DNA from: Heliocidaris erythrogramma
Lineage: Eukaryota; Echinodermata; Echinoidea; Camarodonta; Echinometridae
Length of the DNA: 64,000 bases
NCBI GenBank assembly: GCA_025617745.1
Contig: CM046859.1
Location: 30,090,744-30,154,743, forward strand
Direction of reading: 5' to 3'
The position numbers and the translations under genes are program-made. Under the pieces are notes generated by a model that saw nothing but the letters and a program-made list of their open reading frames with translations, was not told where the DNA came from and searched no databases. Each line of letters begins with the position of its first letter. The first letter of the stretch is position 1. Positions 1 to 64,000 of this stretch are shown in pieces.

Positions 1-750
1 ATTATCATTACTGTTATTACAACAACAACAACAAACTACTACTACGACGACTACTACTACTACTACTACTTCTAATACTAAAATCGACTGTTACCACTGC
101 TGATATTAATACCACTACTTCTTATTGTACTAAAGCAATTATTACGTGTAAGTGCCAACTATGTGCTTGATAATCTCCCACTCATAAAGTGATGTATTTT
201 TGATGACACGCTTCTGAAAAAATATTTTATGGAATGTGACCACGGACTCGACATTGCAATTGTGTCTTTCCTTGAATATAGTGAATAAAGAAATGATTGT
301 AAATGGAAGATATTCTTCTTGAATACCTGTGTCATGATATTTGTACTAATCCGTCTTAGGTTACAAGCTTATTTACAGGGCATGATCCACGACTGCCTAA
401 AGAGAAGGAGGTGGAGAGTTTCCGATGCTTTTTCCCCCCTAAGGAACATGATTTCGGGAATCCCATCGGCTCTCTAATATAGGGAGGGGAAGGGCAGGAA
501 CAAAAGAAGAAGACAAAAATGTCTTTTCCCGACATGGGTCAAGGTCCCGAAAGTAGGGGGAGGGGTGTTCCTGCTTTGTTTTTATCCCCAACATTTTCTT
601 TTCAACAATGTGCCTGGCCCCGGGGTCTTACATCTTAAATACATACATGCATTGATTTTTTAATGGTGGTTTCCCTTTGGGGCAGTTGTCTGGATATCAG
701 TACATGTAGTTGTTATGGCGACAGTCCAGAGGATGACATCTACCCCCTCT
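1..750. other. Non-coding stretch, no gene seen
   Basis: A short ACT-trinucleotide run lies near position 40-72. The rest shows no coding frame with recognisable similarity. A purine- and G-rich patch (about 400-620) has the look of repeat-derived DNA but I could not assign it. Confidence 0.5.
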
Positions 751-805
751 TCTATCTCTCCCTCTCTCTCTCTCTCTCGCTTTCGCTCTCACTATCTCTC
801 TCCTA
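751..805. repeat. (CT)n microsatellite
   Basis: Near-continuous CT dinucleotides with a few interruptions. Open frames across it translate to Ser-Leu runs and are not genes. Confidence 0.9.
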
Positions 806-1300
806 TTCCATTTATATGAACATTTTCAAACTCTATATTGAAAAAGAAAGTAAAAAGAAATCTTTTGATAATCGAGTTTATTTCATTCTTGGTTTTAGCT
901 ATTGTTTGAACCATAGGGATATTTAAATAAACCACACTGATTAAAAGTAAATTGTGGCTTGTTCTTTACTTTTGCAACAGAGGACACACAGAGAAAAACT
1001 GTATGTGAGTTTGAAAAAGAGAGAAAGAAAGAGAGAATGGAGGAGAGTGTGTATCAAAATGAGCTCTGCAAGTAGCATTACAGAACTGAGCAAGAAGGTA
1101 TACGAGATAGCTCGTATAGACATTATAAAGAAAATAGTAGAAATTGAATTGCGAGGTGATAAGGAAAGCTAGCGGGAAGCTCGATGGGCTGAAGGAATTA
1201 CGAGCAATTTTTTTTTAATCAGAAGAGAGATGTGTAACAAGATGTTACAGCAATCCATTAAAAATTGATGGTATTGATGTTGGTTGAAAGGCAGGTAATT

Positions 1301-1555
1301 CATGATGATGATGATGATAATGGTGATGGTGACGACGATGATTATGATTATGAAGATGACGATAGTGAAGATTATCATGGTGATTACAGTACTGATGTTG
1401 ATAATAATCATGAAGATGACGAAGATGATGGTGATGATAATGATTATAATGACGATTATGATGATGGTGATGATAATTATGATGGTTGTTGTCATGGTGA
1501 CGATCGCGATGATACTGATAGTGATTATGATGATGATTATAATGATCAAAGATGA
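1301..1555. repeat. (GAT)n-rich trinucleotide array
   Basis: About 255 bases of degenerate GAT/GAC/AAT triplets. All six frames stay open because of the triplet composition (Asp-rich, Met/Ile-rich or Ile-rich), so the apparent ORFs are artefacts of the repeat. Confidence 0.9.
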
Positions 1556-1673
1556 TATTACTAAAAGATGGTCTTAGATTTATTTCTCTTCCTCATTATC
1601 CTATTCTGGCTTCTATCTCTCTCTTTGTCTCTCTGTATATATAATCTCTCCCTATCTCTTTCTTTCTCCCCCT

Positions 1674-2134
1674 CAGGCGCATAGCCAGATATGATGGGGC
1701 AGTCGCCCGCCCCCGAAAAGAAGAGAAAAGACAAGAGGGCAATAGCGAGCAAATGGAAACGGAGAAGGAAACAATCAGAAATTATAAACCATCCGACAAA
1801 TTCAATAAGTTTCGTCGACCTGTTTTCCTCTCAGAGGTATTATAACACGAAACCAAATAACAGAAATCTAATGATGAATTGCTGATTGTTTAGTGATTGA
1901 TTGATCAAGTATCTATTTGTGACAGACATTCAGCTCTTTTCTGAAGACGCCCTTTAAAGAAACTTTATTTAAACTTAAAACAAATCAAATGCGTTCGTTG
2001 ATTTAACTCATTTTCTGTATAGAGTTACAATGTATCATTTCCGCCTCAAAAAGGTGCTCGGAGCTATTATCTTTCTCTCAAAATTTGATTAAACGCCAAA
2101 GCTCCCTCCCCTAAAAATATCCTAGCTACGCCCT
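1674..2134. mobile_element. Probable hAT-like non-autonomous element
   Basis: The left end reads CAGGCGCATAGCCAG and the right end, read on the other strand, contains GGGCGTAGCTAGG; these resemble each other and the CAGGGGCG(T/G)A..CCAGG ends seen at 38587 and 53006. There is no transposase frame. Exact ends and a target duplication were not resolved, so this is a tentative call. Confidence 0.4.
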
Positions 2135-2172
2135 TAGTTCTCTCTCTGTACTCGGTGTCACATTCCATATTC

Positions 2173-2373
2173 ACTAATAATACTAATACTAATAAATAAT
2201 ACTAATAATACTAATACTACTAATAATACTAATACTAATAATACGAATAATACTAATACTAATACTAATAATACTAATAATACTAATACTAATAATACTA
2301 ATACTAATACTACTACTACTACTAATAATAATAAATAATAATAACAATAAAAATAATAAACAATAATAATAAT
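2173..2373. repeat. (AATACT)n / (AAT)n array
   Basis: About 200 bases of AAT and ACT triplets. Open frames through it (Ile/Ser-rich on the minus strand) are composition artefacts. Confidence 0.9.
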
Positions 2374-3117
2374 ATCTGTTTCCTATGTAGCGCCTTACCA
2401 ATTACAATGTAACAGGACAAAAGTGCTTACAGCATTATTGCCGCAGTCATGGATTTAATTGCGATTCTGCTATCACACATACATGTATATGAACAACCAA
2501 GTTTTTTTTGTAGAGTTTTTTTTTTATTGAATCAATAGTTAATAACTTTTACATGGCCATATATAAAAATATATATAAATGTTAGAATATTTTTAAAACT
2601 ACATGTATGCCAAACTCCTGGGTGATATTTCATCCAATGTACATGATTACGTTAGTAAAAAAATTACAATCGCAATATCTGCACATGTGCACAGGTGTTT
2701 TATATAAATGATTATTGGTGCATAATTTTAGAGATCAGAAATTTGTTATCTCTCTTAATTTCCTAGCATGGATTTAAGTTAATTATCATTTTATATATGA
2801 GATTACATGCCAATGTTATTTCACATCATTATAGGAAACACTATAATATAGTAACATAAAATGGGGGAAATAGCAATACTGGGGTTGTAAATAGGACAAA
2901 AATTGGCAAAGTATTTTGACAAGATTATTTAATCTCCAGGAAAGATGCAGATCTTCACCATTATTTGATCATTTTATCATGATTAAAGGAAATGTAAAAA
3001 GTCTGCATTATTCCTGGAGTTACAAAATATGTCAGCACACTTCTCCAAAATTTCAATTTCCTATTCACCCCGGTGTTCCTATTTAAGGTGTATTATATGT
3101 GAGCAACTTGCATTTTT
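2374..3117. other. AT-rich stretch, nothing recognised
   Basis: No coding similarity, tRNA-like boxes or clear inverted repeats were seen. Short ATATAT runs only. Confidence 0.5.
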
Positions 3118-3190
3118 GATAATAATAATAATAAATGTAACTTATATAGCGCCAAATCCACTCTGTGGAGTGCTCAAGGCAAAAAAAAAA
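3118..3190 (-). repeat. Retroelement 3' end remnant (minus orientation)
   Basis: An (ATA)n run followed by a sequence that on the minus strand reads GAGCACTCCACAGAGTGG then a GCGCTATATAA-type stretch ending in (TTA)n. This resembles the 3' UTR and tail of the CR1-like LINE pieces at 23133 and 24503. Confidence 0.45.
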
Positions 3191-4523
3191 AAGGATTGTA
3201 TGATTTGTTCATTAAAGTGGAAATCTGATATATAAATCTGTTGTCAAACATGTACATAAAACCTTAAAATAGATTGAGTACATGAAATATTTATAATTTT
3301 ACGTTTTTGTGAAATTAAAGTCAAGTAAAGGACTGTCCATTTGCATTTGCTTTTGGTAAAAAAAAACCCAAATCATTAAGAAGCACAATTAAGCAGCAAT
3401 TATTTTCTTTTATAAACAGCAGACCTTTCTGACATATTGTCCGTTTCCATTTTCAATATCACCAGAATGACTTTTGTTTAATACAATCAGCTAGAATATC
3501 CCAAATACCCTCTTAATATACTCTCTTTGTAAAGAATTAGATAATCATAACAATATCAAATTACACTGAATAATGAATTCACACAATCAACAATGTATAA
3601 AACTGAAAGATGAGATTATAATATAAAATATTAAACCTACTTTTGTATAAGAATGATATATATTTTTTCATAAAATAAGATAAAATAAGGTAAAATAAGA
3701 AACACTAAATGATGCAGTTTGACACAAAACCTGAACCTGAACTCTGAACTTTGAGTGTAAACAAACAAACTTTGAACTTTGAACACTATGACCTAAAAAT
3801 TAATACATCATTATACAAAATAATTTATTGCACAAGACAAGATTTGTTATATTGTTTCAAGAGTTAGGATTTTACATGCAAAACAAAAATATTAAAATCT
3901 GTGCCAAATATTTTCAAAAGCAGAGGGATAAATATGCTTGTAAAATAAGAAAATATTACCATATATTTACACCAATTCTTCACCATGAATATATCAATTT
4001 CATAATAGACTCAATATGAATTTTGTACACCTTACAATTATAAGTACTTGAAATATATGATAAAGAAATAGTTCCATGAATGTCATAACAATCAATTTCT
4101 ACCACTGATTTCAAACAACATATTGCCTTATGATTTCATGTACATATCAAAGAATGTTTTGGCAAATCAAAGGATTTTAGCTCCTTTTTAAAACTTCCTG
4201 GCTATGAAGGAAAAAGTTTCTTTTCATCTGATTGATAAGAAATTTAATCACACCCCCTGAAGTAGGACGGAAGACAAGAACATTGCAGGCTTTTTATGGC
4301 AACCTTGACCTCCCTATCCATAAAAACCTAGAGAATATGTCTAAATTACTCAAATTTACTCAAATCAAGCAAGAACTTCTGGGTCTCTGATGGAGAACTG
4401 GTGCAGACCTGGTGCAGACACAAGGAAGATTTGACACGGTCTGTGGGGGAAACACAGACTACACAAACAAAGACTTTGTTGAAGACCTTACCAACATAAG
4501 ACATAAGTAGATTTTAAAAGAAA
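3191..4523. other. AT-rich stretch, no gene seen
   Basis: Apart from a TGAACTTT-type repeat near 3731-3786, which resembles the 3' tail of the LINE at 57454, nothing is recognised. Short open frames here are AT-rich and show no similarity. Confidence 0.5.
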
Positions 4524-5474
4524 ATGTCCAATGGTACATGTAACATGAATCTGGTCATTGATAAGTCTTTGGAAGATATGCATTTGATCGCTATATGGTG
4601 TGTAGACCCTTCTTGTATAATGAATGCACGTAATGGTAATGGTAGGGAAGTTCCCCATTCCCAATGGCTCTCAGTCCTGTGTCAGTTGTGTGGCAAGAGT
4701 ATACAAGGTCGTAATAAACGACATTCTATCAAGTCCTTTGCAAGCAAATTAATGAAATGTGCCATAAATAAAACTAATGCTGACCCAGAAACGCATCCTA
4801 AATCGATGTGGCAATCATGCTGCACAAGTCTGAAGATTCATCCCAATCATAAGTTAAATGTTTGGCAACGGGTTCAATGGGTAAAACATAATGATGCAGG
4901 ATGAAGTCCCATTTGCACCTGTGGAGAAAGGATGGCTAAGCCAGGACATCTAAAGAAAAGCGATCACCCAACAGAGGAACTCCTCTTCCCCCAAGAACTA
5001 CTGACATTCCCCCCTCAGCACCCTGGAACCACAGGAACCCCCCTAGTTCAGTGTCCTATGACCCTCCCTCTTGCCAAGTCCCCTGAGGCACTCCCCTATG
5101 CCAACGTCGACATGTACAAATATGAAATAGAGATATGGTGCAAGAATTGCAATAAATTAAGTCATATTAACAATGTTAACATCCATTCTTCTACTGCCAC
5201 AATAGCACTGCGTCAAAATAACACTGCAACATCCCTCATCGGAGATGAAAATGAGCCACCCCTCATTAGAGATGAAAATGAATCACTCAGCCCCATCAGA
5301 GATGAAGATGAGCCATCCCACATCACAGATAAAGATGAACCACCTCTCTTCAGAGATAAAGATGTCTCACTGCCCATCACAGATGAAGATGACCGATCCC
5401 TCTTGACAGCATCCCCCTTGCCCAAAGCCCCAAAGCACTTTTTCTCAATACAGAAAATGTTGATGTACAAATAA
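4524..5474 (+). pseudogene. RAG1 N-terminus-like zinc-binding frame, interrupted
   Basis: One reading frame runs from the ATG at 4524 to a stop at 5472, broken once by TGA at 4902-4904; the text after it (SPICTCGER) continues the same pattern, so I treat the two pieces as one broken gene. Before the stop are LCQLCGKSI (Cys53, Cys56), ADPETHP (His91), WQSCC (Cys99, Cys100) and WVKH (His122); after it come two more cysteines. The spacing recalls the Cys/His zinc-binding region preceding the RAG1 core (CxxC...HPxxxCxxC...WxxH...CxxC), with Trp where its third paired Cys would be. The second half is Pro-rich, then acidic, with about five imperfect RDENEP-like repeats (residues about 235-295). RAG1-N-like domains are known from invertebrate transposons. 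Assignment is by pattern only; the piece could be another zinc-binding family. Confidence 0.4.
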
Positions 5475-5923
5475 CCTGTCAAAAGTGATAAACTTCAGTT
5501 TACTGGATCTGAAGACCATGTCTGGAATGAGCTGGACAGGAGTGAGGAAAGTGAAAAAGAGTCAATACCGAAAGAAATACATATATGGCCAATTTTACAA
5601 TCAGTGGTGTAAAACACAGTATTGGCACTAATTGGTGTACAACTTTCATATACACTGAAAGATGTGCATTATTTTTTTTCCATAAACTTACCCCCCATAG
5701 TGTCTACCTTGGGTACCTCAAGAAACTTCTCTGTTTTTCTTTCAGATGTGATGGACACTTACATGCTTGAAATCAGACACTTTATGTGTACTCGCTCTGA
5801 CATAGTTTATTCCTTTCCATTATTTTTGTTGTTGTTGTGATAGAAGCATCCAATATTAAATGCCATTATGTTTTCCAGGTTCTGCTTTGTCTTCTTTCAA
5901 GACTGAAAATTGTTCAAACTTTA
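5475..5923. other. Stretch between broken gene and motif cluster
   Basis: Short overlapping frames occur here, but no domain is recognisable. It may be an intron or internal spacer of the transposon-like locus. Confidence 0.4.
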
Positions 5924-6867
5924 TGTTTCGGAGGTGACATTTTCCGTTAACAATTAACCCCTCTTTTGAGTAAGCTGTTGTTCAAAATTAATAACATTGA
6001 AATTTGTTAATTACTTTCAAAACAGAAAAGTAATCGATCTAACTTTACTTTGGTCACAAGATTATATGATTTAAATAAGTTTTATTTTTTTTGTTAGCAA
6101 TTATAAATTTCTGTTAACTTTTCAGTTTTATACATTTGCTTTTATATTCTTGACATCAATTATACATTACATTTATAAAACATGTAACATATTCCCTAAC
6201 ACTATCTATGAAGGAACGAAGTAGAAAGAGAGCCTGTTGTTTTCATTTTGGGGCAATTTACACATTTCCGTTAACACTTGTCACCTCCGAAACAACAAGT
6301 GTATAATATCTGATAATTTCTTACAGACAAAACACTTTTGTTAGATATTGTCCAATTGACAGAAATCCCCTTTGGACGAGAATCCTAATATTACAACAGA
6401 AAGTGAGAATTTCCAATAGATTAATGTAAGATATAATAAAAACGAAAAATTACTGTCTCGGAGGTGACAAAATACTGTTAACAAGACCTTTTGCTCATTT
6501 CTATTGAAAGGAAACCATATTATGTTCACAAAAAGTTTCATTTATTTTGCTAACTTACGTCTCAAAGTGGAGATATTAACTAACACACTCTAACTTTCTT
6601 TTTGATTAATTCACTGCATGTTTTAGGGCAAATTTACATTTTTTTCCACTTTTTGAACAAAGAGCATGCACAAAATGCATCTATCTGTTGTATACATGAT
6701 ATTGTAATCAAGATCAATTCTCCTGTTCCAGTTCAGTAAAGATCTAAAATCTTTAACCTTAAATACATGATTTCCAACTAACAATTTAGTTGTGAAGATT
6801 TAGCAAAACAGCTTTCCACATAGATTGCCTTTCCTTGTGTTTCTGAGGTGACATTGTTTGTTAACAA
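5924..6867. repeat. Left cluster of four bipartite motifs
   Basis: Four copies of TGTTTCGGAGGTGACA followed after 3-7 bases by GTTAAC: 5924-5953 (+), 6270-6294 (-), 6454-6484 (+, TGTCTC variant) and 6838-6867 (+, CTGAGG variant). Spacers are 6, 3, 7 and 6 bases. The first half is nearly invariant whereas DNA between copies is unrelated AT-rich sequence, so this is not a tandem array. A 14-base word (TTACAACAGAAAGT) near 6391 recurs near 9572 in the right cluster. Confidence 0.85.
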
Positions 6868-7182
6868 CATATTGTTACATGGAAGTGAAAGGCAAGACTT
6901 CAATTCCTTTTCACTATTTAGGTAACATTTTCTAACACATTCAATATCTACTAAATCAATAGAACAGAAGTGCTTTTTGTAGTCCTAGCTCACCAGAATT
7001 ATCTGGATACCATGGTAATACATGTGACAGTTTATGCCCTATTCTACAATCTTATGATGTAACAAAAAAAGCTACAAGTGTACCTTATCAGCACATGGAA
7101 AATATCCAGGTCTACATCTTATTAGCTGGCGACTACAATTCCTTCTTATTAATCAACAGAATGTCAAATCTACATCATAACC

Positions 7183-8412
7183 ATGGGGAAGACTAAACAA
7201 AAACTGCAAGTGAAGCTATTCAGTGGCATGCCTGCAACACCCAGCGGTCCATCGAGGTCAACCATTAGGAGGCATAAACTTAAGACTAAGAATCCAACAA
7301 AATATCATGAGTAGCAAAAGAAAGACCGAGAAAGGAAGAAGGCTCAATATAACATTGACAAAGAAGACAGTACCAGAGCTGGAAAGTTAAAGAGGAAGGA
7401 ACGCTGTGCAAAGAAAACTCAACAACGGCGGGTATTTCGAGCAAGATGTCGTGCAAGATCTGAAGCAACCACAGAGGAAGTACAGATGGCAAAGGAGAAC
7501 AAATCAAGAAATGAGTATATGGGAGTGTACGTGAAGACAAGGAGGGAACAACAAACAAGACAAATGAAGCAGTACCTGAAAAAGAAAGATACATGTAGAA
7601 GGCAGAAAACACACCAAAGAGAGGCAGCTGGTAAGCAGCTTGATCAAAAAGCTATTGACAGAAGATCATCCAGTAGTTTTGCGTCCACAAGCAGTGCTGC
7701 AAAACAGAGAAACATACGAAGACTACATCAACAGTTGCCTAAGAGCCCTTCAAAGTATGTGGATTTGGTTAGTACACTCGTCGACTCTTCCACCCCTAGA
7801 AAAAGGAAGCTGCTTGAGAAGCAAGGTGTTCTGTCAAAAAAGAAAAGAGTAAAGAATGGTCTGTTAGAGAGCTTCGGAAAAGAAATACAGGAACTGGCTA
7901 GTAGAAATTGCAGGAAAGATGTGAGTGCTGCAACTTGCGTGGTGAGGCAGAGCATGACTCAGTGTGTGGCTAACGTCGTCAAAAAGTATCACTGCAATAT
8001 GAGCTGGAATTATGCATCACACTACTTTGGGCTTCACTGGAGACAAAAAAGGAAAGTTTCCACTGCAGGATCTGCAAAACCATCAATATCTGCAAGAAAA
8101 CGACGAAAGGACGCTACTCCACATTGTGTTGAAGCGAAGGTGAAAAAGTTCTATTGCTCTAAGGCGGTATCACAGACAAGGCCTGACAAGAAGTTTGGCA
8201 AAAAGGGCAAACCCACCTACATAATGATGATGACCTTCCAGTAGACCTACAAGAAATGGAGAGTAGAGAACCCAGCAACCAAGCTCAGTTTCATTAAGTT
8301 CCACCAGCTGCAGACTACAAATGTGAAAGGAATTTCATACATGAAACACATTGGGTGCCTGTGTGTCTACTGTGTTAATGTAACTGAGAAGTTACGTGTG
8401 ATTATGGGATAG
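7183..8412 (+). pseudogene. Basic nuclear-type protein frame with three TAG codons
   Basis: A single frame from the ATG at 7183 is interrupted at 7312-7314 (TAG), 8242-8244 (TAG) and ends at 8410-8412 (TAG), otherwise about 410 codons. It is very Lys/Arg-rich: QKKDRERKKAQYN and similar segments at residues 45-150 suggest a coiled, nuclear DNA-binding protein. Residues about 190-235 contain SPSKYVDLVSTLV and STPRKRKLLEKQGV. After the second TAG the text stays meaningful (TYKKWRVENP, then CLCVYCVNV and KLR), which I recall as a conserved block of uncharacterised multicopy proteins in marine invertebrates. That similarity across the stop argues for nonsense decay, though TAG readthrough cannot be excluded. 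It is flanked on both sides by bipartite-motif clusters, so it is probably a transposon-encoded protein. Function unknown. Confidence 0.55.
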
Positions 8413-8890
8413 TTTCCGTTTTGAAAGTAGAAATATTAATAGTCCATTGCACTTGTTGTTTGTAAGTCCCTTTGAAATGAAGAACATGACTGAAGGGGAA
8501 GAAATCATTCAGAGGGAAATTAACATTCAATTGGAAGTTGAATATTAAATGAGTTCATTGTTGACAACTGTTCATGTTTAAGATTGAAATGACTAATCAC
8601 TCAACTGGGTATTAGCATTTCAATTTCACAGACAAGCATGACGCTCTCTTCAGCTGGGAAACACAAACTGCATTGTCTTAACAAAACTGTAAAAACTGTT
8701 GAGATTAGAACAAATGTAAAGCAAACTATGAACCATCCATTATGGTGAAAGCGAATAACTAAATGAAATGAAAAGTAAGAACTGAAAGAAAAAGCTCACA
8801 TTCCAAAGTTATAGCCTTGGGGAAACACATGAATGTTCACAAAAGACATGTAGTTTAAGTAACATCCCAGTAGCTGTGTTGCCTGTGTGT

Positions 8891-9648
8891 TGTTAACATT
8901 AAATGTCACCTCCGAAACAATTGGGTCTTTCTAATTTTATACTGATTACATTAAAAAATGACTGACTAACACACATTAATGGCAGGTAATTTTTAAGCAA
9001 TTTAGAAAGATAATCAAAATGTATCTTATTAATATCGATAGTTTAAATGAATCTTGTGTAGAAAATTTACTCTGAACCAAATTCCTTGCAGCAGTATTGA
9101 TATAAGTATGATAAAGAATTCCTCAACATACTAAAATCAATTTATACATTTGACCAAATGCAAAAAATAATATTCTCAAATTAAACAATATATTTTGCTT
9201 TTGTTATTCATATATAAATATTTCAATACCATGTTAACAATTGAATGTCACCTCCGAAACAAAGTAATTCTTTCCTGGTGCTGTGGGATGAAATGTACTG
9301 AGAGCAAAGAAACATGATTAAAATGATCTTACACCCTCATCTTAATTTAAGTTAGAATGTGGAGTGGGCATGTTTCTTCAGATGACAATATTTAGCTTAT
9401 GTCCTTCACCAATAGGATAGGCAAAATACTCAAGCGAATTATCAAAGTGTCAAACAAAAATACTTGTTCTGTGTGATTTTTCTACTTGAAATGGAGTTAA
9501 TTTCTTGTTCTTGAATTGCAGTTATTAAAAACATTGATAAAAATGAAGATGTTTTGTCTTAATGTCACTTATTTACAACAGAAAGTGAGTGTTAACATTT
9601 CTGTCACCTCCGAAACATCTGAATATGTTAACTGTCACCTCTGAAACA
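8891..9648. repeat. Right cluster of four bipartite motifs, inverted
   Basis: Four copies of the same bipartite motif, all in minus orientation (GTTAAC, spacer, TGTCACCTCCGAAACA): 8891-8919, 9232-9261, 9590-9617 and 9626-9648. Spacers are 6, 7, 5 and 0 bases; in the last copy the two halves share bases and the first half carries CTCTG. The orientation mirrors three of the four left copies. Confidence 0.85.
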
Positions 9649-10493
9649 TGCATGTGTGAAAAATCTGAGTTCTTAAGAAATGATTGGAATTTTGTTTAAC
9701 CTACATAGGAAGGTAGCCCTTCTTGAAGAGTTCTTGTGGTAAGAGTTTGACCTGGCCTGTCCTCTGGGGAAAAATCCTAAAAAATAACATGTCAATTTGG
9801 ATTTTTACTGAAAATTAGTCAATCTCATCAAATTATTTTTAAATTCACTTAATATTCAACCCCAGATCATTTTGATTCACAAATTATTTATTGTTATTCA
9901 CCATAAAAACTTTGCATGAGGAAGTTTGACAACAAAATTTTGTCAATATGGTGCAATTCATGAAAGAAAAATTTAGCTTGAATTTACTTCAGGTGCCAGG
10001 GTTTTCGTTAAATCACACCCATAACTCTTCATCTTTAAGGTCTGAAATGTTATTTTTTTCAACAATTTGAAGAATTTCAAACAGGAATCAAATGAAATAA
10101 TGAAAAAATATCTCAGAGGGCCTCCCATCAAGTTTCTTCGTTTGAAAAAATATCTTGTTTGAAATTTTGACCCTCCGAGTACCACTGATCGTAAATGAGG
10201 CCATATACCCTTAACAACCCATTGATGTTCACTTTACAGTATGGAAAATACGGTATAGATATATGTAACAAACAGGTGCATGGTTAGCACAACCGTGAGA
10301 GAAGAAACAGCATTGCTCTTCAAAATGTGCCTGAAATGTTGGAGGGCGAAACAACCGATTGTTCTAACTCTGATTGCCAATTCTTGGAATTTCTCAGAGG
10401 GTTTCACCACACTTGTGTGGGTAGGCCAGCAAGCAACAGCAACCAAGGCTACAAACCGCGACCAATCCATGTGAGATTTGAGGTTTCGAGATT
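9649..10493. other. No gene recognised
   Basis: Short frames only, without similarity. The 3' end of the transposon-like locus should lie near the start of this stretch, but no terminal inverted repeat or target duplication could be fixed. Confidence 0.45.
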
Positions 10494-11372
10494 GTGAGGC
10501 AGTACTTAGAGCAGCGTGGTCCAAAGGAAAGAAGTCTCCGAAACAAGTCAGACCATATTTGTCATTATTTATCTGGAAATATGATTGATGTATTTAGTGT
10601 GTCAGAGACCAGGCTCGATGAAACTATCGACACACAACAGCTGAGTATAGAAGGATATGTTTTTGAACGAAAAGATCGCAATGCTAGCGGCGGTGGAATA
10701 GGATGTTATATCAAAGACTCAATTTCTTACACTAGAAGATCCGATCTCGAAAATGAAAATCTAGAAGTGTTATGGATAGAGATCAAACTTAAGCAATCGC
10801 AACCATGGTTTGTATGTGTTGTATACAGACCTCCGAATAGTAGTATGGACTTTTTTGAGACTTTAGAAAATAATACAGAAAGAGTTAATGATAATTCATC
10901 CAATATCATCATCCTAGGTGACCTAAATTGTAACATTCTTACAAATAATACCCTTTCTAAAGAGATACAGAACATATGTGATTATTTCAATTTCCATCAG
11001 CTCATTAACAAACCAACCAGAGTAACACCCATAAGTCGATCATGTATTGATCTCATTTTTGTACCGTCTGTTGAGAATAATTTCCATTCTGATGTAATTT
11101 CTATGGGGATTAGTGATCATTCTTTGGTGTATGTCAATCTGAAGAAGGAGTGTATGAGGAAAAAACCAGCTATCAGTCGGTTCAGATATTTTCGTAAATT
11201 TGACCTCGCTAAGTTTGTGAATGACGGAGGAAAACTTCTTTGGTCCAATTTTTATGGTAGTAATAATGTTGAAGTTTTATGGGAATATTTTACTTCCAGT
11301 TTTAATCAATTATGTAATAAACACGCCCCCGTGTTAGTGTTCGTAGAAAAATTAATGGATCACCGTGGATAA
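10494..11372 (+). pseudogene. LINE endonuclease domain (exonuclease-endonuclease-phosphatase fold)
   Basis: An AP-like endonuclease that would nick target DNA to prime LINE reverse transcription. Visible hallmarks are VSETRLDE (catalytic Glu), GGGIGCYIKD, VVYRPPNS, IILGDLNCNI (the GDxN motif, about residue 140) and ISDHSLVYV (the SDH catalytic motif, about residue 208). The frame closes at 11370, and text matching the linker (NGSPWITDDYLKLAR) continues in another frame, showing a frameshift near 11350. The beginning at 10494 is not an ATG, so the true N-terminus is missing. Confidence 0.85.
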
Positions 11373-11579
11373 CGGATGACTATTTGAAATTAGCGCGTTA
11401 GCGTAATTTTTTATTTTATCAATTTGATCAATCCGGAAACGATGAATGGATTAAATGCAAAAAGAGAAATTCTGTTAATCTTAATACAAAACTTAAAAGA
11501 GAATATCATTTTTGTGAGTTTAATGAGCATCTTGGTGATCCCCGCAAAACCTGGAAAACATTCAAGATTTATTAACGAC

Positions 11580-11922
11580 TTCTGTAATTTGTCCTTTTGT
11601 ACTATTATCCACTTTAGGATGGCAATCAGTTGTTGAGAGAGTGCAATACCAATTTAGAATATTGATGTACATGTATAAGGTGATAACTAATAAGATCCCC
11701 AAATACATTAAGGATATGCTATGTTATCGAACGGTAAGCGTTAATACCAGACATGCAACTGCCTGTCCTCTATACATCAATAAACCCAGGACCAAATATT
11801 TTAAAAGATCCTTCTATTATCAAGGCTCCTTTATATGGAATGCATTACTCCCTTCTTTACGTTCATTAAGCTCAATGGATTCATTTAAAAAACACTGCAA
11901 ACTCCTTTCCCTCACACAGTAA
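11580..11922 (+). pseudogene. LINE C-terminal region after the RT domain
   Basis: The frame encodes VVERVQYQFRILMYMYKVITN, split around a stop-free stretch from about 11610, then FYYQGSFIWNALLPSLRS and FKKHCK before the stop at 11920. The pattern [FY]xxxxxxWNxLPxxLR...FKxxCK is the usual C-terminal tail of CR1/L2-like ORF2 proteins. It is in the same strand and order as the endonuclease upstream. Confidence 0.75.
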
Positions 11923-12199
11923 TAATCTATTTAATACTTACATGAATATTATATCTTTACATTACAATGTTCTTTTTTGTTTTGTTGTTTATGCGATATT
12001 CTTTTTCTCGCTTTTTTGTTGTTGTTTGTTTCACCCTTATATTATGTTAAATCTATGTGTTCACTGTTTATACATGTTTATATGTTTTGTAAATATGTTT
12101 TTATTATTTTGATACAGGGCCCCTTGGTCGAGCAGTATTTATAACTGAAAGTGCTACCCTGTTAAAATAAAATGACTAATTTAATTTAATTTAATTTAA

Positions 12200-12320
12200 A
12201 GGCATTCAAGATCAACAACAAACTTGTTTATGTCGGTGATGATGTCCATCCCTATACACGGAAACAGCACAAGATCCTCCGGAAAAAAGTGTATGAGTTG
12301 CGCGATGCCAGCCATTTTAA
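12200..12320 (+). pseudogene. Short coding-like fragment after the LINE
   Basis: A frame reading AFKINNKLVYVGDDVHPYTR then KQHKILRKKVYELRD looks protein-like and recalls 'INGKLY'-type segments of LINE ORF1 proteins or a transposon protein. It has no start or stop of its own. I cannot assign it with certainty. Confidence 0.3.
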
Positions 12321-15300
12321 TTTTGTACCTTGGTCAATTCCCCTGAGTCATTTATGATTATAGTTTTTCTATTTACCAATAACAAGATACAATACACTAT
12401 GATATTTACAATATTTACAGGAAAACCTTGTAAAATTACATCATGGTAACAACAAGAAAAATAAAATAGTAAAATGGAACCAGGAAATAGCACATGCACT
12501 AGTCAGGTAAATGGAAGGAATGGGGCAAAAATGGATGGGGCTCCTCAAAACGCTCTGTATGGCTGATGTGTCAATGGATAGACTAGGAGCAAATGCAGTG
12601 TAGGCAATTAATTATTTTCATAATATTTTTTTCTGTGTTTCCTTACAATGTTGTAGACAAGGAAGACGAAGATTGAAGATTTAAGTTTAAAGCTCATGCA
12701 GGAGCTCTGACATCACATTAGGTAGTTGGGTTTTTTTTTTTTCATTCTTGATGTGATGGTTCAGATGTTGTGGGTAGTAGTTTTTTGTTATTTTTCATTG
12801 TTTTGCCCTCCAATTAAAATGATACAAGGAAACAATTTAGTTAATCATACAAATAAGATGGTGCATAAGTCTGTACTGATTCTGAAAAAACGACATGTAT
12901 TCTAAACTTAATGAAGGATGATGTAAGATGAGTAGTAAACTTTTATCGCTAAATGTATGTGATTTAAGAGATTATGTTATATGGGAGAAAATTGTGGATT
13001 TCATCATTATGATACACGAACATGTGCTCAAGCTAATGTATAGAGATGTGTCAGTTATGTAAAAGTTTGATTGTATCATTTCACATAATATGTTCTTTGT
13101 GAAGCAAAATGTATGAATAAAAGATAATTGAAATATATTTTTTTTAAATCAGCCATGACCCCAATCATCGCCAAAGGACAATAGAGCTAATCCTAGATAG
13201 TGAGGACAAGAAAGAGTACCAAGGATCACTCCACCAATTAGCAGAAGATATTTGGAGCCATTCCCTTCGCTGGCAAAAATGGTTCCTTCCCATACAATTC
13301 CTGTCTAATCTGATTTTCTCTCGGTGAAGGATAACAGCAGTTCTTTTCAGTAAAACACTGTAACGAACCTGTGCTAAATATTTTAGCACTATTCTGTAGT
13401 AAGGGATGGGTATAAGTAACAGCACATCTGCTATAACGTGTAGACCAATGGGGATTGCAACGTATCGGTATAGGTACTGCTTAATGAAGGAAAATTAGCA
13501 TAATTCGCATATTCAAATTATATGGGGGGTTTGTCATGACTCATTTTGATAGATTATTTGTTGGAAAAGTTATCTGGACGGGAATCAGTGGTTACATTTG
13601 ATAATTCAGTCGGGGTTATATTGTTTTAAGCGAAAGTGTTGTTTTTACTAACTGTTTTCACAATAATTTGTCATATGGGTAAATATTGGAATACAAATTG
13701 TGTATGGGAGGATTATGTGCATAGTAGCCATCACATTGTATCCGCCCCCTGAGTAGCCCGATCAATCTCACCGAGATTTGCTCTTGGCTTCTACTCTATA
13801 ACCTGTACTCTTGTGTTGCTTAAAGGTAATGATTAAACTTGCCTTTCAACTGGAAATTATGGTTCCAGACTAATTCCTTTGCATATTTAATTTAATTAAT
13901 CAATTAACGTTAAGTGCTTCGAAAGACAATGAATGCTGGTGAATGATCATCAATTGAGTGACTGATTGTTCGAAGGATGATCAATTGTCTGCTGCTGTGC
14001 CGAGGCGAGAAGGGTGATCAATTGAAATCAACGGATGGGCGATTGCTGGTAGACCTGGTGGTGAGCAGTACCTGACGGTTGGTGATGGTTGTATGCCGGT
14101 AACTCCAGCCATCAGCAGCGGTCATATATTTTGACCAAACGGACGGGGAGCTCGGCAAGGCACGGGGCATCCTGACAAGATTGCCGTGTCAGCTGGCGTG
14201 GCGAACCGTGGCCGTTACAATACTAAGAGAATACTGTAGTTTATTGCCTAACTACATGTACATGTACTTGAAATGCAGTTCTTTTAGATCTTTTTCCTTT
14301 TCCAAGAAAGAAAAGAAAGAATAACTAAATGTGTATGCAACAGCCCTTGAAAGGATTACTGCACATGGTGTTACACAAAGATCTTTTATCAAGGAATTAC
14401 TGGACCATCCTGCGAGGATGCAGCAGTACAGCATGCAACGACACAGGGTCCTCCGAATACTGATCGACCTAAGAGCAGGGTAATGAAAACGTAGAAAGCA
14501 GCCGTTTCATTAGCGGTTATTAAAACCTGGTAATAAAATCCTTGAAATTCAAGTCTTCTGCACAATTAAAGCAACAAAAAAGAATTCTACTAAGGGTGAT
14601 GGAATTTTAAAGAATAAAACAAAAAACAAACATCAGGAAAAATGTTTTTGTTACAAGAAACTTGCACGAATAATAGGTTTTCACAGAAGAGAGATGAATC
14701 TAGCGATCACTGTATCCTCATCGATATTCTCTGAAACCTTCAGAAGATAGTGTGTCTCTTCAAGATAGGACCAGATTTTCTTGACATTCTGTAATACCCC
14801 AGATGTTGTCTTGCTGATCGACTCACCCTTCGTCAGTCCATTGCCTCCTTTCCAACAACCCAACAACATTCCAATAGGAAGCTTTTACTCAAGGATTATA
14901 TAACACTCTTTGTATGTGCATGAAAACTTTAGACAATTAGATAAACTCTTCAGACTATATTCTCTATTCTCTAAGTCTGCAGATCATTATGTGCATAAAA
15001 ACCAATGGCAATATGGCACACTAAACAGATTACATTACCTTCAAATCTATACTTATCAGTACACGTTAGCTGATTAACGCGGACAAGAGGATGGCTCTTC
15101 ATATGATTGCACAGTTTAAAATTCTCTGACTACATAATCAGTTTCATCACCTTTCTTTTTTCACCCCATGGTTTTGCATTACTAAACCCCTTAAAACCTT
15201 AAAAATTAAACAAAATTGTGATCATGTAATTAGAAAGCTACTTTTACTGGACACTGCTACTGAGATAAAAATCTGCAGGAATCTATAAATTGCACTGTGA

Positions 15301-15535
15301 TTCCCCATAAAATGTGAATGTTCATAAAAACCAGGATGAGCCATTTGAGGTGTAAACTGGGCATAAACTACTTTTCCATTAGCTGGATTTGGTAATTTTA
15401 TAAAAGAATTGCAAGATGATTTGGAAGATGATGATTTGGAAGACGATGATTGTGCCTTCTTTATAGTAGTGTGGAAAAGGGCCTTTAATATACAAGTGTT
15501 ATAAAAAGAGTAAAAGAAATGCAGCAAACCGTGGA
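12321..15535. other. No gene recognised between LINE remnant and CTNS
   Basis: AT-rich DNA with short frames lacking similarity. The GC-richer stretch at about 13700-14220 contains direct GATCAATTG words and could be an old LTR or other repeat, but no partner copy exists in the window. The CTNS 3' UTR must occupy the part nearest 15535. Confidence 0.45.
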
Positions 15536-15747
15536 TCAAAACACCCTGTTATTTTCTTCGTTTTTCCCCAGCGGCTTTTCTTCGTTTTTCACCAGCGGCT
15601 CATCTTCGTCAGTTGAGTCTGATTTGTCGACGGGTGCTTGACCACGATAGAGTATGTAATGTTGAATGATGAATAAAATGTCAAAAGCAATGGAGAAGAC
15701 GCCCAATCCGAACTTGGTTGGATCACCAAAAATAGATGCCCAGTCAT
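15536..15747 (-). CDS. CTNS: CTNS exon 8 (TM7, cytosolic tail, stop)
   Basis: 212 bp ending at TGA 15538-15536. Encodes [20 protein letters not shown], the last membrane segment, and a 33-residue polar tail with two [10 protein letters not shown]-like repeats. Confidence 0.94.
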
Positions 15748-18700
15748 CTGTTGCAAAATGGATTGACAAAACAGGCTTTGAGGAGAAATGCCCTTAAGCT
15801 AAATGACACTACGATTCATACTAAGAACGGTTCCAAAATACAATCATTGAAAATGAACTGGTTTATTGTTTAAAACTTACATGTAGAATAGATTGACTGG
15901 AGAAATCTACATTTGCCACTCTCAACCAAGGTTAAGTAAATGTCTACCCAGTAGGGAGGAATTCCTTGAATGCTTGAGTACCCTTTTCATGGTAGCAATA
16001 GAGTATAACTGTATATCAGCGTCACTGTATAAATGTATTTATTATACTGACAGGTATGTTTTGCAGGATTATAGTACTTAAAAATTTATAATAATACTAA
16101 TAATAATAGCTACATTTCGATTGTGCACACATCCATCGAAGGGGATGCTCAAGACAGTTACATTGTATTATTATAAACCTGGTTTAGCCCAGCTGCCTTA
16201 AGGTGCTGAAAGCATTCAAGAAAAACAAGTTCCTTCCAGCTATCCATTTACATGTACTACACCTGGGTGGAGAGTGGCAAATGTAGATTAATGTCTTGCC
16301 AAAGGACATTAGTGCCACAGCGGGACTCAAACCGCGATCCATGGGATCCACTAAACCACAACAAAATTTTTGAAGATCGTCTAATGGAGATTTATCCAAA
16401 AGTTTGATGACAAATTTGACCACTAAAATGGAAAACACAAAAACCACTGACTTGCTAGGTAACTTACTGTTATTGTAAGATATGAGAAACATCTGAAGCA
16501 AACTAAACGATCCTCCAGTAAAGTCCAATAAGATGTTTCCAATACTCCAACCCTCTGTGCTCTTTCTCCTATAATTCATGTAGGCCTACCAGAAAATATC
16601 AAAGAGATAAATATGAAATATGAAAGAATACAGCCCAAGTTGTTCAACTTAGAGTTAACTTCAGAGCGTGTATGGGTGTTGAAGGTTGTACGCCACATTC
16701 TTTGGTGACAACTGCTCCGCGTCCATTTCGTACACTAACCAAATGCTAAACTTCAACCCTGGACCACACACTATAGCTACATGTAACCTTAACCCTAAAC
16801 CTAAACCGAACATCCAAAGGTAACCCAATACATGTATATTTTATGAAATAAAGCCCGCAGCCATTGTCAATGAAGCATACATACATGTACATGTACGTGT
16901 ATGTGCATAGACTACTCTACTCACAACTGACCTTTACTTTTATTAACAGTTAACTGTGGGATAGCTTCCATGCGCATGCGTGCACTTACAGGTGTGTAGG
17001 CAAGGTCTACACGCAATTCACTTTTAACTTTGAGTAAAGTGTTGTTTTTAAACTTGCATCATCTCGTCACAGAAGTAATATCTGAAGCTGATATTCTGAA
17101 TTAATGTCTATCCTTCATTAAAAGAATCTGAGCAAACGATTGGTACCCTGCACATCATGTGACAAAATACGATTCACACAAGCCTCATGCAAATGAGCAA
17201 ATTAGCATCGGAATCAACATATGATGTCTTGAACCGTGTCGTGTATAGTACTACTGTACACAAGAAAATAGTAACTGTATTCATGTCACCTCGGGTTCCC
17301 TTGTTTAAAACCAAACCCTCTCATTTGTATAATATATATAGTACTGTACATTGGAATGGGGACCCTTAACATACAGGGTAAAATATTCTTTGGTGATTGA
17401 TCTCTATAAAGCCACTTTAGCCACACCCTTTTCCCATTATTTTCACAATTATGATGCTTGAGACCTATAGATAAAATATGTCTGTATTTGAGACAAATTA
17501 CTCACCTGTGGAATGTATTTGATGAGGGTAACTGCAAGCTTGATGTAGGAGAAGTAATTGATGAACTCCAACCAGGTGATGATACCACCGGCAGAAGCAG
17601 CAGCGATGATCAGGGTGATGAGCGCAAAGAGCCACAATCCAGCAAGGATAATGCGGCTGACGATAGATATTCGCTGACTACCTCTCTATTTGAATAAAAT
17701 ATGACAAGGAGGATTTAAAGGATAGATAATGCAGCTTTCTATACTTGGTAGCAACACTTAATCTTTCTGAGAAGACACTCATTGCTTACCTCTCTGTACT
17801 TTAACTCTTTTAATTCAAATTGGCAAATGATATTTAATATTTCTGATAGAAAAATCAATGATTATTTCCATTTACATAAAAGGCAAAGACAGAATGTCTG
17901 CAAAGGCTAGAAGAATCAACTTTTTAAATTGTAAATTGGCAACAATATTATAGAGTCAACCTCGCCTAAGTCGATCATGACAGGACTGAGTGAAATGCGT
18001 TGACTTTGGCTATTCTGACTTACGCGTGTATACAAAACACATGACACTTTGTTCTTCACATGAGGGTGCGAGAGAGAGCTCGAGAGAGGACGCGGAGATC
18101 GCGTCAGCAAGTCGGGGAATTTTTGTAAACAAAACCGGCGTGTGGCAGTTTCAACAATGATTGATTTCACATCGCCGTCTAGTTCGACTTGCGCGGTGTA
18201 AAGTTAATGTTTTTTTCATGGTATTGTTCTGAGAATTCGATCGATTTAGGCGAGTATTCGACCTAAAAAAAAATCGACTTGTACAAAGGATTATTAAACA
18301 TACGTAAGTCTATGAGGATAAATTGGGACTTTTTATTTTCATCGACTTGAGCGACTATTCGACACATGCGACATCGACTTAAGCGAGGTTGACTGTATCT
18401 CTATGATACACATGTCATTTTAAAGCACAAGATTAATCAACTTTTGTAACCTTTATTACAACTTATCTGTATGGTAGTCACTTTCTGATAACCCTCACTA
18501 TCTGACAAAGCAAATGCAGCGAGCATACAAGGTGGGATGATTTATCACTTTTATTGAAATTGGTAATTATATTATCTTTACGACAGACATTTGCTGATTA
18601 GTTCCCTGAAATAAAAAGTAACAACAGGAAGGTTTCAGAAACTAATAGATAATTCAGCTTTCTATTGTTCAAATTGGCAATGATACTTCATCTTTCTGAT

Positions 18701-21700
18701 AAGTCACTCACTGCCACCACTCTGTATGAAAAAAAAAAGACTAAATGTAAATCAATCACTTTTTTTCTTCAAATTGGGAAAATGATTTTTTAATCTTTCT
18801 GATAGACACTTGCTTTTTTACATAAAAAGCAACAACAGGAAAGTTTTGAAGTCTTAAGAAATACGCTCCCTTTCTTCTGCTCTGTAACTTTGACCTTGTA
18901 ACACTGTGTTGAACTGTGATTACACCCCACTGAGTACACTATGGCATAGGCTAACATAATTTCCATATTGTGCGCCATTAGGGGGTTAAGGGGTTTTAAC
19001 TTCAACCTAAATCAAACGCTAATACCCACTTTATTGTAGCTCATCATTGTACCCCATTCACACCAACATGACCAACAGCACACCAACAACAAACCAAACA
19101 AAAAATCATACTAGCCTGAATAGCCAAGAATCGGTCAGTTTAGAAAAGGTGTTGATTTGGTTTTGCAGTGTGACTGAGGTATATAACACTAAACCTAAAC
19201 CCGACACAAGTGCTGTGCAGGAACAATGGGATTTCACTCATTCCATCAGTTACTTACCTCGAAGATGAAGCACTGGAATATGGTGATTGCCGTTATCAAT
19301 ACAGCATGAAGACTAAAGATGACGTCATTCAGTAAGACTGGATTCACTCCATACGGATGCTTGGCCTTGTAATCATCCTGCACAGAGTGAAACATGTGAG
19401 CGGGTAAATCAAATCATTACATCCAAAAACAAATAAGGCTGCAAAATTATTAGATTACGGTTAACTTTAGCCAAATGCAAAACTTGTAAGAAGAATTTCA
19501 CAGGAATCCACTGTGCAAGTGGAAGTGCAAATTAAAGAGTCTTGTTGATAGATATGAAAATATGAATTTACTCTCATTTTTGTGGTGAGTCATTGTTATT
19601 TCTGGGACGTATTGTCATATATTTTTGAGTTCCATGTATGGGCCTACACTGCAGCTAACATTCTTGTACCATACTACCATTTTATGTCATTTACAATCAT
19701 ATGACACTATATTTGCACATGGAGATCTAAAGAATATGATTGATGTGCAATACAGACTGAGAGCTTCAAATTTCAATAAATATATTCCCATAGTCTTTCA
19801 AAAATTACAATGGCACATCCTATAAACTCACCTTTATTGGTTGGATCCAGTACATGCCAACATTGAAGACACTATATGCTATGAAACCAGTAATATTATA
19901 AGCCAGAAAGTCAAAGTTCAGACCCTTTACACTGAGGAGAAAAATAAAGTGTGGGTGTAAAGGATGAGAAAAATAAACATTGTCACAAAAAAAGCATTAT
20001 AAACGTTTCATTTTCTCTAGAATGAAAGCTTTGAAAGTAATTCCTACACTACCTGATAAGCCAGTACACTTGTATCATCAATATTATGCATACTTCTTGT
20101 TAAATAAAAAGTTGCTTTTGAAGACCTAAAATGTTCCCAAATGCTTTTCCGATGTAGCAACAATATAAAAGAAATACAACCTTAATGGTAAGTTCTTCTG
20201 AATAAGAGCAGAAAAATCAGAGAAGCAGATTGATGAAAGTTTCAACTAAATTGACCACTATTATTAAAAGTTGTGAATTTTTGAAAGTCATGACCACTCA
20301 TAATGGAATTTCAAATTTGCTGAATAGGTAATAATGTCACTATGATGTAGCAGCGAACAACTATCCCAACTGCTTCATGTATAATACACTCTAAATAAAC
20401 ATTACAACTTGTGACTAGACTAGTCGACGTACAAGTTGCTCAAATCAGGGCCCGCGCAGAACCGAGTCAGAGTTGGGTTCCGCGCGAGAGGGTTTATATT
20501 TTCCTTGATTTTCTTTATATTCCTTAACCGTTAACTCATAGAAGATCAGGTAAAGCGTTTTGAGGTTAGTGTTCATACCCCTATCCTCTCCCAAATTTGA
20601 ATCTTGAATAGTGAATCAAGAATTACATCTACATTGTAGTTAATTTCACCTTTTCCGTGTGAAATTGAGGATGACTTGAGGATAAAAGGAGATGGACCAG
20701 GCGAAGAAGTAGATCCAGCCGACCACTATGATGACAATTGATAATGCATTGCTGTGGACTACATTAATCTCCACAAACAGTCCTGATAAGCTGTGAAAAA
20801 TTAAGAAATATAAGATTTCAATAATAAATCAAATAAATCACAAGAATTTAAAGGGTCACTAAAATAAAAAAATAATTGCCCATTTTTCGTAGGAAGGTGT
20901 CATCAGGAGCCAAAAAATATCCATCACACAATTTTTTATGCATTCAGTCATATTTTATAATCATTTGAAAAGTACATTTTTGCTGATTTACACAGTCATA
21001 AGCCCCGCCCCTAAAAAAAACCCATCGAAGCGACATCGTGATCACGTGATCTGTGACGCATGAAAAGTAAGGGAAAATATTCCACTAACCTATACCGTGC
21101 GCGCCCGGAGGCCCCCGGCAGGCCCAGCCCGGTGCTTTGCGTATTTTCGTGTGTTTTATTCCTCACAATAACTTTGATTTTGGGACACAGTTTCATCAAT
21201 AATGCATAATCGGTGTATAGTTGCGGGCTGTAGCAAGACCCCTAAAGATGGTGTAAGCCTACATCATTTTCCTAAAGATGAAAATCTACGGAAATTGTGG
21301 GTCGCAAAGGTAAAGCTCACGCAGGCAGAGTGGCAAGGGCCGGCCAAGTGAGTGGAGTACAATCTGCAGCGATCACTTTGCCGAAGATGCATGATTTTGA
21401 GGATCCTGTCCTGTATTCCGAATTTGGCATGAAGAGAAGGATAAGCTAGCTAAAAGATTCAGCTATTCCAACGATCAGACGTGGAGTCAAGTCTTCCAAT
21501 CTGTTTTTCAACGACAGCAGCTGCAGCAGCTTCATCCGTATATAGACCGAAAATTGTGTTTCTCGTTCGTTAGCTAAGACGACCTAACGAACGAGAGACA
21601 GAATTTTCGGTCTACTTCACCCGTAACTCCAGGGAGCTCCAACGCGTTGGAGCTCCCTGGAGTTACTTCACCCACGGCCCTTCACCGTATTCTGCGAAGG

Positions 21701-23823
21701 GTTCAAACATATAATATGGTCGAATTTCCCCTTGCCACTCGAGCTTCTTTGCCTTCGGGGTCTGATAAATCATCTGATAAATCAGAGTTCGTATCTGCAT
21801 GGCTCAGAAAAGTCCCCCAACTCGGAATCGCGGGCACTTTTCCTCTCTCTATATAAGTTACTTGAATTCAGCCAAAATCTAAGTCAGTACCAACGTACTA
21901 TGTAAAGCGAAGTAAAAAAAAAAGTCGTAAGGGAAATAAACAAAACAAACGCGTTCACCAGTCGCCGTCGCTATGTACGAGGGGATCATAGTCACTGCCG
22001 TACTAAAGATGTGTAGGACATTGTACATACAGACGCATAAAACGGCTGTGCAGGCGTTTATGACCAATGCAAAACTTTCGTTCGGCAAGCTCAGCTGGAT
22101 GAGAACATTGTTCAAAAGAAAAGCTAAAAAAACAAAACAAGAGCTGTATATTTGGGCAAAAGCGTTTTCTGATCTTGTAGAAAATATATTGCTAATGATT
22201 ATTCACTCCTAAGATTATATTGATTAATTTCCTTTTTTTCATAAATAGTCCGTTGAACAGAGGGGTCAAATACTGCATTCTGTGTACAATATTATATGCT
22301 GCAGCCTGCAGATCTTGTGCCTCTTACTTTTCATACTTCACTTGGGGGTTAGCCAATCAGCTCACGTGTTTTAAGGAACGGTCCCAAAACCTCTACTTTT
22401 CCCCCTTTTTCGCCAAAACGAGACATAATTTGGACAATCGATTGGCAGATTCGTGATTAGAAGGCAAAACTACATGGAAAGAGCACCCATTTTCTCTCTA
22501 ATTTAGTCAACCTTTAAGAACCCAATGCCATTTCTATGACTTTCCAGGACAGATTTATTTTGCCTTTTGCCATGACCAAGTAAGTACCATTTCGGTAGGG
22601 TTGCTGCATCCAAGCGGCGTACGAATACCATGCAGTGATACATATTATTTCATGTTCGTGATGGAAGGCTCCTGTAGCCACACACGGCCCATACCCATGA
22701 TCAATTTCTATGACTTTCCATGATTTGGGGAGATTTGTCTTTCATTTTCCATGACTTTCTATGATTTTCCAGAGGAATTTATTTCTCCATGACTTTCCAG
22801 GTTTTTCCATGACCTTGGGAACCCTGGCAAATGGTATCAAATTTCCCTCATTTACAGTTATAATCTATTGTTCTTTCACTAAGCGCGACAGTTTGGAAGA
22901 ACCATGTGACTCTGTATTGTATTCGTTGAGCACAATCACATTCAAATCTTCAAACGATATGACAGTAACAAACTCTAAGCATGAAATATTTACCTGCACT
23001 ACCTCATTCTTAATCTGCAACACCAGTACAACATGTAACCAATGCTGTACTGATACATTCATGAAGAATCTCAAAGTCAATGCTCTTGAATGATCATGAT
23101 CATCTGAAGACCCACTAAAATTAACATATTTAACTAAACGGAAACAGACTGGTGATAGAGCTTTCACTGTTGCATCCTCCATGGAATGGAACAAACTCCC
23201 TCTCACTTTAAGACAATCCCCTTCCATTGATTATTTTAAGAAATCCCTTAAAACCTACTTGTTTTAGAAAACTGTCTTACTTTTTTTGTTGGTGTGTGTT
23301 TTATTGTAATGCTATGTGTATAATGAATTGTGAGCGCTTTGGGCCACTATGGGAAAAGCGCGTTATAAATGCCAGGTATTATTATTATTATTATTATGAT
23401 AACTTACTCTCCCAACTCAGAAGACGTCGTGTTCATAGATATATGGCATACCCCAACAGAAAGACTCGAGACCGTGACAGCCACTGGGCTTGAACTGTTA
23501 GACAGTAAGTCCACCTGAAAGGCAACAGACCAGTTATATAACCAATGTCAGAAATGACCCCAAATATCCAGATACTTCAAACGTGGAAAAGGCCCTCTCT
23601 ATACAGAAATTTGATGAAATAGTATTAAATTGACAAGAATGAAAGAGGCCTGATATTTAAAAAAGAATGAAAAATATAAAATACAAAGATATATCTTCCA
23701 AGAAAATGTGTATATAATAAATTCTTGATCACAAAAGGATACATAGTCAGAGGTAAATGCAAGAGAAAAGGAGAATGAGAGATAAGATAGAGAGAAAAGG
23801 AGAATGAGAGATAAGATAGAGAG

Positions 23824-23867
<44 letters not shown>

Positions 23868-25183
23868 GAGAGATATTATACAATATTCGCTCCCGAAGTG
23901 CACTTGGTGCGGAATGAATAACTCTTGTTTGCCTGTTTGAATAAAGTACTGTATTCTGTGAATCATGGAATGCACTACTTGTGCACTTATAGTGAATATG
24001 TACATATGTGACTTGCATGAGCAGGTATCGGGTACTAGTTTAAGTGGATTTCACTATTTGTTACAAAAGACAGTTATCTGCTCATGCACAGACTGTAACT
24101 ACATTGAACAAACTGACTTTCATGTGATCACTGACTGGAACCATTGTGATATCACAGTAGTCCAACATGTAGCTGTTACCTGTATATGAAGATTTATGCA
24201 GGCCGAGTCTGGCCAGGTTAATGAAAATTATGAAACTGATGACAGCTGACAGCCTAAAACCTAATTGTACAAGAAACATAATCCAGCAATGGCACAGTTG
24301 TGTTACAAATGTACATGGAACTCATTATTCTTTACCTATTTTCCTATTGAAGGGGCCTAAAATGTAGCAATCAGGAGTTAATTAATTAATTTGTTGAGTA
24401 CAATATTAATTTGTTGATGCCTTATACATGTAATCCTCCCAGACGCTTAAGATCATCTGATTCTAAATTGCTTGTTTTCCCGAAAACTAAGAAATCATGG
24501 GGGGATTTGCTCATGCTGGACCTTACCTGTGGAATCAATTGCCACAGGATATCCGTTATATGTCAGGTGTAGATTGCTTTAAAAATGCCCTCAAAACTCA
24601 TTTGTTCAAAAAGGCTTTTCAGTACCAGTAGATTTACTTTCACGCTGTTGTTGTTCCATTTTCGTGTATTTTTGTGTACTTGCAAATTTTTCCTCTCCAT
24701 TCGGCCTTGAGCACATTAGTCATTTGGAGTTGGCGCATTACAAATTCTCTATATTATTATTATTATATAATTCCATTGCCTTGCATTAGATTCAACATCT
24801 GGGAAATTGGAAAAAAGGATGATATTCAGCCCTCAATTCATACATCAGAGCAATTATTACATAACATATAAATCTTGCCTACATGTACATCATGTTTTTT
24901 TGTTACAAATACAATATTCATAACATTTGACATAAATGAGATCTACAAGTATATTGGATGAAACTAGCCGACTTACCGCTGATGGTATGCTTGCTATATC
25001 ATACTTGTCATTGAACAGGTCAATCTGTGCTGTTTCTTGAAGGTCCACTTTTGGTGTGATCTTGAACGACCCATTGGTTCCGATTTCCAATATCAGCTTA
25101 TCAGTCCCCAGTGTGATGTTGGCACCATTTCCAAGCGAACTCGCAAAAGCGATGGTGATGAGGATTATGTAGACTTTCTCCAT
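15536..25183 (-). CDS. CTNS: Cystinosin, lysosomal cystine/H+ symporter, 8 coding exons
   Basis: Cystinosin exports cystine from lysosomes using the proton gradient. Exons in transcript order: 25183-24977, 23514-23408, 20790-20650, 19931-19832, 19377-19258, 17685-17506, 16585-16468, 15747-15536. All junctions are GT-AG and phases agree, giving 394 residues (human is 367). Residues 1-21 are a signal peptide; the luminal part has sequons at NIT, NGS, NSS and NTT. Seven membrane segments follow, including the first PQ loop ([12 protein letters not shown]), [38 protein letters not shown], the second PQ loop (LIKYIPQAYMNY), [20 protein letters not shown] and [17 protein letters not shown]. These align block by block with human CTNS. 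The C-terminus is longer, acidic, and lacks the GYDQL lysosomal signal; DEDEPLV may act as a dileucine-type signal (inference). Introns carry a pogo-like element, a THAP fragment and two LINE 3' ends. Confidence 0.95.
16084..16360 (-). repeat. Dispersed repeat in CTNS intron 7
   Basis: On the minus strand it holds GGTTTGAGTCCCGC, a B-box-like word, followed by TCCTTTGGCAAGACATTAAT and CTACATTTGCCACTCTCCAC, then an (ATT)n end. The CTACATTTGCCACTCT word also appears near 15909 on the plus strand. I read this as a tRNA-related SINE or LINE 3' piece; the family name is unknown. Confidence 0.5.
16468..16585 (-). CDS. CTNS: CTNS exon 7 (second PQ loop, TM6)
   Basis: 118 bp, acceptor CTGGTAG, donor GTAAGT, ends in phase 1. 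Encodes [20 protein letters not shown] and [11 protein letters not shown], including the Asp of LLDFTGG that corresponds to a proton-coupling residue in human CTNS. Confidence 0.95.
17506..17685 (-). CDS. CTNS: CTNS exon 6 (TM4-TM5, second PQ loop start)
   Basis: 180 bp, phase 0, acceptor CAAATAG, donor GTGAGT. Encodes [17 protein letters not shown] and [20 protein letters not shown]. Confidence 0.95.
17686..19257. other. CTNS intron 5 with diverged internal repeats
   Basis: Besides the element at 17953-18395, four or five segments share a theme of TTCAAATTGGCAA..ATGATA followed by TTAATCTTTCTGATAGACAC: about 17745-17790, 17813-17855, 18560-18600, 18667-18725 and 18766-18825. They look like old tandem duplications split by the transposon. 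Confidence 0.5.
17953..18395. mobile_element. Non-autonomous pogo/mariner-like element (443 bp)
   Basis: Terminal inverted repeats GAGTCAACCTCGCCTAAGTCG at the left (first 20 bases considered) and, from the right on the other strand, CAGTCAACCTCGCTTAAGTC. Both ends are flanked by TA, the target dinucleotide of Tc1/mariner/pogo elements. There is no transposase frame. It lies in CTNS intron 5. Confidence 0.75.
19258..19377 (-). CDS. CTNS: CTNS exon 5 (TM3)
   Basis: 120 bp, phase 0 on both sides, donor GTAAGT. Encodes [20 protein letters not shown] then [22 protein letters not shown] is strongly conserved in cystinosins. Confidence 0.93.
19832..19931 (-). CDS. CTNS: CTNS exon 4 (TM2)
   Basis: 100 bp, acceptor CTCCTCAG, donor GTGAGT. 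Encodes [20 protein letters not shown] and GMYWIQPIK, matching the human FDF..LTGFVAYSVFNIG block. Confidence 0.93.
20449..20570 (+). repeat. Dispersed repeat, copy in CTNS intron 3
   Basis: About 120 bases containing CGCAGAACCGAGTC, GTTGGGTTCCGCG, a TTCCTTGATTTTCTT stretch and AAGCGTTTTGAGGTTAG match 62206-62335 throughout at moderate identity. Family unknown. Confidence 0.6.
20650..20790 (-). CDS. CTNS: CTNS exon 3 (TM1 and first PQ loop)
   Basis: 141 bp, acceptor TTTTTCACAG, donor GTGAAA. Encodes [20 protein letters not shown] followed by [19 protein letters not shown], the cystinosin first PQ-loop segment. Confidence 0.93.
21202..21460 (+). pseudogene. THAP zinc-finger domain fragment, frameshifted
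   Basis: From the ATG at 21202 the frame reads [20 protein letters not shown] then [14 protein letters not shown], the N-terminal half of a THAP (C2CH) DNA-binding domain with its CxxxxC and HxFP motifs. The second half ([12 protein letters not shown], then [11 protein letters not shown]) continues after a one-base shift near 21348 and a second lesion near 21393. The domain is therefore almost complete but broken. THAP domains occur in P-element-type transposases and domesticated THAP proteins. With no downstream catalytic domain and an intronic location opposite to CTNS, it is most likely a transposon remnant. Confidence 0.7.
21541..21616. repeat. Imperfect hairpin
   Basis: TAGACCGAAAATTGTGTTTC at the left is mirrored by GACAGAATTTTCGGTCTA at the right, and the middle pairs as TCGTTCGTTAG / CTAACGAACGA. 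Confidence 0.75.
21623..21666. repeat. Perfect 44-bp palindrome without spacer
   Basis: GTAACTCCAGGGAGCTCC followed by AACG, then its exact reverse complement, centred at 21644/21645. TTCACCC sits immediately on each side (21616-21622 and 21667-21673) as a direct repeat. Confidence 0.9.
23133..23398 (+). mobile_element. CR1-like LINE 3' end (CTNS intron 2)
   Basis: A C-terminal ORF2 remnant, [20 protein letters not shown] then [14 protein letters not shown] and a stop at 23265, is followed by a 3' UTR with GAGCGCTTTGGGCC...GCGCGTTATAAATG and an (ATT)n tail. The tail ends about four bases from the CTNS exon 2 donor hexamer on the opposite strand. Confidence 0.8.
23408..23514 (-). CDS. CTNS: CTNS exon 2 (luminal domain)
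   Basis: A 107-bp exon with acceptor TTTCAG and donor GTAAGT, encoding [20 protein letters not shown] and on to NTTSSELG. It is too short to stand out as an ORF, but supplies exactly the phase (ends +2) needed by exon 3, and matches the Ser/Thr-rich glycosylated luminal region. A LINE tail abuts its donor. Confidence 0.85.
23756..23867. repeat. (GA)n microsatellite with 41-bp direct repeat
   Basis: Two copies of AGAGAAAAGGAGAATGAGAG with GATAAGATAG precede about 45 bases of GA. Minus-strand Ser-Leu frames over it are artefacts. Confidence 0.85.
24503..24767 (+). mobile_element. CR1-like LINE 3' end (CTNS intron 1)
   Basis: The frame [18 protein letters not shown], then [14 protein letters not shown], closes at 24629. 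The 3' UTR has TTCGGCCTTGAGCAC and ends in an (ATT)n tail. It is a different subfamily from the piece at 23133. Confidence 0.75.
24977..25183 (-). CDS. CTNS: CTNS exon 1 (start, signal peptide, luminal N-terminus)
   Basis: ATG at 25183-25181, 69 codons, phase 0 end, donor GTAAGT at 24976-24971. It begins [20 protein letters not shown], a convincing signal peptide. The stretch from 25184 to about 25255 is probably 5' UTR. Confidence 0.92.
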
Positions 25184-25956
25184 ATTGATCTTGGCTGTGT
25201 TACGACCCTACAACCTCAGAATCCATCAAAATAGACGACTTGTTTCCTTTCTTTTAACACCTGGTAAACAAAAGCAAAACAAATAAGAGAGAAAGAAATA
25301 AATATTGAATCAAACTTAACTTTGTCAGATTTGAAATCCTCGTTATCATAGATGATGCACAGTTAACATTGCCGTAAGGGTAATGGCACACCAGGGAGAT
25401 ATAGTGGTCAAAGTTAGTAAAGGTTTAAAAAAAAAGGAAAATTGAGTGTCGCCAAAGAGGGATGCCCTTTTCTGAAAGATCTTGATCGATGATCATGATG
25501 GTATTCCATACATGCTACATCTACATGTAAGAACTTTTTGTCGTTTTTAACGATTGACTGAAAGTTAAGTTGTAGACAGCAACTAAAAACTAGGAAATTA
25601 AAGGTGACTAGACACGCGACAGATGTCCTGCACCTCAAGATCTTATTGCCAGAGCATTGTTTCGCTGCATGTCCAGAGCGTTGTTTTGCTGCATATCGCC
25701 CCTATCATTCAGTGTGTAGGTCTAAGCACATGACACACACACTTGTACAGGAGGTGGAAAGAACTCATACTGGGTCTAGGGATCTACATGTATAATTGGT
25801 GTAACTCCACTAATACAACATACAAGGTTATCTTAAGATAACCTCATACTCACAGACGATATTGTGGCAGATTTGAATGTACACTTTACAATATCACCTC
25901 CCTTGCAATTCCAAGGATTTATTTCCTATTTTTGCTGTATTTATGTCCTCCAATGT
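25184..25956. other. CTNS 5' flank
   Basis: Probably contains the CTNS 5' UTR near 25184-25255. No TATA box could be pinned. A short local repeat (CCAGAGCATTGTTTCGCTGC and a variant) is present near 25650-25690. Confidence 0.4.
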
Positions 25957-26370
25957 GGGAAGAGTTCCTTTTGCGACAGCCACCCAAAATGAAAAAAAAA
26001 ATATATAAAGGTGCAAAATGTCTATAGATATAGGGTTAGGGTTAGGGTTAGGATTAGGGTATATATACATGTATATGTTTTGAACACCTTCGACGTCAAC
26101 TCGTTCTTGCAGGTACATCGTTAAGTCGGAGGACTGGCAATATCGAGGACCCAGGTTCGATACCCAGCTTTGTCATTTGTTGTTTGTTTCATTTGTTACT
26201 AACCGATGTTTTCTCTCTACAGAATTACACGGAAAAGGCTGAGGAGACAGAGAAACAGAGACAGAGAGATTTTTGCTCAACCCCCATCAAAAATATCGCC
26301 CACTTTTAGAATGTTCGCTATAGTTGGATTTGAGCAATTTTAGGTGGCTGTCGCAAAAGGAACTCTTTCC
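25957..26370. mobile_element. Inverted-repeat element with telomere-like core
   Basis: GAGTTCCTTTTGCGACAGCC near 25963 is mirrored at 26345-26365 on the other strand, giving arms of about 30 bases. Between them lie an (AGGGTT)n run at 26032-26062 and a tRNA-like stretch (B-box GGTTCGATACC near 26153). Confidence 0.6.
26032..26062 (+). repeat. Interstitial telomere-like TTAGGG run
   Basis: Four to five units of TTAGGG (one GATTAGGG variant) flanked by TATATA on both sides. Confidence 0.85.
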
Positions 26371-26491
26371 AAGAATGTTATGTTTATTATTATAATAAAA
26401 GTACTATTTTAACTTAAAAAGGACAAAACCTTATCACTTTGCTTTCCTTTCAGAGAAACCACTACGTTGGGTGAATGCAAAAATACTAGCT

Positions 26492-26635
26492 ATTTTCTGT
26501 CGCATGTACTAGGGTATGGGGGGGAAAATAAGATAAACATTTTAAAAACTTCCTTTCAAATTCAGCTCTTAAAAAAAATCTCACTCCTACCTCAAATGGC
26601 CATTAGGAAGAACTTCTGATATTTCCAGCAATGTA
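26492..26635 (+). repeat. Dispersed repeat family D, partial copy
   Basis: Starts ATTTTCTGTCGCATGTACTA and ends after ATGGCCATTAGGAAGAAC; matches the 5' third of the copy at 29459-30117. Confidence 0.75.
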
Positions 26636-26900
26636 AGATTTGTGTAGTCCCATATATACAAGTTACACATGCACGGTAAAAAAAACTGTCAATTTCTTTT
26701 TTCTTTTTTATGCATTCAATTTTTACAATCTTAGCTCATCCTGGAAGGTAACCCCTTTAGCAAACTCCGAGGGTGGTTTGCATGGCTCACAGTATGTGGG
26801 AAATGGTGATATTTAGATCTAGATTCTTTTTTGTTGATATCCCTTCCACACACTCATAGGTACATTACTATACAAATATACCAAGCTGTGAGAAAGTGTA

Positions 26901-27011
26901 GTGGAAATTATTTATCTGAGGAGGGACTGGCATAGTACTATTTTTTCTGAGGGGCAAAGCCCCAAGGAAAAAATAGTTATGCCAGTCCCTCCGAAGATAT
27001 ATAATTTCCAC
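26901..27011. mobile_element. Hairpin MITE (111 bp)
   Basis: Near-perfect inverted repeat: GTGGAAATTATTTATCTGAG...GGACTGGCATAG at the left and its complement at the right, with GGGGC/GCCCC at the centre. Flanking TA on both sides suggests a TA target. Confidence 0.75.
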
Positions 27012-27327
27012 TATAATTTCGAACTAAATGCTTGGTATATTTGTTTTATATCCCTTAATTCTTTACAACTAATTAAAAAAAAAGAAAAACATAAAACAAT
27101 ATTTTGACTAACCTTATCCATAGTACCGTACAACTACATGTAACTTGTATAGACTCGAGTCTAAGTTACATGACTTGTCTTAGCTGTTTGATCGAAGACC
27201 TTCGAGTTCGAATGCTCGATAGGCCTAGACGAAAACATGCAGGGTGAACGGTGAAAGTCTACAAATTATTGCTACATGTAGTATGATAATCTAGATCATG
27301 GTCTATGCACGACGAATAGGTCATATT

Positions 27328-27555
27328 TCACTTTCTTCGTATGGAAGCAATAAAATCGTCGATATTTGCCCCTTGTAAGAGGTCAAAGCGAACTTCCTTG
27401 GAGGCTAGGCCGCCATGTTTGCTTACATATCCGATCCGAACCGATTTATAGCCATACGCCAGTAGCTGATTCGGATCCAGGCGCGGGGCTAAAGTACCGG
27501 TGACTTGCGCCGATACTGCAGGCGGCAAGGTTATGAGCAGTCCGTACAAGGTCAA
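27328..27555 (-). CDS. Hypothetical short ORF in GC-rich DNA
   Basis: A 75-codon frame starting MTLYGLLITLPPAVSAQVTG and ending FIASIRRK. It has a hydrophobic N-terminus followed by a soluble-looking part. It lies in a locally GC- and CpG-richer patch about 2.1 kb upstream of the CTNS start on the same strand, so it could equally be promoter or 5' UTR sequence of CTNS; a candidate donor (GTAAGC) sits inside it. I recognise no family, and coding status is unproven. Confidence 0.3.
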   Translation of the reverse strand: MTLYGLLITLPPAVSAQVTGTLAPRLDPNQLLAYGYKSVRIGYVSKHGGLASKEVRFDLLQGANIDDFIASIRRK

Positions 27556-27771
27556 GGACTCGCTTAGCGGGTTGTCTGAGCGTTCAAATTTGACACAATT
27601 TTTTTTTCAATGAACAGTGACTAAGTGAGCATACGCAGTAGCGCCTTGGAAGTAAATATTAAATAGAGCATGCACAGTTCTGCCCAGGAAAAAATAGTGA
27701 AAGATATTCGGAGCTCTGACAGCGATTTGTTTTTCCTAGTTAAATTATATTTTATCACGTGATCACCACTA

Positions 27772-28316
27772 CATCAAATGGCCGTTAGGAAGAACTTTCC
27801 ATATTTCCAGCAAAATCATGCCCAAAACCGAAGAAATACCCGCCGATTTGTTTCGCGATTGCGTGTTGTTTACATACCGCCGATGTCTTAGACTAAAATC
27901 GGCCAATAAAATTTTTGTCCACGAAGAAACTCGGGATCGCAAGCGCACATCGTTCTCTACGATCGCGCACACAGAAAATCGGGACTTTTCCATGTACGGG
28001 ATAGGGACCGAATTTTTAACGACAAAATTCTTTTGGGGAGATGTCAGCGCCCGCAGCGACCAGGAAATGTACACAATGACTCCGATAGCTCGTTTCGCGA
28101 GAATCGACAGTAAATTACGGATTTCATTTTTGGAATTATCTTTTCCAACATCGGTGAGTTGAATTTATTGTATTTCTTGGATATATTGGGGTCGGTTTTT
28201 GTAAATTAAATGCCGATTTTGAGTGAATGTTGGTGACTTTTGTGCAGTGGTGTTTGAAAAAGTTGAGCCGTATGACTGCCTAGATTCTACACACGAAGTA
28301 TAGGAATGTAGCAATG
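27772..28316 (+). repeat. Dispersed repeat family D, copy with open frame
   Basis: Begins ATGGCCGTTAGGAAGAACTT and ends near TATAGGAATGTAGC. A frame at 27818-28162 (MPKTEEIPADLFRDCVLFTY onward, 114 codons) is open here, and is shared with two other copies. Differences between copies are mostly amino-acid-changing, so the frame is probably not under purifying selection. Confidence 0.75.
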
Positions 28317-28980
28317 GGTGAGCGTTTCTTCCACACAGAGTATATGGATCCCATGTAGCCTACAGCTCCATAGGCATAGGCCAGTACCAGATTGATAAGC
28401 CAAGGAGCTCGTAAAGCTAGTCGTTAGCGGACGAGAATCTACTGGACATAAAGTTACTCTTTCTCAAGAACAGCTAATCTTACAGGAATCTAACTAAAAT
28501 ATTTAGAACACATCTTCTTCCACAACTTCACAAGCTCCATGCAAAATTATTATTTTACAACAGACAGATCTAACATTAACGTTAGATTTAAGTTAGACCT
28601 TCACAGTTCACTTAAGTCATGTAAGTTAGTCCTAGATCTAAACTAGTAATGAGTGAGTAGGAAGATACTGAAACTCAACTGTGTTTCTGATGATTGCATT
28701 CGATTCTTATCGTTTTGGATTATATTACATGGATTATTGGAGTTCATTCAGCGAGTTAGACTACAAATATATGGTGAGATGAACGATAAATGTTTGCTGC
28801 TTAGTTTAGTGCAGTGCGCGCTGTTAATTTTATCGGCCAAAGTCGTTATTATGCCCAGCCGTTATTAAATCCGCCTGAACAAGTGAATAATTAGTCAAGT
28901 TTCTTGGTTTTCATTGTTGAAATTCAGTTATTTATAACGGAATAAACGCTATCGTTATTGGTTCATAACTGAAAAAATTA
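28317..28980. other. No gene recognised
   Basis: AT-rich DNA with short direct repeats of TTAGATTTAAGTTAGA type. Nothing else visible. Confidence 0.45.
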
Positions 28981-28984
28981 TCAG

Positions 28985-29030
28985 CAAGAAAGAGCGGGAT
29001 TCGAACCTGGGACCTTAAGTTTAACGAGAG
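28985..29030 (-). ncRNA. tRNA-like fragment (B-box half)
   Basis: On the minus strand GGTCCCAGGTTCGAATCCCG contains a full B-box, but no D-arm or acceptor partner is visible, so it is a fragment of a tRNA-derived repeat. Confidence 0.45.
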
Positions 29031-29127
29031 TGCAGTGTAGAAAGAGAATACTCTTTATTTACTCTTTATTCGTGCAATGGAACAAGATTTTTTGCATTCG
29101 GTAAACTGAAATGAAAAGATGAGATGC

Positions 29128-29183
29128 TCTATTCATGCTATTCAACTCGGCTACGCCTCGTTGAATAGAGCATCTCATAATTA
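29128..29183. repeat. Hairpin repeat
   Basis: ATGAGATGCTCTATTCA pairs with TGAATAGAGCATCTCAT around a CGGCTACGCCTCG centre. Confidence 0.7.
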
Positions 29184-29458
29184 TCTTTCACCTCAGCTCA
29201 TGCAAAATCTTGTAGTTGTACCAAGGCATTGCACTCATGGCCATTCACTACTAATTTTTAGTAATTTGATTAACATGTATTAATGTGTGAGTCTGTGAGT
29301 CTGTGAGTGACTGTGACTTGTGAGTGACAATTTCATGATCACGACTACACGAACAAGAATAACATGACGAAAGTCACGAGATTAGAATGCTATTTATTTA
29401 TTGCTAACATAATTTTATTTTTACAACACACACTCCCGGGTACATTTCTGTAAAATAG

Positions 29459-30117
29459 TTGGTATTTTCTGTCGCATGTACTAAAGGTATGGGGGAAAAA
29501 ATAAGATAAATATTTTAAATACTTGCTTTCAAATTCAGCCCTTAAAAATCTCACTCCTACCTCAAATGGCCGTTAGGAAGAACTTTTTATATTTTCAGCA
29601 AAATCCAAAGTCAAAATCTTGTCCAAAACCGGAGAAATCCCCGCCGATTTGTTTCGCGATCGCGTGTTGTTTACAAACTGCCGATGTCTTAGACTAAAAT
29701 CGGCCAATACAATTTTTGTCCACGAAGAAACTCGGGATCGCAAGCGCACATCGATCTTTACGATCGCGCACACAGAAAATCGGAACTTTTCCGTGTACGC
29801 CATAGGGACCGAATTTTTGAGGACAAAACTCTTTTGGGGAGATGTCGGCGCCCGCGGCGACCAGGAAATGTACACAATGACTCCGATAGCTCGTTTCGCG
29901 AGAATCAACAGTAAATTACGGATTTGATTTTTGAAAATATCTTTTCCAACATTGGTGAGTTGAATTTATTGTATTTCTTGGATATTTTGGGGTCGGTTTT
30001 TGAAAATTAAATGCCGATTTTGAGTGAATATTGGTGACTTTTGTGCAGTGGTGTTTTAAAAAGATGAGGTGTATGACTGCCTACATTATACACACGAAGT
30101 ATAGGAATGTAGCTATG
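29459..30117 (+). repeat. Dispersed repeat family D, full-length copy
   Basis: All parts lie in one orientation: TCTGTCGCATGTACTAAAGG, the AATGGCCGTTAGGAAGAAC joint, the open-frame section (29619-29927) and the CACACGAAGTATAGGAATG end. Here the frame opens with TTG rather than ATG, and it stops early at 29925 where the copy at 27818 continues. Confidence 0.75.
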
Positions 30118-32130
30118 AGTGACAACACACAACAACAGGCAGGTCATACACAATAGAACATACTATAAACATGTACTGACACAATATAGATTACTCTAGT
30201 CTAATTTACCGTAATCGCTACCGTACCTCGTGTCTAAACTCTCAATATTGTAGTTTCAGGCCTTTTTTGCTTGCTAGACAGCACAAATCCTTCAGCAAAA
30301 TTATCGAAAAACGTAACAAACAACATCAACAGAAACCGGCCGGTGCACGTACGATCACCTGATCTGACTTTACTGACTGCACATCATCACGTGATCATTA
30401 TACATGTGTATTATTTTGTCAACTCATCGTCCTTCCATTACGCAGGGGCTCGGCGGGTCAAAAAGGGGGATGCAGTTGTAAAAAAAATGGAATTGAGAGC
30501 GCAATTTTGGGGGTTGTTGTGTGAATAAGTGAAAACGGGGTAAACTGGCTGGGAAATAAGAAAAAGTGGGTCACTTGCTCTCATTTAAAATATCAATTAC
30601 TAGTATATCAAAAGGATAATAACTATCATGTGTTCAAAAATACACCCATAACTATATACATGTACGGGTATTAATATGATCTTGCATTTGGGTATAATGT
30701 TCAGTTTTGCTTGTCTTTTTCTTTTCCTTTTATGTTTACTCATTTGTTTCTTCTTATTGTTTAGCATTCATTGATCAGTGTCAAATTTCTTATACAGCAC
30801 ATGATCATGAGAATCCGTATGTCATAACAGATTAGCCCATTCAGATCAATTGTTTTATTCTACACCATTTATACAATCTTGCCGACTCCAAAAAAATGCA
30901 GAGTTTTCACAGTTAGCCTACCCTACGAGACAAGCATCATCTTACTTCTAACGCTATAAGACCTTTATATAACTGACAGAACGTGACCATTATCTACACT
31001 GGCCCATATAGGTCTGAAATGATCTGAGCCAATATGTTACAAATGAGCATAACACGTCGGTCACAGACATTTCAAATTATACTTCAAACGAATTTATGTG
31101 TACAAAAAATAACTTAGGCCTAAATGTTATCAAGGATTAATTTCTTTGCAAAAGAACTTCTATAGGTTGGTTACTGCGGCTGCTACATGTGCCACTATAT
31201 ATAGGGCACTATAAAACAGTGAGGAGTTTCGAACTGAAATACACTCCAAGAGAAATATGCATATATGTGAAATGAAGTTTATTTATCATAACAAGATGAA
31301 ATACTGAAATATAAACCAAAGACAAAATACATTTTGAGTTAGACTATTCTACACAGAAAATAAAGAATTAAGCCGCGGTGATTATGAATAAATAAAATAT
31401 ACTTCATATTACTGATTCTATATAGACATGCTAAACTCAGTGTGAAAAATACAAACATTTTATTTTTCCATATTGAATGACATATAACAAAGTTTAGAAG
31501 TGAATCTTTAATTATTATATAAAAATTATTTATTCGACCATTCATTAAAAAAAAAAAAGCACAGGTACAATACAACATGGCAAGAGACAAGTAGGCCTAC
31601 ATAAGAAGAATGCGGAAGATCATGTAAAAGGACATGTAAAAGAATTGGAAACAACAAATGGGTCAGGGGGCACAGAAGTGAAATACAACACTGTTGCCCA
31701 GAGGCATGCGCCCCCACACTTGCTGCTCGCAGTATATACAGTGTAATAACATTTCTATACATAGAATATTGCACGTAGTGAAACAAATTTTCTTAATAAG
31801 AACCAAATAAATAACACTGAATATCAAAAAGTTGATTTTAAAAATGCTATGCAGAACTGTAATCGTTAGGACTATTACAATCATGTGAGTGCAAGAACAG
31901 AATATTACGTACTGATGTTTGAGTATAATATAAGTATAACTGGGCAATATATGCATCATTCTAATCAAGAAAAAATATATATACTGTATATAAGGGCATG
32001 CAAAGTTATTTTAAATAATGAATAAATAAACCAATAGGACTTTAGACGATATTTGCTTCTAATATGGTCTTATATGAACAGAAATGATATAATCATAATA
32101 TCATATTGATAGGATTGAAGTAAACTGAAT
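30118..32130. other. No gene recognised
   Basis: AT-rich sequence with ATATATA runs. Minus-strand frames around 31340-31970 overlap each other and look random. Confidence 0.45.
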
Positions 32131-32284
32131 ATATCATAAAGAAAGTAAATGTGAGAAAATTACAATGACCCAACCGGGATTCGAACCCGGGACCCTGGCT
32201 TACATGACCAGTGCTCTACCAACTGAGCTATCGAATCCCGGTCGGGGAATTGTCATTTTCTCACATTTACTTTCTTTATGATAT
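32131..32284. mobile_element. 54-bp inverted repeat enclosing a tRNA-like core
   Basis: Arms 32131-32184 and 32231-32284 match at about 49 of 54 positions; the outer ends read ATATCATAAAGAAAGTAAAT and its complement. The arms run into both ends of the tRNA-like sequence. Confidence 0.8.
32167..32237 (-). tRNA. tRNA-like sequence, anticodon position TGT (Thr-like)
   Basis: The minus strand folds as a cloverleaf: D-arm GCTCAGTTGGTAGAGC, anticodon stem CTGGT/GCCAG with loop CATGTAA, T-arm CCGGGTTCGAATCCCGG and acceptor GATTCGA/TTGGGTC with three wobble pairs. The anticodon position reads TGT (Thr), but the universal U33 is A. The weak acceptor and U33 change suggest a tRNA-derived element rather than a working gene. 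Confidence 0.55.
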
Positions 32285-32509
32285 AGAAATGATATAGTCT
32301 GACAATATTGCAAAATGAAATGTGCATATATATAATTATGTTACTGTTGCAAATAGTGCTGGGACTAAAAACCGGGTACCCGAGTCCCGCCCGAGAGCAT
32401 CGGGTCCCGGGTCAAAATATTACATGCCCGTTTCCCGAAAATAAGTATTTTAATGATTACTCATCGTCGACCAGCCATTAAATGAAAAATCCATTCAATG
32501 AAAAATCCA

Positions 32510-33115
32510 TGTAGCGCCCCACTGCAGTGATGCGCTTTGGATTCTTACTATAACATTCGTTATACACAGACAGCAAAGCCCACAGCCGCGATTCAGAGAC
32601 TGCATGCTCATTGGTTCATCGAACCCATAACATAATTTGCATTTGAATGCCCTTCCCCCTTATTGGGAGTAAACAATATGTCGTAGTCATGAGCGATCAA
32701 CGGGCGTAAAGTTTACAAACTCATCCATATTCAACATCAACCGTCGCTCCATACTCGGATTACTCGCACGTGGCATCTCATCATGAATACGACTTATACA
32801 TGTAGCGCCCCACTGCAGTGATGCGCTTTCGATTCGTTCAACTTACTATAATACAGTACATAACCCTTAAACCTTACACATTCGTATACACAGACAGCAA
32901 AGCCCACAGCCGCGATTCAGAGACTGCATGCTCATTGGTTCATCGAACCCATAATATAATTTGCATTTGAATGCCTTTCCCCCTTATTTGGAGTAAACAA
33001 TATGTCGTAGTCATGAGCGATCAACGGGCGTAAAGCTTACAAACTCATCCATATTCAACATCAACCGTCGCTCCATACTCGCACGCGGCATCTCATCATG
33101 AATATGACTCGTACA
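32510..33115. repeat. Tandem duplication, unit about 291-310 bp
   Basis: Two copies start GTAGCGCCCCACTGCAGTGA at 32511 and 32802 and share AGACTGCATGCTCATTGGTT and CGATCAACGGGCGTAAAG. The second carries a 25-30-bp insertion near 32845. Confidence 0.9.
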
Positions 33116-33593
33116 TGAACAGATGTATTAACATCAACAAGATTAAGCGCGAGCACGATTTGGCACTGTCACAATTCCTGAAACTTTAGCACACAATTAA
33201 TAAATTCGAAATTACTAAAATCAGATTATATCCATGGCGATATATCCAAAATAATATCCTTCATTCATGTGAAAGTGAAAAACAAGGCATGGGAAGCAAA
33301 GGCTGTCTAGAGTGCGCACGATCAAGAATTTCATTCATAAAATTGGGCTTGTGACCTCATTTGATGACCACAAGTCATGACATGTGCAAAATATGCCAAC
33401 CAGCCAATGAAGGTTTGCGCCTTTTTTCCTCCCCGTTCCTTTGATCCTTAATTCACACCGCCGCGGCATTGGGCGCGAAGGCGCTTCGTATAAACAGATC
33501 GAATATCAAAGGGGAACCGCATGTGCGTAAAAGGATGAAGTTACGGTCGGGCAGGGATGAAGTGGTTGGCTTGATATTTTTTGATATTTTTTT

Positions 33594-33740
33594 ATGATGA
33601 TGATACTTGTTTTCACGATAATGATTATCAAGATGATAATGATGATGATCGATGTCTTTGATGATGATTATGATGACGATCATCATGGATCATGATGATA
33701 TGATAATTATGTTATGATGATGATATGATGGTTATGAAGA
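33594..33740. repeat. (GAT)n-rich array
   Basis: Degenerate ATGATG triplets inside the hAT-like element. Confidence 0.85.
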
Positions 33741-35292
33741 TCATGCCGATGACAGAAAACACATACCAGCTCTTCTTTGTTTTGCATTTAGTCCTTTGAA
33801 AGAACGTTTTTATTTTAATACATGTACATGCACAACGAAAATGTCATAATGAAAAGTTACCTGTTGACTACTTGACTGTTGAGAAGACATCTATGCATGT
33901 TTCCTTTGTTTCATTTATTAATTATTGTCTCCGATCTCCATCACGTGGGGGAAGGGGTGGGGCCGTAACGTTGAGGGACGGGTTATAACTTATAAGGGTT
34001 ACATCACTATTGTCTAAACGCTAATACACTAGGCCCACGCATTTTTTTTTAATTCAGGCAAAGCAGTTTAAGAACCCTTTCTTTAAAATAAACCCTGTCA
34101 TTTATGAGAGAGAGAGAGAGAGAGAGTCATTCAGAAAGAAATGATTACCCCCCCCCCCCCAAAAAAAAAAAAAAGGAAAAAATATAAAAATCTTGTTTTC
34201 AGTTTTCGTTTATGAACTTGCACTTTCTAAATTCTAAATAAAAGAAGCATGATCTTATGAGCGTGTCTGTGTGTGTATACGAAGAGAGATCGGACTAGCA
34301 TACATTTACGAATATCAGTAGACTGTGGTACATGAAGTGTGTGTATGTGTGTGTGTGAATTTCAATAATTGACGCGGCGCGATGAGTTGTTTGAGAAGGA
34401 AACTATCGTTGATCGTGCGTGGGGAATTACAATGTGTACACGTATGTGTGTATGAGGACTGTAGCAGAGAAAGCTCGCCATTTTCGTCAGGGACATCAAT
34501 TGATACTACGCGTGAAGTTTGCCTCTTGCTCTCTTTACGATCGGATGTCAAAATTCCCAAGGGCTGCTCGTGCAAAATTATAAAGAATCATCATGATCAT
34601 CGTCTCAAACAAGTTTTTCTTTGAGATTTCATTGTATTTCCCTTCCTTTCAAGTTCATGTGTGTATTTTTGGATAAACATGTGCAAGGGACTGTTGACCG
34701 TTATTTACCTAAGGCTAAGGCGCTGGCATGATTATTATCGATGATTTCTATGGATTAAATTTAGGAGGCTTAGGCCTAATATCATGTCTTGCGCCCGCGA
34801 TTTTCCCAGTCTCTTTTTTCCCTTGAATTGTTTATTTCAGGTGCCAAACACGAAGGAGTTTTTCCCAGTGTTAATAGCTTCTTAGGGGTAAATATAAGCT
34901 TGTAATTTGTGTTATATGATTTTCGGGTAACCGGGAACCCGCCCGAAAAATCGTCGGGTTCCCGATTTGAAAAAATACCCGAAACTCCCACCCCTAGTTG
35001 CAAATTAAATCTGGAAGGAATGGAACAAAAATGGGAGATCATCTCAGAATAGCCTACAGTAAGGAAAATCAACACACTACAGGGCATAACCAAATAAGAA
35101 TTAAAAAGTCTTATGGAAAATTCCAGGATAAATTATGCATAATGTATATAATATTGTGAAGAAAACCCCCCTAGATTGTTCTTTTTATCTTTTCAGTTCA
35201 GCTCCGCTATTGCTTGTTATCTCAATTTATGTGAATTCGAAGTTAACCCCCCTGTAGATCTTATATTATAACGCTAGGTGTAGCGAAGTTGT

Positions 35293-35368
35293 TTGTTTAC
35301 TACAGTGATCAATGAACGTAGTAAAATCAGCTGTGATTGTTTACTACAGTGATCAATGAACGTAGTAA
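35293..35368. repeat. Tandem pair, period 45 bp
   Basis: TGTTTACTACAGTGATCAAT and the bases after it occur twice, at 35293 and 35338, with identical 31-base cores. Confidence 0.9.
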
Positions 35369-36277
35369 CGCCAGCTGACTTGTGCTATTTTTAGATTCCT
35401 TTCAATACACGGAACATGTTATGTGGGACTGGGTTGAATGAAACATCGTGCGCCGTGATGCACGAAGGTTGTAAGCTCTTTTATTTCTCACTTACCTTGT
35501 AAATGCTTCCTAAAATAGTAGTTTGATGTGATATTTTCTCCTTTTGTAATAGAATGTTTAGTTTAGTGATAGGATTTAAGGCTCCAGAAGTAGATTATCC
35601 CTGCCAAAAATGGGCTAGTCTACATTTTAGGTTTCGCGCGTAATTGCGCCACAAACTCTTGACCAATCACAGTCATGGGGGGCTGCAGTTGTTTTCTGGA
35701 TACACAAAAAAGGGAAGCGCATTAGAACAAATTGTCATTCTGCTGCTGAAAGCTTGAAAGAGCAACACTTGCTGAGGCCTGAGTAGCTCTAACATTTAAC
35801 TATTATTATATTTATCATCTTGAAGCTCCAGAACATTCAACATGAAGCCAATCTTGATCAAAGAAGTAGGAGTGACATAAGTGATTCAAGGGTACCTCAT
35901 AAATTTATACTGTAGATTGTATATTCAAATGTAAATAATTATCATTATTTCTTTTAAAGATGAAGGCCCTAGAACTGTAACAATAATCTTGTTAATTACA
36001 TGAATTGTAATTAACTTAAGGATAATATTTATTCTTGAAGTTGAGAAATGATGGTATTTCGTTGGTAACTTTGAGACGGAGCATTGCTTATTGTGTTGTA
36101 GAAAATGGATTATTGACTTAGTTACTTTAATACTGTGCTAGAATGTTTCCTCCCCCCCCCCCCCCCCCCCTTTCCCCTTCTGGAATTGACTGTCTTTGGA
36201 GAAGTTCTTCATATAACAATCTCGCATAGAGAACGTTACAGTGTACAACCTCGAGTCTACATCAGACGTCTACAGAT

Positions 36278-36485
36278 CTGGTACAAGTGACAATCTTGAA
36301 CAAAGAACGTCACGCTCACCTTTTACTTCAAATATGCCTGTTGTTTTATTCAATCCCGAACAGGGAACGAATAATAGAAGTCTTCAGACCTGGTGCAAGT
36401 GACAATCTTGAACAAAGAACGTCACGCTCATCTTTAATTAGTCTACACATTATTCTTCTCGTTCAATCCCGAACAGGGAACGAAC
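36278..36485. repeat. Tandem pair, period 112 bp
   Basis: CTGGT(A/G)CAAGTGACAATC with AACAAAGAACGTCACGCTCA, and later TTCAATCCCGAACAGGGAAC, are repeated in order at 36278 and 36390. The frame across it is open by chance. Confidence 0.85.
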
Positions 36486-38029
36486 AAATTGGAACCACAG
36501 GTCCACCACAGTATAAGCAACAAGAAGAAGACAATAAACCTTTCCTCAGCCTCCTGTTCCCATTGCTTATTCTATGCACATGAATACATTATAACTGCTA
36601 TTTTCTAATTAAGAATTATTCGTATAAGTATATGCTTAGCTTATGTCCTTATAGTAAGAGTACTATTAGGTATCATACATAAACATACACAGTAAGATAG
36701 TGGATCGATATAAGAGAAGTTAACGGTTTGTTATGGAAAAGATTGAACATAGAACGTTGCTTTTTAGTCTTGACTTTGTTGAAGATGTGATGTCTGGGAG
36801 ATAGAATCTCGAGGCCAGTCATTACCTAGAAATTGGGGCAAAGGGAAGAAGCCGGGGTGGCGAGTCCTTTAACTATATATGGTGCGGTAAGGGCCGGGTG
36901 CAGGTTTATTGTAGAAGATTGATTTATATTAACGGAAGAAGTTTTATAACTATATGCTGGCATAGGTTATGGCAGAGATGATATGGAAAGAAACAAAGAT
37001 AACCTTGATTTAAAGTGGAATGTTGTTCGGAAGACCGTAGAGTACAAAAGAATAGGCCTACTCGGAGCAAGGATTTGGTAGTGATGCTGATAGCTGAAGG
37101 CTTATTTACATTTATACATAAACATAAACTTACAAGTACACTGTACACATTAGATTTAGTTGAAGGATGATAATTAACCTAAGTTGTACATCGTACTCAA
37201 AGAGGATTATTAAGTACGGTGAACGGTTGGAATACAGAGACGAGGATTTAAGTGTTTGAATGAATGTTTAGAGGAAATCCATGTAACCTAGGACCTACTT
37301 AGAATGTATATAACTTAGGTTGTAAATAGATGAAGTTGAACATGTTACTCTCTTTATTCTTTACATGCACTGTTTGAATTACTGAATTTCTCATGACTTG
37401 TTGGATTTTACACTGTTAACAATTATTTACTTTAATAAAAGTTTTAATCGGGTACAACTCGAATTTATAGTTTCAAAACGAGAAATTACTTAAGCCTGGT
37501 TTAGCTGCACAGGTGAATGAATAAGTTGAGTAGTGATCAGTGATTGTAATTGTGCACTGAGTTATTTAAGTAATTTAGGTAAATACAATTTAGTTTACAG
37601 AATAGAGTGTTCGTATATTTCGAACAAACGTTCCCGTCATCAACGCTCGACTTAGAATATTCTTACCATGCTACTCGTGAGACAGGATAAACGGATGAAT
37701 GGGAATCAGAATGTGTAAGATGTACACTGAACGTCTGTGGTGATGTGTGCCTGATTGTTGTTCACTGTACGCTGTACAAGATTGCACGTGAGTTAGAGGT
37801 ACACTGTACGTCATGTTAAATGAGACTTGAATTGAATGACTGACTGTTGAATGTGGCCAGTAGTATTTGATTAAACTTATTGATGGATTTAAGGAATCAT
37901 TTTACTTACCAGTAACACCCTGAATGTTTGATGTGCTGGTTAAGTCAGAGCGAGATGATGTATTGTGGTCAGGCTAGTTGGTCAGTTCATCGGAGTGCAG
38001 TCAGCTGTTCAGTCACGTGTATGTGTACC

Positions 38030-38150
38030 TAGCGTGGTACACACACAGAACTCCTAAAGACGTAGAAGGCTCGTGCGGGTGCGAAATTGTCGGCATTGTT
38101 CGTACGTGATCACGTGATATCCGCCATGTTGGTTAGTCCTTCGCTCTCCA
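38030..38150 (+). repeat. Inverted duplicate, left copy
   Basis: CACAGAACTCCTAAAGACGT with AGAAGGCTC and, further on, CCGCCATGTTGGTTAGTCC pair in the same order with the complement of 41030-41180. Both copies are CpG-richer than the surroundings and may be divergent copies of one promoter or element end. Confidence 0.65.
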
Positions 38151-38586
38151 GCTCCGGATTCATGAAGCTCGTCGCGTCAACGGCATTCATTCAGTACAAA
38201 TTGTTTGATCAACACTAGGGTTATATGAAATCTTACTGAAATTGCTAGATTTTGTTAATGCTAGTATCCAAATGAACCAAGACAAAAAGAGAGGGAAGTT
38301 TCTCTCGAAATACATGAAATTGCCAGTGTTATAATATGTTGCTTGGGGCATTTTCATGCTTATTTGTTATTATAGAAATACAGGCATCATCCACTCTTGT
38401 TGCTCATTTTGATAATTTTACTGCACTACATTTACTTACCATTTCAAACAACTTTGATCACTGAAATGATTCTCATGGTTCTGGGAAATGAAAGTGGAAA
38501 TTTATGTTATTGTATTCATATCCTGATGCAAGACTTCATGCTTGTAAGAGTTTGATATGGGGTGTGCTCATTTCAGTACGTTGCAA

Positions 38587-39243
38587 CAGGGGCGTATCCA
38601 GGATTTCCCAATAGGGGGGGGGCGCCAGGCATTATTGATCACCCTCCTGGGAGAGGGGTGTAAGGGGAGGGGGTGCCCCCTTTGGAATTTTTTTGCTTTT
38701 GAAGAAGGGCTGAGATGCAAAATAATCCTATATGTGACCAATTTTGAAGCCTATTTAATGAACAACTTTTTTTTTTGCTATTTTTTTTTACGACGCCACT
38801 GTTGCAATATATGGCCCTCAAGAAAATTATTTGTCTTGACTTTACAGATCACTGTTATGATCCAGGCATCTGTGTTTTGTTGAAGGTTGTCACTCTAAAT
38901 GAGAACAGTAAAAATACATCAAGTCCAACGAAGTGTCACAAGTCACGACTGCCAAATTGGAAACAAAGGTAGCTTTCGGAGAGGACTACAACTTAATCAT
39001 TAATCATTAAAATTCTAATTTGGCAAAAATAAAGTCATTACAATTCTAATTCGCCCAGTGGGTCCAGTTTCCCTCCATAATTCTCTGACAAGCAAAAAAA
39101 AAAGAAAAAAAAAAAGGTTTTCATTCTAAAAGGGGGGGGGGCACAATCCACAAAAGGGATCATCTATGGTCAAAATACATACTTTTCTTCCAAAGGGGGG
39201 GGGGGGGGGCACGGGCCGGAAGTGCCCCCCGGATCCGCCAATG
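38587..39243. mobile_element. hAT-like non-autonomous element, family G copy 1
   Basis: Left end CAGGGGCGTATCCAGG, right end CCGGATCCGCCAATG. The last 180 bases (GGTCCAGTTTCCCTCC, ATACTTTTCTTCCAAAGG, poly-G, AAGTGCCCCCC) match 53440-53556. No transposase; a target duplication is not clear. Confidence 0.65.
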
Positions 39244-39940
39244 CTATGATGATTATGCTTTTGATGCCTTTGCTGCATGTGCCAATGTCCAGTTTTATGC
39301 CAAAGTTATTTGCACAGTTGCAGATACATCTATCTTTGATTATTATACATGTAAAACAAACAGCATAGTCATGGATATTAATGATTTTTTTTCCCCATGT
39401 AGGTTAGTAAATTATAGAAATTAAAAACATTGTCAAATGATATTCCATGGATGGTATAAGGACCAACTTTAATTGAGATGATCCGGGAGCAGTGAATTCT
39501 GACTGTAAACAATAAGCACATCATCGTATTCATCTGTTTCTTAATATCTATTAGACACACTCAAAATCTGCTTGCTGGATTTTATCTCGACACTCATATA
39601 GTGAAAGGGCATGAATAATAATTTAAACAAAATACAATGAAAGGAGAATCTTGAGCCTGGCTTGTAAAAATACAAACGTTTCTTCAAAGTTAAAAAAAAA
39701 AACAGTTGAATAAAAATTGATTCAAGCGGCGGCTAAGCAATGCGTCTACTCAGAAAGTGGGAGGAGGGCTCCAGACTTACCCCCTCCCCGTTCCCCTGCC
39801 AATCTGATTAATCCACAATTTAAAAAAGTTCATCGATAAAGCCCTGACTTATATAAGGATTATCATCAAAGATAAAAAGAAACATGGCAGAGTATGTTGA
39901 ACACATCCTTAATTTAAAAAATCAATGAGGCATCACGGCC
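39244..39940. other. No gene recognised
   Basis: AT-rich with nothing visible apart from short poly-A runs. Confidence 0.45.
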
Positions 39941-40600
39941 CCGACATATATATGGAACTCCTTACCTGATTCGCTTAAGTTACGGACTTCACTTTTTTCT
40001 TTTAAAGCCATTAAAAAAAACACCTTCTTAATCAATACAGCAATTAAAGTTACTATTTAATATTGTTAGAGAAAAATTAACCATTTATTGAGGCATCAAA
40101 TTAAATTTCAAATTAAGCAGAGCTTTGTGCAATCACTCATTTCAAATATTGCACAGCCACCTGCACATTATATACCCTTCAATTCATATTCATGACTTCT
40201 TTCTCTTCTTTCTTTTATTTTTCTTCTTTCATTTCCTATCCCGAGGCCGTCATCTCGAGTTTATGCTTACGATGTCGGTCTCCTGCGTCATTTCACTCTC
40301 CTTAGCATAGAATCGCCCCACTATTCTTGTTATTATATTTATATCTTATTTTGTTAAACGATCAAGTAGATTTTTATCTGTTTGTCAAAAGTAATTATAT
40401 ATATATATATATACTTTACTTTGTACTTATGAAAAATGCAGAAATAAAACAGTGCGAAAAAACAACAAAGTTGTTGGCCTTTATATATATGGCCTTTGGC
40501 TATCCCTGGCCACTAGTCGATGGTATTTTCAATTTTCTTTGTATTTTGTATATTTGTTTCTTTTGCCTGAAATCAAATAAATAAATAAATAAATATCAGA
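39941..40600 (+). mobile_element. LINE 3' end remnant
   Basis: A short frame TYIWNSLPDSLKLRTSLFSF followed by KAIKKNTFL is the WNxLPxxL...FKxxxK tail motif of CR1-like ORF2. The 3' UTR appears to end in an (AAAT)n tail at 40577-40597. Confidence 0.6.
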
Positions 40601-41029
40601 TGAAACTTTACAAAAAGTATAACGTTTTACAAGTCATGTACATGGTTCCAAAAAAGCAAGTATATTTTTTGTTGCCTTTTCCGAGGGGGTGTCAAGAAGG
40701 ATAAAGGTGAACAAACGAACTTGGGCTGCTTTCTTGAAAGGGAACTAAAATGATAATAGTGATAAAAAACAACTGTTTGATATTATCTTGAATTTGAGAT
40801 AATACAATTTTAACCGTCTTTGTGTCCGAAAGAGACCCCTTCCCCCTAAATATGTAGGCCTAGTAGATGATATTAGTTGAGGTTACTTATGTATGAAAGA
40901 GCAGCTGAACTTCAGTGGAAAAGCCAACTTCATTTCAAGCGATGAAGGCACAAGGCCCTTTATTTCGATAAAGAAGATCCGATATAATATAAATAAGCAT
41001 TGAGAAGTACACGGCCTGGTGGGTTAGTT
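40601..41029. other. No gene recognised
   Basis: No coding similarity seen. Confidence 0.45.
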
Positions 41030-41180
41030 GAAAAGATCGAGGACTAAGCAATATGGCGGCGTGTGCACTCGAGCGAATCCTGCACCGGGTATTACGGCGA
41101 TACGGCGATCTGTGCGTTGTGAATGGGTATGAGCCTTCTACGTCTTTTGGAGTTCTGTGGGTACACAGCGTACTCTTGCC
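41030..41180 (-). repeat. Inverted duplicate, right copy
   Basis: Pairs with 38030-38150 on the other strand, about 3 kb away. A plus-strand frame (MAACALERILHRVLRRYGDL) begins inside it but runs directly into a poly-C tract. Confidence 0.65.
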
Positions 41181-41195
41181 TAGTGACTTGCTACC

Positions 41196-41222
41196 CCCCC
41201 CCCCCCCCCCCCCCCCCCCCCC
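41196..41222 (+). repeat. Poly-C tract (27 bases)
   Basis: Uninterrupted C. One of more than a dozen G or C homopolymer runs between 36 and 61 kb. Confidence 0.95.
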
Positions 41223-41545
41223 TTTTAATCACATGACTCGGGTGTTTGTCTTACGTCATACTGGATTCCCGGTTGGGCGGTTTGGTTTACCAGACTGGCT
41301 TAAGGGTTCATACCACCCTTATAAAATAATGGTATGTGGTGGCAGCATTACCGTTGGTTAGTAGGGTCTCACGTTACAATATATAACTATGTCATGAAAA
41401 CTTATCTCAACTGTATATATAGAGTCATGATTCATTTGGCAGAGCGTAACAGACACAAGTTCTCAATGCATCTGTCAAAGGTGACCAATATTATACATCA
41501 TGATTATCGTCAAGTCTTAATATTATTATAACATATTATTTATCT

Positions 41546-41593
41546 TTGTAAACAAATTTTTAGGCATTTTACTCCCAGTGTTAAAGATCGTAT
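41546..41593 (+). repeat. 48-bp direct repeat, copy 1
   Basis: Starts TTGTAAACAAATTTTTAGGC and ends GTTAAAGATCGTAT; identical to 41832-41879. The two copies bracket a tRNA-like sequence. Confidence 0.95.
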
Positions 41594-41632
41594 GCTCGAT
41601 CTGTAATGAAAAACACAAGTCAGAAAAAATTG

Positions 41633-41704
41633 GAACCAGCGGGATTCGAACCTGTCATCTACTGCTTGCCGGGCAGCGACTTAACCACCAGGCTATTCTG
41701 GTTC
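41633..41704 (-). tRNA. tRNA-like sequence with perfect acceptor stem
   Basis: On the minus strand GAACCAG and CTGGTTC pair over seven bases. There is a D-arm-like AGCCTGGTGGTTAAG, an anticodon stem CTGC/GCAG with loop CCGGCAA (GGC in the anticodon position, U33 replaced by C), and a B-box AGGTTCGAATCC whose T-stem is mispaired. This is a tRNA-derived repeat rather than a working gene. Confidence 0.5.
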
Positions 41705-41831
41705 ACGGCCAAGTCACGATGAACTGGAATCAAATACCCAAGATCCTCTTCTTTCTGACTCATTAATATTCAAACGGTCCGCCGTAGACAATGGTTAGTA
41801 AACGAAGAAGCTTGATGGGAGGAATTTTAAT

Positions 41832-41879
41832 TTGTAAACAAATTTTTAGGCATTTTACTCCCAGTGTTAAAGATCGTAT
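41832..41879 (+). repeat. 48-bp direct repeat, copy 2
   Basis: Identical to 41546-41593. Confidence 0.95.
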
Positions 41880-44800
41880 AGTAATGAGAGTTTTGGCTGT
41901 AATACTCTCACTGCAGTTTCCTGCGGGAGTGACAGACATGATGTCTTTAAACTCAATATACTTTTGAGTCTCTTCTGTCATATAGTCATAGCATCTCAAG
42001 CATTTACCTTGGGAAAATACTTCTGTGTACAATCATGATGATTTTAACTTGTTACCCACGCCGATGAAATCGGCAGGGTTATGTAAAGGGCTCCGTATGT
42101 TTGTTTGTTTTTTTTTTTTTTTTTGTTTGTTTGTTTGTGTACAAGATAACAAGAGAACGGGTGAACGGATTTGCACCAAATTTTCAGGGAATGTTCAGAA
42201 AGTGACAGGAAAGAATCGATTAGATTTTGGTGATGATTGGTTGACCCCTGCACATTCTGTGTGACCTTGAAGTTTTGACCCTGTAGTAAAGTATAGGAAC
42301 TTCAGTTCAGATAGTGACAGGAAAGAAACTAGAAAGATTGATGACCCCAAACTTCGCCTGCAGATGCAGAAATATTTTGGCCAATCAAAACACTCATTAC
42401 TTCGTCTCACCAAAAGTCTATTTCAGGTTTATGAATTTTAGAAGACTTTTAGACCCATTATTTGCCATTTCACTTCAAATCCGTACGAGCCTACAATGAA
42501 TATTCAAAGCCAACGTATCCCAGCAACAAGGGATTGCGCGCGATACCTTTTTTAACTACAAATTCATTTAGATTCAGGCTACCCTACCCCTACGGCTTCT
42601 CCTCTATTTCTTATCTTCTGTGCATTTCTGTTTATTTTCCCCGGTTCTTTCCACTTTGTTGTGGAAGTTTTTGTGATTTATTTTATCCTGGTGGACGTGT
42701 AGTACGTGATTTTAATTGTTTTCGGTGAAAATCTGGTGAGTTTGTTCGACGTGAGTGAGTCTATCGCACTCGCGAGCGTTCGCGTGTGTTGATCTGAGTG
42801 AGTGGGCTGTGTAGCTAGCTGTACGTATATAACTATACACAGCGCTGTCGCGAAGTGACGGCGATCTGGTCGGGCTAGGGAGTACATAACCCCAGGGAGT
42901 ACAGTGCCTGTGCCTTACTGACTGTAGTAGGATTGAACTTTTTTCTTTGGGTTATAACGGTCCTGTCATTTGAGATTTGAGTTAGTTTATAACTCATTTA
43001 TGTCTGTTTGAGTGGATTTCGTAGTTGTAAAATATATACAAACACTGTATTTCTTTTTAATTTGTGTGGATTTGCAAAATTTGGTGGCTGATCGAGGTTC
43101 GCCGAATACATGCACGCCAGTATCCACTTTGACTTTGTTGATGGGTGGTGACTGAGCTGAGTGAGTAAGCTCTGTGCCTCGCATGCATTTTGAAGTCGAG
43201 ATCCAACTTATTTTGTCGTCATATTTATTTTATCCAAGCCCGATGAAGAAAAAACAACAACCCCAATTGCAATGTAATTTAAAGATAGAACATGAATACA
43301 TTTACTAACACTTACATGACTGAACACTGAATACAAATTGCTAACATTTTTTTCTCACCACGCCACGCTCTCTGACATGTCTAATCAATTACTTTTAGGG
43401 GAGGGATGTTTCAATAATAAAATATCTTTTTCAGAAGAATTTTTTCAAGGGTGGGGACACACAAAGCTATGACCTGGATATGGCAAAATTTATTGGGGGG
43501 GGGGGGGGAGATGTGCCTCTTGTTATCCCCTTTGAATGGCTACTGCTTACAAAAATAATCGCAACAAAACAAAACCTATTGGGTTAAGGCGTGGGTCTGC
43601 CGCCTTTGACGGCCTTTCTAGTTTTAAATACGGTTTTGTCCCACTTTTGCAAAAGATCTTGCGTTATAATAGGAGCTCTTTTCAATGCCTGCTCAGATGA
43701 ATTTTCCCCCTCTATCCGTTGAAGAAAAATGATGACCCTTTTTTCTTTCATGTTGGATCAACAAAAAAATAATACTCTGAGCAAATTGTAAATTCTGATG
43801 ACCAGTTTTTATCGGAAAATTTGGAAATAAGAAGGCTGCAATTGTATGTTTCTAACAACCTTATTTTTTTTTATTGTAAGCAAGCTTTGGTCCACTCATG
43901 TGGACTTGCTTACAAAGATTTAAGGTTGGTAGAAGCTTAAACTACAATTGTATGATTACTCCTAACCGATGAAAGTTTTCTGTAAGAAGGCTATTTTTTT
44001 TAATCTCTTTTGAAAATTCATTTATTCATATTTTTGCTTGTTGGGAAATCATTCTAGTAAAACAAATTATACAAAATGAAAATCACCCACTGTTTCCACA
44101 TTAACATTTCCATGCATTTTGGTAAACGATTCCGAACAATGAACAGCTTGATTTCAAAATTCCTTCCTTAAAAATGCCCCTGATTTTTATGTTCTTCTTT
44201 AATTCTGTAATTTTCCCGGATCTGCGGATCATGTTCGAACCCGAGCATACACTTACAGCCATGGAACAATTATTAGACCAAGCATGGTTACTAATAGTGA
44301 TATTTTTGTGGTAAGAAGGAAATAAAATTACATAAAAGCAAGGTATAATTGCTGGAATTTGGTATTCATTCAATTAAATACAAAGACAAATAATTTTTAT
44401 ACTTTTGTATCCATATTATGGTAACCTTATTACAGAAACTTGGTCTAATAAGTTTTTTAATTTTCCAGGGCTGTATTTCTCTACTCATGCAAGCAAATAA
44501 AAAATACTGGAGAAAGTTTATAAAGTTATGAGGTATAATGTAACTGTATGTAAAATGCGAGTAAAACAAATTTCCATTGGACATTAAATTGAAATTGACT
44601 TGAATTGGACACATACGACTATATTGCTCCGATATGATTCCGTATATATTTACTGAATTCTAAACTTCAACCCTGGACCAAAGCAGGCGCCGCGGAACGT
44701 CTTGGAAAGTGGAGGGGCTTAGTGGGGGGGGGGGGGGGGGGGCTGCGTGTATACCACAGCCCCCCGGTTCCGCGGTCCCTGCAAAGGGGTAACCTCCCTA
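41880..44800. other. No gene recognised
   Basis: Contains a T-run, a dispersed-repeat-like section at 42040-42300 (GAACGGGTGAACGGATTTGC, typical of widespread invertebrate repeats) and poly-G at 43494-43509 and 44723-44742. Short frames lack similarity. Confidence 0.45.
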
Positions 44801-45036
44801 GTCATAAGGACCACTATTCATAAGGACCGCTATCAATAACGCGTTACTAAATGAATAGCAGTAGTATGAATAGCGGTCCTTCGTAATAGCGAGCAAACCA
44901 TAGACAAATTACCTTGCTATTCATAAGGACCTCCGTTCATAATGACCACTATTCATAAGGACCGCTACTCATAACACGTGTTAAATGAATAGCGGTTTTC
45001 TATGAATAGCGGTCCTTATGAATATATAGCGAGCGG
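44801..45036. repeat. Array of inverted TTCATAAGGACCGCT hairpins
   Basis: The word CATAAGGACC(A/G)CTA and its complement (AGCGGTCCTTATGAA) occur at least eight times in alternating orientation, building two consecutive hairpin units of about 110-120 bases, each centred on an ACGCGTTA / ACACGTGT palindrome. Confidence 0.75.
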
Positions 45037-45305
45037 ACCCGGGACCAAACATTATATACCTAAATAACCCTAACCATAACCCTAAACAAACTTAAATCCC
45101 ATTATTGTAAATTATCCTAACCCTATATATATTGGACGCAGTAATCGCCGGAGCATATTATTTCGGAGCACCTGGCAAAAAAGTTTGACCCCTCAATATT
45201 ATTCTGAATGTTAAAGGTGTAGGCCCCTGATTTTAGAGGATTGTTGTTTTAAAAAAGGAGACCACACTCATGGGTCTAGATACCGGGGGATCGGGGGTAT
45301 ATATC

Positions 45306-45317
45306 CCCCCCCCCCCC

Positions 45318-45354
<37 letters not shown>

Positions 45355-45500
45355 ACAAAATACAAAATAATAATAATAATAAATAAATAAAAAAAATAAA
45401 AAAATAAAAAAATAAAAATAATGATAATGATAATAAATTAAAAAAAAAAGAAATTTAAAAAAAAAAGAAATAATAATAATAATAATGATAATAATAATAA
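45306..45500. repeat. Low-complexity poly-C / poly-A / (AAT)n tract
   Basis: Poly-C, then more than 30 A, then A/T-only simple sequence. Confidence 0.95.
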
Positions 45501-45744
45501 CTGAGGTGGGGGTGGCCTGTATTATCATCCCCAATCTTTTTTGATAAATAATAAATAAGAATTATGATACATTAACTTAAAACTAAGAATTATCCATACT
45601 AATTATGTTTGATCTTGAAATACCATCACATTCTTTAACGATTAGAAGTAAGGAAATAAGAAATGCCATAATTTCAATTCGAAAGAATGTTATCAGAGAT
45701 ATCCGAATTAAGCATGCACGTATATCGGATTTGGGGGCATCTCG

Positions 45745-46335
45745 TTTTTCCGAAGGTTCGTTTTTCCGAAGGTTCGTATTTCCGAAGGTTCGTATTTCCG
45801 AAACACTAATTTCCCATGCCTGGGGGTTCATAATTCCGAAAATGAAAAAGGGTTCGTAATTCCGAACATTTGTTGCATTATTCCGAAGGTTCGTTAATCC
45901 GAAGGTTCGTTTATCCGAAGGTTCATAATTCCGAAAATGAAATAGGGTTCATATTTCCGAAGGTTCGTATTTCCGAAAATGAAAAAGGGTTCATAATTCC
46001 GAAGGTTCGTATTTCCGAAAATGAAAAAGGGTTCGTATTTCCGAAAATGAAAAAGGGTTCGTATTTCCGAAAATGAAATAAGGTTCGTATTTCCGAAAAT
46101 GAAAAAGGGTTCGTATTTCCGAAAATGAAATAGGGTTCGTATTTCCGAAAATGAAATAGGGTTCGTATTTCCGAAAATGAAATAGGGTTCGTATTTCCGA
46201 AAATGAAATAGGGTTCGTATTTCCGAAAATGAAAAAGGGTTCGTATTTCCGAAAATGAAAAAGGGTTCGTATTTCCGAAAATGAAATAAGGTTCGTATTT
46301 CCGAAAAATGAAATAGGGTTCATAATTCCTGGTAA
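45745..46335 (+). repeat. Left arm tandem array (16-bp and 26-bp units)
   Basis: Outer units are variants of TTCGTTTTTCCGAAGG; inner units are variants of GGTTCGTATTTCCGAAAATG plus AAATA, about 15 copies. Each unit holds the dyad TTCG-N6-CGAA. Because 26 is not a multiple of three but stops are absent, several frames stay open; none is a gene. Confidence 0.95.
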
Positions 46336-46804
46336 AAAAGGCGAATTCATCAGGAGCAGAGGTGTAGCAACGGGGGGGGGGGGGGAGAAAATGGAATAGG
46401 AAAGAAGACGTTTGGACCCCTTCCGGAAACCCCCCCCCCCAACCCTCTTCCACCAGCGGCGTCTTAGATTAGCTTTAAGATTATTCCAAAAGACTTGTGC
46501 CTCCAATGGTGCCAGTGCTCCCACAATTTTCCCTTAAACAGTAGCTACGCCACTGTTAAAGGGAAATTTAGGGTAACGATAGGATATTATGGTTTTAATT
46601 GCCATCTTCAAAAAGCGGATCTCTTTTCGACGAAAAGCACCTCCCCCACCCCCGCAATGAATAAAAAAATGAAATGGAGACACAAAACTGGGAAGGTTTA
46701 TAAAAGAGGAGAGGAGAAGAGAAAAGAGACGAAAATAAGAGGACGAGATTAGAAAAATCGAATAAGTGTTTATGTGTGTGTGTGTGTGTGAGGGTGTGTG
46801 TGTG

Positions 46805-46890
46805 CGTGTGGAAGTGTCGTAGTCGAACGGTTTACAGCGCTTGGAAACGCGAAGGTTGGGGGTTTGATCCCTGTTACGGCTTTTTTTGTT
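46805..46890 (+). repeat. tRNA-derived SINE head
   Basis: GTCGTAGTCGAACGGTTTAC resembles an A-box region, and GGGGGTTTGATCCCTG is a B-box with T-stem, followed closely by a T-run terminator. Confidence 0.5.
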
Positions 46891-47676
46891 GTAAAAAATA
46901 TGATAGCAACTTTCCTTTTTTTTTTAATTTACGAGCGCGCGAAGCTAGCGACCAAAAATAATTGTGCCTTTCCGTTGTGAAAAATCATAAAAATAACATA
47001 TTTCGGCATATAATGACTGGAATATGAGGATATTCGGGCACCTCACTCCTTGAATATGAGGTGTGAGTTGCCGGAATATCGGCACTTTCAAAATCCGGGG
47101 GAGGGGGGTTGGCTGCAGCAGCCCCCCTTCTCGTACGCCTATGCCTAGGCCTATGTTAAGTACACAGTTGCGATTGATTTTAACTTGCGATTGTTTCAAA
47201 TAAATCGCTTCAACTCCTTATAAGGCGGGGCACTGGTTGATAAAAGCCATTAATTTAGGTCAGAATGTTTTCTTCTCCATGTGTAATTCCTTATTTCTAT
47301 TTTTTACGATGAGGATTGTTTTACTCTCAATGTCTTTTAGTGTTTTGTAATTCGTTATGCTTGTAAAAGTTATTTCAAACTTCAGGTCAGCGGTTGTAAC
47401 TGTTAAAAACGCAGACTGTGCAGTAAAATGAAGCAACTCATTAGAATCTGTACAAATTTATTATGCTGTAAGCAGCTGTATAAAATGAAAGATTTTCATC
47501 CATGTTTAGAAATGATGGTATTTTGGCAAAGTTAAAGAACATGTTCAATGATTTTAATCTATTTATGCGGCATAGATAGTTAGGATTATTCCCTGTATGA
47601 TAATTATTTTAGCCCGACTGAAAGAAAACTAAACATTTTGATCCACTATTCTTCAAATTTGGTTGTATGTTGCTTT

Positions 47677-48586
47677 TAAAGGAGAATTAACCCCTGAGTA
47701 CAAATTTACTTATATTGAAAGGTGTAGTATATTCCTACTTATTGGCCTAAATCATTTTCCAATAAGATATCAGAAAAGGGTATAATAAGATATTCCAACA
47801 CCCGGTATCGTCTACTACTCATTTACATGGGGGCTGCCATTTTCTTGCTGATTTGGATTTGTACATGAACCATTGAGAAATGTTCCGGTCAGGAAGATAT
47901 TTTGAATCCAAGACCTAAATTGATTTTCTTCATTACCTAAAATCCCATATGTGACGAAAAATATAAAGTGGGTGTTTACATGATTTATAAAAATTAAATC
48001 TTTATAATGATACTTTTAAATTGTCTGGTTTTGCTTAACAAAAATCTATTTTCTTGGGTTTGCCAAACAGAGCAAAGCATAATATATGCAGCATGCATTC
48101 TGACTTTTCAAGTCCCATTATCCGAAAGCAGGTGAATGCATAGTTTGCCGCTATAGATGCTCAGGGAAGAAGCATCCATAAAATTTGAATTAATTTGCTC
48201 CGTCCATTGCGTCACAGTATCTAGAAAATAGATTTATATTAAGCGAATATCGATTTTCAACAGAAATATATAAGGAAATCTTCAGTTTAAAAATAAATTG
48301 ACATATCTATTCTATATTTTAAATCTCAAATGGGTTTTTAATTTTGAAAAAGGCAATTGGGCATTTGGATTAAGAAAATCTTCTTGTACACATAAAAAAA
48401 ATGGCAGCCCCCATGTATTGCTAGCAGACGATACATATTGCTAGCAGATGATAAATTTTGCTCAGAAAATCTTGATTCGTATCGATCTCGTATATTTTGA
48501 CGCGAAGCCATATAGTCTAACAAGTAGGAATAAATAACACCTTTGAACACTATCGTCTTTATTGTTTGAGGTTAATTCTCCTTTAA
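47677..48586. mobile_element. Non-autonomous element with TTAA target sites (902 bp)
   Basis: TTAA at 47677-47680 and 48583-48586 flank terminal repeats AGGAGAATTAACC; similarity of the arms extends about 70 bases (AAAGGTGT..TATTCCTACTT on both). An inner inverted pair (ATGGGGGCTGCCATTTT and its complement) lies further in. TTAA targets are typical of piggyBac and Kolobok elements. No transposase. Confidence 0.75.
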
Positions 48587-48843
48587 TCATTATCATTATA
48601 TTCAATTAGCGATTGCACCTGACCTATATACTTACACATAATATGCCAGTATAAAGAGTTATTTTTATTCTTCAGATGCGGTGTGCTACATAGCAGTGGC
48701 TTTAACATTTTTGTTGTTGCTCACTTGTTATCTTTCTTTTCTTGAATTTGGTTTTCTTAAGAAGTATCTGCTGCACGGCAAGTTCTGTTGGAATTGTAAA
48801 GTGTTTGAAAACTATCTGCGTCATAGATCATCTGTATTTACAT

Positions 48844-48847
<4 letters not shown>

Positions 48848-48881
<34 letters not shown>
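48848..48881. repeat. (TA)n microsatellite
   Basis: About 17 uninterrupted TA units. Confidence 0.95.
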
Positions 48882-48885
<4 letters not shown>

Positions 48886-48964
48886 GTATGTTCTTATCTA
48901 TTTTTGTTATGAGTTTATTTTCATGATTTTGTTGGCTATTATTGTTACTTACTATTGCTATCAG

Positions 48965-49042
48965 GGCCTCATGGAATACCACCAATATTGGTGATAATGA
49001 GTCACCCTGTATAAATATCAGAAATAAATAAATAAATAAATC
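48965..49042 (+). repeat. LINE 3' UTR end
   Basis: CAGGGCCTCATGGAATACC...GTCACCCTGTATAAATA with an (AAAT)n tail resembles the 3' end of the LINE at 10494-12199 (CAGGGCCCCTTGG...CTACCCTGTTAAAATAAA). Confidence 0.65.
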
Positions 49043-49356
49043 ATTTCAGATATGCGGCAAACAAAATGCTGTATAGTTGTGTAAGCAAGGTCATTACTTA
49101 CAGGATACTTCATTCATTTACCTCTACAATTTAAGATTTTAATCTGTTTTAAGAAATGTTAATACTTTTGCAAGGTTATAAAACATGCTCAATGATTTCA
49201 GTCTGCCCTGCTGCATAAATTGTTTAAGATATTTTGCATTATAGTTTGGTTTTACTTTTTGTTTCCTTTTATGATAATCATATCAGCCTGATGATAAGAC
49301 TCCTTCTTTAACTTGTTACGATCCATCTTTCTTCGGCTTTGGTTGTTTATGGTATC

Positions 49357-49570
49357 TATTCATTTATTTATTATTATTACTAGTATTATTTGTATTATTA
49401 TTATTATTATTATAATTATCATTATTATCATTATCATTAGTATTAGTATTATCTGTTTTATCATTTTTATTATTATTATTACTAATATTATCAGTATTAT
49501 AATTTTTATTATTGATAATATTATTGTTGTTGTTTTTATTGTTATTATTATTATTATTACAATTGTTATT
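49357..49570. repeat. (ATT)n-rich array
   Basis: Degenerate ATT triplets; the Ile-rich frame over it is an artefact. Confidence 0.9.
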
Positions 49571-49876
49571 ATGAAGTGGACTACCCAGAATTACGATGAC
49601 AATGTCATTTTGGATGGAGTTATGCGACCAGACTTAGATATTGCACCGGTTACTCTACTATTGCTTCTTTTATTTCCCTTGTCATGATCGTATAATTGGC
49701 CTATAGCCTATACGTATCAATAATAATTATGCTTGTTATAATACGTTGTGCTACTTGCCAGGCTATTTATTAAACATAGCAGTGACTCCTTTATGAACTC
49801 TCTGTAATATTACGTTGTTGTTTTTATTGCTGTTGTTGTTTTGGGGACCGGAGGGGAGGGCTTGTAGAGTCATCTA

Positions 49877-50027
49877 CAGAGCCATATTACAGACTTCGGC
49901 CAACTCGGTTTATTTGGGCACAACATGGCGTATATTCCTTTGTTTAGTGCTTGCCTAACAAAGCAACAAGCGCCATATTGCTACCTACATGGAGCCGAGT
50001 TGGCCAAACTCTGTAATAGATGGCTCT
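49877..50027. mobile_element. Hairpin MITE (about 150 bp)
   Basis: CAGAGCCATATTACAG...TTCGGCCAACTCGG at the left mirrors the right end with two small gaps; an inner pair (TTTGTTTAGTGCTTG / CAACAAGCGCCATAT) also partly pairs. Confidence 0.7.
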
Positions 50028-50187
50028 GAGGGCTACGGATGCAGGACGCCCCACCTTATTTTTAGTATACACTTTTCATAGTATACTTTTTTAATCACAA
50101 TTTATGTTGAATGTTGACGAAGTAATTACATCTTACATGTCTTAATGATAATAAAGTGTCAATGTTTGGCTCGCTGGAATCCAGCAG

Positions 50188-50395
50188 CGTGTGTGTGTGT
50201 GTGTGTGTGTGTGTAATTGGGTTTTTACAGACGTGTATCAATCAGATATGATTATTTACGTCTGGGACCGACCTTTAACGTCACCATCCGAAAGACGTGA
50301 CTCAGTCTCGAACCTGGGTCCGCTGAATCAGTTTATAACTTCCACTGTTAGCTGGATTACAGGCGCACGCCACAACGCCCAGTTGTGGTGCCCGA
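50188..50395 (-). ncRNA. SINE with 7SL RNA-like head
   Basis: Read on the minus strand, the head (about 50390-50320) contains ACTGGGCGTTGTGGCGTG and GCGCCTGTAATCCAGCTA, the signature of the 5' Alu domain of 7SL RNA (about 27 of 35 aligned bases match the human sequence I recall). CCCAGGTTCGAGACTGAG follows at the B-box position. The body (CGTCTTTCGGATGGTGACGT, GGTCGGTCCCAGACGTAAAT, CTGATTGATACACGTCTGT) and the (AC)n 3' tail match the element at 61999. It therefore looks like a retroposed chimera of a 7SL head and a shared tail. Confidence 0.7.
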
Positions 50396-51349
50396 ACATC
50401 CTTTTATTTTGGGAAGCGAGATGGTCGGCTATCCTTATCTGTGGGCGGGAAGGTACTCAAAATGTTATCGTTGTTTGGATCATCTGGTAACAAAATCATT
50501 ATTCTATAGACAATATCTCCTTTTTTTTTACTTGCTCACTAGCGCGTAAGATTTAGAAACGGAATAGTTTGGGACAGGGAACGCCCTTCATTAGGGCGAG
50601 TGAAGTGCCCAAATATTCCATATTCGGCAGCAGGGTTAAGTAATATTATTCATGGCTCATTATTACATGTTCTACATTTGTCTTTTGATGGCGAAATTGC
50701 ATTTCCATTACAATAAAAAAAAGGGTTTTATGTTTTTTTTCTAACTCGCTTCGCTCGCTTGCAAATTGTAGAAACGGGGAGTATGATATTCTGCCAAGAG
50801 GCATCAGCTCCCCCTTTCAAAAACATTACGTGGCCATTTTCTGCTTGTAAAGATCTACTTGGAACTTTGGTGTGTCTCATTTTCCAAAGCGGTATATACA
50901 TTATATAAATAACTTCAAGCCAATTTCGTTGTAGCAAATTTAATCCGGAATCCGATCATTCACTTTCTTCAATACATCAGTATGTATTTTAATCACCAAA
51001 GTAATATCATTTTATGAGAAATGAAACATGTATTCCTGAGGCGCTCGCTCACAAATATTGGTTATTATAATATGAACAATGATAATAATGATAATAATAT
51101 TAATAATAATAACAATAATGATGATAATTATAATAATAATTATAATAATAATAATAATCATAATAATAATAATGATAATATTGATAGGAATTACGATAAT
51201 ATAATGGCTATTTCTCTGGATTTTATTATAATTGTTATCATCATTGTTATGATTATTGAGTACGAAATTAATATCTTTACACTTGGCCGTCTTTCCCCTC
51301 CTACCTATCCGAAATACGGATTGACGCCGTATTCTCTGAATTTACAACC

Positions 51350-51800
51350 TGTTTTCATTTTCGGAAATACGAACCCTTTTTCATTTTCGGAAATACGAAC
51401 CCTATTTCATTTTCGGAAATACGAACCCTATTTCATTTTCGGAAATACGAACCCTTTTCATTTTCGGAAATACGAACCCTTTTTCATTTTCGGAAATACG
51501 AACCCTATTTCATTTTCGGAAATACGAACCCTTTTTCATTTTCGGAAATACGAACCCTTTTTCATTTTCGGAAATACGAACCCTTTTTCATTTTCGGAAA
51601 TACGAACCTCATTTCATTTTCGGAAATACGAACCTTCGGAATTATGAACCCTATTTCATTTTCGGAAAAACGAACCTTCGGAAAAACGAACCTTCGGAAA
51701 AACGAACCGTCGGAGTAACGAACCTTCGGAATAACGAACCTTCGGAATTATGAACCTTCGGAAAAACGAACCTTCGGAAATACGAACCTTCGGAAAAACG
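51350..51800 (-). repeat. Right arm tandem array (26-bp and 16-bp units)
   Basis: About 12 inner units with CGGAAATACGAACCCTTTTT and then outer units of CGGAAAAACGAACCTT, i.e. the complement of the left arm in mirrored order. Frames reading FSFSEIRTLFHFRKYEP are repeat artefacts. Confidence 0.95.
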
Positions 51801-51810
51801 ACATGTAACC

Positions 51811-51995
51811 TCGGATTTATCGGTGTGCCCGATGCTCACCGGGAAAAGTGCTCACTGTGCATCAAGTAACATGGAGCTGTGATGCATCTACTCGATGATG
51901 AGGGCCTAGGGGCAAGGGTCACAAACCTTCATTGCATACTCATAATTGTGCACTGCGTATATATGTACGTAGTAGACAGTGCGTATTTCAATTCG
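51811..51995 (+). repeat. Host repeat of the foldback insertion, copy 1 (right part)
   Basis: CCCGATGCTCACCGGGAAAA, GGAGCTGTGATGCATCTA, GATGAGGGCCTAGGGGCAAG and GTAGTAGACAGTGCGTATT match 56338-56515 almost base for base. The left part of this copy is at about 45689-45732. Confidence 0.85.
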
Positions 51996-52052
51996 CAAGA
52001 ATCGAAGAAAATTCGTTCGCTCGCATTGTTATTCTCAATTAAAGGGTTCCGT

Positions 52053-52898
52053 CCATTGGCGTAGATCCGTGCATTCCTTCTTTTCATTTAAAACCATTTT
52101 GGGATGCTCTAAAATGCAAGCTTTATAGACAGACATGTGAAAAAGGGTATCCCCCTCCCACACCCTCCCCGCTCGGTCGCTTCGCTTAGTGGCGTTTCTG
52201 GGGGCAGGGGCAGGTGCCCCGGGCGGCACTTGGAGGGGGCTCAAAAAGGAGAGAAAGAAAAAAGGGGGAAATGAAGAAATATCATAGATAAATGCACTAG
52301 AAATCTAGTTTTTGAAGGTTTGAAAAGCGAATATTTTCCAAGGCTCGGTCGCTTTGCTCCATCACATAATTATTTTCTATCAGGATCTCGTAATTTCGCG
52401 CCCCCAGTAGCCTATATAGTTCTTAAATAGCTTAAAGGGTTCAAAATTTGAAGAAAAAACAAACAAACAAAGATGTAATTGCTTTGCTCGCTATATCATG
52501 TAAGTTTCATATGACTCCTGCTAAATATTGCGCCCCCACTATAAAGGGTTCAACTTCAGTTGAAAGAAATCTCAACGTCAGGTAGCCTTGCTGAATTTCT
52601 CGACTATTTATAAAGCATATAGGGTATTCATTAGTTTTGCTTCCGATTGTAGAAGTGAGTGAATATAAAACCGGTTATGAATGTTTAAAATTCGAGCTTC
52701 TCTATAAATACCGCTCAATTGCCGTTGTCAACTGCAATATATCCTGGGTAAAATGCACAAGAAATTGCGTTTTGTAGGGTTAAAGATTGGAAAATAATAA
52801 AGTAGATAAGTTTGGGCACTCGGGGGGGGGGGGGGGGGGGGGGGCGTAACTTCATTGTTTGCCCCGGGCGCCATAATCCCTAGATACGCTACTGGCTT
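52053..52898. mobile_element. Probable hAT-like non-autonomous element
   Basis: The left end CATTGGCGTAGATCC and the right end read inward (CAGTAGCGTATCTAGG) are similar. The interior contains several GCTCGGTCGCTTCGCT-like words and a poly-G tract at 52822-52844. Boundaries are approximate. Confidence 0.45.
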
Positions 52899-53005
52899 CG
52901 CTCCCTCGCCGGTCATTCCCTCAATCATGAACACGGATCGACACCCTTGACCACACTACTCTTTTTGGAAAAGTAAGTTAACTCCTTTACTTTGACACAG
53001 TCATG

Positions 53006-53379
53006 CAGGGGCGGATCCAGGATTGAGTATAAAAGGGGGGCACACAAATGCAAATGCAGGTTTGCCAACTTTTGGAAAAGGTAGACCCGTATTTTTTTTG
53101 TCTCACCAGCTTCTCAAAAAGTAAAAAAAAAAAATTTTCGCCAGACCTTCAAAATTCGCTCAGTGTGTGTGTGTGTGTGTGTGTGTGCGTTTGTTTAGCA
53201 TTATGTCCGAGGACATTTTCGGACAGAGAACAAAAAAAAAAATCATGACAACAATGGTCCTCGGAAGCCGGACAATAGTCCTCGAACGTCGAACAATGAA
53301 TTTATGCCTTATTCCGTCGACTGTCCGAGGACGAGTAACAATAGAGGAACAATAGTTGTCCTCGGAAGTAAAGCCATGT

Positions 53380-53420
<41 letters not shown>

Positions 53421-53556
53421 TGTGGGGGGGGGGGTTATGGGGGTCCAGTTTCCCTCTATAATTCCCTGACAAGCAAAAAAAATGCATACTTTTCTTCCAA
53501 AAGGGGGGGGGCACTGGCTGGAAGTGTCCCCCCCCCCCCCTGGATCCGCCAATGCA
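53006..53556. mobile_element. hAT-like non-autonomous element, family G copy 2
   Basis: Left end CAGGGGCGGATCCAGG and right end CCTGGATCCGCCAATG form an imperfect inverted terminal repeat; CATG(CA) adjoins both ends. Inside are two (GT)n runs and TGTCCGAGGAC-type inverted words. The 3' part matches copy 1 at 39061-39243. Confidence 0.7.
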
Positions 53557-54040
53557 TGCAGAGTTACCGCCCTTCTGGATCTCAACAGACGTATGCCAGT
53601 CACTGTCAAATCAAAAGTGTCTTTGCAATCATGGCTTGTGAGCAATATCGAAGAACTTTGTTGATATTATTTTTGCCATGTGAAAGCTTGGTGGTTTCTA
53701 CTCAAGTTTTCCAATTTCCGACGCTCAGTACTTTCATGCGATTTTCTTCCTCCTTTAAAAATATTCATCGCAAAGAAATACAACCTATATGCCATTGTAA
53801 CAATTCACTCTTTACATTTAATTTTTTCACTCTCAATTAAGTAATCTAAATTGAGAAAAGTTCAAGTTTAATGGTAAAATGTCACCTATTAACATTATGA
53901 TGAAAAGAAAACTTTAAGAAAAAACAAACAAACAAACAAATGCTAGTGACTTTCACTTGATTTAAGAAACAGGGTACCGGCAAAGAGTTTAAATACTATT
54001 TAAAGTCTTTGGTACCGGTACTGTTATCAGAGATAGCCGA

Positions 54041-56138
54041 GGTAAGCAGGCCCGTAACTAGGATTTTTGCGGGGGGGGGGGGGTCGACATTGGAATAAGT
54101 GGACCTTTCTGAGGGAGCGAAGCGACCGAGCAGGGTGTCGGGTCAGGGGGTGTGCCCCTACAAGGATATGGGCATGAGCGTAGTCAGAATTTGACAGGGG
54201 GTGGGTCAAATGTGAAGCCCAAACATATACTACCACTGTGTTGGATTCCAAATACTGCGAGCGAGCAAAGCGAGCGAGAGAAAAATAAAAATGTTCTTTT
54301 AAATGGCAAAAATTTTATTTCATTTAATGATTAGTCATGCACTAAGTAAAGCTATATCTCCGGTCATCTAGCTGCCACATGCAGGAATCATTCATATTAA
54401 TAAAGTTTTAGGAAGTGAAGCGAACGGGGGGGGGGGGGCACTTTGCTGTTGTTCTTTTATAGAAAATCAACCCTAATATCTGGGCGCCATGGCGATAGGG
54501 CAGTGACGTGCCGAAAATTGTCATAACATTGAATATTTATGGACCTCGCTGCATGAAACATCTCGTTTATAAGGTTTGCGAGCGAGCGAAGCGAGGAAAA
54601 ATTCACTGACTTTGCTGTAGCGCATTTCAATAAAGAAAGTGGACCGAACAAGTATTCGGGTGTCATGGCGGTAGGGCAACGACGTGCCTGAATATTGCAA
54701 TAACATCCTATGGAAATATTCATGGACCTCGCTGCCTGAAAGTATCTCATTTCTAAGATTTGCGAGCGAGCGAAGCGAGCGAAGAAAAATGCACTTTAAT
54801 TTGTTGCTCATTTCATTATAGAAAGTAAGGTAACCCTAATTTCTGGGCGCGGTGGCGGTTAAGGCGGTGACGTGCCCGAAAATTGTCATAACATTGAATA
54901 TTCATGGACATAATTACAATAACATATTACTATGGAAATATTCTCCGCTGCCTGAAACTATTTCGTTTCAGAGTTTTGTGAATGAGCGAAGCGAGCGACG
55001 AAAACGCACTTTACTATCTCCCAAATGTTTCAAAACACCCAATTGTTATATTGGGCATCTTGTTATTTCTGATTAGAGTTTCCAAGAAGTAGATGTTTTA
55101 TTAAATACTCTCATGGCATTCGGGTGAACAGGCTGTATTAGAGGACCATGAATGACTAGACCGGTCCGCCAGGAGTACTCCATGCAATTTGAGAGCGGGA
55201 CAATTTTTCATTTTAAAGTGAACAGACACATTAAATACCCCTCTCTCTTTTCCATATCTCATTCATTTTCGTCAGATTTTTTCGAATTCGTCCGACCTGG
55301 CAATCCGTTGCAAAATTTTATCATCAAATCCATCTTTGGGAAGTCGATTTCAAGAATTTGTCATTCAATTCGTCACATAGACAAGACCTTACAACGAGCG
55401 GGTGACGATTTGAATAACTCTCTATACTCTTTCAGTCTTTGACAAAATCGATAGCAAAATGAACAATAAATTCCGAAAATGAATGGCCAATGTATATTGT
55501 CTAGGCCGTATTATTAAGATGCAGGACAATAGCAAGTGTTCAAACTGAAGGAAACCCGGCTGGAAACCCGGCTGGAAAACCGGCTGGAAACGTTATTATC
55601 TCACATTATTTCCAACTTCCTTCCTCTCTCCCTTTCACGTGACCCCCTGTGCGCCTCTCCCCTATCGAAGCCAGTTGGTATGGAAATGTTTTTAATAATT
55701 TAACCTAAAACTCACTATTCTGATGTCACTTTGGATAATTTGTTTCGCCTAATGATTATTTTTGTTGTTGCTGTTGAAGCAGATTTCTGTTTGGGGGCGA
55801 TACTACAACGAATTTGAATAATGCTTTGAATGACGCTTTGAAAGAAAATCGATTGCAACATGGCATAATGTACAAAATTCGAAAATGAATGGTGAAAGAC
55901 GACATTGATTAATTATAGATTTGCCAGATTAGGAAGTTACGGGACAAAATCAAAATAAAATGTATTAAATAGACGGAAAGACCGATATTTTATCACTTTA
56001 TTTTTCCCTTTCCATCATCTCTCCCCTCGCTTCTTTTTTTTTTTCCTTTTTTTTTTAAGCGGACCTCTGCTCGCCAACGGGGGGGGGGGGGGTTCGTTCG
56101 AACCCCTGAACCCCCCTAGGTACGGGCCTGGGTAAGCA
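54041..56138. mobile_element. hAT-like element (2.08 kb) inserted in host repeat copy 2
   Basis: GGTAAGCA lies at 54041-54048 and 56131-56138. Terminal repeats are (CA)GGCCCGTAACTAGG at the left and CAGGCCCGTACCTAGG read from the right. The duplication can be read as 8 bp (GGTAAGCA) or 6 bp (GGTAAG), depending on whether CA belongs to the element. The interior has four tandem-like segments of about 180-220 bases with GCGAGCGAGCGAAGCGAG, TGGGCGC(C/G)(A/G)TGGCG and ATATTCATGGAC. No transposase. Confidence 0.75.
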
Positions 56139-56515
56139 TGCACGTATCGGATTTATCAGACTACTAAAAAAAATCATGGAGAAAGAATTCAGCTTGAGCA
56201 GGCTCCAAGAACTAAACTGTCTTTAGTGTCAGTATTATTAGGTTGATTGGTATGGCATAAAATGAAGAATTAAAAGAGGGTCGTTCATATTATCAAAGGC
56301 CTAGAAAATGAAAAGTGCTAAAGTACTGATCGATCGCTGTGCCCCGATGCTCACCGGGAAAAGTGCTCACTGTGCATCAATGTTGCATCATGGAGCTGTG
56401 ATGCATCTATCTACTACTCGATGATGAGGGCCTAGGGGCAAGGGTCACAAACCTTCATTGCACACATACATGTACACTGCATATACATGTACGTAGTAGA
56501 CAGTGCGTATTGTGC
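56139..56515 (+). repeat. Host repeat copy 2 (right part) with empty foldback site
   Basis: TGCACGTATCGGATTTATC at 56139 equals the joined flanks of the foldback element at 45725/51811. The part from 56338 matches 51825-51995; about 185 bases between these are absent in copy 1. Confidence 0.8.
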
Positions 56516-57230
56516 ATACTCGGCCAACATAATTGGGCTAATTTTATTTCGCTATCATAATAAAATCACGTCGATAATGTACTTTCTATAATTTATTCTA
56601 TAGGCCTGCATAATATTAGACATATTTTGGGCTAAGGGCTGAAAATGCCTTTTGGTTTGTTTTATTCCTTCAAGATTTTCTAAATGCGCACGCTCCTGAA
56701 TCCAGGGCGAAAGTATCCTAATTTCAATTTCAGAAAATTCTCTTAAAGTTTCAAACGCTTTCTTCCCTAACGTGTAGGCAGTCACTTTTGTTCAGATCCA
56801 CGCTCCCAATTCAGAGTAAAATGTATCAAATTATGCATCTTTTTAGGCTGAAAATAATTTCCATTGCTTAATTGCTTTCCAGTCTACAAGATATCCTAAG
56901 GATTTTGTTTGTGTGCCCCAATCTATCTATATATATGACAAAGTTGAAATGCACATTTTCACCAACTCAATTCACTCAAAGTGACACTCCATGGCAAATA
57001 ATTCTACGAGTATATAGGTTCAGTTGTTGTTGTGGTTTTTTTTAGAGAATTATCCTCGACCTAGTTCGCAAAGTTAAAATGAGGATCTGATTTTACATTT
57101 TTAAATGCTTTTTTACATAGGCTTATACTACTTAATGCTTATGCAATGTCTTATTCATTATTTTTTTTCAGGATTGGAGAGGAGATCTCACCCACACCCA
57201 TAGTGCGTATCTTATATGGAAGTAGAACTA
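56516..57230. other. No gene recognised
   Basis: A minus-strand frame at 56555-56785 shows no similarity to anything I know. Nothing else seen. Confidence 0.45.
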
Positions 57231-57452
57231 GAAGAAGAAGAGGAGGAAGAACTTAAAGAAATGAAGAAGAAGAAGAAAAAAAAGAAGAAGAAGAAGAAGA
57301 AGAAGCAGAAGAAGAAGAAGAAGAAGAAGAAGAAGAAGAAGAAGAAGAAGAAGAAGAAGAACGAACTGAGAACCGTTTGAAGAAGAACAAGAACAAGAGA
57401 AGAGAGAGAGAGAGAGAGAGAGAGGGGTGGGGGGGGGGGGGGGGGGGGGGGG
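57220..57452. repeat. (GAA)n, (GA)n and poly-G tract
   Basis: About 140 bases of AAG triplets, then about 25 bases of GA, then about 24 G, abutting the LINE tail at 57454. A long purine-only strand. Confidence 0.95.
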
Positions 57453-57671
57453 ATGAACTTTGAACTTTGAACTTTGAACTTTATTTCTTTCGACCCCTTC
57501 CGGAGTATGAGAAATATAACATATTTACAATATTGTACAACATAGAATGATTACAAAATGGCAGTTTTCATACACATGAGATAGTATTACTACGTATACT
57601 TAAGAACAATATAAGAACAAGAAACAAAACAAAAGTATTTAAAGAGGTAACAGCATATCTTAGAAGATAAA

Positions 57672-58268
57672 TTATCTACTAAACTTCTGTAATATCGCTT
57701 TAACAAACTTGGCAAGTTTAGACAACAATTTCATGTCTTTAGTATTAAATAACTCGTACATTTTCAAAGTATTTGGACGAGTTATGTATTTCTTTGGTAT
57801 AGAGACTTTTCGTTCCTCAATAAAGTACTCACACTGAAAAATATAATGAAACTCATCACCTACCAAACCAACACTACACAAGGAGCACAATCTGTTTGAC
57901 CTTGGTATTCCTTCATACCGCCCACTTACACTGGGGAGACGGTGGCTCCCGCAGCGAAATTTACATAAATTTTTGCTATCCACATTACTACACTTAACTA
58001 AGTATGGATCAAATGTTAATGAGTCTTTAAAAATTCGATAATTCAAACATTGGCTATTTCCATTTACATCACTCAACCAGTCTTGTCTATCAATATCTTT
58101 CAACCGAAGATCAATTGCACGTTTTAACCACTTGACATTTACAATTTCCTGGTTATCCCAAATTCCTCCAAAACCGCTTTTATCTAAAATATACTTAACA
58201 TTTTGAATCCACCTAGAACAATCATACAGACGATGAAACATTTTCAACGTCATCATGCATTGCCCCAA
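57672..58268 (-). pseudogene. LINE ORF2 C-terminal domain with CCHC motif
   Basis: Encodes about 198 codons ending KAILQKFSR. LCSLCSVGLVGDEFHYIFQC gives the CxxC...HxxxxC zinc-binding motif found at the end of many LINE ORF2 proteins. In the same element as the RT part upstream, one frame away. Confidence 0.85.
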
Positions 58269-58368
58269 TTAACCTGTAAAGTGTGCAAGACAGTTTAGTT
58301 TGTTTTCCAGTGAGTAAACTACACCAGAAGTTCAAAATTCTCATATTTACTGCACTCAAAAGTTTATA

Positions 58369-58818
58369 TCACTCTGTTTCCCCATAGATCATGCAACTAG
58401 CAACAGACTTATGAACACCTAGAACATTCCTCAAAAATTTTCTATGAAATACTTCAATTTGCTCAATATCTTCAAACCCCCACACTTCACTACCATACAA
58501 AGCGATTGGCAGCACTAATCTATCAAACAATTCACATGAAATATCTACTGGTAACTTGAGTTTCCTAATCTTACTCAAAACACTAAACATTGCCCGCTTT
58601 GCCTGACTAACTTGTTTTGATATAGCTTTTTTGAAACGACCATTATAATTAAGTGTCACACCAAGATATATAAAATCATCCACAACTTGAAGGTAGTCAC
58701 CTGCGTATGTAAACACTGGCTTGTTCCTTATCTTTCCCTTGAAAAAAACCACAACTTTTGTCTTACTAGTATTAACCGACCTGTCTATTTCTGAGAGACC
58801 GATTTCGTAATGGCTCAA
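58369..58818 (-). pseudogene. LINE reverse transcriptase, C-terminal part
   Basis: Residues include NTSKTKVVVFFKGK, FIYLGVTLNYNGRF (the YLG motif after the RT active site), AKRAMFSVLSKIRKL and LPIALYGSEVWG, all typical of the thumb and connection region in LINE ORF2. It stops at TGA 58371-58369, after which the frame continues (YKLLSAVNMRILNFW). Confidence 0.85.
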
Positions 58819-58991
58819 TACCGATATGTATATTTAATTTTAGCGAATTGTATCAATGCCGAGTTGAAAATGTACCGGGTGTATCTTCGGCGTACTGTGT
58901 GGAATCGAATTTCAAGCATCAAAAGAGGGCCAGAATAATGTATTAAACACATACAAATTTCATATTGAATTTGTTATGTGTTCTGTCTACA

Positions 58992-59118
58992 ATGTCTGAA
59001 TATTTCCGTTCTGCGTTTGGATTGCTTGGGGGCCAGAGCGATAGAGGAAGCGATTTTGTTGGCCAGCAGGTCGAACTCGGCGACACCAAGCTGCGAGTGA
59101 GGAGAGTCATCGCCGAAG
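58992..59118 (+). CDS. GAK: GAK exon 1
   Basis: ATG at 58992 chosen because the text from here matches the GAK N-terminus; the frame upstream is open but has no ATG. 127 bp, donor GTAAAG, phase 1. Confidence 0.93.
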
Positions 59119-62100
59119 GTAAAGGGGTGTTGTATGTTGACCATTGGCGTCTTGCATTAGTTGATGAATGAGTGCAGTGTAGTTGTGTATGTGCATGCGT
59201 GTATGATGGGGAGCCATAACTACATTACATGTATGTCTGTGCACCTAAGATTTGACTTGAAATTGAGCAAGAATTTTATTTACTTTCCTCTAATGCATAA
59301 TCTTATATTATTTGTGATATTCTAAAGTAAAGAGTAGTAAGTTTGTCAATAATGTTGTTAAGATTTGACCAAGAACAAAGTAATTTTCAACAAAACATGA
59401 CATTAATTAAACTTAGTTAAAGTTTAAAACATGACGTTAAAAAACAAAGCCAAGGTGCCCTTTTTTGTGTACCTGTCTTGTCATGTACTACAAGTAACTC
59501 CAGAGTCCAGGGGGTCATTTTGTCAAACCGCCATAACAAGATCAGCGACATCTTGACGCTGTCACTCAACTCAACTATTTCACAAAGTTAGGGAGGTCCA
59601 CAAAAAAAAAACCAGCACTCACTGTCACAAAACATGCCTTAAAATATTGATTAATATTCCAATTATCACACAGATGGCTCAAAACTTAACTGAAAATCTC
59701 ATAAATAGTGAAAAATAAGGGCTAAATAGTCCATATCATGTGCTGAAAAATACATTGACATATTCTGCGCGCAGCGCGTACGTGGCTTTACAAGCAATGT
59801 ACTATCGATAGTCAAACGATCATCATGCGCGCACGCGAATAAATTGGAAGAAATTCCCCCAAAATCGTAGCTCACTGCATGACAAGCCCATATCTATGCC
59901 TCTCACATGCTATAGGCGATTCACTGCGGCGCGATTATTCAATGACTCATCGATAGATAACGAACTCAACTCCCCTAAAATACACAGATTCTGACACATC
60001 TCACTACATCACCCACTCAAACTATGCAAGAACAAGGTAAGTAGCGATCAAAATGCCTAAAATTGCATACATACCGCCACTTTGTTTGTCCTTCAGGGAA
60101 AAAATCCTGGGTTTGGTGGGATGTATAGGGCATCCCCTGAACGGTAAACTCGCAGACATTCAGAATACGTCATTGATAAACATAGGGGGACCAATCACAG
60201 AAAGAAAAAATCTCAGATTCATTCGCCTGTCATTCGCTTAACACAGGCGGTATCAGAAGTGTGTGCATGCATAGCGGGCCGAATCGCGCATTGACTATCT
60301 GTGCACTTGCGCGATAGCGCCATCTAGCGCCTGTGGTTGTGCCTAACAAAGCCATCTTTGCCACACCACGAATAGTGGTCATATTGACCACTACGCGATA
60401 TGAATGCAAAAACACTTTGTATTTTCTGTCGCATGTACTAAAGGTATGGGGGAAAAATAAGATAAATATTTTAAATACTTCCTTTCAAATTCAGCTCTTG
60501 AAAATCTCACTCCTACCTCAAATGGCTGTTACTAGGAACACTCATAGCTACATGACTATACTTCGTGTGTAGAATCTAGGCAGTCATACACCTTAACTTT
60601 TTCAAACACCACTGCACAAAAGTCACCAACATTCACTCAAAATCGGTATTTAATTTACAAAAACCAACCCCAACATATCCAAGAAATACAAATTCAACTC
60701 AACGATGTTGGAAAAGATAATTCCAAAAATGAAATCCGTAATTTACTGTCGATTCTCGCGAAACAAGCTATCGGAGTCATTGTGTACATGTACATTTCCT
60801 GGTCGCTGCGGGCGCTGACATCTCCCCAAAAGGATATTGTCGTTAAAAATTCAGTCCCTATCGCGTACACGGAAAAGTTCTGATTTTCGGTGTGCGCGAT
60901 CGTAGAGATCGATGTGTGCTTGCGATCCCGAGTTTCTTCGTGGACAAAAAATTTATTGGCCGATTTTAGTCTAAGACATCGGCGGTATGTGAACAACATG
61001 CGATCGTGAAACAAATCGGTGGGGATTTCTTCGGTTTTGGACATGATTTTGACTTTGGATTTTGCTGGAAATATCAAAAGTTCTTCCAAACACATTCCTT
61101 TATCAAATAGTTTTTAATAATTTTTATATTATAATATTGTTCATGCGGACAATATGTTTTTATGCATCTTGACACCCCCCCCCCCCCCCGGTGTGATTAT
61201 CTCGTTCTTGGTTTCAAGAAAGATTCTTGAGCTACATTACTGATGTTAGATGGGTGTTAAATTGTGGGTCTCCCTGAATGATGATGATGATGATGATCAT
61301 CATCATCATCATCTCTGGTACAAATGAAGGGGTTAGCTTGTAATTCCGGTCTCTTCATCTTTCCATTGACAACTTTGTTGACAGTTTACAGTACAAATAG
61401 AGCATGTAATCGAGATTAAACTTGTGTTCTATAGTCTAAGTCGAAACGAGACTAATTCGATTGAAGTATGAGTATCATTATGACTGACTATTTATCAAGT
61501 TATCAGATTATAGGGAACTAAAAGATGTTAAGAATACAGTTTATTTCCAAGGTTAAGAACATAGTTCTGTTTGCATGTTTGCAAGACAGATGATATTTTG
61601 GTGTACGACAATGGGACAGTTGACTGTGAATATGTTACTATCGACTCACCAAATTGCAAATTTGAGCTTTACCTTGATGTAGTGATCTCATTTTTCAAAA
61701 CGTTCATCACTTTGTCTGATTTCTTGCAAACTTTCACCATTCACCATTCTGTTTCTCTTATGTTTCTGCTTTCACAAAAATCAAACCTTTTACAAAGGTT
61801 TGATTGCCCTTAAAATTGTACTAATCACCAAAAATATTTTGCTATGTATGTTAGGGGTTTTACATGTATGTTAATATACTATATCAAAAAATATAAATTT
61901 CAAATGTTCATTCTCTAAAGAGATATTGCAAGTTGAAATACACACCCAATAAACAATACAGCAACATGTGAGAAGACTAGTCAATGCACCCTTATAGGGA
62001 TCAGGAGTTGGTCTAGCGGTAACGTCTACGGCAGCTCTTTGTACTCACCTACAAAATGACTCTGATCGGAGGCAGGTTCAAATCTCCATCACGTCTTTCG

Positions 62101-63784
62101 GATGGTGACGTTAAAGGTCGGTCCCAGATGTAAATAATCATATTTGATTGATACTCGTCTGTCAAAACTCAATTACACACACAAAGGCGCTCGCATACAA
62201 CAAGGCCCCGCGTGGAACCAAACTCGGAGGTGGGTTCTGCGCCAGGGGGTTTTACGTGTTCCTTAATTTTCTTCATGCTCCTTCCTTATCCGTCAACCCT
62301 TGCAAGGCCAGGTTATAGCGTTTCGAGGTTGGCTTATTTAGCTGTACACAAATGATATTTTCAGGTGATTGGTACACTTTAAGTGACCATTTTTCTACAT
62401 GGTGCTCTGATAAATATCTTTATTTTTCTTTTTTGTATGATTAGTCTTGGTAGGCTTAAAGCTTTTTAAATTGTTTTTAAAGATTTAAATATAAAATAGA
62501 ACATTAATATTAAGCTTCAGTCAACATTGTGGAATTTCTTATATGTTTTCACTGATTTACATGTGTGATGTAATTTTAATTTTTTCTTTCTTTCACAGGA
62601 GGGTTCGCATTTGTTTTTGTCGCTCAGGAAAATTCTACTGGAAAAGAATATGCGCTCAAGGTAACAATCTCAAAAATGTATTCAAATTTGGTTACATATT
62701 AAGAAATTTTACTTATTTTCTTGAATTGTCTGTGCTGCGTAGTGCAGAGATACAATTGACACAGTTTTATCATGCACTTGTGGCAATACATGCATGTTCA
62801 TAATTTTTAATGTAAACTCATTCATGTAAAAAAAGTTATTAACCATATCAGACATCTGAGCAATGCAATTTTTACATTTTGTTGCCCGTTTTTGACAAGC
62901 CAACAAAATTGCGGGCTTCGAAAGTCAATGGGATTTTACGTGTTAAATAAACTGTATTTTTTACAGTATTTTCGAGGTCGCTCTAGATGTCTGATTCTGT
63001 TAAATATGGACTGGCTACTTTCAGGGGATACAACATAATACATTAATTGTTGCATTTCTTTGTCTTTATTACAGAGACTGCTGGCAAATGATGAAGAGAA
63101 ATCCAAAGAAATCCTCCAAGAGATTGCAGTTCTTGTATCCTTTTCATTTGTAACTGCGTGGATATCTTAAATGTGTGATATTTTTTGTAGCTTTCAGGCC
63201 TTGCAAGATCACTGTGATGAAGTATAGACCTGTTCATCCTTTAATTAATTAGAAATATCAAATTTCCAATTAGGATGTTTATTCAGAATCTGTGAGGATT
63301 TGAAGGGAGTTACAAAAAGGAAAAGGATTTGATATTTTTATATCATCGTTCATGACAATTTCCTTGTTGAATACTGTCAGAAAGAACACTTTTCAGGAAA
63401 TGAAATCAATAAAAATGTTTATGTAGCTTACTAGGCATTCAATTAATGCAGTCTCACCAAAATAGGTTCCACTTGTTGGTAACATATTACTCTTGGCACT
63501 TGCTTCCTTAGCAGCCCCTCATTTCACAGAAAAGGTTATCTGGGCACCCTAGTATAGTGCAGTTCTACTCTGCTGCATCCATCGGGAAGGACGACACCGA
63601 CCATGGCCAATCGGAATACCTTCTTCTGATGGAGCTGTGTCCTGGAGGCCAGCTGGTGGATGTTATCAACCAGCGCTCCATGCCGCTGAGTTGCGATGAA
63701 GTCCTGCAAGCATTCTACCAGGCATGCCGGGGTGTTCAGCATATGCATAAGCAGAGCCCATCCGTAACACACAGGGATATCAAA
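58992..63784 (+). CDS. GAK: Cyclin-G-associated kinase, 5' part (exons 1-4)
   Basis: GAK is a Ser/Thr kinase of the NAK family that phosphorylates clathrin adaptors and, through a C-terminal J domain, recruits Hsc70 to uncoat clathrin vesicles. Coding exons: 58992-59118, 62599-62660, 63075-63134 and 63530-63784; junctions are GT-AG and phases agree (168 codons so far). The protein begins MSEYFRSAFGLLGG, then DFVGQQVELGDTKLRVRRV. The glycine-rich loop is AEGGFAFVFVAQ, the ATP lysine is in EYALKRLL, the regulatory Glu in EILQEIAVL, followed by LSGHPSIVQFYSAASIGKDD and the catalytic HRDIK. Order and text match human GAK closely, more than AAK1 or BIKE. The remaining kinase, PTEN-like, clathrin-binding and J regions should lie beyond 64000. 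Confidence 0.93.
59119..60417. other. GAK intron 1, first part
   Basis: No nested gene recognised. CpG-containing stretch at 59760-60330 with GCGCGCA words and short non-similar frames on both strands. Confidence 0.5.
60418..61090. repeat. Dispersed repeat family D, rearranged copy in GAK intron 1
   Basis: 60418-60535 matches the 5' third of the 29459 copy in direct orientation. 60540-61090 matches the remainder in inverted orientation, so the open-frame section (60694-61095, MSKTEEIPTDLFHDRMLFTY...) is on the minus strand. The joint is at the AGGAA(GA)AC word present in every copy. Confidence 0.75.
61091..61998. other. GAK intron 1, middle part
   Basis: Poly-C at 61177-61190 and a (GAT)6(ATC)6 palindrome at 61279-61312. 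A short frame at 61571 shows no similarity. Confidence 0.5.
61999..62185 (+). repeat. tRNA-headed SINE
   Basis: Head with A-box-like TGGTCTAGCGG (62010) and B-box-like GGTTCAAATCT (62080). The body CGTCTTTCGGATGGTGACGT, GGTCGGTCCCAGATGTAAAT, TTGATTGATACTCGTCTGTC and the ACACAC tail match the 7SL-headed element at 50188-50395. Confidence 0.7.
62206..62340 (+). repeat. Dispersed repeat, second copy (see 20449)
   Basis: GTGGAACCAAACTCGG, GTGGGTTCTGCGCC, TTCCTTAATTTTCTT and AGCGTTTCGAGGTTGG match the copy in CTNS intron 3. It directly follows the SINE. Confidence 0.6.
62599..62660 (+). CDS. GAK: GAK exon 2 (glycine-rich loop, ATP lysine)
   Basis: 62 bp, acceptor CTTTCACAG, donor GTAACA. Encodes GGFAFVFVAQENSTGKEYAL and K. 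Confidence 0.93.
63075..63134 (+). CDS. GAK: GAK exon 3 (alpha-C helix)
   Basis: 60 bp, acceptor TTATTACAG, donor GTATCC. Encodes RLLANDEEKSKEILQEIAVL. Confidence 0.92.
63530..63784 (+). CDS. GAK: GAK exon 4 (kinase N-lobe to HRD motif)
   Basis: 255 bp, acceptor TTTCACAG, donor GTGAGC. Encodes KRLSGHPSIVQFYSAASIGK, SEYLLLMELCPGGQLVDV, FYQACRGVQHMH and THRDIK. The intron after it runs past the window end with no further exon visible. Confidence 0.95.
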
Positions 63785-64000
63785 GTGAGCGTATGGACTG
63801 GGTGCTCTAATTTTAATGAAGGACAGTTGTAGGGATGGGTGATCCAACATTTTGATTACTTCATCACAGATATAACGTTAGCCATAAGGGCTAGGGTTGT
63901 GATATGGATTTAGGCTGGGTTCTGGGGTTAGGGTTTCTATCAAGCTGGTGTGTTCATCACATGCGTGAACAGACCCCACCAGAAACTCAAAGTGTCTTTA

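Follow-up and report, generated by a model that had tools for sequence, protein, structure and literature searches.

A 7SL RNA-headed SINE family in a sea urchin genome, with the 5′ half of the Alu domain joined to the body of a tRNA-like SINE

Does an echinoderm genome carry a SINE headed by 7SL RNA and, if so, how much of 7SL RNA does it use and where does the remainder come from? The question was raised by an earlier note on the window, by which we mean the whole 64,000-nt stretch of DNA analysed, where a SINE with a 7SL RNA-like head was placed at 50188..50395 in an apparent echinoderm. The SINE is there, and the 7SL-like string lies on the minus strand as claimed. The limits were drawn too wide: the element proper occupies 50215-50383 (−) and is followed by an (AC)13 tail at 50189-50214 (−), and its likeness to 7SL RNA is confined to the first 46 nt. 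As had been supposed, the host belongs to the echinoderms. Its COX1, on a contig of 12,905 bases, has 11 TGA codons within the matched reading frame. Several mitochondrial codes leave that frame open, and code 9 (AAA Asn, AGA Ser, ATA Ile, TGA Trp) is the only one to give the conserved residues at the deciding codons. The named sequences nearest to this COX1 were those of Prionocidaris baculosa (96%) and of a Cidaridae cluster (96%), then a 117-member cluster that bears the name of the sea urchin Echinocrepis (95%), with named sea stars and holothurians at 92% or below, so the host is a sea urchin, a cidaroid or close to one.

The head (50338..50383, minus strand) corresponds to nucleotides 1-44 of the host SRP RNA, the stretch that makes up helices 2, 3 and 4 in the Alu 5′ domain; its loop 4 carries an insertion of 2 nt. 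Compared with one host SRP RNA gene (L032), 43 of these 44 nt are identical apart from the two extra bases, and the alignment scored 76, where the maximum among 1,000 dinucleotide shuffles was 32. A significant alignment to host 7SL RNA had been set beforehand as the test of the reading, and the close match to the 5′ Alu domain that was claimed from the letters is borne out by it. Of 26 candidates scored, 18 passed the cut-off as host SRP RNA genes, and 10 of these contain the first 36 nt of the head unchanged; L045, which belongs to the 18, stood in this comparison in the wrong orientation. Within the window, a 25-nt piece of the head matched once at ≤3 mismatches, and 100 shuffles gave no match. 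The Rfam model Metazoa_SRP matched 50291-50383 (−) with 31.2 bits (E 1.2e-6 for all of Rfam), under its 70-bit gathering score, and scored 34.3 for the copies in L012, L019, L020 and L023; posterior values were high in the first part of the match only, with the remainder aligned at low posterior. No likeness to SRP RNA was found beyond nt 46 of the head (score 12, shuffle mean 13.8), so the closing of helix 2 in the Alu domain marks the end of the retained 7SL piece. Of the Alu domain, the element has from 7SL only helices 2-4, the SRP9/14-binding half; it lacks the 3′ half as well as a box B of 7SL. Although 7SL Alu RNA has a tRNA-like fold and box A/B logic, and box B and all that follows it are common to a SINE with tRNA-like boxes, a tRNA-derived head that came to resemble 7SL through chance or convergence is so improbable, given 36 consecutive nt identical to 10 of the 18 host genes, a score of 76 over a shuffle maximum of 32 and a sister SINE whose first half is unlike this head, that we set it aside.

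The second half of the element (50215..50337, minus strand) comprises a box-B region, a body and a 3′ unique tail, all of which sequence comparison finds in a tRNA-like SINE as well. Its box B, GGTTCGAGACT at 50304..50314 (−), is of the tRNA type by the usual box consensus and comes from the tRNA-like half. That the body and (AC)n tail recur in an element at 61999 had been noted before and holds true, with 86% identity over 134 nt between the two copies in the window. This sister SINE lies at 61996..62185 (+), its start being set by a 30-copy consensus, with box A at 62009-62019 and box B at 62075-62085 (both +). The consensus aligns to the 7SL-SINE from its TACAAACTGA on, through the tRNA-type box B, body and tail, so 7SL nt 1-44 would have taken the place of the first ~55 nt of an older SINE; the first half of the sister SINE shows no resemblance to the 7SL-derived head. 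Among the 41 genome matches listed for the sister SINE (from 40 scored of 1,395 candidates), identity is 87-93% in the 39 other long ones, and for that reason the sister family looks older. Its head looks tRNA-based, judging from boxes A and B, recognised by their consensus. Rfam gave no tRNA match to the sister copy in the window, and ARAGORN at a lowered threshold found no sound tRNA in the sister consensus.

The same body and tail also occur behind a third kind of head. At L018:2165-2283 (minus strand; contig C12, ~1.65 Mb) they follow a 5S rRNA head, complete over positions 1-120 (109.4 bits with the Rfam 5S model), and three 7SL-SINE units come directly after; this is the one 5S-headed copy seen in 362,396 bases of genome sequence. 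In this genome a single body and tail has served as a platform for heads of three kinds: tRNA-like, 5S and 7SL. V-domain SINEs, named for their V highly conserved domain (PMC6887750), are also among the closest known systems. The body motif TTTCGGATG..GACGTTAAA is typical of V-SINEs and makes the element a candidate for that superfamily. V-SINE heads are not known to be of other than tRNA or 5S type. BLAST of the 362,396 bases found neither the tail outside SINE contexts nor a partner LINE.

The earlier reading required that head and tail be joined at one fixed point and that the head occur in more than one copy, and both expectations proved right. An exact 60-nt string across the head-body junction is present in 755 + 771 = 1,526 copies genome-wide (1,064,227,859 bases in 26 contigs, 21 of them 37-79 Mb), with none for the reversed string. 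The copy in the window differs from this string and is uncounted, so 1,526 is a lower bound and the head is found in at least that many places. In an earlier, flank-biased set, the junction was kept with ≤1 edit in 51 of 53 distinct units. A sample of 40 copies was drawn from the first 41.4 Mb of contig 1, where 48 places were listed and 8 were omitted for lying close together. The tail is full in 37 of the 40, and 14 of these 37 are identical to the 167-nt consensus, in a sample biased to young copies because it was picked by exact 60-nt match. In 33 of the 37 full copies an A precedes CTGGG, which places the 5′ end at 7SL nt 1. An additional CAC before the start in L001-L030 was considered as part of the element and rejected, as comparison with the 40-copy sample indicates that it probably originates from the query flank. 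Two sampled copies (L108 and L111) end at GTTAAAG followed by TAGAAC, perhaps representing a second form with another 3′ end. The 7SL-SINE is a dispersed multi-copy family with one fixed structure, as a SINE should be, and the family is young and abundant. Viral contigs, a set from which records near the host genome were possibly excluded, contained neither of two 25-nt strings, one from the head and one from the body, in exact form. A DNA search with the bare consensus returned 0 candidates, which says nothing against the family's presence, since words very common in the genome are passed over by that search.

Multiplication of a sequence does not in itself make a SINE, and tandem and segmental duplication of a satellite or passenger sequence could also have produced many copies. 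Units do stand in tandem arrays with a period of ~180-190 nt and (AC)n joined to head (L006, L007, L010, L018, L028 and others), and L006, L007 and L018 have a common upstream flank. The window copy itself lies in a block of at least ~3 kb (~48688-51810) with internal short repeats, which recurs at 3 other places with 95-98% identity. Because some copies belong to such arrays or larger duplicated blocks, not each copy represents a separate jump. Against duplication as the general explanation, the 5′ flanks were counted as distinct in 37 of the 40 sampled copies, although a few among them still look related, and only 4 of the 37 full copies adjoin another unit, 8 places that lay close together having been removed from the sample beforehand. 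With those four array copies excluded, 33 copies were testable for target-site duplications: 9 of the 33 have duplications of ≥9 nt, as opposed to 0 of 1,609 re-paired controls, and 11 of the 33 have duplications of ≥7 nt, as opposed to 0.7% of the controls. The remaining 24 of 33 copies lack a duplication of ≥9 nt, which would suit a satellite, and the copy in the window has no clear one either, as judged by its identical twin L002. Target duplications, which had been proposed as a check, are thus present in the family in part and are not evident at the locus where it was discovered. Copies with biased flanks, tested earlier, gave a weak signal: 4 of 24 scored ≥8, the control being 5%. With duplications of ≥9 nt in 9 of 33 copies and one 5′ end common to 33 of 37, we consider a satellite or passenger origin highly unlikely, and from the target duplications we infer that the 7SL-headed SINE spread by target-primed insertion.

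Where these insertions fall was considered separately. A TATA-like motif, chosen after looking at the flanks, occurred at −41..−21 of the SINE 5′ end in 20 of 64 flanks of the discovery set (shuffle mean 3.6), the antisense motif in 13 of 64, and the motif upstream of the sister SINE in 6 of 26 (shuffle mean 1.3); the flanks came from L001-L030, L049-L083 and L097-L156. In a hold-out of 20 flanks, less 1 array copy and 1 near-duplicate flank, the motif was found in 2 of 18 against a shuffle mean of 0.9, a count that 107 of 500 shuffles attained, and the interval −62..−42 also gave 2 of 18. Insertion of the SINE at transcription starts is possible, but was unconfirmed in the hold-out.

The central reading of the earlier note, a 7SL-headed SINE in an echinoderm, is upheld by the alignment to host 7SL RNA, the fixed junction and the copy number, with the refinement that 7SL contributed no more of the Alu domain than its 5′ half and that box B, to go by the boxes and the alignment, comes from the tRNA-like SINE. 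Very probably, the element arose in the sea urchin lineage from an existing tRNA-like SINE, whose first ~55 nt, the box-A half, gave way to the 5′ 44 nt of the host's 7SL RNA. The fusion probably occurred by template switching from SINE RNA to 7SL RNA during reverse transcription. The box A equivalent of 7SL, GGCGTTGTGG at 50370..50379 (−), resembles box A of human (GGCGCGGTGG) and hagfish (GGCGCAGTGG) 7SL, as given in PMC7245038. Because the 7SL box B and the 3′ Alu half are absent, the promoter would pair the 7SL box A with the tRNA-type box B, and RNA polymerase III may transcribe the SINE from this predicted hybrid. The first 46 nt of the SINE RNA would then fold as Alu-domain helices 2-3-4 and form a putative binding site for SRP9/14, whose binding would carry the RNA to ribosomes producing a LINE reverse transcriptase. 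The LINE enzyme would recognise the (AC)n-terminated tail common to both SINEs and, at a nicked target, copy the RNA.

The sequence of the head is compatible with such a fold. All 11 of 11 pairs of helices 2-4 are retained, one of them as G-U, as is the UGU motif (50359..50361, minus strand, from the Rfam alignment), so that both components of a minimal SRP9/14-binding Alu RNA are found in it. In SRP RNA, the UGU U-turn is the site touched by SRP9/14, and loops 3 and 4 make a pseudoknot (PMC8137916); the 2-nt insertion of the head sits in loop 4, one of these pseudoknot-forming loops. The free-folding energy of the head RNA was no better than that of shuffles (z 0.18), and in unconstrained folding helix 2 stays open. 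Conservation of the helices in a young family copies its source and gives no sign of selection. It is worth asking if the head matters for the promoter alone, through box A and the start site, with no part in SRP9/14 binding or docking to ribosomes. The element keeps box A and the transcription start from 7SL and has a tRNA-type box B in place of that of 7SL, the sister family has spread without a 7SL head, and the 5S-headed relative has the same body. The retained piece, however, stops exactly at the closing of helix 2, and a promoter by itself would not account for that boundary. We regard a role limited to the promoter as a real possibility, if somewhat doubtful.

How does this 7SL-headed SINE compare with those already described? 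Alu in primates, which also goes back to 7SL RNA, and B1 in rodents have their 5′ end at 7SL nt 1 and keep the Alu 5′ domain, and their heads retain both Alu halves; the sea urchin element has the same 5′ end, but the 5′ half only. Alu and B1 rely on poly-A and L1, according to PMC7245038. The same source describes hagfish SINE1-1_EBu, which is alike in that a 7SL-derived head stands on a body and tail common to a tRNA-headed SINE of the same genome, and in being young, flanked by target duplications and independent of the Alu lineage. It is unlike the sea urchin element in its head, which is ~140 nt long and includes a 5′ as well as a 3′ part of the Alu domain, as opposed to 44 nt of 7SL, and in its tail, which is RTE-derived with AAC repeats, whereas the sea urchin SINE has (AC)n, a tRNA-type box B and an invertebrate host. 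Measured against the features of SINE1, a 7SL-derived 5′ head is present here (identical to host SRP RNA at 43 of 44 nt), a head that joins both Alu-domain parts across a deleted centre, like those of Alu, B1 and hagfish, is not, and neither is a promoter with both 7SL box A and 7SL box B, the box B here being that of the tRNA-like SINE. The Alu-domain structure is argued to be favoured in SINE1 (PMC7245038); in the sea urchin 7SL-SINE, half of that structure has sufficed. No report of a 7SL-derived SINE in an echinoderm was found among the titles and abstract beginnings listed from openly licensed papers, and in PMC6327564 7SL appears only within a reference.

Together, these findings suggest that a 7SL-headed SINE has originated independently outside vertebrates, with a head that is reduced and hybrid. 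The fuller statement, that it is the third independent birth of a 7SL-headed SINE and the first outside vertebrates, with the SRP9/14-binding Alu half kept, the 3′ half dropped, and the same body and tail serving tRNA-like, 5S and 7SL heads, we judge to be about evenly balanced. If true, the element would be a natural minimal Alu, and would be evidence that the 5′ domain alone, meaning SRP9/14 recruitment as opposed to the whole Alu fold, is enough for success. A recent echinoderm case would also mean that 7SL capture recurs across deuterostomes. Since helices 2-4 alone were kept, on a body that also carries tRNA-like and 5S heads, the family amounts to a natural head-swap experiment, and such matched elements in one genome make the role of the Alu head (promoter, SRP9/14 or ribosome docking) directly testable.

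Several smaller observations were made along the way. The interval C16:41246598-41716167 contains twelve of the 18 host genes for SRP RNA, many of them spaced ~2.05-2.2 kb apart, and near one SRP gene (L031) there is an older, interrupted 7SL-SINE copy with 92.5% identity over 118 nt. Contig C26 (14,520 bases; L084) looks bacterial by eye over its first 10,000 bases and is probably an assembly contaminant; that it might be the mitochondrion was ruled out by its bacterial-looking reading frames. In the window, a LINE endonuclease reading frame is present, and 62203-62297, directly downstream of the sister SINE, is 75% alike to 20447-20535.
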